Origin: Hexactinellida sp. DTS-2022
Lineage: Eukaryota > Porifera > Hexactinellida
NCBI GenBank assembly: GCA_028753945.1
Contig: JAPNXP010000009.1
Span: forward strand, 1,426,001 to 1,490,000
DNA: 64,000 nt
Reading direction: 5' to 3'
Shown here: positions 1 to 64,000 of the stretch, one piece after another
Numbering within the stretch: position 1 is the first letter of the stretch
How the letters are laid out: each line of letters begins with the position of its first letter
Made by a program: the position numbers and the translations under genes
The notes under the pieces: generated by a model
The model's database searches: none
Seen by the model: the letters and a program-made list of their open reading frames with translations, nothing else
Told to the model about the DNA's origin: nothing

Positions 1-276
1 CATGTCCCAGGACTCGAACGGACACATCTCAAGTTCTCTCTGTCGCAGTACCTGTAGCTCACTGGTGCTGGAGATGCTCCCGATGAATGGACTACTGTCT
101 GGTGTCAGGAAATCCATCTCACCATGTTGCGGAGGGGTCTGATACCCAGGGACCGACGCATTCCCAGCATACGCATTGCTCTTATATCCGCTGCTGCTCC
201 CACGTCTGCTGGAGCTCCAATTCCCGCGAAACGCGCCTCTGTACCCGCCCCTGTTGTAGCCTGCGCCGTAGGACAT
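1..276 (-). CDS. N-terminal part of an RGG/Gly-Arg-Tyr-rich protein, cut by the window edge
   Basis: Reading the minus strand from an ATG at 276 gives about 92 codons that stay open to the window edge. The first 35 residues are rich in Gly, Arg, Tyr and Ser (MSYGAGYNRGGYRGAFRG), like the RGG segments of RNA-binding proteins. They are followed by a Ser/Pro-containing stretch and then a more charged segment (ELQVLRQRELE). A stop lies upstream of the ATG and the flanking DNA turns AT-rich at about 300, which supports this start. I do not recognise the family. The RGG character suggests RNA binding, but that is inference from composition only. The rest of the gene lies outside the window. Confidence 0.5.
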   Translation of the reverse strand, partial: MSYGAGYNRGGYRGAFRGNWSSSRRGSSSGYKSNAYAGNASVPGYQTPPQHGEMDFLTPDSSPFIGSISSTSELQVLRQRELEMCPFESWDM

Positions 277-494
277 CCCAGCTGATGTCACTGCTCTCCT
301 AAGCACAAGTAAGTGTTCTATACCAACATACAGGGAACTGCTTAACCGGGATACAACGTACAAATAATTGAATTGTTAAATACGGATATGAAAGGACTGT
401 ATATTTTATAATGCGGTATATATTGGATAAAACTAATGTAGATCATAATAAATTCCAAAAACACTTCTAAAACAAGTCAATTGCCAACTGATTG

Positions 495-2714
495 TCAATT
501 CAAACGAATGATAGGGAAATGCTTAGACAAACAAAAATCGAATTCTGGCGGGTGGGTGGTGTTCATTTTGTGGCCAGAAGCTGCCAGGTTCATTGTCACG
601 ATATTCATTTTAGCAACTTTCAGTATCTTCTCCTGCTCGGGAGTTTTGCATTCTATATTTTCAAGACTGGTTTTAGCGACCTGAAAATGCTTGGAAGAAG
701 ATTGGAACATTTTGTCTCTCTCCGCTGGGTTCAGCTGTTCGATATCTGAGTTTTTAATGTACTTTTCGTACAAGAGAGGATTCGGGGTGGAGAGGTAAGA
801 GAAGGGGAGGAACCTCTGTTCGTAGCAATACTCCTTCTTTCCCTGTTCAAACGTGGGCACTGTTATCTTATTCGCCAGCTTGAGGCCCTCGATAGCTCTG
901 AGGTACCCAATGGTGATCAGCCGAAGTATGTTCAGATAGACTCTCTCGTTATCAAACCCTTGAACCTTTAGAGTAAAATCCTTCTTATTGCGCTTTTTAG
1001 CACCGCTTCCCTTGCTTTTCTTCCCGACAGGCTCCGAGGTGGCTGAGAGCAGATTCTGTGTCATCTCTGCACAGGACTGTCTGCACCCAAGGAGGTACTC
1101 CATGTACCAGAATATGTAGTGGAACTCGAACAGACTGTAGAGCTCGTACTCGAATCCCAGCTGGAGATAGTCCGTCATAATCTGCAGGATGTGGTACAGG
1201 ACCCAGGAGACAAAGTAGCCGATGTGACTCTCGGGAGGGGACACTTGTTCCCCGATTTTGTGCAACTGAACATCGAATGAGTCAGCATCAGTCAGCATCT
1301 GGCCCAGAGACTGGAAGGTGGAGTGTTGGAGGGTTTGGTACTGGCGGGCTCTGCTGAGACACAGGTAGTTCAGAACCTCCAGCACTGAGGTCTGCACTCG
1401 CGCCAGGAACTGGCCGACTAGCTTGCGAGTGTGCGGCTTAGCTGACATCTTAGAGGCGGGGTTGAGGGAGGGGGGATTGCAGAAGAACTTGATCTCATCT
1501 CGGAGCCATAAATCGAACTGGTAGTTCCCAAGGAGTTGGTTCCGGTAGCAGAGCATCTGCTTGAGGTAGGAGCGAGCGAGCACATTGGGGCGGAGCTTGT
1601 CAGTGGGGTCCTTGGAGAAGGAGGATATGTGCTGGTAGATGGATCTGAAGCTGTCGTGTCTGAGGATCGAGACTACCGAAGCCAGGTCTTCCAGGCAGTG
1701 CTTGACACAAGCAGTGGACTCTTGGAATGCAAGGATTGAAGTCTTTCTGGGGTTTGGGGGCAGCAGTGTCAAATCAGGAGACTCGAACCCATACGCCGCC
1801 CAGTCAGTAACCTCAGCGGCAAACGAGTGAGTGTGACAAATAGAGTCTAACAACTTGACAGCAGCCATGATATGTGAGTAAGCAGTCTCCATGAAGGAGA
1901 GATCAGGGAACATGTCCAGCGAACAGACCGCGGCATACAGCACCTGCATCAGCCTCACGCGCAGCAGTATACTCCCCTCGCAATTCAGCTGTTTCAGCAA
2001 GTCTGCCAGCGGAGCAGAGGGGGATATGCTCCTCTCAATTTTGAACCACTCAATGGTCTCTGCTAGCTCTCCCTTTATGGCGCTAGGCTGTGTGTCTACT
2101 AGGAATGAGAAATTGAAACTGAGATCCATTGCGTCCTCTTCCTCCTGGACAGCGGCCCGACGGACAGCCTCCTTAAAGGAAAACATAATCTTAACGAGAG
2201 TCCTCGTGAAAGAACGCACGAGCCTGTTCTCTATTTGCTCTGTGGAGACCGCATGGCGGAAAGAGAACACGGTCTGCACGAGGGTATTGCCTTCTAACCA
2301 AGTCGCCAAGCAACATAGAAAGTAGTCCATCACAGCTATCACTTCTGCATCTGTCAAGTTCTCCTTGAGAGCAGCCAGTTCCGTCTGTGGACACAGCTCC
2401 TCAGACTTCTTGTCTGACAGCTCGATGGCAGACATGCCCTCCAGGAGAGTGAATGCGTCCACGTGGATCATCTCTCCCAGATCCAACTCGTCGCACGCGG
2501 CTCTTAGCAGCCCTGTTACCTCTTCGTAGTCACAAGGGAATTCCGGGATGTGTGGAGCAGAACATGTTTGTTCCTGGTTAGTTTGCTCACTGCATTGATT
2601 TGTTGGAGTTTCAGAGTTACATTGTAATTGGTCTGTATTTTCAATTGGCTTAGCGGATCTATCCAAATCATTTGTCAAGCCTACTGGCTCTGAGAAATTA
2701 TATCTCACAGCCAT
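495..2714 (-). CDS. NAA35: N-alpha-acetyltransferase 35, NatC auxiliary subunit (MAK10)
   Basis: A single open frame of 739 residues, close to the ~725 of vertebrate NAA35. NAA35/Mak10 is the large auxiliary subunit of NatC, which with NAA30 and NAA38 acetylates N-terminal Met followed by a hydrophobic residue on nascent chains at the ribosome. After a variable, polar first 60 residues the conserved family core is seen: a DLGEMIHVDAFTLLEGMSAIE-like segment near residue 75-100, then LTDAEVIAVMDYFLCCLATWLEG. A lysine-rich insert (KKSKGSGAKKRNKK) lies around residue 570 and the C-terminal helical part follows. The first ATG is taken because the reading frame meets AT-rich DNA with stops just upstream. 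No intron is needed. The next gene downstream on the strand is the RGG protein at the left edge. Confidence 0.95.
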   Translation of the reverse strand: MAVRYNFSEPVGLTNDLDRSAKPIENTDQLQCNSETPTNQCSEQTNQEQTCSAPHIPEFPCDYEEVTGLLRAACDELDLGEMIHVDAFTLLEGMSAIELSDKKSEELCPQTELAALKENLTDAEVIAVMDYFLCCLATWLEGNTLVQTVFSFRHAVSTEQIENRLVRSFTRTLVKIMFSFKEAVRRAAVQEEEDAMDLSFNFSFLVDTQPSAIKGELAETIEWFKIERSISPSAPLADLLKQLNCEGSILLRVRLMQVLYAAVCSLDMFPDLSFMETAYSHIMAAVKLLDSICHTHSFAAEVTDWAAYGFESPDLTLLPPNPRKTSILAFQESTACVKHCLEDLASVVSILRHDSFRSIYQHISSFSKDPTDKLRPNVLARSYLKQMLCYRNQLLGNYQFDLWLRDEIKFFCNPPSLNPASKMSAKPHTRKLVGQFLARVQTSVLEVLNYLCLSRARQYQTLQHSTFQSLGQMLTDADSFDVQLHKIGEQVSPPESHIGYFVSWVLYHILQIMTDYLQLGFEYELYSLFEFHYIFWYMEYLLGCRQSCAEMTQNLLSATSEPVGKKSKGSGAKKRNKKDFTLKVQGFDNERVYLNILRLITIGYLRAIEGLKLANKITVPTFEQGKKEYCYEQRFLPFSYLSTPNPLLYEKYIKNSDIEQLNPAERDKMFQSSSKHFQVAKTSLENIECKTPEQEKILKVAKMNIVTMNLAASGHKMNTTHPPEFDFCLSKHFPIIRLN

Positions 2715-3000
2715 ATACTTAAATGATTTAATTAATTAATTAGTTATATCAACTAATTCTGTATAGAAAATGAAATAAATAAATGTAAAATGTTACATTG
2801 CAAACGCGGTTTTGGTGTAATCGCGGACTGCAACATAAACATATATAAGAAGAGTTCGTTACCTCTCTGGTGTGAAATCGATAACAAAATAATTAACAAT
2901 GCCATCTAGTTGGGCTAGAATTCTACCAATAAAGATTAGAAAATAGAAAGAGAACTAAGAAAGATCCCGAACTAATTCGCTATAAATAATAATTAGTGGC

Positions 3001-6000
3001 TTATTCATCATGGTAGGAGCAAGGGGAGATTTCTAGCTCAGCGCAAAGCTTCTCCATCTCCTCGTGCATCGCTTCAAGAGACCAATTCTATAAAGAAATA
3101 GATGGGTGACATTAAAGTGCATAGTGTTACAGTCAGAGGGTGGATGGATTGGAATCCTAGTTCAAATTCAGTTCATAATCCATAACGGATTTATAAATCC
3201 AATGGAAATAGATACCCTAGAAATAAGGATTTCAGATGAATTTCCAAATCCGTAAAACCTATAATCCATCCTGATCCTGTAACGCAGTGTGTACTCACCT
3301 CAGTTTCATTCAGGTCACTGTGTTTGAAGCGGGAGATGGGGTGAAATGGGACATTGTGAAACTGTTTTAAATACACCTTGCAACACGTTGGGTACTAATT
3401 AAATAAAGTACGTAAATATAAAAACAATATTTAGCAGAGCTTTATGGAATGGAAGTTGGTACCTTCAGTTTCTGGAGAGGATCTGTGATAAGCAAGAATT
3501 TGTGGACCTTATCAGCTCGCGGGTCGTTTCTATTATTCAGCATCCAAGCACACAGCCACGGGAAGAAGTTGAGAGATATTCCACTGTACCCATTTGCTCC
3601 CGCTGCAAGCGCAGACTTGAACAGCAAACTCTGACCAGTGTAGAAGCTAGATGCAATTACAATTATGTTTTGTTTGTGCCTAAGTAACAACAGTGAAAGT
3701 ATAAAAACTATCCTGGCATACTAGCTCACCCTAATCCAGATTCCGGGGTGTCATTAACTGTTTTGATTAGCTCCATCATTTGCCCTCTATCGGAATGATT
3801 GCACTTGTAGTATATGAATCTCTGCGTAGACACCATCCACTCGACTATTCTAGGGCTCAGGAGCCTGCAGGCAAGAGTCAATAAGACACTCTATAACTAT
3901 AGTATACACGTATGAAATGCAACCTGATTTCTGGATAAGGCGTTTCATATACTCCTAGAGGGAAATCACCAGTTCCGTCCACAATCGCTTGAGCATTCTT
4001 AAGCCACACATCATCACTCTATTTTATTAGTTAATGCATATAGTCAACTCTCGTTATAACGAAGTGCTTGGGACCTGTAAATTCCTTCGTTATAAGCGGA
4101 TAATAATTAATGCATTTAATGCTCTGGGGAGAATATCCATTTCATTATAAACGGGTATTAATTATATCCGACTTCGTTATAACGGGAGTTCACTGTATTT
4201 GTTGTTATTACATGTATCATTAAGTAGCGAAAAACTAACTTCATCCATTTCACAGATCTGATTCGTAATGAATACAGCAGCGGTAGCGAAACCCTTTATG
4301 CTGTTAATGAACTCAATGTGCTTCTTAACGCCTCCCTCGTATGTAGCTAGAACACACCAGGAGATTAAAGTTCTGTAACTTAATCAAACTAGTTTATGCC
4401 ATTAACTCCATATTGTGCATTAGTTAATATAATTATGAGTCAGGTGATTACCTCCCACAACTACAGGAACTTTCCGGTTGGATCTTTCGCAAACTCTCTT
4501 AGCTATTTCGAATCTCTCTTCGTAGCTCAACTATAGAATAATGAATTGAATATTAGCAGTGATTCAACAAAAGCAGGTAACTCACATCAAACATCTCGCC
4601 GGAGAGACATATTGAGAACAGTCCGTTGACTCCACTTTTGATGTACCAATCAGTCAAAGCTACATTAATAACAACAATAAATCTCCAACGTTAAAAATAT
4701 ATATCTAATTAGTTAGGTCACGATTGGAGAACACTGCAAACTAATTGAAACAGTATACAGATGACATCACTTAAGGGCTGAGACACAATATGCCACAAGT
4801 ATCAAGTTGCTTTTTGTAAGGTATAGGCTAATAGCAATAGATATACAAGATTGGAGAATCACAAGTGGAGAAATAACTAAATGCTTTCTCAAATAATAAT
4901 TTTAGCTTTGATTTTGGTGACAGAAGGAGCTAATCAAGAGGGGCTAACATGTAACTTTAGAAGGGAAAGGCATTTAGAGTGCGTGTTGTCTAGCAAATAC
5001 GATAAATTTGACATATCTTCTCAAGTTGAGAAGAATAGGTTGGAAGAAGTGGCGGATATCAAGCTGATAGTAGGTACTCCTGAAGAGCCGTACGAACCTC
5101 CTGCTAATAGCAGCGGAATAGCGTACCCTGAGTGGGGACTCATGAAGAAGCTCACCAACATAGACATCCAGTTTAACCTGAATACTGGAGCAGAGGAGCT
5201 GAGTCTCAACTTAGAAGGATTCCGGTACATGTCAGTGGACAGTTTCAAGGGAGTCGCTAGACTACAGAGTTTCGAGGTGAGCAGCAACAGTGCAGAGGTC
5301 GGATTCGAGGTGGGTATGGTGTCTGGGTCGAATCGGCTGGAGAGACTGTGGGTGGAGGGAGCCTCCATAGACGCACGAGAGGGCTGGGATAATCTCGCTA
5401 ACATTAATGACCTGAAACTGTCGGGAGAGCAAATAGGAAGCTTCGACTTAGGCTGGCTACCTCTGGAGGCACTCTCTTCACTCGATCTCAGTTTGAAGGA
5501 ACTGAGAGGCCTGAATGAGACAATTGCAGCGGAGATGTCCCACGTCTCGTACTTGGCACTCACAGTGTCACAAACACAGCAACTAGACTGGGGATTCATC
5601 AATACAATAGCCGGACGCTTGCATACTCTAAAGTTAGATGGGTTTGCACTAGGAGACATCCAGATGGGCACTATCCACCCGCGCTCCAACATCCAAGAAC
5701 TAACCTTATCAGGCAGCCCTGACACTAGGTCTATAGGGAAATACTCCTTCAATAGTGCCAACTATAGAACTATCGAACTGAGAGGAATGGAGAAACTATC
5801 CTACGTTGGGGGGCACGCATTTTCTGGCGCAACAGAGCTGGAGACTCTAACGATAACAGAGATGCCAGTTCTCACAGAGCTGACACAAACACTGGGCGAA
5901 GGGGTGGCTCCACACACCGTCAAGTTTAACAATAACAGTAAACTCGCACAGATATCAATAAGAATATTCCAAGGAATAACAAACTATAAAGAAGATAGAC

Positions 6001-8251
6001 CGAGGTATGTGGATGTGAGGGGCACTCAGCTAGACTCCACCTGTCTCTGTCAGGCATCCTACCTAGCTGCAATGTCGGTATATAGGAATGTGGAAGTGAA
6101 GTCTAATTGTTTGAAGAAGTGGGTGGATGAGAAACAGTGCACACAGGGAAAATGTTGGACTTTCGATAAACCTTGTAACGGCACCTGTTGGATGAACTCG
6201 TACAATCCTTACGAATATAGCTGTAAATGTGAGTCAGGAGACCTCATCTTACTGCCTGATGAGCGGACATGTGCATCAATGGAGTCTTGCAAGCTTATGT
6301 ACTTAGATGTGTATAATTGTACAAAATACAACGCTATCTGCTTTAAGGATGGAACACATTACACGTGTCATTGTGAGGTTTATTATATGTGGAGTGATAC
6401 CAAAAATAAATGTGTCAAAAACAGCATTATTCCACTTGTTTCTCCAATTTCAACTAAATACACCCTCGTACCACTCATAACCAATAGCACTGCCAAAACA
6501 AAGATACCACTCATAACCAATAGCACTGCCAAAACAAAGATACCACTCATAACTAATTCTACTACAATTAGCATAAACACGATAGGTCCAACGGTTTTAA
6601 CTTTCAAAACGCTCCATCCTCCCACTCCCTACTCCCCCACAAAGTCTCTCCAGCCTGCTACCAAGGTTCCTACAGACGTACCGCTAGTGCCCGCAATAAC
6701 TAACAGCACTAAGCAGACAGTAACTGCTAACTCCATAGCTCCTGCAGTTAACAGAACCGCTCCCACCATGTCCTTAGGGCCAGACACGACACCTGGGTCC
6801 AGCGTAGGTATACAGCTACAGCCGTGGCAAGAGATAGTTGTAGGAACTTCTTTCTTAATAGCGTTGCTGGTCATAATAGCTGTTTTGTTGTTGGTAGCAG
6901 TATGTTGCTGCAGGAAGAAGAAAGGAACTTCCCAATTGGAACTGAGAGACTACAGTCCTAGACTCCTCGATTCAGGAGATGACCAGTAAGAAGAATAGTC
7001 AATGTGAATATAGTTATACTACTTATACCGTCTGTACTATAAGAGACAAACGTACCTCTAATCTAATGTATACTTTGTCTAAAGTCAATTTACTATTTGT
7101 GATGTGAGTATTATATTATACTGTATAAGGATGTACTGATCATGTGCTAGTTATCGGATATACTGTATCCGATATTATGTCCCAATTATGGCAGAAAGTA
7201 AGCCAAATAGTAAATTTGTGAATTATCAGGTGTAGAATTAAATTATAATCGAATCGTCGTAGTCATAAGACTCATAACTCATAAGTACTGTTGTATGCCA
7301 GAATGACTCGCATGCTAGAATGACACAAACCATGGATATTCACTATCTATGCTAGAATGACACGCTCTACTAATCATCTAATGACTGTTAGAACTTCACA
7401 GGTTTCTCAGTTCATTCAGACAATTACATTTCACTTTTTGTTATGGCTTCTTTATCTTTAAATTTTAAAATAGCATTACAGGTATACTACTTGTTTTAAT
7501 GAATTCTAAGATTTCGTATTTGATTTCATTATTTTAAAACCAATATTCGCTGATAGAAAAAGCAAAAGTATGTTTAAAATTAAGACATTAAGATAGGTAT
7601 TAACACCGATTATTCGGTATTTAAATTAAGGCATACATATAGTAAGATTCATTTCAATAACCATAGTTATATTGTTATAATTCAATTCTATCAAAATTCT
7701 AGCATAGATAGTGAATATCCATGGTTTGTGTCATTCTAGCATGCGAGTCATTCTGGCATACTACTGTATTTTAAAATCTAAAGATAAAGAAGCCATAGCA
7801 AAAAGTGAAATGTAATTGTCTGAATGAAATGAGAAACCTGTGAAGTTCTAACAGTCATTAGATGATTAGTAGAGCGTGTCATTCTAGCATAGATAGTGAA
7901 TATCCATGGTTTGTGTCATTCTAGCATGCGAGTCATTCTGGCATACAACAGTACAAACAATATTTAGTTACAAAAATATACATATATACAATTGTATCAA
8001 TGACATTATTATTTCCATTTATGAGAGGCTGTCTTTCCTATTCAAACAAATTGAATTATAAATAACTCACCATCTAATCCGTCATAGTCCACTTGCGGTT
8101 GTTTGTCTGTCGAAGTGACCGGTTTGAAGGGAGTGAGCATGACAGGCCATACTCCATCAAGACTAGATCTGCTCATCTTAGACACAGTTAGAGACCTAAT
8201 TCTACCTATAGGGGAGGTGCTACGGATAGCTAGCCTCAGCAGACGAGACAT
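3001..8251 (-). CDS. DHDPS/NAL-type aldolase family protein, nine exons
   Basis: Nine exons with GT-AG junctions read in frame on the minus strand: 8251-8071, 4659-4586, 4530-4452, 4346-4240, 4018-3924, 3864-3730, 3646-3463, 3394-3299 and 3087-3001, giving 345 residues. The protein looks like the dihydrodipicolinate synthase / N-acetylneuraminate lyase TIM-barrel family. It opens with GVWPVMLTPF after a possible mitochondrial-type leader rich in Arg/Ser, then has VDYDGLDALTDWYIKSGVNG and the GLFSICLSGEMFDLS strand. FIYYKCN is likely the Schiff-base lysine strand and GVYETPYP the catalytic tyrosine loop. The bacterial DHDPS GTT carboxylate-binding motif is not evident (GATYEGG instead), so the substrate cannot be called and it need not make dihydrodipicolinate. 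Intron 1 is 3.4 kb and holds an LRR gene on the other strand and a MITE; the other introns are short. Confidence 0.85.
4041..4195. mobile_element. pogo/Tc1-mariner-like MITE in an intron of the aldolase gene
   Basis: About 155 bp with inverted ends: the left reads AGTCAACTCTCGTTATAACG and the reverse complement of the right reads CAGTGAACTCCCGTTATAAC. It is flanked by TA on both sides. It lies in the intron between exons 4 and 5. No coding capacity. Ends starting CAGT(G/C)AA with TA duplication are typical of pogo-like MITEs. Confidence 0.7.
4881..6989 (+). CDS. single-exon LRR/EGF-like type I membrane protein nested in an intron
   Basis: 702 residues in one frame. A signal peptide (MLSQIIILALILVTEG) is followed by a degenerate leucine-rich repeat region (about residues 85-400) with many L..L.L / LETLTITEMP-type strands. 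Next comes a cysteine-rich part (about 395-520) resembling LRRCT plus EGF-like modules (CNGTCWMNSYNPYEYSCKC). A Thr/Pro/Asn-rich stalk (530-650) holds two and a half copies of a 12-residue unit (LITNSTAKTKIP). A transmembrane helix (about 652-677, SFLIALLVIIAVLLLVAV) is followed by CCC, a basic stop-transfer and a 23-residue tail with RDYSPRLLDS. Known members of this architecture act at the cell surface in adhesion or recognition; the ligand is unknown. The gene lies entirely inside intron 1 of the minus-strand aldolase gene. Confidence 0.85.
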   Translation: MLSQIIILALILVTEGANQEGLTCNFRRERHLECVLSSKYDKFDISSQVEKNRLEEVADIKLIVGTPEEPYEPPANSSGIAYPEWGLMKKLTNIDIQFNLNTGAEELSLNLEGFRYMSVDSFKGVARLQSFEVSSNSAEVGFEVGMVSGSNRLERLWVEGASIDAREGWDNLANINDLKLSGEQIGSFDLGWLPLEALSSLDLSLKELRGLNETIAAEMSHVSYLALTVSQTQQLDWGFINTIAGRLHTLKLDGFALGDIQMGTIHPRSNIQELTLSGSPDTRSIGKYSFNSANYRTIELRGMEKLSYVGGHAFSGATELETLTITEMPVLTELTQTLGEGVAPHTVKFNNNSKLAQISIRIFQGITNYKEDRPRYVDVRGTQLDSTCLCQASYLAAMSVYRNVEVKSNCLKKWVDEKQCTQGKCWTFDKPCNGTCWMNSYNPYEYSCKCESGDLILLPDERTCASMESCKLMYLDVYNCTKYNAICFKDGTHYTCHCEVYYMWSDTKNKCVKNSIIPLVSPISTKYTLVPLITNSTAKTKIPLITNSTAKTKIPLITNSTTISINTIGPTVLTFKTLHPPTPYSPTKSLQPATKVPTDVPLVPAITNSTKQTVTANSIAPAVNRTAPTMSLGPDTTPGSSVGIQLQPWQEIVVGTSFLIALLVIIAVLLLVAVCCCRKKKGTSQLELRDYSPRLLDSGDDQ
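6471..6552 (+). repeat. 36-bp in-frame tandem repeat in the LRR protein stalk
   Basis: Two nearly perfect 36-bp copies and a partial third encode Leu-Ile-Thr-Asn-Ser-Thr units with N-glycosylation sequons (NST). They extend the mucin-like stalk. Copy number is likely to vary between individuals, as is common for such units (inference). Confidence 0.85.
7285..7954. mobile_element. 670-bp MITE with long inverted ends and an extra internal end copy
   Basis: The outer ends are inverted copies: GTACTGTTGTATGCCAGAAT at the left and its exact complement at the right. The arms are about 200 bp each and end in TTTATCTTTA-type sequence. The interior (about 7690-7765) holds a further copy of the outermost ~70 bp. 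No ORF of note. If GTAC is the duplicated target, the element proper starts TGTTGTATGCC. The family is not recognised. It lies in the large aldolase intron. Confidence 0.75.
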
Positions 8252-8402
8252 CTGGTTAGAGCATAGAGAGGGGATGATGGCTTACAAACAAATACGTATT
8301 TCAATAATGTATCAGAAAATATTTACATGAATTCAACTTAAATATGGATAATCCACCACCATGTCAAATCAGAAACTTGTTAAAACAATTGCAGCTATAT
8401 TC

Positions 8403-11400
8403 CTATGATAGAATGTACAGATACTCGAGTGCAGTGGAGAGCGCTGTGATCAGCTCCTTGTGTTTGCTCTGCGCACTGAGCACTCCCTTTATAGTCTCGC
8501 AGAGTCGCTTTATACAGTCCAAGGTCTGCTTCTGGTCGGGACTGACTAACAGCTGACTTTCGTACCGCCGCTCCCACAGCCCCTCCACCCACTTGGAGGC
8601 GAGAGTGGGCAGCTGCGAGAGCAGATATGTGCTGTGCTGAGAAGAGGTCTTGTTGAATATGAGGGAGCCCAGCCTCATGCCCAGGACTGCCACCAGGTCC
8701 TCGCTAACCACGTCTCTGTCCGTCAGCGAGAGGAGAATCTCCTCGCCCCTGTCGTCCTGGTTGGCAGCGTACAGCGACACCGAGAGGTTGGCTCGCGTCT
8801 GCTCGGGGTCGATGCACAGCAGCTCGCTGAGCGAGTAGAGTCTATCCAGGGACCCCGGGTCCAGACTGAGGTGAGTGGGGTCTGCGTGGTGAGATATTAT
8901 GTGGGAGAGGAAGCGGTCTCTCTCCTTCTGGATTTCTGTGAACGGTCTGATCTCTTGGCCCACCCGTAGCTTGAACTCCCGCAGCAGTTCCCGACTGGTT
9001 ATGAGGGAGAGGGGACGGGCAGCCCTGAAGCTGAGAGAGACTACGTACTCCAAACAGGACAGCAGCAAGAAGAGCCTCTCGCAAGCCCTCGGCGTGGGGG
9101 GCCTCAGAGTGTGAGCTGTGTCTATCAGGCAGACGGCGGTGGGATCTGAAGGCAGAGACAGAGACATCTCAATCGGGAAATCTTCCTGCTTCTCTTCCTC
9201 ACTGAGCAGCTCGGAGCTGGACTGAAGCTTCTTTATTGTCTTCTGAAGGATTTCCAGCAGACACTTCGTCTGAGCCACGAATATTCTGACAGATTCGAGG
9301 TTGGTTCCGAGAGCCTTGAGGAGGTTCTTCTCGGAGGGACAGCGACCTACCTTCTCTACCATTTGTATGAGCGTGTCGGTCAGCTCAAGGAAGAACTCCT
9401 CCCAGCAGAGCAGCGCTAGTCCCAGTCTCAGAGAGAGCGACTGGATGTGCAGCAGGCACTGGACCCCCCTCGCCAAGCTGTCCGTACTTCTGCTAGCCTT
9501 CCAGTCGGAGAACGCCTGCACGGCCGAGTGAGCCAGCAAGAGCCCGGGGGACAAGGAGAGCGGGAACACTTCTCTCGCAAGAGAGAGAGCCTCGGCCTCG
9601 CCCTTGTCCCCCTCGCTGGCTAACACGCACTCAATAGGCAGCTTAGCGGAGTGCAGGTAGGCAGACACCTTATCCGAGAGGTAGTGCCGACAGCAGCAGG
9701 ACTGCTCTCGAGCAGACATTCTCACAGGCCCACTGGAGAGGCGGCCCAGGATGCTATAAATAGAGATCAGCGACTGCAGCTGATCCACCAAGTGTCCCCA
9801 GTGCTTGTCCTCCTCGCTGACTGGCTCCCAGGTGTCGGGCGAGTCCTCTTCCGGCTCCAGCGGAGCAGACACGCCCAGCTGTCGGCCTGCCACCACCGCC
9901 ACCAGAACGTGTCCCACCAGAGAACTACTGGCGCAGCAGGCCCGGTACTCCTCCCAGAGGTCGACCGGCAGAGGGCCCGAGCAGAGGATGCGCAGAGATC
10001 GGGAGAACCTCTCTATGCCCGGAGCGGTTATGTCGAACCCGCTCAGCCAGTGAGTCAGCAGCAGGATAATCAAGTCTCTCACTGCCACGCCTAGCTCCAC
10101 CAGAGCCAGCAGAGTCTGTTGCTCTACCGAGGCGTTCTCGTTATCGAACAGGAACTGTCCCAGACGGACTCTCTTCTCCTCTGTAATGTTTGCCTTGAGT
10201 ACCACCGCTGTGTCCTTAATGCGGAAACAAGAGAGGAAGTTCACGAGTCTGAGTGTCTCGCGGGCCGTAGGTGCTGACTGGTAGGTCTGTAGCATGCTCA
10301 TTGTGCGACCCAGCTGCTCTTCGTTCTCGTCAAACAGCAGCATCAGTCGCTCCTGAGAAGACACCCGCTCACAGCTGATCGCCTGCTGGGGGACAGCTGT
10401 CTGCTTGTCGGGCCGCAGCAGCATGTACACGTGCTCGGTGAGGCCCGCGTACTGCCTGAGGATCTGCACCAGGGTCTCCCTCTTATCTCTGACGTCATCG
10501 CTATCGTTCTCGCCGCCCTCCTCCAGCCGCAGCTTCCGCCTCTGCTTGTCCGCCAGCTGCTGGATGACCTGCAGGATGTCCGAGGAGGGGATGCCGGCGC
10601 CGCCCCTCAGCAGCGCGTGCAGCCCCGACAGCAGGTGGATGGGGCTGTCTATGGCCAGCAGGATCTTCTCGGCGTCGGGGAAGTCTAACACAGGACGCAT
10701 CAGGGAGTTTCTAAACAGCTTCAGTAGCACCTACAGTACATAGATAGCTAAGGTACATAAGCAATAGCAATACGCTCTCACCTCGTCCTGCGCCTGGTCT
10801 ATCAGGATGGGCGGGAGGGTGAGATGGAAGGGCACCCTAATCTCCCGCACTACCCCCGAGGAGTTCAGCACAAACGTGGAGGCCAGGGGAGTTGTGTAGC
10901 ACTCGGATATGTTCCCCACCCGCCTCTGCTGGTGGATCAGCTGACCCAGCCCCAGGATGCCGTGGGGCGTGTGCAGCAGACGAGCTCCCTTTCCGATCGT
11001 GAACGCACCCACTCTATTCCCCGATTGTGCGGGCCAGACCTCGAGGATCCCCCGCTTGGGCGCGTATATAGCTAGGAACAGGCCCTCCCGCCCCTGTCCC
11101 TCCTCGCGGCACTGGACCCAGCCGCACTGCGCGTCGCGGTACCCCTTCCACAGCCGCGATACCACCTTGCGTCGGGTGTCCAGCAGCAGCACGCGCCCGA
11201 AGTTGTCGGTGGCGACTGCCAGGACTCCTCTCGGGGCCAGAATCAGAGAGGTTATCTTTCTGGGCGCGTCCGAGATGTTGGAGCTGAGGGGCAGCCCCAC
11301 CGTCCGAAGGATCCTGGGCTGTTTCTTCCTGGGGTCCTCTTTTGCACCCATGTTCCCCTGTTCGTGCTGGCCGAACCCCAGCCAGCCCCCGGCGGACGAG

Positions 11401-12398
11401 ATCCGGGCGCTAACAGCTGACTTCACACGCGTCGCCACTTCTGCCACTATCTCGGTCACGTTGAGACTGTTCTGATCGTTGATCAAGTAGAACCCAAACA
11501 TGGGGGTGTCGCCCCCCGCCAGGAACTGCTCCTCCGGGGCAGTCACGCCCCTCACTCTCTGCTCGAACCCGCCCAGCACGCAGGCGTCCTGCAGGTGGTC
11601 GAACAGAGAGGGGACAACCACTCCCAAGTAGGCCACGTCATTCACCTCCCGCGCGTCCTCGAATCTCCACTTCCGGTGCTCCACCCCCGCGAAACTGTCC
11701 CCCGTCTCCAGGCCGCACCTGCAGCCGGCGGCCAGCGCGGACCCGGACACGCAGACCACGGCAGAGCCGTAGATCAGCAGGACGCTCTCCTGGTCGGAGG
11801 CGGGCACTCGGGGGTTCGTGCCCAGGGCGTGGCAGTTGGTGAAGCAGCGGATCTTCCTGACCGGTTCCTCGTGCAGCAGTTGCTCCAGCAGGAGAAGTCC
11901 GTCTTGGGAGTACACCCTCAGGAAACCGGAAATGAAGCCGACCGCAAACACCTCCATCAAGATGGGCTCTCCGTCCCCTGGGCTGCCCCCCTCCCCATTG
12001 CGGGCGGGAGGGGGCAGCAGGAGAGTGAGGGCTATTGTGTCGGTTGACTCGTCGCCAGGGTCGTCTGTATCTTCTGCTAGGAGCGGCCGGGCCTGCGTGT
12101 GGAGGCTGTAGCTGATCCTGTAGGGGCCCTCTGCGGGCGCCGGAGAGGACCGGAGGATGAGGAAGTGCCGGGGGGAGACGAGTGCTAGGAACCGTCTGGT
12201 GGGGGAAAAGGACAAGAGACTCTTCTGAGTGAGGGACCAGTCGCCGGGGCTGGGGTACTGCAGCTCCCAGGGACCGGTCGAGTCATTGGATTCTGTGGCA
12301 ACGGACTGACGGACACGGCTCTCTAAGTCGAGAACAGATAACTCGTAGAGGTAGTTTATTGGCAGCTGTGTTAACACCTGTAGATCTACACAGGACAT
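8403..12398 (-). CDS. RAB3GAP2: Rab3 GTPase-activating protein non-catalytic subunit
   Basis: Two exons, 12398-10782 and 10730-8403, joined across a 51-bp GT-AG intron, give 1314 residues (human protein ~1390). RAB3GAP2 pairs with RAB3GAP1. The complex is a GAP for Rab3 and an exchange factor for Rab18, acting in exocytosis, ER shape and lipid droplet biology. The N-terminal beta-rich domain is clear (FSPTRRFLALVSPRHFLILR). The diagnostic segment LAIYAPKRGILEVW / NRVGAFTIGKGARLLH lies near residues 440-475, followed by the conserved VPFHLTLPPILIDQAQDE at the exon junction. The C-terminal half is helical and less conserved. Coding sequence is notably GC-rich. The gene ends about 150 bp before the first exon of the aldolase gene on the same strand. 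Confidence 0.95.
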
Positions 12399-13238
12399 AA
12401 CACTGTATAGTTATTAAGGTGTTGGTCGACCCTTATGAAAATTGCAGTGCGATTTATAGAAATGCTCTAACTCCTGAGACTGCAATTATGTCAAACGATA
12501 TATTCACTTTTTGCCTATCGCTGATGAAGACCATTATTCATAGAAGAATTAATCCTGGTTGAATGATAAAAATACTATGTAGTTTTTTTCCAAATAATGA
12601 AATATTTCAACTAATATTTTGCTGATCGAAAGAAATTTCCACTAAAATTGAGAGTTTGCCTCAACTAAAATGAATTTCAAACTGTCCCTACTTAGTAGAA
12701 ATACAAATGTAAGTTTAATCAAAAAATTATCAAGAGGATTCAGTTCATTTGCAGACAAGTCAAAAGACAAATATATTAGCAAATTGCAATATAAGCGAAC
12801 TGTAACTAATTTCTCTTTGCGATAATTAAATAAGTCACTTGTTACACTGTCTAGTATTCGTACAGTTAAAATTAAGTACATTAGTATGTTGTTTAAATAA
12901 TTATAGCAATTCAATGTGCGAATTCTAATTTCAGATTTGAATACGACATGGTCGAAATACTCTAGGTGCATAATTTCCAATCATTACGATTATTTTTCAC
13001 TGAGATACAGCCACATTTCCTTTAGTGCCACTTGTGCCACAAGTCGTACGTGGCAAGGATACTTATGTCACTTCATATGGTTATTGGATAAAATTACTTA
13101 AATCACAATGTTATGGAATTTATAATTATAGTAACATATTTAATAAATACATTTCAGAGTAGTTTAACAGCAGTTAATGTGCAACAAGAAGCTTATTGTC
13201 TGGAATAAAATTCCTATTGTTGAAATACTTTTGGTCGA
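12399..13238. other. AT-rich spacer between RAB3GAP2 and the SRCR-EGF gene
   Basis: About 840 bp of AT-rich sequence upstream of RAB3GAP2 and downstream of the SRCR-EGF gene. I see no ORF with family signal, RNA gene or clear repeat. It presumably holds the RAB3GAP2 promoter and the neighbour's 3' UTR. Confidence 0.5.
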
Positions 13239-14281
13239 TTAGTGTATTAGTTCTTTATTGACAGGCTGATAAATTTCGCACTGTTCTCCTCTGAAACTCC
13301 CTTGACACTGACATGTGCCGAGTGCATAATTACAGCTTCCCCCATTGAGACAGGTGACAGAACAGTTAGTTCCCAAGCTCTGACAACTGTCTCCATAGTA
13401 TGGCAAATTACATCGGCATGTTCCGTCGCAATTGTTACATATCCCATTGGTTGAACAAGCTGGCGCACAGTTCTGTGATTGACACGCGTCACCAAAATAT
13501 GGAGGCTCGCAATCACATATTCCAGTTCGATTGTTGCACGCACCCTTTCCACTGCACATATTGGGACACATCTTAAACTGACAGCTGTCTCCATAGTATG
13601 GCAGCATACAATTGCAAGTACCACTGCTTGTTATACACTTTCCATTATTCACACATGGAGGGTCGCACTGCTTCATTTCACAATTATCGCCATAATATGG
13701 GTCTCTGCACATGCATCTCCCTATGTCACAGAATCCTCCGTTTAAACAATTGCCATTACATTCACATGTACCTTCTACAACGTCGCAATAACCTGGCGCA
13801 TTGCAAATGATGTTAACAAACAAAAGGTACATCTAACTCCGTATAAATACTGACTATAGTCATTAGTCATGCTATGATTGCACGCTAGTATGTCTCCATC
13901 CTCTGTTCTGTCACAGCTTACATCGGATAATTTAAGTTCTCCCAGGCCATACATTCCAACAGTTGCCCGTCCTACACTATTATCATGAAATGGCAGTTTT
14001 CTTTCTCTGCACCAAACGTGCCCATTGTCAATGGCCCAAGCCCCTTGGACAAAATTATCAGCGCAGATGAAACTCCATTCCAGCATGCCTTTCGATAGCA
14101 GACATATCTGAACATAATTATTCAGCAATTCATTTTCAATCTCAAGGTTCTTATTCCTCACGTCTCCTAAAGTTAGGCACTCCTCATTCCTCACTAACCG
14201 TATTATATAAATCCCCAACAAGAACACACTCAAAAAGAAGAGCTGTTTATCATACTGAGCACGATTCCTTTTAGTCAACAA
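13239..14281 (-). CDS. SRCR-domain plus EGF-repeat protein (scavenger-receptor-like)
   Basis: Two overlapping minus-strand frames join if a 38-bp GT-AG intron (13830-13793) is removed. The join restores an R-C-Y-C-D sequence and gives 334 residues. A hydrophobic signal anchor (QLFFLSVFLLGIYIIRLV) lies at residues 13-30. A degenerate SRCR domain follows (about 65-150: EWSFICADNF, WCRERKLPF, GELKLSDVSC, YGVRC). Then come about five compact EGF-like repeats with a recurring P-Y-Y/F-G-D-x-C signature. No second transmembrane segment is seen, so it is either secreted or a type II membrane protein. Known SRCR/EGF proteins bind microbes or matrix ligands; the role here is inference. The very short intron is the least certain part; the alternative is two adjacent frames separated by a frameshift. 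Confidence 0.7.
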
Positions 14282-14500
14282 TAGTAATTAATTAAAACCC
14301 ATCAATGTGTACTCCATTTATAGAATTTCTAATGAAGGACTAAAGACAGAATTGTTAATAAGTTACATAATTCTTAATTAGAAAAACTGTGACATGATTA
14401 CATAGTTATGTAACGAACTTTGTACAAATTATATATTCTTCTTAGAATTACTTACAGAACCTAATGGATAATAATTAAACTTTAATACTTTATACAATAG

Positions 14501-14570
14501 CAGTGGCGTCGTGCTTGAATACATTCTGGGGGCCCCGGGGCCCCCAGGCCCATAGAGCACGACGCCACTG
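14501..14570. mobile_element. 70-bp micro-MITE with hAT-like ends
   Basis: The ends are perfect inverted repeats, CAGTGGCGTCGTGC at the left and its complement at the right. They surround a GC-rich palindromic core (GGGGGCCCCGGGGCCCCC). The CAGTGGCG start is hAT-like, but no exact 8-bp target duplication is visible. The whole segment can fold into one hairpin. Confidence 0.65.
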
Positions 14571-14860
14571 TACTTACTATAGCATTAAATAATGAAATTT
14601 AGCTGAACTTTAATTTAATATTATTCTTCAATGAAAGACCATACAGTTTATCATATTTTAGTATTTTGTGAAAATACCTAAAATGTTTGATAATTTATAT
14701 TACAAAAATTATATTTATGTTTGAGAATCATTGTAGAAATTCTTTAATCTAAATTAATTTAGAATCATTACAGTTATTCAATATACTAAATTCTAGATAT
14801 TTTGTACGTTATGAGATCTCCATCTAATATAATATAAGAGATGTTATATAACTATGAACA

Positions 14861-15307
14861 AATTTGGTCGGGGCTAATTTAAGACTCCATTAATTATATG
14901 GCCTCTTTAATAAACATAAACATTGTCAGAAGGAGAGATAAAGTGCCACTATTTCGTTATCATCATTGATACGATACCAATACTAAGATTCTAAGATTGG
15001 TAAATAATGTCATACGCTGTTATACTACATTCGTTACCAAAAGTTGCCTTATCAAAGAGTGAGATTAATGGGATAAATGTGATCTTGTGCATGGGGAGTA
15101 ACGAAAGTAATGAACTATCGGTACCGGGAAACGATAAAAAGGGAATCTCATTGAGTACACTTTAGAAGACGTATAAGCAGCAATGCTAAAATGTATAAAT
15201 TTTATATACTGCATAAATTTGCACCATGTCTCCTTCTGCCAATGTTATATGTTTAATAGAAAGGCCTTATATTGAATGGGAGCCTAATATTAGCTCAGAC
15301 CAAAATT
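14861..15307. mobile_element. decayed terminal-inverted-repeat element
   Basis: About 80-90 bp at the left (AATTTGGTCGGGGCTAA... through GTCAGAAGGAGAGA) recur as a diverged inverted copy at the right end. Similarity is perhaps two thirds, so this is an old MITE. No coding sequence. It lies in the spacer between the SRCR-EGF and PSMD11 genes. Confidence 0.5.
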
Positions 15308-16061
15308 GAAAATTCATACCAGAGCTACTTTTATCATCGAGCTAAATTGGCAGCCAAAAATAATCTGTTATTATAATGCATCGATTGTTAACAAATAACA
15401 AATTCATAAGGGGTAGCTAAACACGCTGGTCCGATTTATTGGACAACATTAAGTTTTAATTTGCTTGTTTTGTAATCAGGTTAATCCAGAAAAGTGTAAT
15501 GTGCCTAGAAGAGAACCACGAAAATTGGAAATAAATTAGGTAAAATTAGACCTATATAATACATTGGTGGTAACTAAGAAGTTAGAACTGAGTAAGGATT
15601 AATTTAATATTCATCCAGACGAGATCTCAGTTCCCCGATACAAATGTCCTTATGTAGCAGTTACCAACGAGTTGGAATACCAACCGTTAAATCTCGCTAT
15701 CACATTAGGATAATAACTAACATCTGTAAAGACAATATAAGTTATATAACGCAGGTTCAGAAAGTGCCATAGAATTAATCAATACAAATTATCCTATAAA
15801 CGATTATATGGTTGGCATCATGTTAGAACATAACAGCAATTGAGTAATTAAATCTCCATAATTTAAGGACAATGACTATACAATACTCTATGGCAATAAC
15901 TATGTATGTGGTAGGGTGATTTGCATTAGGTTTTGTTAAGAAAGGAGTAGCAGTAGTAGTGTTCACTCAATGCTGTTAATATGATCTATTATCTGAACTA
16001 GACAAGATATGAACAAAAGCTAAAATTACATACTCAAGCTAGGGACGAGTCAAATAATCTA
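15308..16061. other. AT-rich spacer downstream of PSMD11
   Basis: About 750 bp of AT-rich DNA after the end of PSMD11. I see no ORF, RNA gene or recognised repeat. Confidence 0.45.
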
Positions 16062-17698
16062 CTATGTGAGACGCTTAGCCTTTGTGTACAGTGAGTTGAC
16101 TACTTCGCCCATTTGTGAGAAAGTGTCCAAGGCTGCTTCGTATGTGCGGTCTGCTTCTGACTCGTCGAAGACAATGAGGTTTCCGTTGCCCTGGTCTAGG
16201 ATTCCATGGAATGTCTTGTCGAGGATCATTTTCGACAGTTTCTGTTCAATTAGATCAACAGGAAGGTTGATTAGAGTGGCCACGTGTAATATTTCCACAA
16301 CAGAGTACGGCTCTATTATTTTACACAGATTCTTCTCCAGCAAGTCATCGTATAGAGTCTCCAAATGAGATTTCACTATGACGTCTGCCCCCAGGTATGT
16401 CTCGTACTTGATCAGAGAATCCTTGAATTTAGCGAGAGAGCGCTCAGAGCTGGCTTTGGCCACTACTTGCATGGCCAGTATTTCCTGAGACAAGTAGTTG
16501 AGCGTCAGCTTGCCGGAGAGGAGGCCGTCCACCTCTGACGAATTTCCAACCATTATTTTCGAAAGCAGCATGTACTTCAAGCTGAGTCCCGCGTTTATTT
16601 TGTCTCCGAACGAATCGAACCCCTCAAAGGCCTCGAAGAAGTACGAGAAGGCGGTCTTAAAGTCTCCCTCTTCCGCGTGCAGGATTCCGGACTGCAAGTC
16701 CAGCGATGCCTGGATCTTAGGCGGGCAGTAGATGGCGTTAGCGGTGGTGCGAGCCGAGGTGAGAGCAGCCCTCGACTTGGCCGCATTCTTCACATTGAAG
16801 TAGGCCTTGCTCTCCAGCAGCTGAATCTCCATCAACAGAGACTTGTCGTCCAATTTTCTCAGCTCCCGCAGCAGCTTGGTGCCCAGGTCGAGAGCGCGAC
16901 TGAAATTGTAGTTGTCAACCTGCAGCGACATGAGACGCGCCTCCAGCGCCTGCCTCAGATAGACCCGCTTCTCGGTCTCGGCCCACTCGATGTACATCTC
17001 CACTATGCTAACTTTATCTTCGATGGGCACCACGCTGTTCTCGATTGTGAGGTACTTGTTGAGCGTGTCTGTGACGATCTTAGCCGCCTTCTGCTTGGGG
17101 TACGGGTGCAGGCAGTAGCGCAGGTTGTAGAGGAGGCTGCGGAAGAGGATGCGGTGCTTCTCCAGGGCGGGGAGGTCGCGGTTGTCAGGGGAACAGGACT
17201 TCTTTAGGATGTCTCCGCACTCGGCGAGACTCAGTTCCTTCTGCTTGGTGACCTCCACAGAGTCCTGTCCCACGAAATCTAGCGCCATTATCGCGACTGA
17301 GGCTTCCATGCGCGAATCCGAATCCAACAACCTCTCGAAAATCTTTCCGCTCAGCATCACAAGGGGTACCTGGTCCCCATTTTCTAAACACACAAACACA
17401 CACATAAACAAATGAGTTTATCAACGATAATAAGGTATTACAAACCAGTGCCTATTGTCATTTCTTTTGACTGCAAGCAATCCTTTGGTAAGAATCCCTG
17501 TTCCAGGTCTGGAATGGCTAGCAGAACTCCGACAATGGTGGAAGAGAGATTGGTAGAACCGATGTTGTTGACTCTGCCCATGCACTGATCGAGGCATTCC
17601 TTCAGCAACATCCTGATGCCAGGCACTCCGGCATTAGCTAAGTCCTGGCTGTTGAGAAACCTGTACAAGATGAGTCGAAAGTGAAAAACTTCGTCCAT
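16062..17698 (-). CDS. PSMD11: 26S proteasome non-ATPase regulatory subunit 11 (Rpn6) with an N-terminal extension
   Basis: Exon 17383-16062 carries nearly all of Rpn6: the TPR-like solenoid (EWAETEKRVYLRQALEARL, SARTTANAIYCPPKIQASLD) and the C-terminal PCI domain ending KMILDKTFHGILDQGNG and SLYTKAKRLT. Rpn6 is a lid subunit that clamps the lid to the 20S core and the AAA ring. An upstream exon (17698-17446) joins in frame across a 62-bp GT-AG intron, giving 524 residues against ~422 in vertebrates. The extra ~110 residues (start MDEVFHFRLILYRFLNSQD) match nothing I recognise. If translation instead starts at the later Met in SRMEASVAIM, the protein has normal length. NIP7 lies ~300 bp upstream on the same strand. 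Confidence 0.93.
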
Positions 17699-18000
17699 CG
17701 TAGCTATTTGTATACACTAAAGATATGAGCTCATTCTTGAGACATGAACAGTATAACAGTAAATATGGTACTAAAGTTACCAATAAATTTAAATGTTCAC
17801 ATTTCAGATAGAAATTAAAAGCCCAATAAGACTAATCGAAATATGCACACACTTCGCTAATAATACTAAATTCTGTGAATTCTAGGTTTCATTTCGATGA
17901 AATAAACAATTTCCGTGTATTCTTTCATAGCAGGATTCAAACAAATTTGGCTAAAACATAGTTGAAATAAAACTAATTATTATCTCAGAAATAATTATAA
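17699..18000. other. spacer between PSMD11 and NIP7
   Basis: About 300 bp, AT-rich. It holds the NIP7 3' end and presumably the PSMD11 promoter. No feature recognised. Confidence 0.4.
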
Positions 18001-18543
18001 TCAAATCAAGTTGTCTTCATTTCTAATATACTCTCCTATGTCAGCTTGGTGCAGTACGATTATAGTACCGGGGTCGCTGTGTCTCGACTCTTGGGTCGAT
18101 TTAGCAGCCACCCCGAAGCCGAGGGGCAGGTTAGCCATACTAAACACGACAACGCCTTGGTGCTGAGATATGCTGTCAGATATTCTGCCCACTCCCGACT
18201 TGAGCACGTTGTTTCCATACAAGAACGATTGCTCCGCTCCAGATTTAACCCACACTTTCCCAGTCGCGTACTGAGACAGGAATTCCAACGCCGTTATATG
18301 CAGTCGGAACTTCTTACCAGCTGTAAATTTCCCGAAACAGCTGCCGACCGAAATCAGCTGTTTCCTGCTCACAGAGAGGGAGTTTGTGAGCAGCTCCTCG
18401 TTCAGGTAGTACACTCGGTCTCTGTGCAGACGGAACGAAAAGCTCCCGTCCTGTCTGTCGATCAAATGACGAATGTTATCTCCAATGAACTTAGATAACT
18501 TCTCGAAAAATATTTTTGTTTCCTCCTCTGTCAACGGTCTCAT
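18001..18543 (-). CDS. NIP7: 60S ribosome subunit biogenesis protein NIP7
   Basis: 180 residues, the exact length of human NIP7, in one exon. It starts [21 protein letters not shown], as in all family members. The N-terminal domain (residues 1-95) is followed by a PUA RNA-binding domain (about 95-170) with [22 protein letters not shown] and [24 protein letters not shown]7 acts in the nucleolus in pre-rRNA processing and 60S assembly with NOP8/FTSJ3 in known systems. The start is fixed by the conserved MRPLT. A second ribosome-assembly gene, RPF2, occurs at 44 kb. Confidence 0.97.
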
Positions 18544-19063
18544 TTTAATTAACTAAATTAACCTGTTACCTCTATGCAATACAGACGTTAGTAATTAAAA
18601 GTTTGTGCTGAGAATTAAAATAATTGTTTTCTACTAATTAAAACCCTTAGCTTAGCGAATTAATTTTAGCCGTAAGACACAAGTTTGGTTATAAAACATT
18701 GGACCCCATGTAAGTACAGTTTAGGAAATCCTTAGATACGTACGTAACTGGGAATTATTGATGTGGGATTTATCTGTAGCTCAGACGTTGGCCTAAATAT
18801 ACATAAATATACGTACCTACAAGTCCAGTGGGTAACTAACTAATTATGTCTACCAAAATTATTAAATTAATGTATCCTATCTACAGCTACTAATTCAATA
18901 AATAAATACAATACAGCTTGCACACAAATAGATGAAAGTAATAACTTCACTTGAATCCATTAATTTGTGGAATTAAATTATTAGTTGTGAGATTGAACAC
19001 AGAATCTGGTGCAAAAATAATCTTTTAACGTTCAGGTATACAGAAAGTGTATATTGGAAGCAA
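18544..19063. other. AT-rich spacer between NIP7 and ZFPL1
   Basis: About 520 bp upstream of NIP7 and downstream of ZFPL1. No ORF with family signal and no repeat that I could pair within the window. Confidence 0.4.
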
Positions 19064-19864
19064 CTATGTATCTCGTCCCACTTGAAAAAAAATATCTCCT
19101 TGAACAAAAGTGTTTGACGTTTTCTTGCGTACGATAGTGTGGAAATGAGAGAACGCAAACACGAGTATAATAAACAGAATACAAAGGCCAATTAGTTTCA
19201 AAACCTTCGGACTGCAGACAGAGGACGAAGTGTAAGTCCGCTTCCAAGGAGCACGAAAAGTGCTGAGTTTCTTCCTAACCTGTTTGTCGTATTTGTATTT
19301 ATTATACTCTCCTACAGAATCCTCGAAGGTCTCGTTTCTAGAGACGTTAGATTCCATCTGTGCCAACTGGTCGCTTATCGAGTGTCGGGTGGGGGAGAAG
19401 AGTGGGCCTGGAGTTTGGTGACTGACCTCAGCTCGGGACCTGGTGCCCCCAGAGCTCCCTTCGCCGGGCGTGTCGAAGGGTCGGTCTGTCCCTGCCGCGA
19501 GGGCGGGGAGGTGGGCTCGTAGGGACTCTGCGATGGGAGAGGCGTTGCTGACCGGCGGGATAATGGGGGAGGAGCAGATGGGACACTCGGGGACAGAACC
19601 TAGTGGCTGCTCTCGCGTGTGTCTACACAAACAGTCCAAGTGAAATAAGTCGAGACACACGAGTCGCACCACTTCCCCCTGCTCTAGGTTAGAGCGGCAG
19701 AGCGAGCAGTTGGGATCAGCGTCCACGTCCTTAAGCCAGGCCCTGTAGGAGTGCACGATACACCGCGGGTGCTGCTCCACTATGCAGCTCTCACACACAT
19801 TAACTCTGTGCGCGTAGCAGTACAGACTGGTCACGACTGAGCCGCAGCCCTTGCAGACACCCAT
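19064..19864 (-). CDS. ZFPL1: zinc finger protein-like 1, Golgi membrane protein
   Basis: 266 residues in one exon, slightly shorter than vertebrate ZFPL1 (~310). An N-terminal B-box-like zinc finger (MGVCKGCGSVVTSLYCYAHR, VCESC, HPRC) is followed by a RING-like finger (CSLCRSNL, LVCLDLFHLDCLC, CPICSSPI). Both are in the order and spacing of ZFPL1. A disordered Ser/Pro linker leads to a C-terminal transmembrane helix near residues 222-243 (LKLIGLCILFIILVFAFSH). The vertebrate protein is a cis-Golgi integral membrane protein that binds GM130. The short lumenal tail fits this topology. The start is the conserved MG-C-K-xC. Confidence 0.95.
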   Translation of the reverse strand: MGVCKGCGSVVTSLYCYAHRVNVCESCIVEQHPRCIVHSYRAWLKDVDADPNCSLCRSNLEQGEVVRLVCLDLFHLDCLCRHTREQPLGSVPECPICSSPIIPPVSNASPIAESLRAHLPALAAGTDRPFDTPGEGSSGGTRSRAEVSHQTPGPLFSPTRHSISDQLAQMESNVSRNETFEDSVGEYNKYKYDKQVRKKLSTFRAPWKRTYTSSSVCSPKVLKLIGLCILFIILVFAFSHFHTIVRKKTSNTFVQGDIFFQVGRDT

Positions 19865-20311
19865 TATATGCTACCGCTATATGTATAGGCTAATGCTATA
19901 GTCAACTGAACAAACAAGCACAAATAAAAGGTGACTTAAAAATCTCACGCGGAACCATCGTTAAAACTTAAAACGCTATTTGAATGCAAGAGTTAACAAC
20001 CGAAGTAATATCATATTTTTCCTAAGAGTAAGAATTTGTTTGTGTGTATGCTATTTTGTTTGCCTAGTTACTAAGTAGTATCATGTTATAAATACTGAAT
20101 TGACCCCATCATGTCACGCTCGCGAATCTGAACACATAAAATAGTTTAGGTGTCTGGCCCAGTTTGCGAGAATGTATTGTGATAAAATATTCATGCGTTG
20201 TGTGTAGTCTATCTCTTAATTGGAACCATATCGTTGCCGGGTAGGACAGGTCCCATACTAATATACTACCTTTTGGTTTATAGGTAGGTAGGAGAATTAA
20301 TCTACATACCG
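19865..20311. other. spacer upstream of ZFPL1
   Basis: About 440 bp of AT-rich DNA between the ZFPL1 start and a hAT element. It is likely to contain the ZFPL1 promoter. Nothing else recognised. Confidence 0.4.
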
Positions 20312-20796
20312 CAGAGTTGCACGCGGGGCGGGCCGAGTTTAATTATCAGCCCGCGGGCCTTGCGGGCCGATAATCTTTGCAATAGGCCCGCACAATACGT
20401 TATACTGAACAATGGTCAGGACAGTCAAGTAGTTCAATGACCAATTAACTCAACATCTTGTTAAACTTTAGCAATTTACCCCAATTTACTGTAATTACTA
20501 TTTTCAGCTCATAATCCTTGTTATGTGTTTGTTGTTTGTTCGTCTAAACTCTAGAATGAAATCATTATTATATTAAACCAGGATCATGCCTTTGATTGCA
20601 TGCATTGGAGTATATTGCGCTTTCCGAGCATTTATGTACAATGTACTTCGTTATGTAAATTTAAGGGAATACACAAGGTACTTGATTATTTGCGGGCCGG
20701 TTGCGGGTTGCGGGGCGGGCCGCGGGTCAGTTTAACCTAAATGGCGGGCCGCGGGGCGGGCTGCGGTTACAAAAATTCGGCCCGCGTGCAACTCTG
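20312..20796. mobile_element. 485-bp non-autonomous hAT element with 8-bp target duplication
   Basis: The left end reads CAGAGTTGCACGCGGGGCGG and the right end TTCGGCCCGCGTGCAACTCT(G). Exact 8-bp direct repeats ACATACCG flank it at 20304-20311 and 20797-20804. The subterminal regions are GC-rich with repeated GCGGGCC units (palindromic GGCCCGC), and the middle is AT-rich. No transposase. The intact target duplication suggests a fairly recent insertion. Confidence 0.92.
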
Positions 20797-21030
20797 ACAT
20801 ACCGTAACACGATTTATCCAAGTCGGCACTGGGAACATCTTGGTTAATCGATGTCCCATTTAATTAAGCGGAGTCTATTTGCGCAAACTAAACAGTTACA
20901 AAGAAGAAATTACCTTAGGAACAAGAGCACTCAGAGTGGACTTTTGTGGGCTGACTTTATCTAATAATAAGAGTGTAATATAAATAATATATAAAAAATA
21001 ACAAATATATTATGCGAATTGGAATGTTAT

Positions 21031-24000
21031 TCAAATCGATTGAGTGGAAAGTGCTCTATTCAGTGGAGGGACCTCTAATATCGTAGGCGGCAGAGGAAAG
21101 GTTTCCAGGTTCCGACGGAATCTCTCAAGTTTGACGTACTCCTCCGGGCGCAGCTGGATGAGGGAGCGCGCCCTGGGGGTGCTCTTGGGCCCAGTGGCTC
21201 GCAGCCAAATAGGGTTCTTAGCGACAGTCGGGTCAAGCGCGAGAGCCGTTCTAGTTTTCGCAGAATCTGGGGATTGGGAAGGCTCGGAAATTCGGAGGAG
21301 GCCTTTCTCCGTCATGCGTATGGAGACGGGACGAGACACGGCCCTGGGCTTGCCGGGAGGTCGGGGGGACTTGTTCTGAGGGTGTGTGCCCGCAGGTCGG
21401 CGCTGCGGGGCGAGCTGAGATGGGAGGTCTGTCACTGGTCTCGTGTGGAGAGCGCGAGAACTCTTGGGCTCTTGAGTGTAAGGATTCTTTGCAAATTCCT
21501 TTGAAAACAAGTCAGCTCCGGCTGAGGTCCCCAGGCCCAGTTCCACCAGACGCTGCTTCTCCCGGATGTTCAGCAGCGTGAGCTCCTTCTGCCGGCTCCA
21601 GCTGGAGTGCCGCGCTATTCGCTCCTCGGACAGCTGCTTCGCTTTAGCCACAAACGCCTCTCGCTCCTTTTTGTTGCTGTCCCACTTCACCAGCTCTTTC
21701 TGCACCTCCAGGCGCTTATCTTCGCGCTTCCGCTCAAGCCACTGGGCCACCGTAGGCTTCTTGGTGACGCCTAAGCTCGTTAGGAATTCTTGCAGCTCTC
21801 TGTTGCTCTCGCGAGCGAGTTCCAACTCTTCATGTATTTCCTTTCCCACGTCCGTTGCCTCTGCGAATAGCCGCTCGAATTCCTTCAAATAGTGTTCTCT
21901 CTCTTTGCCAGCTTTTTCTTTAATCGCCGCCTAATATTAATAGCAAATAAGTAAACATATAATATCTACGTACATATATTAGTCTAAAATTAATATTACA
22001 AAGGTCAGACTGTTAACGAACCATTTTCTTTTCCGTTTCCTTCTCCACTCTCTTCCTGAGCAGATCCGCTCTCACGTCTTCCAGTTTCCTCTGCGCGTTT
22101 ACAGATATGTCTCTGGCCCGACTCGTCTCCTCCATCACGTGCTGCGCCAGACTCTTGCTGGGGTCGAGACGCGAGGGCGCCTCGCTCTCTGCGACACCGG
22201 ACAGCTTACGAGCGGACCTCTCCAGCCGAGTCCTTTCATCGCCATTGCTCTATAGTACACACAAGATGATACACTGTACATACGAACAGTAGGTATAACC
22301 TCCTCTCTATCTGGGTGTTCCTGTATGGTAGCGAGGTCCTGCTTATCCTGTGTCTCTACTACAGGATTTATTCCCACACCGGAGTCTGTCTGCTGAGGCG
22401 CGAGAGAGAGACTCAGCTCCGCCTGTCTCTGCACCTGGATGTCCTTTCTCAGCTCATTCAGTTCTCCCTGCATCACCGCGCCCGCCGCCTCCAGGCCCAG
22501 CTGTCCCAGCTCCCCTCCCAGCGCGGCGCTCAGCACAGCAACGGCTCCGGCCGCTAGGAATGAGACGGCGCTCACAGGGGACTCCTCCACACAGGGACCC
22601 CTCGCGTCCTGCACAAGTGATAGCTGCTTCTTGAGCGCCCTGAGGACACAAACACAGGCATTGACACTGTATACCAACACAGGTAGATACAGTCGAAACC
22701 GGTTTATTCTAACTATTTGTAATGCAATCTTTTGTAAGAAATTCCAACTTTACTAGTATTTTTCATCGGTTTTTTCTAACTATCGGTTTTTTCTTACTAT
22801 TTTTATCTGAAAAGAAATGATTAGAAAAAACCGGTTTCAACTGTAGTAGTTAGGCTGTTACCATGATCTTAACATAGGATAGGTATCATTTGTTATAAAT
22901 GCTGACTTGGGGTAACTAACCGATGTAGTATTATAATGTGTGTGTACGCGCTACAAACTGAGATAGCTGACCTTGCATTGATCTGCTCCTGCGAGGAGAG
23001 CGCGGCGGGAGAGAGGGGCAGGGCGGGCAGCGGGGAGGGCTCGGGCGCGGGGGTGAATCTAAGTGGCGGGGTCGCGAGGGATATCATCTGGAGTCCGGGC
23101 ACGTAGCGCCTCTCCCGGAGAGGGGTCGGCACGTGGAAGGGGGAGAGAAGGGACCGCGAAGCCTCGTCATCAGTTGTGTCTAGGTCCAATGCGATGCTCT
23201 TTTCGAGATCTCTATTAACCGCGGCGTCCGACGCAGTAGAAACTAGGTCCGTGTCCGTCCCAGTCCCGGCCAGCTCCCGATGGCGTCTCTTCTCCGCCGC
23301 TCTGCGTCGCATCAGCTTCTGGATCTTCCGGCTGGCTCTGTCGGCCACGTCATCCCCTCTCTTCCCACCCGCGCTCTCCAAGTGCGAAACCACTTCCGCG
23401 TGTCCCTTCATCCTCGCGAAATCCGCGGGTGTGTAGTACACACAGCTCTTGCCCCCTCTCCCCTGGTGGGAGAGAACAGAGTTGACCTCTGCCCCGCTCT
23501 CCAGGAGGAACTGGCACAGCTCGACGCTGCCCTTGTCCGCCGCGTAGTGCAGGAGGGTCGCTCCGTTGTTATCCTTGGTGTTAACCGAGCAGTGCACCTG
23601 CACGAGCAAATACTGCAGACAGTCCATCTGCAGGTTGACCACTGCCTCGTGGGCGGGACGGATGCCCTCGGCAGTGGCCAGCTCCAGGTTGGCTCTGTGC
23701 TCCTTCAGCACGTGCAGGTAGTCCGTGAGACCATGGACGCAGGCGAGGTGCGCCACAGAGCGGGCCCGCAGGTCCTGGTGATCAGCGTACACGCCCACAC
23801 TGAGCAGGTAGCGGAAGCACTCCAGGTTCCGCCGGTCCAGTGCGTAGAAGAGAGCCGTCTGACCCTCGTTGTCAACTATACTACCCTGTGGAAAAATAGA
23901 ATAGTTATCACACTATTGTCAATAGTTGGGTATACGTAGTGTAACTAACTGGAAATGCGCACTCCTCCACGAGACACCTGCAGGTGTCGATGAGTCCCTC

Positions 24001-25645
24001 CTGCGCAGCCAGGTGCAGCGCCGAGAGTCCGGTCTCGTTCTGCAGACTCATGTCTGCGCCCATCAGCTTCAACAGACGGATGACGGCCAGCGCGTGCGGG
24101 TAGCGGGCTGCCCAGAGGACAGGGGCGCTCTGGGAGATGTCCACGGCGTTCGGGTCGGCGCCTGCCTCCAGCAGCACGTGGCAGCACTCCAGCGCTCGCG
24201 TCGAGTCCGCGTCCTCTTCCCCGGACCCGCTGGTGAAGGCCGCGAGCTGCACTGAGTAGTGCAGGGGAGTGGCCAGTCGGTTGTCTCTGGAGATAGGTAG
24301 GCTCAATGGAATGTTCCACAACATCGCTATACAAACCTCGGATTGAGGTCCCCGCGGTGCCCCCTGAGGTGCTCAGTGAGCATCTTAACGCAGAGCGGAT
24401 TCCTGCCGGCAGCGGCCCAGTGGAGCGACACGTGTCCCTCCGCGTCCACCACATGCACGTCAGCCCGCGCCTGCAGCAGGTCGGCCAGGACCTCGCTGTT
24501 GCCCACGCTGGCGGAGAGGGTGAGAGGGGTGTGTCCCTGGTCGTCCCTGGCGTCCATCAGCAGAGGCTCCTTCTCTCTCAGCTGGGCGAGACAGGAGGCG
24601 GGGTCCGCGCCCTCTAGGCTCTGCGCCAGCAGGTGGAACCCTGTCTGGGCCTGCACGTTACGGGCAGAGGTGTTGGCGCCTCTTTTTATGAGCAGCCGCA
24701 GCTGTTTGGGGGCCGCGTGTCTGGCGGAGAGGAGGAACGGGGTGAGCCCCTGCTTGTCGGGGAGATCGAAGAGAGAGGCAGGCGTGGCCTTGAGTAGGGC
24801 CGGGAAGGCAGTGCCTCCGGGGTTCATAGCGGCGCTGTGGAGAGGAATGTGGCCCTGGTCGTCAACCATGGTAGGGTCCGATCCTGCCTGTGAGAGAATA
24901 CAGAAATATAAATATTTTGTATATCCATGGTGTGAGACAGTACCTTCAGCAGAAGGTCCACAATCTGCTTGGTGTCTAGCAGAGCTGCCGCGTGCAGCGG
25001 CGTGTGGAAGGGCTTCGAGTGCTCCTGCGAGTTGACACTAACCCCAGCACTGATCAGCTTCTGGCAGATACGGACAGCGTTCTCGCTCTGTATACCATGG
25101 ATCAGACATGTGCGACCGAGACCGTCTGGTTGATCGAATGTGTCTTTGCTCAGATTCTTCAAGAAGCTCTAGCAGTCACACCGAAAGAGAATCAGTTAAT
25201 AATTCGGAAATACGGAATAACAATGGGTTGTCACCTGTAGACAGGTTTCTGAGTTCAGCTCAATAGCGAGGTGCAGCGGGTTCATCCCCCCACCGTCCGT
25301 AAGCGTGCAGTCTGCTCCCATCTCGATGAGTCTAGCCAGGAGATCCTTCAGATCGAACACGACTGCCCAGTGCAGGGCGGTGCGGCCCTCGCCGCTGTCC
25401 CTCACTGAGAGGTTCGGCTGCAGCTGCAGGAGGGCCTGCAGCATCTTCAGCTCCAGAGCCCCCTTCCCGCCGGTGCCCGCGTAGGCAATGATTATCTCCA
25501 TGAGCGGAGTGATGCCGTCCGCAGTCAGGAAGTCTATGTCCACGCGTCCGTAGTGCTGGAGAGTGTGCTCGAGCGCCTCGAGGTCCCGAGTCTGTATGGC
25601 CTGCATCACGCTCTCCTCCTGGGAGAGAACTGTGTGTCGGAACAT
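21031..25645 (-). CDS. large ankyrin-repeat / IQ-motif / coiled-coil protein (inversin-like N-terminal part)
   Basis: Eight exons read in frame with GT-AG junctions: 25645-25235, 25168-24944, 24887-24337, 24286-23950, 23885-22972, 22639-22300, 22249-22022 and 21930-21031, giving about 1301 residues. The first ~840 residues hold a dozen or more ankyrin repeats (GRTALHWAVVFDLKDLLARL, GHVSLHWAAAGRNPLCVKML, GATLLHYAADKGSVELCQFL). They end in a TPADFARMKGH repeat and an IQ-like basic helix (ASRKIQKLMRRRAAEKRRHR). A Pro/Ser linker follows, then a charged coiled-coil and a Lys/Arg-rich tail (QWLERKREDKRLEVQKEL). Order and repeat style resemble inversin-type scaffold proteins, which act at cilia and in Wnt signalling, but the C-terminal half is unlike inversin. 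Function is therefore inference. Intron 5 carries a MITE. Confidence 0.85.
22690..22843. mobile_element. pogo-like MITE (CAGTCGAAACCGG family), intronic copy
   Basis: 154 bp with CAGTCGAAACCGGTTTATTC at one end and an inverted CAGTTGAAACCGGTTTTTTC at the other, flanked by TA. Nearly the same element recurs at 42861-43046. It lies between exons 5 and 6 of the ankyrin gene and has no coding capacity. Confidence 0.88.
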
Positions 25646-25872
25646 AACACACCTGTTACACTAGCTAGTCGCCAAATAGATTCCCAAGTTAAAAATTAAT
25701 TTATAAAGAATGCTGAATTGTTATAAATAAACTAAGTGATCTATCATATTGTTCCAAAAAGGAGCCAAAATAAAATTCTCGATTATTCGAGCTCAGAATA
25801 TAGAGAGAATCAGCCTATAAGTGTAGTATTGCAACTGATAAGAGTAGGAATCTAGTAACAGCAAACATAATA

Positions 25873-26406
25873 TCAGTTGAGTGAGTAGTAGTTGAGGCGT
25901 TGGTACAGCTCGCTAGGAGATCTGTTTCTGAGGAGCAGAGCGTAGTTGGCGAGGGAGCGAGAGCAAACAAGATGATCCTCATCTGGGGTCCAGGGTGAGC
26001 CGCCCTTGCCGTCCAACAGCTGTTTCGCAGAAAACACATTCCCAGAGCAAGCGTGGAACGCATAGGCCGCTGTGGGGATGGAGCAGTGACAGAGCTTCAC
26101 CAGAGCAGAGATGCACTCCGTGACTGCCTGCAGAGACCGCACGTCTCTGGTCAGAGTCCGACTGCATTCCGAGGGGCGGAGTGGTTTCCCGGGACTAATC
26201 GACAGAGGGTCTAGAATCAAGTTCTCCTGGCTTTGAGAAGAAACCTCTTTGGATTTGCTCAGAGAAGAACTGATCATTGAATCCAATTCGGATAAAAAAG
26301 AATCTACTTTAGCATTGAAACTCTCCGGTGGTTGAATATTCTCCGAATTGGTGCTAGTCCAGTTGAGAGGATCTACCTGCACATTTAAAGCAAAGTCCTC
26401 ATTCAT
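25873..26406 (-). CDS. RAP1 C-terminal-domain-like protein, copy 1
   Basis: 177 residues from the ATG at 26406. An upstream Met extends the frame by 46 residues, but only the shorter form matches copy 2 in length. Residues 95-175 resemble the RCT domain of RAP1/TERF2IP: a helix with ISALVKLCHCSIPTAAYAF, then CSGNVFSAKQLLDG, then SPWTPDEDHLVCS. This matches the family's GELEA...G.P.WS..DD pattern. In RAP1 this domain binds the telomere protein TRF2 or other partners. No BRCT or Myb domain is present, so it could be a lone RCT protein, a truncated paralogue, or the last exon of a longer gene (the sequence before GTAGATCC looks like a splice acceptor). A near-identical copy lies at 45458-45991 on the other strand. 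Confidence 0.6.
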   Translation of the reverse strand: MNEDFALNVQVDPLNWTSTNSENIQPPESFNAKVDSFLSELDSMISSSLSKSKEVSSQSQENLILDPLSISPGKPLRPSECSRTLTRDVRSLQAVTECISALVKLCHCSIPTAAYAFHACSGNVFSAKQLLDGKGGSPWTPDEDHLVCSRSLANYALLLRNRSPSELYQRLNYYSLN

Positions 26407-26905
26407 TAGTAAGCTAAATATGATAAATATGATAATGATGTGATATTGTATTAGGGCATTAGAAGATGCTGAAAAAGGATCACAATCCCGATCCTGGCTG
26501 AGATTTTTATCTAAGATCACGATTCTTTTAGGATCCTTTGACAATTAAATAAAGCATACACGTAACACAATTTCTGTAGAGATTGGAAATTATTGGATAT
26601 CAAATCGACACAATGTACTGTTAGAAATGTTTGTTAGACAAACAGAAATACCAATATATGAATGGATGCATTAATTTACTATCGCCCAAATAAATTACAA
26701 TCATACAAAGTTACAAAGTACAAACAATCAAACAAACAAAAACCTTGACTTTAATAAGTAAGATTACAAGTGTGATTGATAAAAAAAGAATTTGATTCAT
26801 TGATACTGCATTAAGAATATTAAAGGTATAAAACAGAAAATCTGTTAAAAAATAACTAAATTAATTTGTACACAAAGTACTTATTTGGGTTTTTAACAGA
26901 GTTTT
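26407..26905. other. AT-rich spacer upstream of RAP1-like copy 1
   Basis: About 500 bp, very AT-rich, with a GATC-rich patch near 26480-26540. No coding signal, and no trace of BRCT or Myb exons. Confidence 0.4.
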
Positions 26906-27650
26906 TCAGGAGTTGTACTCATTCTCGTACTCGAGAGCCTTCTGGCCATTTTGTGACACAAAGTTATTCACTGCTCTATCGATGAAATAATATTCCATAT
27001 CCTGTTTTTCTTCTATGGTTAGGTGTCTAGGGTGGAGGTCAACTCGCTTCCCACTCCAAGAAAAGAGCCAACTGACTTCAGAAACTTCTCTAATCGGAGC
27101 GATTTGGAAGTTGACTCTGTTACCCGCGAAAACGAAATTAATTTTATTATTTTTATGTTCCACAATGAGTTTCAAATAATTCCCTTGACCAGATGAATCA
27201 TTGAAATTGAAGAAAGAACTGAGATTGGTTTGTCTGTATTTGTATTTAGCAAGTTTTAACGTTGCAACAACTTCCGGGGATAGTTTGTAAATAAACTGTA
27301 ACTGGTCAACGTATGCCTCCCAATCATTTAGTTTTATAGCATACCCCATAGCCGAATATATGTCCTCCTCAAGCTGACTGAATTCAAGGTCTTCTCTCAG
27401 AGTCAGACGACCCTAGATACAACATAAGTAGAGTGGAATGTTAGGGATTTATAACGTCAGATAACTCACCTACTGATTTTGTAAATTCATTAACTAAATG
27501 GGTCTTTTCTTTAGGTGGAACGGAGGTTAACCAGGAATAGAATCGAATTACAAAGAATACACCGATAATCATCAATTGAACACATGTACACAGGAATTTC
27601 AAAAAACTGAATAAATACGACAAGAATTTCTTTTCCCGCGAGAATGACAT
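26906..27650 (-). CDS. two-exon single-pass membrane protein of unknown function
   Basis: Exons 27650-27474 and 27412-26906 join in frame (donor after ...FTKS, acceptor before GRLTLRED) to give 227 residues. One hydrophobic segment near residues 12-40 (FLKFLCTCVQLMIIGVFFVI), preceded by basic residues, is probably a signal anchor or a mitochondrial inner-membrane helix. The rest is a soluble alpha/beta-looking domain with alternating hydrophobic strands (YLKLIVEHKNNKINFVFAG, VSWLFSWSGKRVDLHP). Size and layout recall small mitochondrial membrane proteins of the TIM21/COA1 type, but I see no motif that proves it. The 61-bp intron is typical of this window. Confidence 0.65.
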
Positions 27651-28097
27651 TCTGTGTGTGTATTCGGTTGCTACGTTTATTTTAAATATAAATATTAAAG
27701 CGGTTAAGGAACACTTTCAGGTCACATATGGTATCTGTAAACTTACATAATATAAGGCATGGCATACTATTAATCACTATTAATTAATACAGTATATGTT
27801 AAGGATTTATAGATGTGATTAATTAGTTAGGAGTGGGTAATCTCTTTGGAAACATTTCAGCCTCAAAATCGTAATAAGAGAATTCAGTATATTGGAAATA
27901 CTTTGAAATTCCTATCACCAATGGTCTAGTTAGGCTGCCTGCCGGCCGGAAGTCCGACAGACCAATTTTAGAATTGCGTATCGGACACGTTTGCTTCAGG
28001 CCTCTTGTACCAATTAAGCGGAGTTCCCAATTGACCGAAAAATTTATATAAAGTAAAGATCTAGTTACGATTTAGAGCAATTTCCAGTTTTAAATAT
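27651..28097. other. spacer upstream of the membrane-protein gene
   Basis: About 450 bp of AT-rich DNA with one GC-rich patch (27930-28020). No gene or paired repeat found. Confidence 0.35.
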
Positions 28098-28104
28098 GTT
28101 ATAT

Positions 28105-29099
28105 CATAGCATTCTATACTCTAAGGCAATGCCGCGGTTGAATGGACTTGGACCATGGATGAACTAGTATAGTCAACTGAATATATGCAATGCAATTATT
28201 CTTCGAAATAAGTAATCCAGGGTGCTTCTACTTATGTAATTGTTTTTTATAAAGGTGGTCATGTACCAAACGCATATTTTTGAGGTACCACTTGGTCGAA
28301 ATGACGTCACCGTATTGTCTAATAGGCAAAATATGCCAAAACTTTGAACGCATGTAAAATGTTCAATTTCGCTTTTTAAAACAAATCGCTGTGATTAACC
28401 CATCTAGGAGTTATTTTACATAAAATATCTCAGAATCAATTATGGAATGTCACCACATTCCTCTGTTGCCTTGGAAACGTGAATTCAATGATTGAGGCAA
28501 TATCTCGAGTAGGAATATAGTCACAGCTTAGTCAATGGATCCAATCGATAGCCCGTCCTTAATTTCCTATTCAATGATAATACATTTCGATGCTCTATCT
28601 CCAACCAATTTTATGCAAAGTGTGTATAATCATTTGAATGTATATTAAAATAATCACAATTCTCAGAAAATTGGTCGGAGATAGAGCATCGAAATGTATT
28701 ATCATTGAATAGGAAGTTAAGGACGGGCTATCGATTGGATCCATTGACTAAGCTGTAACTATATTTCTTCTCGAGATATTTTATGTAAAATAACTCCTAG
28801 ATGGGTTAATCACAGCGATTTGTTTTAAAAAGCGAAATTGAACATTTTACATGCGTTCAAAGTTTTGGCATATTTTGCCTATTAGACAATACGGTGACGT
28901 CATTTCGACCAAGTGGTACCTCAAAAATATGCGTTTGGTACATGACCACCTTTATAAAAAACAATTACATAAGTAGAAGCACCCTGGATTACTTATTTCG
29001 AAGAATAATTGCATTGCATATATTCAGTTGACTATACTAGTTCATCCATGGTCCAAGTCCATTCAACCGCGGCATTGCCTTAGAGTATAGAATGCTATG
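28105..29099. mobile_element. 995-bp fold-back (long terminal inverted repeat) element with 7-bp direct repeats
   Basis: Nearly the whole element is a giant inverted repeat. The left arm starts CATAGCATTCTATACTCTAA and the right arm ends with its complement. The arms run to about 28600 and from about 28670 and share long exact stretches. The left arm carries about 80 bp (near 28430-28515) missing from the right. GTTATAT flanks both ends (28098-28104 and 29100-29106). The loop is AT-rich and non-coding. The transcript would form a hairpin of about 420 bp. The superfamily is unclear. Confidence 0.88.
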
Positions 29100-29106
29100 G
29101 TTATAT

Positions 29107-29396
29107 CTTATAATATAAACTATAATACCTTCCTATAGAGTTGTTTACTAGAAGCTCACTAAAATGGATTGGAATCGTTGGTTAGGAAATATTTGATCAG
29201 TTTCCGATCTCAAAAAAAGATCGCGATCCGGATCAAGAGATCCTAATGCCCTAATTAATTTTACTATTAGTATAAAGTACAATAAACATTGCAAAAGCTG
29301 ATTAAATTGTCGCAATATAAATGGTAAAACTTTGTAAACTATATAGGCTATAAAATCCATGCGAAAAGTAGAATAACTGAAAGAGTTTGCATATTA
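29107..29396. other. short spacer between the fold-back element and CYP4
   Basis: About 290 bp downstream of the P450 stop codon. No supported gene. A GATC-rich patch (29200-29245) resembles the one near 26490. Confidence 0.35.
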
Positions 29397-30914
29397 TCAT
29401 GATGCGAAACTCAGCTTAACTTCAAGCCTCCCTTCGGGCTTCAGAATGAGCTGCGAGAGCCGCTTCCTCTCCTTAGTTACAGCCTGCAGCTCGAACCGGT
29501 TTATAACACCAGCTACAGCGACCAGCTCTTCCGTCATTGCAAACTTCTGTCCGATACAGTTGCGGTGTCCAGCTGAGAACGGAATGTAGGAGAAGTTGCT
29601 TCCGCCTGGCTTCTCAGCGCTGAATCGTGACGGATCAAACACGTCCGGATTTTCCCAGTATCTAGGGTTCCGATGGAGCATACTAATAGGAATGCTCAAT
29701 GGAGTTCCTTTCGGAATAACGTAGCCGTCGACAATAAAATCTTCATTCAACATACGACCAATCATTGGCACGGGTGGGTAGAGTCGCATTGCCTCCTTAA
29801 TGCACATGGATGTATACTTAAGGGAGTCCAAGTCCTTCCATTCCAATCTCTGCCTGCCGTCCAACACAGACCTGATCTCTTCCCTGCACTTCCTCTGGAT
29901 ATCCGGGTGTTCCGATAGCGTGTACAGACTCCAGGAGATCCCAGAGGCAGTGGTATCGTGTCCCTCGAATAGGAACGTGTTCATCTCGCTCATGATGTCA
30001 CTGTCGGAGAGGATGACTCCCGTGCTGTCGGGAGTGGTCAGCAAGATGTCTATAAAGTCAGGTCGGGTTTTGACTGATTTCTCACCGTTCAGAATTGCGG
30101 CCTTTCTAGCTTTTACTATTTTAAGCGATTCCTGTTTTATTCTGTCACAAACCTTCTGCCATCTCTTTCTGTCTGGAGACAGGTGAAAGTACAGCGAAAA
30201 ACTCATAAATTGCCTCAGCTTTTTAATCGCTAACCCAGTAGAATCGAAAATAGCTGAGATGTACTCTTTCGCACTTTCGTTTTCACCGAGTTGACAGTTG
30301 GTTTCATATGAACAGGCACATTTCAGGATTATATCCAAAGTGAATAGAGTGACGTCTCTGTAGATATCTACGGTGTCGTTGCCATCTTCCAGCTGAGAGC
30401 TCCACTTGCCCAGCAGCACATCAGTGGTGTCGTTGTAGGTGGACATGTAGGATTCTATTATACCCAGATGGAATGCGGGGGTGAGCATCCTTCTCCGCTT
30501 AAACCATTTTTCGTAGTTAACAATCAAGAGACCCCAGCCCAGGAATTCGGAGAGAACCGAATTTATAAACGGTGACTTAGGAAGCTGATGCATCCCCATT
30601 GAGAGAGCCCTGCCCACTGTCTCAGGGTCCAATAGTCTTACGAAATGGCGGAAAGGTCCAGCCCGCAAGCGCATTATCTTGTCATTCTGGTGATCGTTGA
30701 TATATTTCTCAAGATTTCTAATTCCAGTTTCATTCTCAGGAAACAATTTCAGAGAACCCCAGAGAGGGTGCAGCTTGGGGCCCGGTAGACTGTTGAGGTA
30801 GGCTTTTTTTCGGAGACTGGAGCAGAGTTTTATTGTTAGATACAATACAGCGATGCAAGCAAGAGTGTAGAAGAGAATAGAGCGAAACCCAAGTTCTGAG
30901 TTCAACGCTTCCAT
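29397..30914 (-). CDS. cytochrome P450, CYP4 family
   Basis: 505 residues in one exon, full length for a microsomal P450. The N-terminal membrane anchor is at residues 10-32 (ILFYTLACIAVLYLTIKLC), followed by the LPGPKLHPLWGSL hinge. The I-helix carries the CYP4 signature FEGHDTTASGISW (about 315-327). The ExxR motif is IKEAMRLYP, and a DPSRF segment stands in for PERF. The haem loop is FSAGHRNCIGQ with the axial cysteine. CYP4 enzymes are ER monooxygenases that hydroxylate fatty acids and related lipids, often at the omega carbon. The haem loop has His where CYP4 proteins usually have Pro. The palindrome array at 30965 begins only about 50 bp upstream of the start codon. Confidence 0.95.
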   Translation of the reverse strand: MEALNSELGFRSILFYTLACIAVLYLTIKLCSSLRKKAYLNSLPGPKLHPLWGSLKLFPENETGIRNLEKYINDHQNDKIMRLRAGPFRHFVRLLDPETVGRALSMGMHQLPKSPFINSVLSEFLGWGLLIVNYEKWFKRRRMLTPAFHLGIIESYMSTYNDTTDVLLGKWSSQLEDGNDTVDIYRDVTLFTLDIILKCACSYETNCQLGENESAKEYISAIFDSTGLAIKKLRQFMSFSLYFHLSPDRKRWQKVCDRIKQESLKIVKARKAAILNGEKSVKTRPDFIDILLTTPDSTGVILSDSDIMSEMNTFLFEGHDTTASGISWSLYTLSEHPDIQRKCREEIRSVLDGRQRLEWKDLDSLKYTSMCIKEAMRLYPPVPMIGRMLNEDFIVDGYVIPKGTPLSIPISMLHRNPRYWENPDVFDPSRFSAEKPGGSNFSYIPFSAGHRNCIGQKFAMTEELVAVAGVINRFELQAVTKERKRLSQLILKPEGRLEVKLSFAS

Positions 30915-30964
30915 ATGTTCTTATAAAAACTATATAGAATTATTAAACGGTATGGAACGGTACT

Positions 30965-31105
30965 GTCACTGGAATATTGGTCCCCCGGACCAATTTTTCG
31001 GGTAAATTGGTCCGGGGGACCAATATTCCATGGAAATATGGTCTTAGCCTGAAAATTTTGGTCCCACATGGGACCAATATTCCATGGAATTTTGGTCCCG
31101 GTGTA
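30965..31105. repeat. palindrome array 1 (TTGGTCC...GGACCAA / TTCCATGGAA)
   Basis: About 140 bp made of alternating palindromes with a period of about 31 nt: TTGGTCC-CCC-GGACCAA and AATATTCCATGGAA, then further copies with variant loops. It begins with TGTCACTGGAA, also seen at the edge of array 5 (57823) and inside it (57570). It abuts the PHD fragment and the CYP4 promoter region. Confidence 0.85.
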
Positions 31106-31253
31106 GGGTCTGTCCACGCCAGTATCGGGATCCGCATACATTCTTGTGAAACCATTCTTGACAATCTGCACATTGTATCATTTTGCCTCCTTCCTGAGTA
31201 CGGCATTTACAAAATATATCGATCCTCTTTCTATTTTTACTTAGATTTTTCAC
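31106..31253 (-). pseudogene. half of a PHD finger, truncated
   Basis: The minus strand reads a basic stretch and then IDIFCKCRTQEGGKMIQCADCQ-EWFHKN. These are the first four Cys ligands and the His of a PHD zinc finger. The second half of the finger is absent because the sequence runs into palindrome array 1. It is probably a fragment of a chromatin gene exon or of a transposon-borne PHD. It is not a complete gene. Confidence 0.6.
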
Positions 31254-31361
31254 TTTCTATTTTCACTCACAAACTAAAGATAGTGAAGGATTTGGGCAAT
31301 ATATAGAAGACTATGCCTTGAGCCTATAGGTTATATATGGGTGGCCTTGGGTGGGGTGACC

Positions 31362-31565
31362 CAGGGTTGCCGTGGGTATGGGAATCAGATTTCCCCTATG
31401 GGGATACCCCTTTTATGGATATCAATACAAGTATACAAAGCCGTTACACCAGTTACGACATTTTTTCTGAATTGTTATAGCAGCCTATTTGTATGTGTGG
31501 AAAGTTGCAAATGATTCATATGGGAATGGGATGGGAATGGAAATTCCACTCCCACGGCAACCCTG
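31362..31565. mobile_element. hAT-like MITE with CAGGGTTGCCGTGGG ends
   Basis: The ends are perfect inverted repeats, CAGGGTTGCCGTGGG and its complement. Just inside are runs of GGGAAT/ATTCCC. The centre (31408-31527) is a block also found inverted at 59126-59244. No exact target duplication was seen, so the right flank may be rearranged. Confidence 0.7.
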
Positions 31566-31740
31566 GCACTTGGGTCCCTATATCTCCGAATTGATCCCTA
31601 TATCGCTAGCGTTTTTGAGCTTATAGGTTATATATGGGTGGGGTCCCTATATCTCTGAATTGATACCTAAATCGCTAGCGTTTTTGGGATCCATGGGGTC
31701 CCTAAATCGCTGGATACCTAAAACGCGCTTACACCGGTGT

Positions 31741-31975
31741 CATAGTAAATCCTGTTCCCCCGAACAGGATTTCCTAGGAAATATTGTTCCCCCGAACAAT
31801 AATTCCTAGGAAATCCTGTTCCCCACACCATATTTCCTAGGGAATAATGTTCCCCCCGAGTGTTTCCCCCTGGTTAATTTTGTTCCCCCGAACAATATTC
31901 ACTAGCAAATATTGTTCCCCCGAACAGTATTCGCTAGTAAATATTGTTCCCCCGAACAGTGCAGATTCACTAGAA
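31741..31975. repeat. palindrome array 2 (TTGTTC-CCCC-GAACAA / TTTCCTAGGAAA)
   Basis: About 235 bp with a period near 32 nt. Each unit is a palindrome TGTTC-CCCC-GAACA followed by ATTTCCTAGGAAAT or a decayed form (TTCACTAGCAA, TTCGCTAGTAA). The layout is the same as array 1, but the arms differ (GTTC/GAAC instead of GGTCC/GGACC, CCTAGG instead of CCATGG). Confidence 0.85.
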
Positions 31976-32129
31976 AATTATCTTCCCCTCAATACAAAAT
32001 GGAACTAAGGTTACTAGAATATGTAGAAAAGTTGTGAATTACCTATTATTACATACTTCTCGCTCTTTGAACACCCTGCTGTATACTTTCCTCCCGGAAG
32101 ATATAGGCGAATATGGGGACATACCTAAT

Positions 32130-32245
32130 TTCCGGAACGGGACGGTATGGAACGGTACCATTCCGGAAAATCAAAGTACCTAAATTACGGAACGGTACCA
32201 TTCCGGGAAATTTAAATACCTAAATTACGGAACGGGATAGACGCC
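32130..32245. repeat. palindrome array 3 (GGAACGGTACCATTCC)
   Basis: Two and a half units of about 40 nt with GGAACGGTACCATTCCGG palindromes separated by a TACCTAAATTA spacer. It is shorter and less regular than arrays 1, 2 and 5. Confidence 0.65.
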
Positions 32246-32937
32246 CCAGGTTATTGGTTAACTTAATAACTCAGTCGCAACATTCAACCTTTTTTCTCCA
32301 CTAAATTTCTTGAGATACCATCCATCTTTTCAACTTATTATAATAATATTGTATTTTACCATTATTATTTCTTTACTTCTTCCATATTTCCGAACACATC
32401 CTGAAGTATCAAACCTGGAGCTCAATGCTCTTTTAATCTTCAGCAATTTCTTGTTAGCCATTTATTTGTTCTAATTTATTTTATGTTTGTTTTTGTCTCA
32501 GTATTCTCTGCAGAAAAGAGGACCCTAAGGAAGATCACTTGATTCACTTCATGTGATTAGGTTTTCTTTTCAAAATAAAATATTTTACTTTTATATTACC
32601 TGTTGTATGTGTACTTTTATATTTTACTTTTATATTACATCATGTTGTATGTACTTTTATATTACATGTTGTATGTACTTATATTACATGTTGTATGTAC
32701 TTTTTAATATATGAGAAATTCATGATGATGACCAATAGATAAAGTATTCGCTTAGTTCCCTAAATCTATTGTAGTAAATAGTATTACAATTATATATTTA
32801 CTATCTTGGGTATACTATATACTTATGCTATTTCGTCGATTTCTATAATATAGTATTGGGAAAAGCTGAGAAATACATAATTTAAAACTCGATTGTTGTG
32901 GGTAACAAGTGAAAAGACTAGCTTCCAAGCTCTAAAT

Positions 32938-33112
32938 CCTATGGGAATGCAAGGCGAATTCCCATACGTAGGAATCCTGTGTAAAATTGTAAATGCTATG
33001 GGAATTCCCACATGTGGGAATCCTGTGGGAAATCCTATGGGAATCCTATGGGAATTCCCACAGAAATCCTGTGGGAATGGGAATGAAAATTCCCTTCCCA
33101 CGGCAATCCCTG
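32938..33112. repeat. palindrome array 4 (GGGAATTCCCACATGTGGGAAT)
   Basis: Overlapping palindromes built from TGGGAATTCCCA and CCCACATGTGGG. It ends in CCCACGGCAATCCCTG, a close match to the right end of the hAT-like MITE at 31565. This suggests a related MITE whose interior became a palindrome array. Confidence 0.65.
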
Positions 33113-33172
33113 CTTGAAGCCCCTTATAAACATGTTCCACTGCATCGTATTCACTACATACGAACCAGTAAC

Positions 33173-33285
33173 CAGGCTTGTCAAAAGTTCTATAATTGTT
33201 AACTCAGGTCAGCTCTTTGACAAAAATTGCCTCGGGTCAGCAAAACTCCGGTCAGTTCAGGTCACGACCTAACTTTTGACAGCCT
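33173..33285. mobile_element. 113-bp MITE (CAGGCTTGTCAAAAGTT ends)
   Basis: The left end is CAGGCTTGTCAAAAGTT and the right end AACTTTTGACAGCCTG, inverted with one extra base. The interior holds repeated CAGGTCA/GGTCAG units. The CAGG start is hAT-like; no clear target duplication. Confidence 0.65.
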
Positions 33286-33299
33286 GTCTGTTAGTAGCC

Positions 33300-33362
33300 A
33301 TGAGCAAGAAGGTGCTGGCCTATCTGCACAAGCAGAACAGGCCCTGCACAGGACATAACTAG
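33300..33362 (+). pseudogene. possible HOP2/PSMC3IP N-terminal fragment
   Basis: ATG at 33300 followed by SKKVLAYLHKQNRPCT and a stop. This resembles the first helix of the HOP2 winged-helix domain (…RYLNEQNRPYS… in known proteins). Nothing further of that domain follows in any frame that I can see. The match is short, so it may be coincidence or a leftover exon. Confidence 0.25.
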
Positions 33363-33687
33363 AAATCTCAACTGTGCAGAGAGCGCAGTAGCGAGGCGAA
33401 AAAAATGAAGGAGAGACTAATGAGTAATCTCGCCTGAAACTCATTCTCTCCTAGTCGAGATTGAGTAATTCTTATATATAAAATGTTTGACTAAATATTA
33501 TGGGTTGTTAAAAATTAATTATATCCCAGATCTAATCTCTTTATTTGTTCACTTCCAAATGTTAATACTAGGTAAACAAGTATGCTGAATACGAATTTGA
33601 CACTCACAAATTTCTATTATGTCTATTTGTTCTTGTTATTGACAAAATTGGTAAAAAAGTTTGTAAAATATTAGAATTTACCTAGAG

Positions 33688-34025
33688 CAGGGTTTCCGCA
33701 AACTAGGTTTTTCAGGCCGCATGCGGCCTGAAACAACCTTATGTGTGGCCTGATAGCTCAATGGCTTTCAGGCAACACATAAGGACAAATCCACCCTTCT
33801 CAAGTTCTCATTAAATATTATTGTAATTACTTTTATCATAACTGTATAACCTTTTTACTAGAATCCTTTGTGCACTTTTTGTATAGTAATTAGTATAGTT
33901 ATAGTATTCAACAACATAATAGTTTTGTTATAAATTTCGAAAAATTTATCGATATTGTTTGCGGCCTGAGGAAAATTTTGTTAAGATTATGTGGCCTGAT
34001 ATAAATGAAAGTTTGCGGCACCCTG
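33688..34025. mobile_element. 338-bp hAT MITE with exact 8-bp target duplication
   Basis: The left end is CAGGGTTTCCGCAAACT and the right end AGTTTGCGGCACCCTG. ACCTAGAG flanks both sides (33680-33687 and 34026-34033). A subterminal TTTCAGGCCGCATGCGGCCTGAAA palindrome is repeated in part inside. No coding sequence. Confidence 0.93.
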
Positions 34026-34187
34026 ACCTAGAGATTAGACGGTTATTTTAAGTAATTGCATATGCTAAATACGAATTTAGAATTAACTATACATATGTAC
34101 TACTTGTAAATAAGTGCTGTTTGTTGTTAAAGAGACACTTAGTGACACTTATATTTGAGATACATACTAATTTCTAAGCCACTTACT

Positions 34188-34323
34188 CATAGGCGTCGTA
34201 ACCCGCCCTGGTGCCCGGAAGGTTGCCCCTATGCTACTAATACTATACCCGGAGTTTACCCGGACATTACCCGGAATTTCCGGGCGGCCCGAAGGGTTGA
34301 CCTTTGCATTTACGACGCCTATG
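34188..34323. mobile_element. 136-bp hAT MITE with exact 8-bp target duplication
   Basis: The ends are CATAGGCGTCGTAA and its perfect inverse. CACTTACT flanks both sides (34180-34187 and 34324-34331). The interior is a run of CCCGGA/TCCGGG motifs, another palindrome-rich core in a hAT shell. Confidence 0.92.
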
Positions 34324-34582
34324 CACTTACTGTATAGGCAGTATAGCGTCAGGAGGGAGGTGTCGACCCCACCCTCAAGTCAGGGGAGAGTATCTTGTTG
34401 TTCCCAATATTTTATTCAATGGTAAATTCTGGGGCTACGGTTACGATTCAATTTCTCGCCACTGTTAACCGTCCATGCTGATCAACACAGTAGAACATTA
34501 TTTATACTACATAATTAGTAAGGTTCAGCTTTGTTTTTATTCCTTACTACTGCTACATTTCGTCCTTCAGAAAATATTAAAT

Positions 34583-35004
34583 CAAGGCTGGATTCGGTTA
34601 ACCGCCGCTAATACCAGTTAACTGTTACGGATTTCAGTGATCAGTTAACCGATATGTTAATATTACAATTAGAAGTATAATTTTTTGGATAATAGTGTGA
34701 ATTTGCACGCATTTTGTTCAGAATATAATAATTGTTTATCTTATTAAGTTATAACCCATAGTCACATGATATATTTTGGTGACAACACAGTGTAGAAGTA
34801 ACCTGAAGTGATAAACTTGTACGCAGTTAATTGTACTTATAGAGTACTTGGCTAAAAGAATGTCTTTTTCGTTACTACAATTTAGATATTTTCTGAGAAA
34901 TGTCTATATAATTTGTTATAACTTTCAGTGGCGGTTAACCGGTTAACCGTAGTGTGAAGATAATCGTAACCGTGGCCTCAAAACGGTTACCAACTCCACC
35001 CTTA
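34583..35004. mobile_element. hAT-like MITE with TTAACCG-rich ends, copy a
   Basis: Starts CAAGGCTGGATTCGGTTAAC and ends CGGTTACCAACTCCACCCTT(A), an imperfect inverted pair. The subterminal parts are full of GTTAACC palindromes. A sister copy follows directly at 35018. No clear target duplication. Confidence 0.55.
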
Positions 35005-35017
35005 ACTATTGTTTTTA

Positions 35018-35648
35018 CAAGGCTGATTTGTTAACCGGCTGGCTAACCGCTTAACTGTTGCTATTAAATATCGGTTAGCGGTTACAGATTTCGTTAACCA
35101 GTTAGCCGTTCTGTTGATAATCAGCAGTATTATTTGGAAATTATCTTACAGTACATCCTCGCTAGTCCGAATAGGAGATCCAACGTATATTACAATGGAA
35201 TTATAAATTAATAAGTCTCAGACAATTAATTAGGTAGTATTACTACATGTTTAGTTTGGATTAAAAAGCTTTGGACAAGTTTGATCCAAATTATCGGAAA
35301 TTCAATCTCATGTAATAGAGGCCAATAGAAAATGTATTACTTCAATAATCGGAACAGAATTTTTTTAAATCGGAACACCTCTGTTGGGATTAGCGAGGAA
35401 GTACAGTATAAATAATTAAAAATATCTGAATTTTGTTGGAATGATGATCATAAATCCATTTCTCATCACCACAATGACTACATTATATACTTTCTGTAAC
35501 TACACTGTTTCTAACTTGTACAAATTGCGAAATGTATTAGTTAATGACTACTTATGGAGTAATACTTTATAATGCTGAGTCCTACACTGTTGTATAAACA
35601 AAACGAATCATAACTGTATCCTCAGAACGGTTAACAACCCCACCCTTG
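35018..35648. mobile_element. hAT-like MITE with TTAACCG-rich ends, copy b
   Basis: Starts CAAGGCTGATTTGTTAACCG and ends CGGTTAACAACCCCACCCTT(G). The last ~40 bp match the end of copy a. Both may be nested in an older, larger relative whose far end (ACCGAATTTAGTC near 35850) mirrors the start of copy a. Confidence 0.6.
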
Positions 35649-36187
35649 GTTTATAGGAATTTACTACGTATGTAAATGCATAGATTTAAGATTACCATAT
35701 TATAACAAAATTAATATAATTTAAACTAGTGTTTTATATACGCAATTACATTGATATTATTTAACTAGATTAACAGACCGGTTAACTACTCAATTAAATC
35801 TGTAACAGTTAACCAATATTAGCAGCGGTTAAGCGGTCACCCGGCGAACCGAATTTAGTCTAGACCTGTGAATTGAGTCTAGTCTGTATGTTCAAATTAA
35901 AATAAGTATCATTTCGCCCCTCATAATATTATTTGGGGTGGCCGTTAATAGACAGCCGGGACCCCGGATCAAAACCTCTTGAATAAGAGGGTTACGAGAT
36001 AGCAAAACAATTATTGAACTACCAGAATTACAACTGGTGGATAACCAATCATTAAGATTGCAATATGTTAGCCCGCCTATGGTCTCGCGGGCTACCAAAT
36101 CCGGCAGTGCTTAAGCAGACCACAATAATCTATATATTAAAAGCACAATAGTTATTTGTGAGTGTGTGTGTGTTTGTCCGGATTACT

Positions 36188-37375
36188 CAGGGCCGGATTA
36201 ACCCATGGGCAACCGGGGCAACTGCCCCGGGGCCTCCACCACCAAAGGGCCTCCACCACCAAGTTGTACTTCATTTTTCACTGGACAATTGTAGTGGAAG
36301 GAGTTAGGGGCAGGGACGTCACCACGGGGGGCATAGGGGGGAAATGCCCCCCCGGTATAAATCCTCTCCCCGGGGCAATGCTCTTCTGGTAATATATTGA
36401 ACTATTTTATTCCTCTGATTCATTGATGCTATTGAATTCAATTTAATGAGTTCACACTTTTCCAATCCATTTGAGTCATATGCCTGTAGGAGGCTCCAAT
36501 TTTCCCCTGTACATTGGTCAAAATCCCTAGCACCTCAAATTTCTTTTCTCGCTCGCTTCGCTCGCTCGTGTAAAATGTAAATCTACACTTTATTGAAACG
36601 AATTACACTGACCCAAAAGCATTTTATTATGTGTGTCAAGATGTACATACGAACATGTTATTTATTCTTATTAAGTTTGACATAAATCAAAATAATCCCT
36701 TAGGAACGCAGATAATAATGAAAATATATAGCTTGTAGAGAGAATCGCTGTACGGTTAAATAGGGTATTAATTTACACAAAACAAAATGCTACATTTTAG
36801 GGTTAGACATTTATTATTTATTATTCGACAAACAATCAATAATTATCCAAGCTAGTAATCCATATACAAATTTATTACATCCCTGTACGCCTGTACAAAA
36901 AATCGAAAATGGTTGAACCCCTGTACGATTGGCAGGAATGGACTGTTAGTAATCTAGATACGCCTTGTAGGTTATTCCTAGTTATTTTGGCAACTTTTGT
37001 TCTAACTTCTAATGTTTTACAAACCCAATACACCTTTTGCAGTTTTACTTTAGACCTGTAACCTGTCAAAATTGACTTTTTGCTGTCATTATAGCAAGTA
37101 GTTAAGCTGTAGTATATGCTGGGGTTGCAAAATTATTGTTAATGTATTGATTTTTGTAGTCTACTTTTCATACTTTGCAGGACTTTTAACTAGAAAGCTT
37201 CATCTTTATCGCCTAGTTTTGGTAACGTCAACTGCTAGATCTAACACCAAAATAATGTTTGGCTCCCCTGGCAATTTCTATGGCCCTCTATGTGAAAAAT
37301 TCTGGCAACGTCCCTGGTTAGGGGCCTCCACAACACTGGTAGCCCCAGGGCCTCCACCTCTGTTAATCCGGCCCT
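36188..37375. mobile_element. outer hAT element (CAGGGCCGGATTAA ends), itself interrupted
   Basis: The left end is CAGGGCCGGATTAACCCATG and the right end TTAATCCGGCCCTG. The flanks show CGGATTAC at 36179-36186 and 37376-37383, with one extra T at the left. Its own sequence is only about 180 bp (36188-36310 and 37325-37375); the rest is a second hAT inserted in it. It contains repeated GGGCCTCCACCACCA units. Confidence 0.88.
36311..37316. mobile_element. inner hAT element nested in the outer one, exact 8-bp target duplication
   Basis: Starts CAGGGACGTCACCACGGGGG and ends GGCAACGTCCCTG. GTTAGGGG flanks both sides (36303-36310 and 37317-37324). About 1 kb, mostly AT-rich, with no transposase ORF. 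The left subterminal part has a GGGGGGAAATGCCCCCCC palindrome. It is younger than the outer hAT, which is younger than the Helentron-like host. Confidence 0.93.
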
Positions 37376-38074
37376 GCGGATTACATTAAAGTAATTCGGA
37401 GATAAAAAACGCATCTCTGTTTGAGATAAAAACTAACGAAGGGCCTGCATTTGTCCGACTCCGTATGTCGGCATTTGTCCAAAATTCCAAATATCAAATG
37501 TTTAGAATTTTCCGACTACTTTGACTCTATGTTTTATGCTGGCATTTCTCCGACTGTTTATTAAATATCACTAAGGAACTGTACAACCTAGAAATGTATA
37601 GATAGACAGAGGGAACACAATAACTGATTGGACGAATGAACTTCCTCTTGACCAATTAAATTACAGTCGCAGATAGGCAATCTATAATGCACACTTAACA
37701 ATTGGTAGAGGCACTAAAATCCTTTTATACGAATTGAATGCTAGCTGCTAATCCATACTGGAAAACCCTCGAATTTAATAGGCTAAAGTTTTGTCACCTT
37801 TAGGGAAGGGAAGATGTGAATATTTTTCTTAGATATTAGAACTTGTTTCTAGATACACTATTCCCTATCCCCCTGCTAAATTTCAAGTATGTAGCTCTTA
37901 CCAGTTCCTCAATCAATTCTGAACAAACAAACAAAAAAACAAATCATTGTGATTTAATATATAACGAGCCCTTCGGTCTCGGTCGCATTGCGACAGATCG
38001 GTGCTACGCACCTCAAGATAACGGCCGCTGTGCGGCCTTACTCCTCACACTTTCTACCATGGGAAATGGTAGCA

Positions 38075-38905
38075 AGGGACGTTATGATTTTGAATTTTCA
38101 TTAATGTGTTTACCTATTTGTGTAAACAACAACAACAACAAATACTCATATTATAATTTTATAAATGCGAAATTCGTGTTCGCCATCCTTGTTTACCTAT
38201 AATACTCGTTGAAAGCGAACTTCTGGTTTGATTTTGAATTTTCATTAATTTGTTTACCTTTTTGTGTAAACAACAACAACAAATATTCACATTATAAATT
38301 TATAAACGCGAAATTCGAAATAAGCATACTTGTTTACCAATAATACCCGTTGAAAGCTAACTTTTGGTTTGATTAGAATTTCACTAATTTGTTTACCTTT
38401 TTGTGTAAACAACAACAACAAATATTCATATTAGAAATTTATAAACGCGAAATTCGAAATCAGCATACTTGTTTACCTATTATACCCGTTGAAAGCAAAC
38501 TTCTAGGTTGATTTTGAATTTTCAGTAATTTGTTTACCTTTTTGTGTAAACAACAACAACAAATATTCATATTATAAATTTATAAACGCGAAATTCGAAA
38601 TCAGCATACTTGTTTACCTATAATACCCGTTGAAAGCTAACTTCTGGTTTGATTTTGAATTTTCACTAATTTGTTTACCTTTTTGTGTAAACAACAACAA
38701 ATATTCATATTATAAATTTTTAAACGCGAAATTCATGTTCAGCACACTTGTTTACCTATAATACCCGTTGAAAGCTAACTTCTAGGTTGATTTTGAATTT
38801 TCATTAATTTGTTTACCTTTTTGTGTAAACAACAACAACAAATATTCATATTAGAAATTTATAAATGCGAAATTCGTGTTCAGCATACTTGTTTACCTAC
38901 TATAT
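38075..38905. repeat. tandem core of six ~140-bp units
   Basis: Six copies with starts of the GTTTACC landmark at 38107, 38252, 38391, 38532, 38673 and 38811 (spacings 145, 139, 141, 141, 138). Each holds the hairpin GTTTAC-CTTTTTGT-GTAAAC, a CAACAACAA run whose length varies, AAACGCGAAATTC and ACCCGTTGAAAGC. Unit-to-unit identity is high, so the array has been homogenised. Confidence 0.93.
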
Positions 38906-39064
38906 CATTTATTTACCAATTATAACATTTGACAGTTAGTTTATATCTCATATATTAATGCGGTTTCTATTCCCCCATCACTTTAATACAATCCGGACAA
39001 ACAAACACACACACACACACACACACAAACACACAACAATCGAGATTTAATAATATATAGATAT

Positions 39065-39190
39065 AAGATAACCAAATAAACTATTTCCACAGATATTTAA
39101 TAATACATTCCACCGCCATAATTATCACACAATTCATGCATATGTAACCTCTAAGCTAGTTCCTGCTCAAACTAACATCAAAATAATTAT
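39065..39190. repeat. direct repeat flanking the LRR gene, left copy
   Basis: About 120 bp (AACCAAATAAACTATTTCCA... to GCTAGTTCCTGCTCAAACT) that recurs in the same orientation at 41354-41480, on the other side of the LRR gene. The copies differ at several sites and by small indels. Confidence 0.8.
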
Positions 39191-39268
39191 TACAACATAT
39201 TAACACAGTACTATTCAGTAACCTGACATAATAGTATAATGAGAATACTAATCAGTGGATTAGAGGTG

Positions 39269-40834
39269 TTAGGAACCGACATTTTTGATTGTTTCTGGAG
39301 TCTCGGGAGTTGGACAAATGGGACAGGTGTTAGCAGGACAGGATTGTGTTGTAGTGGTTGGACAGTTGGGACATGTTGGTGAGGTGTGTGGCACAAAGGT
39401 GGCATAACCTTTGGTATCGGTTAGGAACTGTCCTTGAGCCGCCTGAATGAGATTCTCGTAGTTAACGCATCTTCCCAGAGAGCTAGAGAATACTACTCCC
39501 TCTCCCTCGCAGACACACATATGGCTGTCAGCTGTGTCCCGACAGTAGGACCCTCTGGGGCACTGCACTGACCGATTAAAGCAGTCATAAGACAGGTGTC
39601 TGAAGCAATTAGTGTACAGAGCTGGATCCGTAGCCATTCTCCATCTGAGCTCTGGGGGAGTGTGGCATCTTGGGTAGTAGAAGTATATTCCGTATTCCTG
39701 TTTTACAACAGACAGCCATTGTAAAGTGCAGTCTCAATGGAATCTGTTATTATGTAAGTAAATATATCTAATTCCAGTCAAATGCTCGAATAGTCGGCTA
39801 GATAGAGTAGTGATAGGATTGTTATGTAAAGAGACACTTGTGAGAAGTGGCATATCCTTAAAGGAGTCAGGTGGTATTGATGTTATTTGATTGTTATTCA
39901 AACCGAAGTCATGTAGATTTCCCAAATGAGTGAAGTTAGTCCTTTTAATTACAGAAATCCTGTTTGAATATAACTCCAAATACTTTAGTTCTGTGTAATT
40001 TGTGAACAAATCATCAGAAAATGAACTTATTCTGTTATACCCAAAAGTCAGCTCAGTCAGCTGATACAAGCAGGGAGTTTGCTTTAGGAATTCTACGCTA
40101 GTTAATTCGCTTTGGTATATTTGTAATGTTTTCAGTCTCGCCAGAGGGGAGAGTAAGCTAACTGGGTTTGCTAGTCGCATATTTCTAATAGAGAGACCAG
40201 TGAGCGCAGTGAGACCTGAAAATGTTATGTGTGTAACGGTTGCTCTATTCAGAGGGTGTAGATTGAGATATTTCAGCTCATATAATTCACTAACATGGCT
40301 AATTAGGTCCCAAGTGCCTGATAAAACTCTGTAAAAAGATATCCTAAGGTGTGTGAGGTGTGGGTTTATAAATGAGAATGAAGGAAAGTGATGGAATGCT
40401 ACGTAATACAAGTGGAGGCGTTTCAAATTAGGGACAGAGTAAAATACCGAGGATGAAACAAATGTATTTTGGAACTTTATACTGAGTTCTGTAATTTGAG
40501 GAAACACACGGAAAGCATTAACTTCTAGTCGTAGATCATGTATTGGCAATAGAAAATAATGGGAACGAGAACCTATTTCAACCTCAGTGACAGTATTAGT
40601 GACATTAATAACCAGCCTTAGTCTATGCAAGATAGGGGTTGTCAACCTATCCCCTCTTGGAGATAATTGATCAATCCAACAATCATAGGAATTTCCATCA
40701 TCATTGAGATAGCAGTATGGCTCCAACGGGCTATAGGACTCCACAGAACAATCCATCCAACATGTAGCGTTAACAAAACACTTGTAAATAAACAATAAAC
40801 AAACAAACAACAACAAACTCTTAACCAAATTCAT
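39269..40834 (-). CDS. secreted LRR protein with one in-frame TGA at a conserved LRRCT cysteine
   Basis: One frame runs from 40834 to 39269 (522 codons) with a single TGA at 39736-39734. Before it are a signal peptide (MNLVKSLLLFVCLLFIYKC), a small Cys-containing LRRNT and about ten LRRs ending LTGIRYIYLHNNRFH. After the TGA the frame goes on as DCTLQWLSVV, exactly what follows the first Cys in an LRRCT (N-x-F-x-C-D-C-x-L-x-W-L). It continues through a Cys-rich segment (CPRGSYCRDTADSHMCVC) and a Cys/Pro/Thr tail (PTCPNCPTTTTQSCPANTCP). No transmembrane helix is seen, so a secreted recognition or adhesion protein is likely. The TGA replaces the first LRRCT cysteine. It may be a null allele, a base error (TGC/TGT to TGA) or read-through; no splice pair that removes it is obvious. 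Confidence 0.8.
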
Positions 40835-41353
40835 CTTACTTCAAAATATCATTTAGCAACAACAAATTTATATAAATCAACTGAATACAATCATTTATAC
40901 TAATATGCTGTATAGTATGTGTCTATTAGATTTGTGTGTATCTGTAATATGATATGTTCCATTAATAGTTACAGCATTAAGTTATGAGGGAAATATAATC
41001 TCCTCTATTTCTCTAAATACAGTCCTAAATGTACGTACTACAAATATAGACCGAGTCTGATGATGACCAATAACTATAATGAATTAACTGAGTATTTGAT
41101 GCAAATTGGATGGTTATCTTTGGAATGATAAAGGTAAGGAATTGAATGTAGCCTCATTTTATGTACGTATATCGTGGTGTTGTGGTAACTTGTGTTGCAT
41201 GGAGACATAATTACACCAAAGGAATGCAAGATAAGACACGTCAGGTGGCGACAACTTGTGCAGAACACTCTGTTAGAATTGTAATATAACAACAACAACA
41301 ACAACAACAACTTTGTATTTACAGATATTTCACTTCTGCTATTGTTTACATAA
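40835..41353. other. spacer upstream of the LRR gene
   Basis: About 520 bp, AT-rich, with an (AAC)n microsatellite at 41288-41312. The ~100-codon minus-strand frame here is driven by that microsatellite (poly-Leu) and is not taken as a gene. Confidence 0.45.
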
Positions 41354-41480
41354 CCAAATAAACATATTTTCACAGATATTTAATATTACATTTCCACCGC
41401 CATAACAAAAGAAAATTATCACACAATTAAGACATATGCAACCTCTAAGCTAGTTCCTGCTGAAACTAACACCAAAAAAG
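41354..41480. repeat. direct repeat flanking the LRR gene, right copy
   Basis: Second copy of the ~120-bp repeat at 39065. The CCTCTAAGCTAGTTCCTGCT core is shared. It lies upstream of the LRR start although the first copy lies downstream of the gene, as expected if a tandem LRR duplicate was once present. Confidence 0.8.
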
Positions 41481-41903
41481 GAACATGCTGTCGGCACAGC
41501 TGCAATTTTGGATGTTTTTCGCCATGTCATGAACGCCTCATGGTGTTTAAACTCATTTAAAAACAAGTTGTTATGGGACAAAGGAACGATTGTTGAATTT
41601 GAAGTTTATTTATTTCTTAAAGACTTAAACCATCTTGAATTTAATGTCATTCATTCATTATGTATAGATAATAAATTATATAAATAGTTAATTATTTTAG
41701 CAATGTTATCTATCCACGGTGAGTTAAGTAAAGTCCACAAATTCCTTATTTTATACTGTGCCGACTATACTATAGTATAGTGGCCCAGTTCTAATCTTAC
41801 TGCCTTGGTTAGTTATTATTTTATTTGCTTTAATCCATTGTATATTATTAGTACAATTAAATAGAAGCCAGCTCGAATTCACAAGTTAAATCAATATAAT
41901 ATT

Positions 41904-42234
41904 GTTACGGAAGATGTTGGCGATTGGAAGATGTTGGCTCGGTTAATTTGTATGGCTTTTCTTCACCACTAATGAGGTTTACCACAGCACTGATCAGGTT
42001 TCCAGTTATGTAGCATTGATAAGGTTTCCGGTAACATTTGCAGTAATAAGGCTTCCACAAATAAAGTTTTGTAAACGCCAACATCTTCCGTGTTGGAAGA
42101 TGTTGGCTCGGGAATTACAAATACAAAAGAATTACAAATCAGTGCTGTGGTTAACTGAAACCTCATTAGTGCTGAAGATAAGCCATACAAATTAACCGAG
42201 CCAACATCTTCCAATCGCCAACATCTTCCGTAAC
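41904..42234. mobile_element. 331-bp MITE with duplicated GGAAGATGTTGG ends
   Basis: The ends are GTTACGGAAGATGTTGGCGA and its exact inverse. The arm of ~55 bp contains GGAAGATGTTGG twice. The same motif recurs at an internal junction (CAACATCTTCCGTGTTGGAAGATGTTGG near 42082-42110), which suggests tandem or nested copies. No clear target duplication. Confidence 0.8.
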
Positions 42235-42860
42235 ATAATTATCGCAAGTTGAAACAAGGTGAAAGATTTAACAACTTAAATCACTATACTATATTACAAG
42301 TTGAAACAATGGAAATATATAAGTTTTACTGAATCTGAAGTACGAGGAATAGAGGAGATTGGCACCCCCATTATGGCGCAAACCTAGGCCAAATTGAACA
42401 TGTCGGCACAGCTGCAATTCTGAATTTTTTTCGCCATGTCATCATCACTAAGAAGGTGTTAAATTATTTCAGAAGGTATTTCAGAAGCCAACGATCCTTG
42501 GAGTGGTGGAAGTTTCCATTTAGCTAACTTCATTCTAGAGATATTCAAGTTTCAGTAGAATTTAATATGTGATGACTCAGCATTTTTTATGTGCGTGATG
42601 GGTAATCACCTTGGGCGTAAATCCTGGGGGGACGGGGGGGACGCATCCCCCCCCCCACTTTTTGTCAGGGTTGGATTCAAGTACTGTTGTACTTAAGTAC
42701 TGTATCATCAAATTTTGACTCGAATCAATTGATGAAGTAGTAGGAGTTAAGAAATTAACGGATCATAGAATCTTTTTTGCATTTTGCGTAAATAACTATT
42801 ATAATAAATTTGGGTTCCCCTTACGTAGGGTGTGTAGTTGGTGGGGATCAGTTTCATATA

Positions 42861-43046
42861 CAGTCGAAACCGGTTTATTCTAACTCGGGTTATTCTAACT
42901 TATCGGTTTATTCTAACTATTAGTAATGCAATCTTTTGTAAGAAATTCCAACTATACTGTATTTTTCATCGGTTTTTTCTAACTATCGGTTTTTTCTTAC
43001 TATTTTTATCTGAAAAGAAATGGTTAGAAAAAACCGGTTTGAACTG
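42861..43046. mobile_element. pogo-like MITE (CAGTCGAAACCGG family), second copy
   Basis: 186 bp, flanked by TA, near-identical to 22690-22843 apart from a ~30-bp insertion of repeated GGTTTATTCTAACT units at the left. It is nested in the 1.4-kb TIR element. Confidence 0.88.
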
Positions 43047-43492
43047 TAGTAACAAGTGTTTCTCAAACTGGATGTCATGAAAAAATTGTAGGGGCTCGTG
43101 AGATACAATGAAAGAACACCTTGATCTAACTTAAGTTTATCCTTCATATTTTAAGTCAAAAAGTTCGAAGAATTTAGTCTATTATCTCATGTCAATGGCT
43201 AACATCTTGAGTTTATTCTTCTCACCTAGGTTGTAATTACTCGACTTCTTAAACAGGATATAAGGCAACAAGTATTGTCCACAATATAAACATCCACATA
43301 CTATTAGCTTATCATCGTTCCAGATAAGTGGTCCATAAGCTGCTCACAAAAAAACGATTTTTGGTAGGTCTTTGTGGTAGGGAAAGTTCCTCTCACCAAA
43401 TGTGAAAACGTCCCCCCACTTTGCAGCATGGATTTAAGCCCTTGGTGATCACCCAAGTTCCCAACAACAACCAACCCTACTGCATTATAATT

Positions 43493-43604
43493 ATATAATT
43501 CACAAAATTGTAAAAACACATTTTTTTAACGATGTCATCATCACCTCTAGGTGTCAAGACCCATTTATCAAAAAATGTGTTTTCACAATTTTGTGAATTA
43601 TATA
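43493..43604. repeat. long hairpin inside the TIR element
   Basis: ATAATTCACAAAATTGT...AAAACACATTTTTT pairs with the inverse at 43569-43604 around a ~40-nt loop. It is found only in the right half of the host TIR element and is probably a separate small insertion. Confidence 0.7.
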
Positions 43605-44340
43605 TTTCGAATGGATTGGTTAGTGTTGGGTGAACGCCCAACAAGCACATACAAATGCTAACTAATCACCTATTACATTGAATGAAACTTGAATAACTCT
43701 GAAATGAAGTGAGCTAAAACGAAACTTCCAACTCACTAAGGGTCGTTGCCTTTTGAAACACCTTTCTGAAATAATTTAACATCTTGATAGTGATGATGAC
43801 ATGGCAAAAAATCCAAAATTGCAGCTGTGGCGACAGCATTTTCCTTGGAGGCACTATCAATTACCCAACCGGTAGCCACTAAAAGATAGTGCCACCAAAG
43901 GGAAATGCGTCGGCACAGCTGCAATTTTGGATTTTTATCCTTCCGTAAATATCGGATCCACAGAACAGAGTTTTATTATCTAAGAGCCCAAATTTTCAGC
44001 ATACGTGTCTCATGGGTTACAGATGTGCACCTGGGGTCACGATTTTTGATTACATTTTTTGGGACACATTTTTGCACCTGTTTAATAATTAACAGGGAAC
44101 AATATTAAATAGTACCCGAATATTCAATTTATTTGCATTCGATAGAGAATTAAATTATACACCTTTTCACAGTGCACGAATTGAGTTGCAAATTTCCTTT
44201 GTTTACTAACACTTCAGTTCAATTGAAAGTGTTAAATCGAATTCCATTCTTTCAACTAGTGATAATTATATTGATTCAACTTGTGAGATCGAGTAGGCTT
44301 CTATTTTTCTATTTTTCTAATTTTCTAATAGCTCACAAAT

Positions 44341-45240
44341 ATGCCTTCCCACATGAATTCACCTATTTCTAAGATTCTTCACAAAGCGAAAACGCACAAA
44401 GGGCGCCGTATACAATCCGCAAGGGAACCACAATTTCATGAAACCCATAAACAGACCCTAATCCTTAGGGGGCAAAACACATCTCCAATAATTGCACAAT
44501 GTCTTTCAGACTTGTATCACTTGAAGAAGAATAATTCTGTAAAATTACAGCGGAATAACAAGATTTATCCGTTCGAAGACAGTTCATATTTGCAGCAGTT
44601 GTGCGTACGGTCGCAATGTGGTTTATTCCTATTAGCTAACCATTCTAAAAAGCGAGCTAATAACCTTATACTCGGGCGTATTTTCGATGATAAGATATTA
44701 GATATGCTGGAAATAGGAGTGGAGTCATACCGTCCAATTTCTGATTTTAAAACCGACCTTATTTCAGTGACGTCACACCCTATTGTCCTATTCATGGGTC
44801 CACAATTTGAAGCTGAATTAAGTCAAGTCAAGAATCTATTATTAGACATGTTTCGAGGCCCCGTTACTAACAAGCTCCCATTGAGTTCTATTGAGCATAC
44901 AATCATTTTTACAGCTAATGACGTCACGAATATACATATGAGGGTATATCGTGTTATTAGGGAGGGAAAGAACTTGTCTGGGGTTGAAGAAATGGGACCA
45001 AGGATTAGTATGAATATTAGGCGCCATAACCCGCCTGATGATAAGGTGTTTAGGAAATCTCTCAGGATAGCAACCGTAGGACAGATTAGGCATGCTAGGA
45101 ATGTTAGTTATAACACACACGGGTCTAAACTGGGTAGAGTTCATATGGATAGACAGGATTATTCCAAACTGCAGACAAGAAAAAGAAAAGCACTGAAAAT
45201 AGGATCAGCTGATAAGACTCACAGGATGGATACGGATTAG
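44341..45240 (+). CDS. RPF2: ribosome production factor 2 homologue (Brix domain)
   Basis: 299 residues in one exon, as in other animals (~306). The Brix domain starts near residue 35: LILRGQNTSPIIAQCLSDLY, KIYPFEDSSYLQQLC, SQCGLFLLANHSKKRANNLI, then GRIFDDKILDMLEIGVE. The C-terminal basic tail reads YNTHGSKLGRVHMDRQDYSKLQTRKRKALK. RPF2 works with RRS1 to bring the 5S RNP into pre-60S particles in the nucleolus. The start could be Met1 or Met5; both precede the conserved basic leader. It is the first of the plus-strand block. Confidence 0.96.
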   Translation: MPSHMNSPISKILHKAKTHKGRRIQSAREPQFHETHKQTLILRGQNTSPIIAQCLSDLYHLKKNNSVKLQRNNKIYPFEDSSYLQQLCVRSQCGLFLLANHSKKRANNLILGRIFDDKILDMLEIGVESYRPISDFKTDLISVTSHPIVLFMGPQFEAELSQVKNLLLDMFRGPVTNKLPLSSIEHTIIFTANDVTNIHMRVYRVIREGKNLSGVEEMGPRISMNIRRHNPPDDKVFRKSLRIATVGQIRHARNVSYNTHGSKLGRVHMDRQDYSKLQTRKRKALKIGSADKTHRMDTD

Positions 45241-45457
45241 GTAGATTGGAATGTAGTATATTACCTTGTGTTGTTTCAACTTGTTTGCAACGTTTGTTGT
45301 TACATCTTAATTAAGAGAGATATCCTAGCAAATAATGTCAGTCCAGACATGGAACTTATAAAGTGTTAGTTCGGTTCCTATAACAACAAAATGCTATATT
45401 AGCAAGGGTTTCATTTACATCTACGTAAGCTTTAACCTGTTTTGAATAAGTTTCCTA

Positions 45458-45991
45458 ATGGATAAAGACATTATCGACTGGCAGGTAGAGCCACTCAACT
45501 GGACTAGCACCAATTCGGAGAATATTCAACCACCAGAGGAGAGTTTCAATGCTAAAGTCGATTCTTTTTTATCCGAATTGGATTCAATGATCAGTTCTTC
45601 TCTGAGCAAATCCAAAGAGGTTTCGTCTCAAAGCCAGGAGAACTTGATTCTAGACCCTCTGTCGATTAGTCCCGGGAAACCACTCCGCCCCTCGGAATGC
45701 AGTCGGACTCTGACCAGAGACGTGCGGTCTCTGCAGGCAGTCACGGAGTGCATCTCTGCTCTGGTGAAGCTCTGTCACTGCTCCATCCCCACAGCGGCCT
45801 ATGCGTTCCACGCTTGCTCTGGGAATGTGTTTTCTGCGAAACAGCTGTTGGACGGCAAGGGCGGCTCACCCTGGACCCCAGATGAGGATCATCTTGTTTG
45901 CTCTCGCTCCCTCGCCAACTACGCTCTGCTCCTCAGAAACAGATCTCCTAGCGAGCTACACCAACGCCTCAACTACTACTCACTCAACTGA
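45458..45991 (+). CDS. RAP1 C-terminal-domain-like protein, copy 2
   Basis: 177 residues, the same length as copy 1 at 25873-26406. It differs mainly in the first ~10 residues (MDKDIIDWQ against MNEDFALNVQ), one inserted Glu (PPEES) and His for Tyr near the C-terminus. The homology extends about 80 bp past the stop (to about 46075) but not upstream of the ATG. The RCT-like core (CSGNVFSAKQLLDG, WTPDEDHL) is unchanged, so both copies look intact. It lies 185 bp upstream of EZH. See copy 1 for the possible role. Confidence 0.6.
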   Translation: MDKDIIDWQVEPLNWTSTNSENIQPPEESFNAKVDSFLSELDSMISSSLSKSKEVSSQSQENLILDPLSISPGKPLRPSECSRTLTRDVRSLQAVTECISALVKLCHCSIPTAAYAFHACSGNVFSAKQLLDGKGGSPWTPDEDHLVCSRSLANYALLLRNRSPSELHQRLNYYSLN

Positions 45992-46175
45992 TATTATGTT
46001 TGATGTTACTAGATTCCTACTCTTTATCAGTTGCAATACTACACTTATAGGCTGATTTCTCTCAATATTCTGAGCTCGAAATCCAATTAGAATCCTACGT
46101 ATTCTATCCACAATTCACTTTTTAGAATAATCTGACATAGCAGTTTATATTAGCGAATTTTCACAAGTTGTCTGT

Positions 46176-49013
46176 ATGTCTTACCCAAGACGGAAGAAGG
46201 AGTTCTCCAGCGCTCTGGTACAGAGGGTGGCCCTCGTAGAGCGACGGGTGTTGCACGAGAATAGTGAGAGCTCTGCGTTTCAGGATCAGCACCTGGAGCA
46301 GAACAATATTCTGATCAACAAGATAGCTGAGAGCAGCCTGCTGGAGAGGGAAAGTCGCGCGAGTGAAATGAAACCCATCTGCTCTATCCCCGCTTTCCCG
46401 CATCCCGATAAGGATAAGGCAGTGAGTTTACCACTGTATGACTGTATTGTAACGTCCTCTCTATTCCTGTATGTGGTATTACTATTTATTGTATTGAAAC
46501 AGGGTGTGAGCTTCACAGAGAAGCCGCGAGGCGTCCTGCACAGACTGTCCCCCCTCTCGCTGCCGCTGGTGCCCGAGCTGCCCCGCTACAGCACCTGGGT
46601 GAGCACCCAGCAGAACTTCCTCGTGGAAGACGAGACCTTCCTGCACAACATTCCGTACCTCGGGGACCAGTCTCTGGAGCACGAGGGCTCCTTCATCGAG
46701 GAGCTGCTCAGGAACTACGAAGGGAAATTGTACGAGAATTGGCGCTTCAAGCAGAAGTTGTTAGGCGATTCTGTCGAGACGATTAGGATGCTGGTGGACA
46801 GGGTGGCCGCGGACCCCGTCGTCTGCGCCAGCGGCATCGACACCTCTCTCACGCCGCCCTCCGAGTCGGACAAGGACGCGCCTCCCCTCCCGATCTTCCG
46901 GCTGCTGGAGGCTGCCAAGCCGCTCAAGTACCCGGCTAAGATAGTAGAGATACGCTACTTCTCCTACTCCATGCACACGCCCCAGAAGAACACAGACTCC
47001 CACTCGGAGCCGGGCCCCAGTCTCGACGACCCCGCCCTGCCCGCGCTCCCCAAGCAGCAGCTGCTGCACTCCTTCTCCACGCTCTTCTGTCGCCGCTGCT
47101 ACAAGTACGACTGCTTCCTCCACTCGTGGACCCCCGGCCCCGCGGCGCTCCCCACGCTCGCCTCTGCGCCCAGCTCCCCGGCGCCCTGCTCGCCCAGCTG
47201 CTACCTGCTGGAGCCGCAGGAAGCGAGCGAGCCCGCCTCTCCTCCTACTAAGAGAAAGGCTCCCATGGTGAGTGTTATCTCAGGGCGAAATGTATTGGAC
47301 AGGTAAAAGTACTAAATTAAGCACCGTAGCTTTTTGTTTTTGTGATTATAATCTTTCTCTATTCTCTACCAACTTATCAGCTGAATTCCCAGGAATAGGA
47401 TTTGATTTGTATACTACACTATACAGATCACAACTGTATTTAATCCCTAATAACGGCTAAATAGACCAAACTTATGTATTTAGCGAGAGACGTCTCAGGA
47501 CAGCAATCTCTCGGAGGCTCCCTCGACACAAGCAGCTCCCGTGACACATCTCCCCTCCAGCTCCCTACCTGCCAGCTCAGAATCAGCTGTTGACCTCACC
47601 AGGGAGTCCGCTTCCCCCAACTCCTCCAGACATGACACATCCGTGGTGCTGCCAGAGGGGTTCGACTGGACCGGCCAGGAGATCTCCCTCTACAACCTGC
47701 TTCAACCAACTTTTGATAAAGATCTATGTCGCATAGCACGATTGATTGGAACGAAGAACTGCAGAGAAGTGAGTTAATGAGTCCAAATACCCTAAGTGTG
47801 CTACCAGCGTAGGTCTGTGAGCTGTCGGACTACCTGCTGCTTAACGAGTGCACCGCCACCTCCCTCATGAAGGACCGGCACTGCGGCGGGGCTGCCATTG
47901 CGCACAAGCGGAAGAGGAAGCCCTGCTACGTCATTCGGAAGCAGAAAGCAACCAGGCCGGACGGCGCTCCGGTAATCAACCATCCGTACTCGCCCTGCTA
48001 CCACCCCGAGCTCTCCTGCGAGGAGTCCACCTGCGGCTGTTTCACCTCCAAGACGTACTGCGAGAAGGTTCGTAAATGGCGTTATTAAACTGGTCGGTGA
48101 TACATACGTTACGATACTCAAATAGTAGTTATCTTGTACTAGAGAGTACTTTTATAATTGCGCTTTATTGTCTTACCTATCTATCTATCCAATTTAAGTA
48201 TGAACATATTAAGATAAGAAACCCGAGCTCTAGGCACGTAGTAGAATTTGATTTGGTAAAAGTATGAATACATATAATTATAGATTACCGACAGTGTACT
48301 ATATAACTCCTATCGTCTCTTTATTGAGTGCTTTTATACACTGTCTACTGTCCACAGTTCTGCCACTGCAGTGTCTCCTGTCCCAAGAGGTTCCCCGGCT
48401 GTCGCTGCAAATCCTTCTGTCGCACCAAACAATGTCCCTGCTTCATCGCAGACAGAGAGTGTGATCCCGATCTGTGTAGGAACTGTGGGGCGGGAGCTTC
48501 CTTGGATATCATACCACCCTGCAGGAATGTGTGCATTCAGAGAGGACTGAAGAAACACCTGTTACAGGCGCCTAGCGATGTGGCTGGATGGGGCATCTTC
48601 ATTAAGGAGTATGGAAACAAGAATGAGTTTATTTCTGAATACTGTGGAGAGATTATAAGCCAGGTATGTACTGACCTAATTAAGAACAGCTGATGAGGTA
48701 ATGATTCTATTTATTGCAGGATGAAGCTGACAGACGTGGCAAGGTGTATGATAAATACATGTCCAGTTTCCTATTCAATCTGAACCACGACTGTGTAGTG
48801 GACGCGACGAGGAAAGGGAACAAAATAAGATTCGCTAACCACTCTAGTAACCCAAACTGTTATGCTAAGGTAATGATGGTGAATGGAGACCATAGAATCG
48901 GTATTTACGCTAAGCACAGAGTGAGACCTGGAGATGAGCTGTTCTTTGATTACAGATACGGACCTAATGACACTCTCAAGTTTGTCAGTGTTGAGCGGGA
49001 GTTGGATAGTTGA
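46176..49013 (+). CDS. EZH2: Enhancer of zeste, H3K27 methyltransferase of PRC2
   Basis: Six exons (46176-46421, 46503-47267, 47484-47768, 47813-48067, 48358-48663, 48720-49013) give 716 residues (human EZH2 746). The EED/SBD part has [20 protein letters not shown]. The pre-CXC zinc site is [18 protein letters not shown]2 is [15 protein letters not shown]...[11 protein letters not shown]. The CXC domain is Cys-rich ([19 protein letters not shown]). The SET domain has [35 protein letters not shown] and the catalytic ELFFDYRY. As in known PRC2, it would methylate H3K27 with EED and SUZ12. The acidic linker of vertebrate EZH2 is lacking and the middle is GC-rich and Pro/Ser-rich. The 81-bp intron 1 has no stop and is a multiple of three. 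Confidence 0.97.
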
Positions 49014-49384
49014 TTGTTCTGAGCTATTACAGGAAGTTAATATATGTAGTTATTAATTTTATTTGTTTGCATTACTTAGCGATTAATATAATTTCGATCC
49101 AATCCTCTGTACAAACTATCCATTTTAGCTACGCTTCTTTTGATTTTCTTAACTTAGGAAAAATACTCATAGTGCAAAGTTCTACAATCTATTTATTACT
49201 TCGTCTTTTTCCCTAAATAATTAAAAACACAAATCTAAAATTAATATTAACTATTCTCTAAAAACTCTTATTCATGTTTCTTATTTGTATGCGTCTCAAC
49301 TCTCAACACAGGAAAACCAGGTTTTGAATCATAATTTAATATTATACAGTATTTCTTCATACCTTAACAAATGTATACATAAGG
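49014..49384. other. spacer EZH to gene A, duplicated before gene C
   Basis: About 370 bp, AT-rich. It holds the EZH 3' UTR and the gene A promoter. It matches 59275-59686 upstream of gene C, so C kept A's upstream sequence. Confidence 0.7.
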
Positions 49385-51766
49385 ATGGCACGAGTAGAAG
49401 ATGAGGATGACTTGCGCTCTATTCCAATGGTAGAAGATTATATAAGTCAATTACCGATGGATGATCAGGCTATATTGACTGAGCACTACTTACCAGTTAA
49501 TAAAATTATTGTGGAAATGCGAGCTACTCTCTCAGGAGCTTCTAAGACAAACGCAGAAGTGTTAGAAGACGCAGTACGGGAACGGTGCGTGGATGTTCCT
49601 GAGAAGCAAATCAGAAAGATTGTCAAGATTCTAACTATGGCTATAGACTATATGCAACCTCGCATATTGGAGAAGATAAATAAATCTGGTCGATTACAGA
49701 GTGGTACTTGTGTACCAGGTAGTAATTGTCACTATACAAAGAAATACTTATTGGAAACAGTTAAATTTTTCGCAAATATTTCTCAACCCTCGGATGGTAA
49801 AGGTAACATTTCCATTAATCTGTTTAATGTCCATACTGATGACAAACTGAGTGCTACCAAGGTTATATCTCCTATCGATCTCGTAACTTACTCACAAATG
49901 AAAATAATAGAACTGGTCCCTGGAATAGTTAATACAAATAAAGTGATATACTGTACTCTGGTAATTGATGGACACATCATGGGATCTTTTTTCCACACAG
50001 TTGTTGAAGATGATTTCGGACAGTGCGCTAAGTTGTCTCTCCGTAATATCACTCCTGAATTACAGGATTTTCTGAAGAAAGGTATACAAATAGCTATTCC
50101 GAACCCTTATTACAAACTTGGGACAACCGATGAATTAAATTTTATTAGAATGGATTGTCCAGCTAACATTATACCAATAAAAAATGATTTAACTCTAAGT
50201 GAAAGCGAAGAAATTTATAATCAAGAAGATTTAATTTTGAATCATTCAAGTGAAGATTGCAAACTAGAAGGAAATAAATACTTCAAAGCTGGTGAATACT
50301 ACAAAGCAGTTTCTTGCTACACTATTGCTATTGCGAAAGATTCTTCTAACCCAGTGTATTTGAGCAATCGGGCTCTATGCTACCTAAAGTTAGATTCGTT
50401 TGAAGCCGCTCTCCAAGACGCAGAAGCAGCAGTCAGCCTGGATCCCAGCACACACAAGTACCAGTACAGACTGGCTATGGCCTGGTCTGCATTGGGGGAT
50501 CATCAGAAGAGTGTAGAAATCCTGGAGACGATGCAAGCTAATTCTGAATGCTTAGCCTTTCTGAGTAAAGAGAAAAAGCTACTTAACAACAGTCGAGGAA
50601 TATTCAATTTCGATGAAATGGCTCAAATGGCGAGGCTAGGAGAAGAACTGGAAATGGCAGACTTTATTGGTCCAATTATGATCGACAAATCTTCTAGGTA
50701 TGGACATGGCGTATTTTCCGCCCGGGATATCAAGAAAGGAGAACTAATTTGCGTCCAGAAAGCTATTGCTTATCTAGACCCAAATAGACATCCCCTTAAA
50801 GATTACGGAGAATTAATTATTTTTGCTAATCATATCAGTATTTCACCGACAAATACTATACAAAGGATGAAACGATCCTTGACCGATAAAATAGCTAAAT
50901 CTAAACTGTCAGAGTTTCGACTTTCTATGTTATTTACAAAACATACCAACAGTGAACCAATTTCAATTGAGTTGTATAGAAGCAAAGGATATGAGTTGAT
51001 TCGGGAGAAAGATAAGCCTCCATTTCAATTGGATGCATTAGTTACTTTAATTAAGGAAAATTCACAAGTATACTCCCATCCAGATGATCCTCATAACGAA
51101 GAAATGATTACTGTTGGAATATGGCCAATTCGCGCTTTCCTTAATCATTCATGTCTCGCTAACACTTTGCAAACTTATTACAAAGATGTTTGTATTATCC
51201 GCTCATTTGTCGACATTCCTAAAGGAACTGAACTAACTACACAATGGGTTTCCATCTTATTCAATGTGGAAGCACGTCAGGCAAAGTTGAAAGAATTGGG
51301 CCTCTTTTGTGATTGTGGATTATGTGAATTTGAATCTGATCCTAAAAATAAGACTTTATTAGAAAGAGCTGTCCTTTTGAGGGAGCGGGTTGATAAACTC
51401 ACTGACGCTAAATTTAATCCTAATTACCCATTTAAGCACGAAGCTGAAAATGATCTTTTGAATGAAGCTTTCTCTCTAGCAGAAGAAATGAAGTTGGGTC
51501 CCACTCGATTCAACCGAGCCTTGTGGGAAGCTATGCTGTATTTGCTATCTTCGAGTCCCAAACCGAGATACCATAAAAGGTTGCTAGATTCTTTTTATCG
51601 AGCAAAATCCATTTTGTGTGATTTAGAAATACAACATCAACATGATTTTTGGAAAACATGGTGTTTATTCATCAGAACGTGTAAGGCTCCTCTGTCAAAA
51701 GAGCGTAAGAAAGAAATTCGAGATAAACACAAGTTCATAATTAAATATCTAACTGACATACCTTAA
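49385..51766 (+). CDS. TPR-SET domain protein, paralogue A
   Basis: 793 residues, one exon. Residues 1-100 are an acidic helical leader (EDAVRERCVDVPEK). About 160-265 form a beta-rich module ending IAIPNPYYKLG, as in fungal and plant SET-TPR proteins. Three TPRs span about 290-400 (EGNKYFKAGEYYKAVSCY). A SET domain covers about 430-650 (YGHGVFSARDIKKGEL, RAFLNHSCLANTL) with a post-SET CDCGLC cluster. There is no MYND finger, unlike SMYD4. The usual SET tyrosine after G-x-E-L-T is not there (GTELTTQWVS), so methyltransferase activity is doubtful. Codons are AT-rich, unlike EZH upstream. Substrate unknown. Confidence 0.88.
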   Translation: MARVEDEDDLRSIPMVEDYISQLPMDDQAILTEHYLPVNKIIVEMRATLSGASKTNAEVLEDAVRERCVDVPEKQIRKIVKILTMAIDYMQPRILEKINKSGRLQSGTCVPGSNCHYTKKYLLETVKFFANISQPSDGKGNISINLFNVHTDDKLSATKVISPIDLVTYSQMKIIELVPGIVNTNKVIYCTLVIDGHIMGSFFHTVVEDDFGQCAKLSLRNITPELQDFLKKGIQIAIPNPYYKLGTTDELNFIRMDCPANIIPIKNDLTLSESEEIYNQEDLILNHSSEDCKLEGNKYFKAGEYYKAVSCYTIAIAKDSSNPVYLSNRALCYLKLDSFEAALQDAEAAVSLDPSTHKYQYRLAMAWSALGDHQKSVEILETMQANSECLAFLSKEKKLLNNSRGIFNFDEMAQMARLGEELEMADFIGPIMIDKSSRYGHGVFSARDIKKGELICVQKAIAYLDPNRHPLKDYGELIIFANHISISPTNTIQRMKRSLTDKIAKSKLSEFRLSMLFTKHTNSEPISIELYRSKGYELIREKDKPPFQLDALVTLIKENSQVYSHPDDPHNEEMITVGIWPIRAFLNHSCLANTLQTYYKDVCIIRSFVDIPKGTELTTQWVSILFNVEARQAKLKELGLFCDCGLCEFESDPKNKTLLERAVLLRERVDKLTDAKFNPNYPFKHEAENDLLNEAFSLAEEMKLGPTRFNRALWEAMLYLLSSSPKPRYHKRLLDSFYRAKSILCDLEIQHQHDFWKTWCLFIRTCKAPLSKERKKEIRDKHKFIIKYLTDIP

Positions 51767-52434
51767 TTTACGAGTCATATTTGCCACTTATTATCAATGA
51801 ATTAGATGATAGAATCGATGGTCGACACTTATTTACTAATTATTATATTTTTATTATGATTTATGCTCATATGAAGTCTTATCATATTTCATATGTGATT
51901 TTGATTAAAATACTTATTCCCATTAAAATTCTTATTTAAGTACGGCTCAAAAAAACCCTCTACTCAATTGCTATGTGTGTGTGTACGTGTTGAAACAATT
52001 GGTAATATGGAATATAATCTTGAATAGTTTTCAGTTGATGCAGACCTGAGATCCAGGTGCCTTCGCTTAATTAGAGTACATTGGTCTATGAAACCCTAAT
52101 TAACCGAAAACTGTTTAATTTACATAGTCATAGACTCATAGTGTATTGGGAGACATTGATAACTCATTACTTGTCAAGAATACACGGTATCCTAATTAAT
52201 AGTTTACTATTAATCTTAGTTTATTAAAATACCACCAGTGTTCCCAATAATCTGTAAGACACTCCAGTTTTCTATCACCATATGCTCTCATATGTTGCAC
52301 ATTATAAAAGTCGATTTATATTAGTTTGTTTGTTTTCCCGGACTGTATTAAAACCACCTTTACTTATCCAACACAAATCAGAGTGCCATAACTTTATGTC
52401 CGTTAGAAACAGTAAAACAATAATTAGATTAATA
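51767..52434. other. A-B spacer, part shared with the C-D spacer
   Basis: AT-rich DNA. The block 51960-52330 (with CTCAATTGCTATGTGTG and CGAAAACTGTTTAATTTACA) is matched at 62820-63210 downstream of gene C, as part of the duplicated block. It includes a decayed CGCTTAATT-bearing MITE-like stretch. Confidence 0.6.
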
Positions 52435-52857
52435 CAGTGGAACTCGCTTAGTACGTCCTCGGCTTAAGACGTACTCGCGGATACACGTACTGTTCGCTAA
52501 TAACCGATTTTTCCTCCTATTTGATCCATTATAAATGATTCGGTTAAGACGTACTCGGATAAGACGTACCAATTTATATTCCCAAGTAAATAAAATTTAC
52601 GTAGTTTGATTCAGTTAGTACGTACTCTATATAATTATCAGCAGAATTCAGTTATTAATGGTTAAGTGAGTAGGTGACAACTAAAATACTTTAATCATAT
52701 CGTTAAATATGTCATATACTTGTATACCATACATTCGTATCATTAAACAAGTCAGTATATCGACCTATGGATTATGCATATGGATAAGAAGTACCTCGGT
52801 TAGTACGTACTTTTTCTTGTCTCCCAGGGTGGTACGTATTTTAACCGAGTTCTACTG
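52435..52857. mobile_element. 423-bp pogo-like MITE in the A-B spacer
   Basis: Starts CAGTGGAACTCGCTTAGTAC and ends with the inverse GTACGTATTTTAACCGAGTTC(TACTG), flanked by TA. Internal GGTTAAGACGTACTCGG units are repeated. No equivalent is seen in the C-D spacer. Confidence 0.8.
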
Positions 52858-52876
52858 TAATTAAGAATCTAAAATA

Positions 52877-53066
52877 CAGTTAACTCGCACTCCGCTTAAT
52901 AGACTCACCTCGGTACCAGGTTACTTTGACCCGATTAAGCAAAGAAATCTATTGACTGAAAATATTTAATGCCAAACTGTCATTCCGTCCTATAAATCTT
53001 GTGAAATTTTGACCCCATTAAGCGGACAATTCTAATAACCTGTGGTTCTATTAAGCGGAGTCACTG
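52877..53066. mobile_element. 190-bp pogo-like MITE (TCCGCTTAAT ends)
   Basis: The left end is CAGTTAACTCGCACTCCGCT and the right end ATTAAGCGGAGTCACTG. TA is at the left and a degenerate site at the right. The TTAAGCGGA core resembles fragments near 28015, 52065, 62945 and 63075. Confidence 0.75.
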
Positions 53067-53311
53067 AATATGAAATATTTAGACTAATTAGTAAATAATA
53101 AAATATTAGAATTTAATTGATATCAAAAGTTTTCAAAAAAATACAGTCGAACATACTTTTCCTTAGTACGTGCTAAATTTCAAACAAAGTTCGAAACATA
53201 TCTCAAATACAAATACAAAGCGGCTTCAATTCCCAATGACTTTTAACTAAGTTATTCTGTGACATATATTTTATGTTTATACGCTTGTTTGTCTTATTGA
53301 TAGTAGTAGAG

Positions 53312-55717
53312 ATGGAACAAATGGAATATAAGTATTGGAATGCCTTAGATCACATTCCCATTAACACTCGAATCCAATTCGTAACAATGATGGAAGAATA
53401 TGTAAGCCAAATTCCAAAGGGAGATGAGATCTTACTGAGAGAACACTACCTTCCAATCACAAAAATTCATATGAGAATGCGAACAACTCTTTCTGGAATT
53501 GCTAAGACAGATGATCAAGTGTTAGAAGACGCAGTGAGAGAACGGTGTGTTGATGTTCCTGAGAAGCGAATCAAAAGGATAATCAGCATTCTAGATAAGA
53601 TTCTAAAGTACAGTGGGCCTCGCGTATTTGAAATGATGACACATAAGAAGTCGGGTCGATTACATAGTGGTATTTGTGTACCAGGTAGTAACTGTCACTA
53701 TACGAAGGAATTCATGATGCATTGGATTTCATTATTTTCAAAAGATAGCCAACCACAGGAACGTGAGGATGACATTTACTTTGATCTAGATGTCCATACC
53801 TATGACCACCTGAGTGCTACCAAGGTTATATCTCCTATCGATCTCCGTACTTACACACAAATGAAAATAATAGAACTGGTCCCAGGAATAGTTAATACAA
53901 ATAAAGTGATATACTGTACTCTGGTAGTTGAGGGATACACCATGGGATCTTTCCACACAGCTGTTGAAGATGATTTCGGACAGTGTGCTAAGCTGTGCAT
54001 CTTCAATATAAATCCTGAATTACAGAATTCTCTAAAGAAAGGTGTGAGGATAGCCATTGCAAACCCTTATTACAAACTTGGGACAGTCGATGATTACTAT
54101 TTTATTAGAATGGATTCTCCAGAAGAGATTATAGTAATAATTTATAATCAAGAAGATTTATATTTGAATCAATCAAGCGAAGATCACAAACTTGAAGGAA
54201 ATAAATACTTCAAAGCTGGTGAATACTCCAAAGCAGTTTCTTGCTACACTATTGCTATTGCGAAAGATTTTTCTAACCCAGTGTATTTGAGCAATCGGGC
54301 TCTATGCTACCTAAAGTTAGATTCGTTTGAAGCCGCTCTCCAAGACGCAGAAGCAGCGGTCAGCCTGGATCCCAGCACACACAAGTACCAGTACAGACTG
54401 GCTATGGCCTGGTCTGCATTGGGGGATCATCAGAAGAGTGTAGAAATCCTGGAGACGATGCAAGCTAATTCTGAATGCTTAGCTTTTCTGAGTAAAGAGA
54501 AAAAGCTACTCAACAACAGTCGGGGAATATTCAATTTCGATGAAATGGCTCAAAAGGCGAGGCGAGGAGAAGAACTGGAAATAACAGACTTTATTGGTCC
54601 TATTATAATCGACAAATCTCGTAAACATGGACATGGAGTATTTGCCACCCAGGATATTAAAAAAGGGGAATTGATTTGCGTCCAGAAAGCTATTGTTTGT
54701 TTAGAGCCAAAGGAGAGAGATCCCCTTAAAGATAAAGCAGAAATATGTATTTTTGCTGATCATATCAGTATTTCACATGCAAGGCTAATACCAAAGATGA
54801 ATCAATCTTTAATTGAAAAAATTGTTAAATCTAAATTGTTAGCGTTTCGATTATTCACTTTATACACAAAGCATTTGAACAGCGAACCGATCTCAATCGA
54901 GCTTTACAGTAGCAAGGGATACCAGTGTATTAGAGATAAAGAAAAGCCTGTGTATCAGATGCAACAGATAATAACTATTATTCAGAAAAACGCACTCTCT
55001 TACACCCATCCTGCTGACCCTCGTAATGTTGAGATGAACACACATGGTCTCTGGTTAATTCGCGCATTCTTTAACCATTCATGTCTCCCTAACTCATCAC
55101 TCACTTTCTACAAAGATGTTTGTGTTGTTCATGCAAATGTAAAGATTCCTAAAGGTACTGAGCTAACTGCTCCACGAATTTCAATTACTCAATTAAGTTT
55201 AGAAGAACGTCGTAATATACTTTTGAGTGAATGGGACTACATATGCGATTGTGAGCTCTGCGAATTCGAGTCAGATCCTAGAAACAAGAATGCGTTAGCA
55301 AGAGCTATTCTGCTGAGAGAGAGAGCTGACGAGCAAACTGAAGAGTCATACTATTCTGATTATCCTGCAACGCAAGATTTCCACTTCAAACTTTTAGATC
55401 AGGCATTCTCTCTTGCAGAAGAAATGAAATTAGGTCCCACTCGGTTCAACACAGCTGTGTGGCAAGCTATACACTTTTTAATTTCCCCAATTCCTGAGCC
55501 TAAAGACCATAAGAAGTTCCTTAGAGTTCTTAACCGAGCCAAATCTATTCTTTGTGATTACGAACTGGGGTATCAGCTTGCGGTTTGGAAAAGATGGAAG
55601 TCATTTCTTGAAACTTGTCAAGCTCCTCTTCCAGATGCTTGTGAAACTGAAGTTGAAGAAAATTTCAAACTATTGAGTTCTTATCGAAGCAACGTTCCTG
55701 CGAACATAACTAAATAA
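53312..55717 (+). CDS. TPR-SET domain protein, paralogue B
   Basis: 801 residues from the ATG at 53312. An in-frame ATG 39 bp upstream is not conserved in copy D, whose sequence lacks it, so the later start is preferred. Domain order is as in A: leader, beta module (VRIAIANPYYKLG), TPRs, SET (HGHGVFATQDIKKGEL, RAFFNHSCLPNSS), post-SET CDCELC. The SET tyrosine position reads GTELTAPRISI, so again no Tyr. The TPR block is nearly identical at the DNA level to those of A and C, although the C-terminal 350 residues are much more diverged from A. B is the parent of D. Confidence 0.88.
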   Translation: MEQMEYKYWNALDHIPINTRIQFVTMMEEYVSQIPKGDEILLREHYLPITKIHMRMRTTLSGIAKTDDQVLEDAVRERCVDVPEKRIKRIISILDKILKYSGPRVFEMMTHKKSGRLHSGICVPGSNCHYTKEFMMHWISLFSKDSQPQEREDDIYFDLDVHTYDHLSATKVISPIDLRTYTQMKIIELVPGIVNTNKVIYCTLVVEGYTMGSFHTAVEDDFGQCAKLCIFNINPELQNSLKKGVRIAIANPYYKLGTVDDYYFIRMDSPEEIIVIIYNQEDLYLNQSSEDHKLEGNKYFKAGEYSKAVSCYTIAIAKDFSNPVYLSNRALCYLKLDSFEAALQDAEAAVSLDPSTHKYQYRLAMAWSALGDHQKSVEILETMQANSECLAFLSKEKKLLNNSRGIFNFDEMAQKARRGEELEITDFIGPIIIDKSRKHGHGVFATQDIKKGELICVQKAIVCLEPKERDPLKDKAEICIFADHISISHARLIPKMNQSLIEKIVKSKLLAFRLFTLYTKHLNSEPISIELYSSKGYQCIRDKEKPVYQMQQIITIIQKNALSYTHPADPRNVEMNTHGLWLIRAFFNHSCLPNSSLTFYKDVCVVHANVKIPKGTELTAPRISITQLSLEERRNILLSEWDYICDCELCEFESDPRNKNALARAILLRERADEQTEESYYSDYPATQDFHFKLLDQAFSLAEEMKLGPTRFNTAVWQAIHFLISPIPEPKDHKKFLRVLNRAKSILCDYELGYQLAVWKRWKSFLETCQAPLPDACETEVEENFKLLSSYRSNVPANITK

Positions 55718-56099
55718 GTTAAATGACTAGTTACTTTTTGTAGTATTTTTGACATTTTATATTGTATATTTTTGCATAGTCTATTGCTCTTTTATTGTAC
55801 AATTCTGATATTTTTTTGGTATTTTATTATTTATTATGTTATTCCTCTTGTATTATCTTGGAATGGAGACTCCTATTTGCTATTTGGATAAACCAACTTA
55901 CATGAACAAAAGTCCACCGGTCTAGGTCAATCTACCTTGTCTTGAAATTTCAATTAATTTAGGCTAAATTGGTCATAATTATTTGACCATCTAGTTTGTC
56001 AAAATAGCAGATGAGCATAGCTATAACTTTATCACATTGACTCCAGAAGAAGGGGCCACCAAGGCCTGCTCGGCCAAAATGGGGTTTTAATGATCGCTG
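55718..56099. other. spacer after gene B
   Basis: About 380 bp: an AT-rich 3' flank of gene B running into the retroelement relic. No gene or repeat recognised. Confidence 0.4.
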
Positions 56100-58110
56100 T
56101 TGTGATCTCCTCCCTTGTCAATTGGCGGGGGGAACATGATTAGTATTCCCAGGTCTTCCATTTCAATGCGAAGGCGTTCACGGCCCGGCCTCCGGGTCTG
56201 GACGCTAACTCACAAATTTCTCAACCTGGTTGTTCAAGCGAGGGGCGAAAAGTCAACGTGTGGGGTCGGTAGAGGATTGCTCCGAAAACTTTCGGTCAGA
56301 GACGCCATTCGTGTTTATGTGCGTTCAATTGGCGGGATCTGTCGACGTAGCGAACTGTAGTGGTATTGTCCGCCGGGACCAAGACATGCGTTCTGGGAGT
56401 GGCAAATAACTTCACTCCAAATAAATTAGCTTTCAATTCTAAGAGGTTGATGTTAAGCGTCTTCTCTAGGGAGAAGCAGGCTCCCGAGGCTCGTTTCTCC
56501 TGGCAAGAGGCCCCCAGCCTGTTAGCGAGGCGTCGGTTTGGATAAGCAGGCTTATCACTGGAATCAGAAAAGGGCTGGAATTCCAATCTTCCGCCTTTGT
56601 CATCCACCAGGTGACGTTCGCCTGGGATGATTGGGAGAGAGAGATGGACATACTGATTGTAGTTGTTCGACACCAGGAGCGAACTGAAGGGCTCGATAGA
56701 ATAAAGGAGCTATTGGGATAGCTATTTTGGTAAAGCTCAGCAATCCGACCTGTGCTGATATTTCTCTGGCTGAGCCGCCCCTTGTGTGCTTTTCTCTGAC
56801 TCTCATATTTGATTTTGTCAGAGTTCGTTGGGGTACTCGTAGGAGCTTCCGGCGTGTGTCCATTATAGTTCCTAGGAAGTATATGGTTTGTTGGGGCGTG
56901 AGAATGAATTCTCCCAATTCACAATGAATCCCAGGTTCTATATGAACGAGATGGTAACATTGATATGAGCCGTCAGTATTGCCTTCCTGGTGTCCGTTAG
57001 CAGCATGTCGTCTAGGTATGCTACTATCTTGATCCCTTGGGATCGGAGATAGGAGAGGGGTCTCTTCAGCAGTTTTGTGAAGACGTATGGTGCCATGCTC
57101 AGGCCGAATGACATTGCCCGGTTCTGGAAAGTTTTTTCCTGCCAGAGATATTGGAAGAACATCGGGATTCCTTCCAAATTGCCACTGCGAGATAGGCATC
57201 CTTCAAATCTATTTTTGGCTGACGAGTTTCCCAAGGAAACTGAGTACTTTATACAATGCTGGCCCTCCATCTTGAAGTGGGGAGGGTTGAGATGTTTGTT
57301 CAGCGCTTTGAGATTTCGTATTAATCTCCATTGACCCGAGTTCTTGAGCCGGAGAAACAAGGGGTTAGAAAATATGGTTCTGTCGCGGAAATTTTGGTCC
57401 CCTTGGAAAATTGGTCCGGGGGGACCAAAATTTTCATGGAAATTTGGTCCTTCTGTGGAAAATGGGTCCTTCTGAGGTTTGTGTTTATTTATTTACCGTA
57501 TTTACTATAATAGTAGCCTAGGCGATTTTCGCCATATTGGGATCAAAATGTTTTATGAATAAGCCTGTCACTGGAAAATTGGGCCCCGAAAAATTGATCC
57601 GGGACCTAAACTCCATGGAAAACTGGTCCTAGGACCAATTTTCCATGGAATTTTGGTCCCCCCGGACCAATATTACGGGAAAAAATTGGTCCCCCGAACC
57701 AAATTTACCCGAAAAGATTAGTCTGGGGGACCAAAATTCCATGGAAAAATGGTCCTAGGACCTGTTTTCCATGGAATATTGGTCCCCCGGACCAATTTTT
57801 TCGGGGACCAATTTTCCAGTGACAGTTCCTCCACTGTCTCTATGGCTCCTATGACCAATAGGCGGTCGATCTCCTGGGTTGCTGTCAGATGTTGCTATGC
57901 GGTAGATATGCAATTGTGAGGCGGAGTTGTCGAGTATAGGTTCTGGGGGTCTCGCCTTTACGTAGTGCCGAATTTCGGGTTCAAGATGGATTAACTGCCA
58001 ATTGTTTTGAAAGGATAGTCGGGCTGCGTTCGGGGCGCCAATGTGGGGCGCATGAACTTCTTGAAGAGATCGTGAGGAGTTATTGCCTCCCGGGAGCATA
58101 TTTCCCCCCT
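56100..58110 (-). mobile_element. fossil DIRS-like retroelement (RT and RNase H parts)
   Basis: On the minus strand are pieces of a reverse transcriptase with the AYLDDM active-site box and the FGLSMAPYVF segment typical of DIRS elements, followed by an RNase H-like part (about 56300-56670). An upstream flank related to the region before the RT lies at 57820-58100. The copy is old and broken in several places and cannot be active. Palindrome array 5 lies inside it. No terminal repeats or tyrosine recombinase part were recognised, so the true ends are unknown. It lies in the duplicated TPR-SET region between B and C. Confidence 0.75.
57391..57823. repeat. palindrome array 5, inserted in the DIRS fossil
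   Basis: About 430 bp of the same family as array 1: TTGGTCC-GGGG-GGACCAA, TTTTCCATGGAAAA and TGGTCCTAGGACCA alternate at about 31-33 nt. Both edges carry related sequence (TCTGTCGCGGAAA at the left; the inverse of ACTGTCACTGGAAA at the right), suggesting inverted ends of a mobile unit. An internal TGTCACTGGAAAATTGGG near 57567 suggests two units. Confidence 0.85.
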
Positions 58111-59125
58111 CTTATCGTTGCCTTTGTGTGGGCTTGGCTTGGGATCAGTGTATTATACAGCCATTTGTAAATACGCTCCTAATCCTGGTCTGATCTAATT
58201 TCATACGTCTAAATCACAAATTATTGTTACCGTATAAGAGAAGGTTCCAAATTTTCGTGCTCCTAAATTCAAATTTTGCAAAAATTATGCTCCAGAAGGA
58301 GCGTCTCACGCTCCTGGATAATTCCTTGCTTGGGATACTGGTTTGGACGGTAATGCTGGTTCGTCCCACTGGGGCCGCTCCCCCAGTGGGACCCGTCCGA
58401 AAAAACTGGTTTGAGTTTTGGGATGTATCACCGTAGCCAGATGGTTTGGGCCGTTTGACATTAGGTGATTTGGATAATTTATCCAGTTGGGATTGTTCGT
58501 TATTAAAGTCGGTTGGGCCTTTGGGAGGTCAGCACAGACTGACCCGGTGATGCCCAGACTTGTAACGGCAAGTCCGCTGTTTTGAAGCGTCCCGCGCCAC
58601 CTCTCCGGCAACAAGGTGGTTACAGTACCTCCGGGTACTCCTGGCCCAGTGCCTGTTCCTATAATGGCTGCCTCATGGCAGCACGCTAACCCAATCACAA
58701 CTGCTCACTGAGACGCTTTCTGAGTTACGTTACCTGATACCACAGAGTGCCTGTCAGGAAATTCCTGCTGCATGAATGTTCTAACTGTGGCTCCTACCAC
58801 CGACAAAAATCCCGATTCCTGACACGCTCTCTTTGACTCGTCCAATTTAGTGGAGCGAAAATTCCACACAGAATTATTACTTAATTGTCACATTTGGCTA
58901 TAACTCACGCACCATTATAGCTAGAAAGTTGACTGTGTGGTTCAGAATCATAGCAGATACTAAAATTCCGAGCAAATCATATCAAAAACTGAATGGAAAT
59001 TTTAGAGACCAAAATCCTATCTTCAAGCCCGGAGGGCGGAGGGAGCCGGAGGGCGGGAATTCAAAAATTCTAAAGAGGGGTGATGCAAGATTTGATGGCC
59101 ATTTCAGTCGCAACATTGGTACGCC
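58111..59125. other. repeat-derived spacer of unclear origin
   Basis: About 1 kb of moderately GC-rich DNA upstream of the DIRS fossil. It has a strong CCCACTGGGGCCGCTCCCCC-type hairpin near 58365-58395 and GGAGGGCGGGA units near 59030-59060. Open frames here show no family signal. Confidence 0.4.
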
Positions 59126-59244
59126 ATTTGCAAATGTTCACACGTACAAATAGGCTGCAATAACAATTCAGAAAAAAAGTTGAGTGAAAATGCCGTAACT
59201 GGTGTAACGGCCTTGTATCAGTTGTATTGATATCCATAAGGGGG
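59126..59244. repeat. dispersed repeat abutting the duplication junction
   Basis: About 120 bp that matches 31408-31527 in inverted orientation (shared TGGATATCAATACA, CCGTTACACCAGTTACG, CAGCCTATTTGTA). It stops exactly where the copied EZH tail begins (59245), so the duplicated block is joined to this repeat. Confidence 0.82.
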
Positions 59245-59686
59245 TTGTCAGTGTTGAGCGGGAGTTGGATAGTTGATTGTTCTGAGCTGTTACAGGAAGT
59301 TAATATAGTTATATAATTTTATTTGTTTGCATCACTTAACGATTAATATAATTTCGATCCAATCCTCTGTACAAACTATCCATTTTAGCAACGCTTCTTT
59401 TGATTTTCTTAACTTAGGAAAATTACTCATAGTGCAAAGTTCTACAATCTATTTACTACTTCCAGTCTTTTCCCCTAAAGATTAAAAACTACATTTCAAA
59501 ATTTTATATTACCTTTCCATACAAACTCTTATTACTGAAGTCTGTTAATATTAATTATATGGTGTATATGACATGGTAATCAGGTAATGAGTCTCAACTC
59601 TCAAGCATGCGGGCTGGAAAAACAGGTTTTGAATCATAATTTAATAATATACAGTTTTTCATATTTTAACAAATGTATACATAAGG

Positions 59687-62620
59687 ATGGCACGAGTAGA
59701 AGATGAGGATGACTTGCGCTCTATTCCAATGGTAGAAGATTATATAAGTCAATTACCGATGGATGATCAGGCTATATTGACTGAGCACTACATACCAGTC
59801 AATAAAATTATTGAGGAAATACAAGCTACTCTCTCAGGAGCTTCTAAGACAAACGCAGAAGTGTTAGAAGACGCAGTACGGGAACGGTGCGTGGATGTTC
59901 CTGAGAAGCGAATCAGAAAGATTGTCAAGATTCTAACTAAGGCTATAGACTATATTCAACCTCGCATATTGGAGAAGATCTCTGGTAATAAATCTGGTCT
60001 TTTGCACAGTGGTATTTGTGTACCAGGTAGTAACTGTCACTATACAAAGGAATTCATGATGGATTGGATTTCATTATCTTCAAAAGCTAGCCAACCACAA
60101 GAACGTGAGGGTCACATTAAAATTAATCTGTTGAGCTATAATGCCTATGACCACCTGAGTGCTACCAAGGTTATATCTCCTATCGATCTCCGTAATTACA
60201 CACAAATGAAAATAATAGAATTGGTCCCAGGAATAGTTAATACAAATAAAGTGATATACTGTACTCTGGTAGATGATGGACACATCATGGGATCTTTCCA
60301 CACAGCTGTTGAAGATGATTTCGGACAGTGTGCTAAGCTGTGCATCTTCAATATAAATCCTGAATCCCAAAATATTCTGAAGAAGGATGTGAGGATAGCT
60401 ATTGCGAATCCTTATTACAAACTTGGGATGGATGATTACTATTTTATCAGAATGGAATGTCCAGCTAACATTATTCCAATTGAAAAAATAGATTTAACTT
60501 TAATTGAAAGCGAAGATCAAAAACTAAGAGGAAATAAATACTTCAAAGCTGGTGAATACTCCAAAGCAGTTTCTTGCTACACTATTGCTATTGCGAAAGA
60601 TTCTTCTACCCCAGTGTATTTGAGCAATCGGGCTCTATGCTACCTAAAGTTAGATTCGTTTGAAGACGCTCTCCAAGACGCAGAAGCAGCGGTCAGCCTG
60701 GATCCCAGCACACACAAGTACCAGTACAGACTGGCTATGGCCTGGTCTGCATTGGGGGATCATCAGAAGAGTGTAGAAATCCTGGAGACGATGCAAGCTA
60801 ATTCTGAATGCTTAGATTTTCTGAGTAAAGAGAAAAAGCTACTTAAAAACAGTCGGGGAATATTCGATTTCGATGAAATCACTCAAAAGGCGAGGCGAGG
60901 AGAAGAACTGGAAATAGCAGACTTTATCGGTCCAATAATAATTGACAAATCTCATAAAAGCGGACATGGAGTATTTTCTACCAGGGATATCAAGAAAGGA
61001 GAATTGATTTGCGTCCAGAAAGCTATTGTTCATCTAGACCCAAAGAGAGATCCCCCTAATGATGAAACAGATTTTATTTTTTTTGCTGATCAGATCAGTA
61101 TTTCACCGACAAATTCTTTGCAAAGGTTGAAACCAGTGTTGTAAATCAAATCAAATATTTCAAATATTTGATTTGATTTGATTTGATTTAAGAGAATTTG
61201 AATTCTCAAATGATTTGATTTGATTTGATTTGAAATTATTTGAATCCTCAAATGATTTGATTTGATTTGATTTGAAAATATTTGAATTCTCAAATGATTT
61301 GATTTGATTTGATTTGAAATTATTTCAAATCATTTTCAAATCATTTTCGAATCATTTTTCCAATCATTTTCAGATCATTTTCAAATAATATTCGGTAAAT
61401 CATTTTCAAATCGTTTCCAAATCGCTTTAGTATAATTTCACTTCATTTTCAATTCAATTTCAAATATATAAGATCATTTTCAAAATTTCTATACGTTTTG
61501 ACAGTGATTCAGAAATGATTTGAAAGTTTCAAATATTTCAAATATTTGATTTGATTTGATTTGAAATTATTTGAAATTTCAAATATTTGATTTGATTTGA
61601 ATTGAAATGATTTGAAATCTCAAATGATTTGAAATGATTTGATTTGAAATAATTTTAAATCTAAAATGATTTGATTTGATTTGATTTGAGAAAAAAAAAA
61701 TGATTTATTTACAACCCTGGTTGAAACTATCCTTGACCGATAAAATAGCTAAATCTAAACTGTCAGCGTTTCGATTTTTTATGTTATTTACAAAACGTAC
61801 CAACAGTGAACCAATTTCAATTGAGTTGTATCGAAGCAAAGGATATGAGTTGATTCGGGAGAAAGATAAGCCTCCATTTCAAATGGATGCATTAGTTACT
61901 TTAATTAAGGAAAATTCACAAGTATACTACCATCCAGATGATCCTCATAACGAAGAAATGTTTCTTACCGGATTGTGGCCAATTCGCGCTTTCCTTAATC
62001 ATTCATGTCTCGCTAACACTTTGCAAACTTATTACAAAGATGTTTGTATTATCCGCTCATTTGTTGACATTCCTAAAGGAACTGAACTAACTGCACAATT
62101 GGTTTCCATCTTTTTCAATATAGAAGAACGTCAGGCAAAGTTGAAAGAATGGGGCCTCTTTTGTGATTGTGGATTATGTGAATTTGAATCTGATCCTAAA
62201 AATAAGCCTTTATTAGATAAAGCTGTCCTTTTGAGGGAGCGAGCTGATAAACTCACTGACATTAAATTTAATCCTAATTACCCATTTATGCACGATGCTG
62301 AGTATGATCTTTTGAATGAAGCCTTCTCTCTAGCAGAAGAAATGAAGTTGGGTCCCACTCGATTCAACCTAGCCTTGTGGCAAGCTATGCAGTATATACT
62401 ATCTTCGAGTCCTCAACCTGGGGATCATAAAAGGTTGCTTGATTCTTTCTTTCGAGCGAAATCCTTTTTGTGTGATTTTGAAATACAGCATCAACGTGAT
62501 TTTTGGGATATATGGTGTTTATTCATCAGAATGTGTGAAGCTCCTCTGTCAAATGAGTGTAAGAATGAAATTCGAGAGAAAGACTATGTCATATCTAAAT
62601 ATCTAACTAACATACCTTAA
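59687..62620 (+). pseudogene. TPR-SET paralogue C, interrupted by a hAT MITE
   Basis: Same architecture as A. The first frame (59687-61144, 485 residues) covers the leader, beta module, TPRs and the start of SET (SGHGVFSTRDIKKGEL), then stops just inside a MITE. The rest of SET, with RAFLNHSCLANTL and CDCGLC, lies at about 61728-62620. MITE plus target duplication is 594 bp, a multiple of three, and no other stop is seen, so the insertion looks recent. The product would be a truncated TPR protein unless the MITE is spliced out. The N-terminal ~100 and C-terminal parts match A, while about residues 100-260 match B (HSGICVPGSNCHYTKEFMM), a mosaic that suggests gene conversion. Confidence 0.85.
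61134..61719. mobile_element. 586-bp hAT MITE inside the SET exon of gene C, exact 8-bp target duplication
   Basis: Starts CAGTGTTGTAAATCAAATCA and ends TGATTTATTTACAACCCTG. GTTGAAAC flanks both sides (61126-61133 and 61720-61727). The interior is almost wholly TTTGATTTGA / TCAAATCATTT repeats with AAATATTT palindromes, so it looks like simple sequence, but the ends and target duplication show a transposon. Gene A has the uninterrupted target at 50870. Confidence 0.93.
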
Positions 62621-63710
62621 TTTACGAGTGAGAATTATAGGTGCTTGCCACTTATTAACAATGAATTGGATGTTAGAATCGATACCCCGACACTTATTTA
62701 CTAATCATTTACTTTTTTAATAATTATTTATGCTCTTTTCACTTTCATAAGTGATTTTGATTAAAATACTTATTCCCATTAAAATTATTTTTATCTAGGT
62801 GCGCTCCAAAAATCCCTCTGGAGTCATTTTACATATACGTATACTCAATTGCTATGTGTGCGTGTGTGTGTTGAAATAATTGGTAATATTGAATATAATC
62901 TCGAATAGTTTTCAGTTAGTGCAGAACTGAAAATGCAGGTCCCTCCGCTTAATTCGGGTACGTTGGTTCTATGAAGTTTGCCTTGAATAACCGAAAACTG
63001 TTTAATTTACACAGTACGTATATGTATTGGGACTCATTGATTGCTCACAAGTCAAGAATACCATGTATCCTAATTAATCGGAGTCGACTTTACTATTTAA
63101 TAATCTTAGTTTATGCAATTACACCAGTGCTTCCAATAATCTGTAAGACACTCCGGTTTTCTATCTCCCTATGCTCTCATATGTTTGTTATACACATTAA
63201 CTCATAGCAATAAACTATCACAAATGTACAAATTGTACAGGCTCGAGTGCACCATATGAACATCGCATGACGGTGATGAATAAGTTGTATTAATAAAGTA
63301 GATTTTTATTCGTTTGTTTGTGCCCGGACTGTAATGAAGTGGTGGGGAATAGAAGCCGCTTTGTATTCGAGATAAGTTTAAAATTGGTTTGAAGTTTTGC
63401 ACGTACTAAGCCAAAGTAAGTTTGACTGCATTTTGTTTGAAAACTTTTAATATCAATTGAATTCAAATATTTTTATTATTTTAGTACTAGGTGGTTTATA
63501 TATTTGATATACTATATTATATTCTTAATTATTATTCTAATTTCTTTGTTTTTACTGTTTCTAGCGGATGGATAAGTTATAGCAGCCATTTCTGATTCGT
63601 GCTTGATAAGTAAAGATGGTTTGACTAAGTTATTGAGTGACAAGCTATATTTAATATGTATTTAATGAGTATATTTTATACGCTTGTTTGTCTTATTGAT
63701 AGTAGTAGAG
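62621..63710. other. C-D spacer
   Basis: About 1.1 kb, AT-rich, matching parts of the A-B spacer (51767-53311) but without the two pogo-like MITEs at 52435 and 52877. The last ~40 bp before gene D match the sequence just upstream of B. Confidence 0.6.
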
Positions 63711-64000
63711 ATGGAACAAATGGAACATAAGTATTGGAATGTCTTAGATCACATTTCCATTAACACTCGAACAAAATTCTTAACAATGATGGAAGAATAT
63801 CTAAGCCAAATTCCAAAGGGAGATGAGATCTTAGTGAGAGAACACTACCTTCCAATCACAAAAATTATAATGAGAATGCGAACAACTCTTTCTGGAATTG
63901 CTAAGACAGATGATCAAGTGTTAGAAGACGCAGTGAGAGAACGGTGTGTTGATTTTCCTGAGAAGCGAATCAAAAGGATAATCAGCATTCTAGATAAGAT
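63711..64000 (+). CDS. TPR-SET domain protein, paralogue D, cut by the window edge
   Basis: Starts MEQMEHKYWNVLDHISINTR and is open to the end of the window (96 codons). It is near-identical to the start of B, with a few replacements (for example RCVDFPEK for RCVDVPEK). The sequence upstream lacks the extra ATG seen before B, which fixes the start of both genes at this Met. The SET domain lies outside the window. Confidence 0.88.
   Translation, partial: MEQMEHKYWNVLDHISINTRTKFLTMMEEYLSQIPKGDEILVREHYLPITKIIMRMRTTLSGIAKTDDQVLEDAVRERCVDFPEKRIKRIISILDK

Follow-up and report, generated by a model that had tools for sequence, protein, structure and literature searches.

Repeat arrays in the window

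The window analysed here is a stretch of 64,000 nucleotides that carries five arrays of short repeats, numbered 1 to 5 (Table 1). In the preliminary description, positions 30965-33112 were given as one span. They hold several nested or adjoining repeats. Array 1 is the left part only of an element of family A, and this element is cut at its own CCGG (31098-31101). The left boundary of the family-D repeat that follows lies between 31102 and about 31111, and is uncertain because the loci L050 and L060 diverge exactly there. Array 2 belongs to family B. Among the alignment rows listed, the family-B alignments of the window copy stop at 32116, where array 3 starts.

Table 1 Repeat features of the window, with their positions, strand and distinguishing sequences.
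Feature	Positions	Strand	Remarks
Candidate 4-bp target duplication GTAC, GNNC type	30960..30963		Left of the family-A element of array 1; right copy not found
Array 1, part of a family-A element	30964..31101	+	TGTCACTGG end; GGTCC and TTCCATGGAA palindromes
Family-D repeat	31102..31733		Right end ...CGCGCTTACA, then CCGG; other repeats inside
CCGG between D and B	31734..31737		Read from the sequence
Array 2, truncated family-B element, probably Ginger1-type, non-autonomous	31738..32116	+	Terminus TGTCATAGTAAATCC, palindrome array, then interior
Segment 99% identical to L075:824-894	32046..32116	-	Near the open-frame start of the long element
Array 3, a different dispersed repeat	32117..32235		CCTAATTTCCGG, GGAACGGTACCATTCC; relatives in L062 and L067
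Array 4, a separate palindromic repeat	32935..33115		TGGGAATTCCCA repeats
Left target duplication GTTC of array 5	57377..57380		Empty site
Array 5, complete 444-bp family-A element	57381..57824	+	TGTCGCGG...CCAGTGACA, palindromes inside
Right target duplication GTTC of array 5	57825..57828		Empty site

Palindromes were scored as perfect inverted repeats with an arm of at least 6 and a loop of at most 5 bases, and were compared with 500 dinucleotide shuffles. Arrays 1, 2 and 4 had more palindromic arm bases than all 500 shuffles, and the value of array 5 was reached by 7 of 500. Array 3 had no arm bases in inverted repeats of this kind and is not palindromic beyond chance by this measure. The palindromic character first ascribed to the arrays thus holds for arrays 1, 2, 4 and 5, but not for array 3. 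RNA folding z-scores (60 shuffles) were -9.1, -15.9, -2.1, -8.4 and -17.0 for arrays 1, 2, 3, 4 and 5, respectively. When the 128 bins of 500 bases were ranked by arm bases, the array bins at 57500, 31500, 33000 and 31000 came 3rd to 4th, 6th, 7th and 12th. The palindrome-richest bins of the window, above arrays 1-5, were those of ATTTG-type arrays near 61000-61700.

The shared plan of about 32 nt noticed earlier is real. The same-strand spacing of GTTCCCC was measured in 30 family-B sequences (29 loci and the window copy, duplicates removed), and it was 31-33 nt in 167 of 275 cases, exactly 32 in 134. Irregular spacings of 16, 17, 20, 27 and 64 were also present. The hairpin word GGTCCCCCGGACC occurred 147 times in the genome, compared with 65 times for its reversed control, and is a weaker marker than the end patterns described below.

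Family B: ends and target site

Families A and B are both dispersed through the 112-Mb genome, as expected from the initial impression of several families with many copies, and the loci aligned in each have sharp common ends. A genome search with array 2, in which the best 40 of 77 candidates were scored, gave at least 113 matching stretches. The pattern of the B end occurred 118 times, and its reversed control 5 times.

Family-B termini read TGTCA…TGACA, with TGTCA at both ends. Short two-ended copies measured 0.70 to 1.3 kb, and one with a nested element (L069) 2.0 kb. In the short copies inspected, each end adjoins a palindrome array, the two arrays lie inverted to each other, and the interior is AT-rich. 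The two ends differ from each other (TAGTAA vs GAGGAG), and the palindrome arrays are common to both. The number of units varies among copies (e.g., L040 vs L046).

The tetranucleotide following 84 genome-wide B end sites was CCGG in 58, CCTG in seven, CTGG in four, ACGG in three and another in 12; the search pattern excluded T as the fourth base, and with it CCGT. Its reversed control gave 11 matches. After reverse-strand repeats and pairings using internal ends were removed from 70 pairings, 21 two-ended elements were left. CCGG stood on both sides of 13 of these, and the flanks of the other eight were unequal, as they were in L048, whose left end was missed by the pattern. The TAGTAA end is often flanked by CAGG, which is CCTG on the other strand (L041, L048, L050, L051, L068 and others), with CCGG at the other end in most of these copies. 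A duplication that simply decayed does not account for this asymmetry. Elements with duplications of 8 to 10 bp (MuDR, hAT, P) were also considered for families A and B and rejected, as the ends listed had no such duplications.

Some family-B copies are associated with further repeats. The element nested in L069 (C1:1615200-1617500, at about 415-1710) has GGGAAAATTCC ends with tandem CAAGTTTTT-type repeats near them, and is flanked on either side by the 10-bp direct repeat GTAGTAATAT; we take it to be MuDR-like. In L067 (about 732-2155) and L062 (about 485-2097), B copies lie within a larger inverted repeat, which in L067 is about 470 bp long at 97%. The outer ends of these inverted repeats carry array-3-type sequence, and the whole is perhaps a composite element.

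Long copies of family B

Two long copies were found, both flanked by CCGG. The B ends are 4.35 kb apart in L075 (4,352 bp, of which about 0.4 kb is a nested repeat) and 4.58 kb apart in L076 (4,581 bp, a large part of which is taken up by a nested P-type element). As in the short copies, arrays were present at both ends of the long copies inspected. The nested repeat of L075 (about 3130-3545) has tandem TGACCCAT-type units and inverted ends.

Pieces of a broken gene in L075 were compared with Pfam. One matched PHD above the curated cut-off (E 2.2e-9); matches to rve_3 (E 7.5e-4) and SH3_Tf2-1 (E 0.057) were below it. Five of ten pieces had no match, two of ten had weak off-target matches, and two of two further pieces had no match. 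By these profile matches, the pieces show a weak likeness to a Gypsy-type integrase and a clear PHD finger. Motifs of the integrase were made out by eye. No Ulp1 match to Pfam was found among the L075 pieces, where a Ulp1-like motif was seen by eye only. This Ulp1-like stretch recurs at C1:1511202, C1:10649238 and C1:1544648, and a B end or B match lies no more than about 0.6 kb from each. Three pieces searched against the PDB gave nothing relevant; the best match, HIV protease (E 0.004), was taken as spurious. The L075 integrase was absent from the best 150 of 706 integrase candidates in the genome, and no intact transposase was found in the B copies examined.

A second integrase-like set, with 74-83% DNA identity to L075, was found in L077 (C9:1083000-1092990). 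About 7 kb of other DNA, in which there are long open frames, separate its integrase-like pieces, and three of three pieces were without a Pfam match.

Of 51 genome matches to L075:780-2450, 45 fall in its first 115 bases. Such crowding indicates that the short copies keep the start of the coding region, without the rest. Judged by these alignments, array 2 and the other short copies are internal-deletion derivatives of the long element.

Family B compared with Ginger1

Ginger1 elements are described as having 4-bp target duplications of CCGG (75%) or CCGT/ACGG (24%), TGTNR ends, a length of 2.6-7 kb and terminal inverted repeats of about 40-270 bp (PMC2836005). Their transposase is integrase-like and resembles that of Gypsy (H2C2, DDE, GPY/F). 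Nearly all have OTU or Ulp1, and one listed family, Ginger1-9_HM, has both Ulp1 and PHD (PMC2836005). Family B shares with them the CCGG flanks with some ACGG, the TGTNR ends and a length within the range for both long copies (each including nested insertions). Its integrase-like and PHD pieces, which come from a broken gene, may correspond to theirs. The PHD finger and the Ulp1-like motif seen by eye in L075 can be likened to Ginger1-9_HM. By target, termini and length, family B is probably Ginger1; the protein evidence is thin. The earlier statement that no named element of this kind is known is therefore probably wrong for this family. What sets family B apart is the tandem palindromes at its ends, and most of its copies are internal-deletion derivatives. 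The words "tandem" and "palindrom" do not occur in the main text of PMC2836005, and no description of palindrome arrays in Ginger elements was found in the literature searched, which lay mostly outside subscription journals.

It is improbable that family B is moved by a non-Ginger transposase, for example of the P type, and that its integrase pieces were only captured. Such a reading would suit the weak integrase matches and the P-type transposase gene inside L076 (about 2370-3870; THAP, E 7.3e-9, and P-element domains). However, CCGG, TGTNR ends and integrase-like and PHD pieces fit Ginger1 specifically. None of the 12 L075 pieces, which come from a broken gene, had a P- or MuDR-type match in Pfam, and the P-type gene of L076 thus looks like a nested insertion.

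Galileo, with its internally repetitive inverted ends, has several transposase binding sites in the repeats, which are longer than those found here; its transposase is of the P type and has a THAP domain (PMC3688188). Foldback-like elements otherwise use a transposase of the MuDR type. Repetitive inverted ends are common to Galileo or Foldback-like elements and the present families, but the latter have target duplications of 4 bp, which argue for Ginger1 over Foldback/Galileo. "Palindrom" is absent from the main text of PMC3688188.

Families A and D

A genome search with array 5, in which the best 40 of 480 candidates were scored, gave at least 134 matching stretches. The left A-end pattern occurred 159 times in the genome and its reversed control not once. 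Array 5 sits in another dispersed repeat, of which four of four other fetched copies (L071-L074) were without it. At the site where the window has GTTC on both sides of array 5, L071 and L072 read GGTTCCTCC. This host repeat (56600-57380 and 57825-58145) has 24 matches. Its minus strand looks reverse-transcriptase-like by eye, and the one frame piece tried was without a Pfam match.

Family-A termini are TGTCR…TGACA (TGTCA/TGTCG ends). Thirty pairings of A ends were reduced to 23 by leaving out seven that use an internal end. Identical 4-bp flanks, all of them GNNC, were found in 13 of the 23, compared with 0.82 expected on random re-pairing. The exact duplications were GTAC, GTCC, GCTC, GGAC, GTGC, GATC, GAAC, GGCC, GACC and GTTC. 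Family A thus inserts with a 4-bp GNNC duplication. It has the TGTNR ends and the duplication length of Ginger1, but its target is GNNC and not CCGG or CCGT/ACGG. For this reason it is not filed as Ginger1; we regard it as a look-alike family of uncertain superfamily.

No long copy of family A was found among the loci examined. The region C9:1083000-1093500, which also holds the integrase-like pieces of L077, was considered and rejected: its A end is that of an independent element of 240 bp, flanked by GGAC on either side. Among the best 150 of 706 integrase candidates, at least six lay within 12 kb of an A array and at least four within 12 kb of a B array, whereas a hand calculation from the about 117 A and 36 B positions among those listed predicted roughly 3.7 and 1.2. 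At least three pairs of integrase and OTU matches within 5 kb were found among the matches listed (for OTU, the first 96 of 150), one of them on the same strand (C1:5830081-5832931). At C5:4238163-4241466, integrase and OTU matches lie on opposite strands about 1-3 kb from an A array at C5:4241393, with the OTU gene at a distance of about 0.9 kb. The OTU-type gene beside this array is a possible partner of family A.

Family D has TGTAAGCGCG ends and adjoins or interrupts copies of A and B. Its six two-ended pairings had CCGG on both sides in three cases, on one side in two, and CAGG/CCGT in one. One of the pairings with CCGG on both sides (L003) spans 1.9 kb and may join two elements. The D copies inside A are a biased sample among L001-L038, as these loci were fetched for A.

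Nesting of the three families

As read from its boundaries, the block 30964-32116 is a nest of A, then D, then B. Among the 21 two-ended B elements, family-A sequence lay no more than 100 bases away in three (on both flanks of L047 and L050 and on one flank of L055), and family-D sequence in two (L042 and L056). The B element L047 interrupts an A element, whose sequence continues on either side of it. Its place of insertion corresponds to a single CCGG in the uninterrupted A copy L078, and it is flanked by CCGG at one end and CCAG at the other. The density of CCGG is 2.1 per kb for the window as a whole, compared with 5.9-21.7 per kb in four A elements. Many targets are therefore on offer in A, and their density alone may explain the nesting. 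The block illustrates how CCGG-targeting elements pile up.

Changes in the two arms

According to the preliminary description, the arms change on both sides together between families. Paired and one-sided changes were counted among distinct units in four tests, with the 3' letters shuffled 1000 times; because the search anchors hold the centre or a portion of one arm constant, information comes from the remaining positions alone. In B hairpin 1 (60 distinct units), there were 15 paired double changes (shuffle mean 16.0) and 170 one-sided changes, about 11 one-sided to one paired. B hairpin 2 (75 units) had 41 paired changes (mean 32.4, maximum 45) and 164 one-sided. For family A, the counts were eight paired (mean 11.8) and 127 one-sided in hairpin 1 (37 units), and 36 paired (mean 32.4, reached by 238 of 1000 shuffles) and 184 one-sided in hairpin 2 (75 units). 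The excess in B hairpin 2 is weak and comes mainly from one pair, which is C-G in 19 and A-T in 18 of the 75 units. In the commonest B unit (92 of 291 occurrences), the arms are themselves mismatched (T-G).

Most decay in resident copies thus affects a single arm. That there are two families, each with its own palindromes, stands; among copies, three of the four tests showed no excess of joint changes, an outcome named in the preliminary description as a refutation. As most copies are non-autonomous and probably in decay, selection on an active source element would escape this test. More generally, arm covariation seen between repeat families need not be compensatory evolution.

The counts bear on two mechanisms that had been offered for the pattern, selection on pairing and hairpin-driven copying, and in the copies at hand they support neither. 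Hairpins selected for their structure, as DNA cruciforms or RNA, would have co-evolving arms. The strong folding of arrays 1, 2, 4 and 5 (z -8 to -17) and the excess in B hairpin 2 are in keeping with this. The null result in the other three tests, the dominance of one-sided changes and the mismatch in the commonest B unit are not, and the repeats are located at transposon ends with target duplications. We consider this explanation quite improbable. Hairpin-templated copying or conversion, which would write changes into both arms of resident copies, is highly improbable. Some units are indeed perfect palindromes, but conversion would erase one-sided changes, and these dominate: in B hairpin 1 the paired changes are as many as in the shuffles.

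A proposed role for the palindromes at transposon ends

We consider it probable that arrays 1, 2 and 5 are ends of non-autonomous DNA transposons, Ginger1-type in family B and GNNC-inserting in family A, and that the palindromes are likely sites of end recognition. The anatomy of the long B copies is observed directly. Their Gypsy-integrase-like transposase would have cut at TGTCA/TGACA, inserted the element at CCGG and duplicated this target. Family A would be moved by a transposase that is perhaps related. The palindromes would serve the transposase, or a protein that partners it, as repeated dyad-symmetric sites at a spacing of about three DNA turns, and their clustering would provide end recognition. 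If a dimer reads both half-sites, entire families could come to have different arms on both sides with no need for compensatory mutation among resident copies. Arrays would lengthen or shorten as tandem units are gained or lost.

There are precedents for such sites. En/Spm and Ac carry subterminal motifs, which are repeated transposase-binding sites near the ends. Sleeping Beauty and Bari are named as elements with bipartite terminal inverted repeats and repeated sites (PMC3688188), and the binding sites in the repetitive ends of Galileo (PMC3688188) provide a precedent for multiple transposase sites within such ends. Binding of the transposase or a partner protein is the likeliest role of the palindromes. 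The repeated end sites of Sleeping Beauty, Bari, En/Spm and Ac bind transposase, as proposed here. These elements use other transposases, and we know of none among them in which palindromes alternate with a 32-nt period. Double-hairpin elements of fungal mitochondrial genomes are organellar, mobile-looking hairpins with varying arms. Unlike the families described here, they include, to our knowledge, no element with terminal inverted repeats and a target duplication.

Alternatively, the arrays could be neutral minisatellites, expanded within the transposon ends without contributing to movement. The variable unit number (L040 vs L046) and the irregular spacings would be expected from such repeats, and other nested elements of this genome also have tandem repeats. 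On the other hand, the arrays stand at both ends in the short and long copies inspected, dyad symmetry is found in two families, and the 32-nt period dominates in B. We regard neutral expansion as unlikely.

End recognition through the palindromes would account for the striking pattern without a new mechanism. It suggests a group of Ginger1-type elements whose ends are palindromic and internally repetitive, a feature that we have not encountered in the founding paper (PMC2836005). If the palindromes bind transposase, the families are a natural series for how integrase-like transposases find their ends. A bolder form of this proposal is possible but doubtful: a Ginger1-type transposase would read a family-specific dyad code at three-turn spacing, A and B would have diverged by a swap of this code, and the CCGG-rich palindromes would be mutual landing pads, giving rise to the A-D-B nest.

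Other repeats of the window

Three similar long open frames lie in tandem at 49340-51766, 53240-55717 and 59648-62620. By eye, they combine TPR and SET and are SMYD-like. Tandem arrays of the ATTTG type interrupt the third near 61166-61689. A further tandem array, of 141-bp units in 5.8 copies, occupies 38085-38899.
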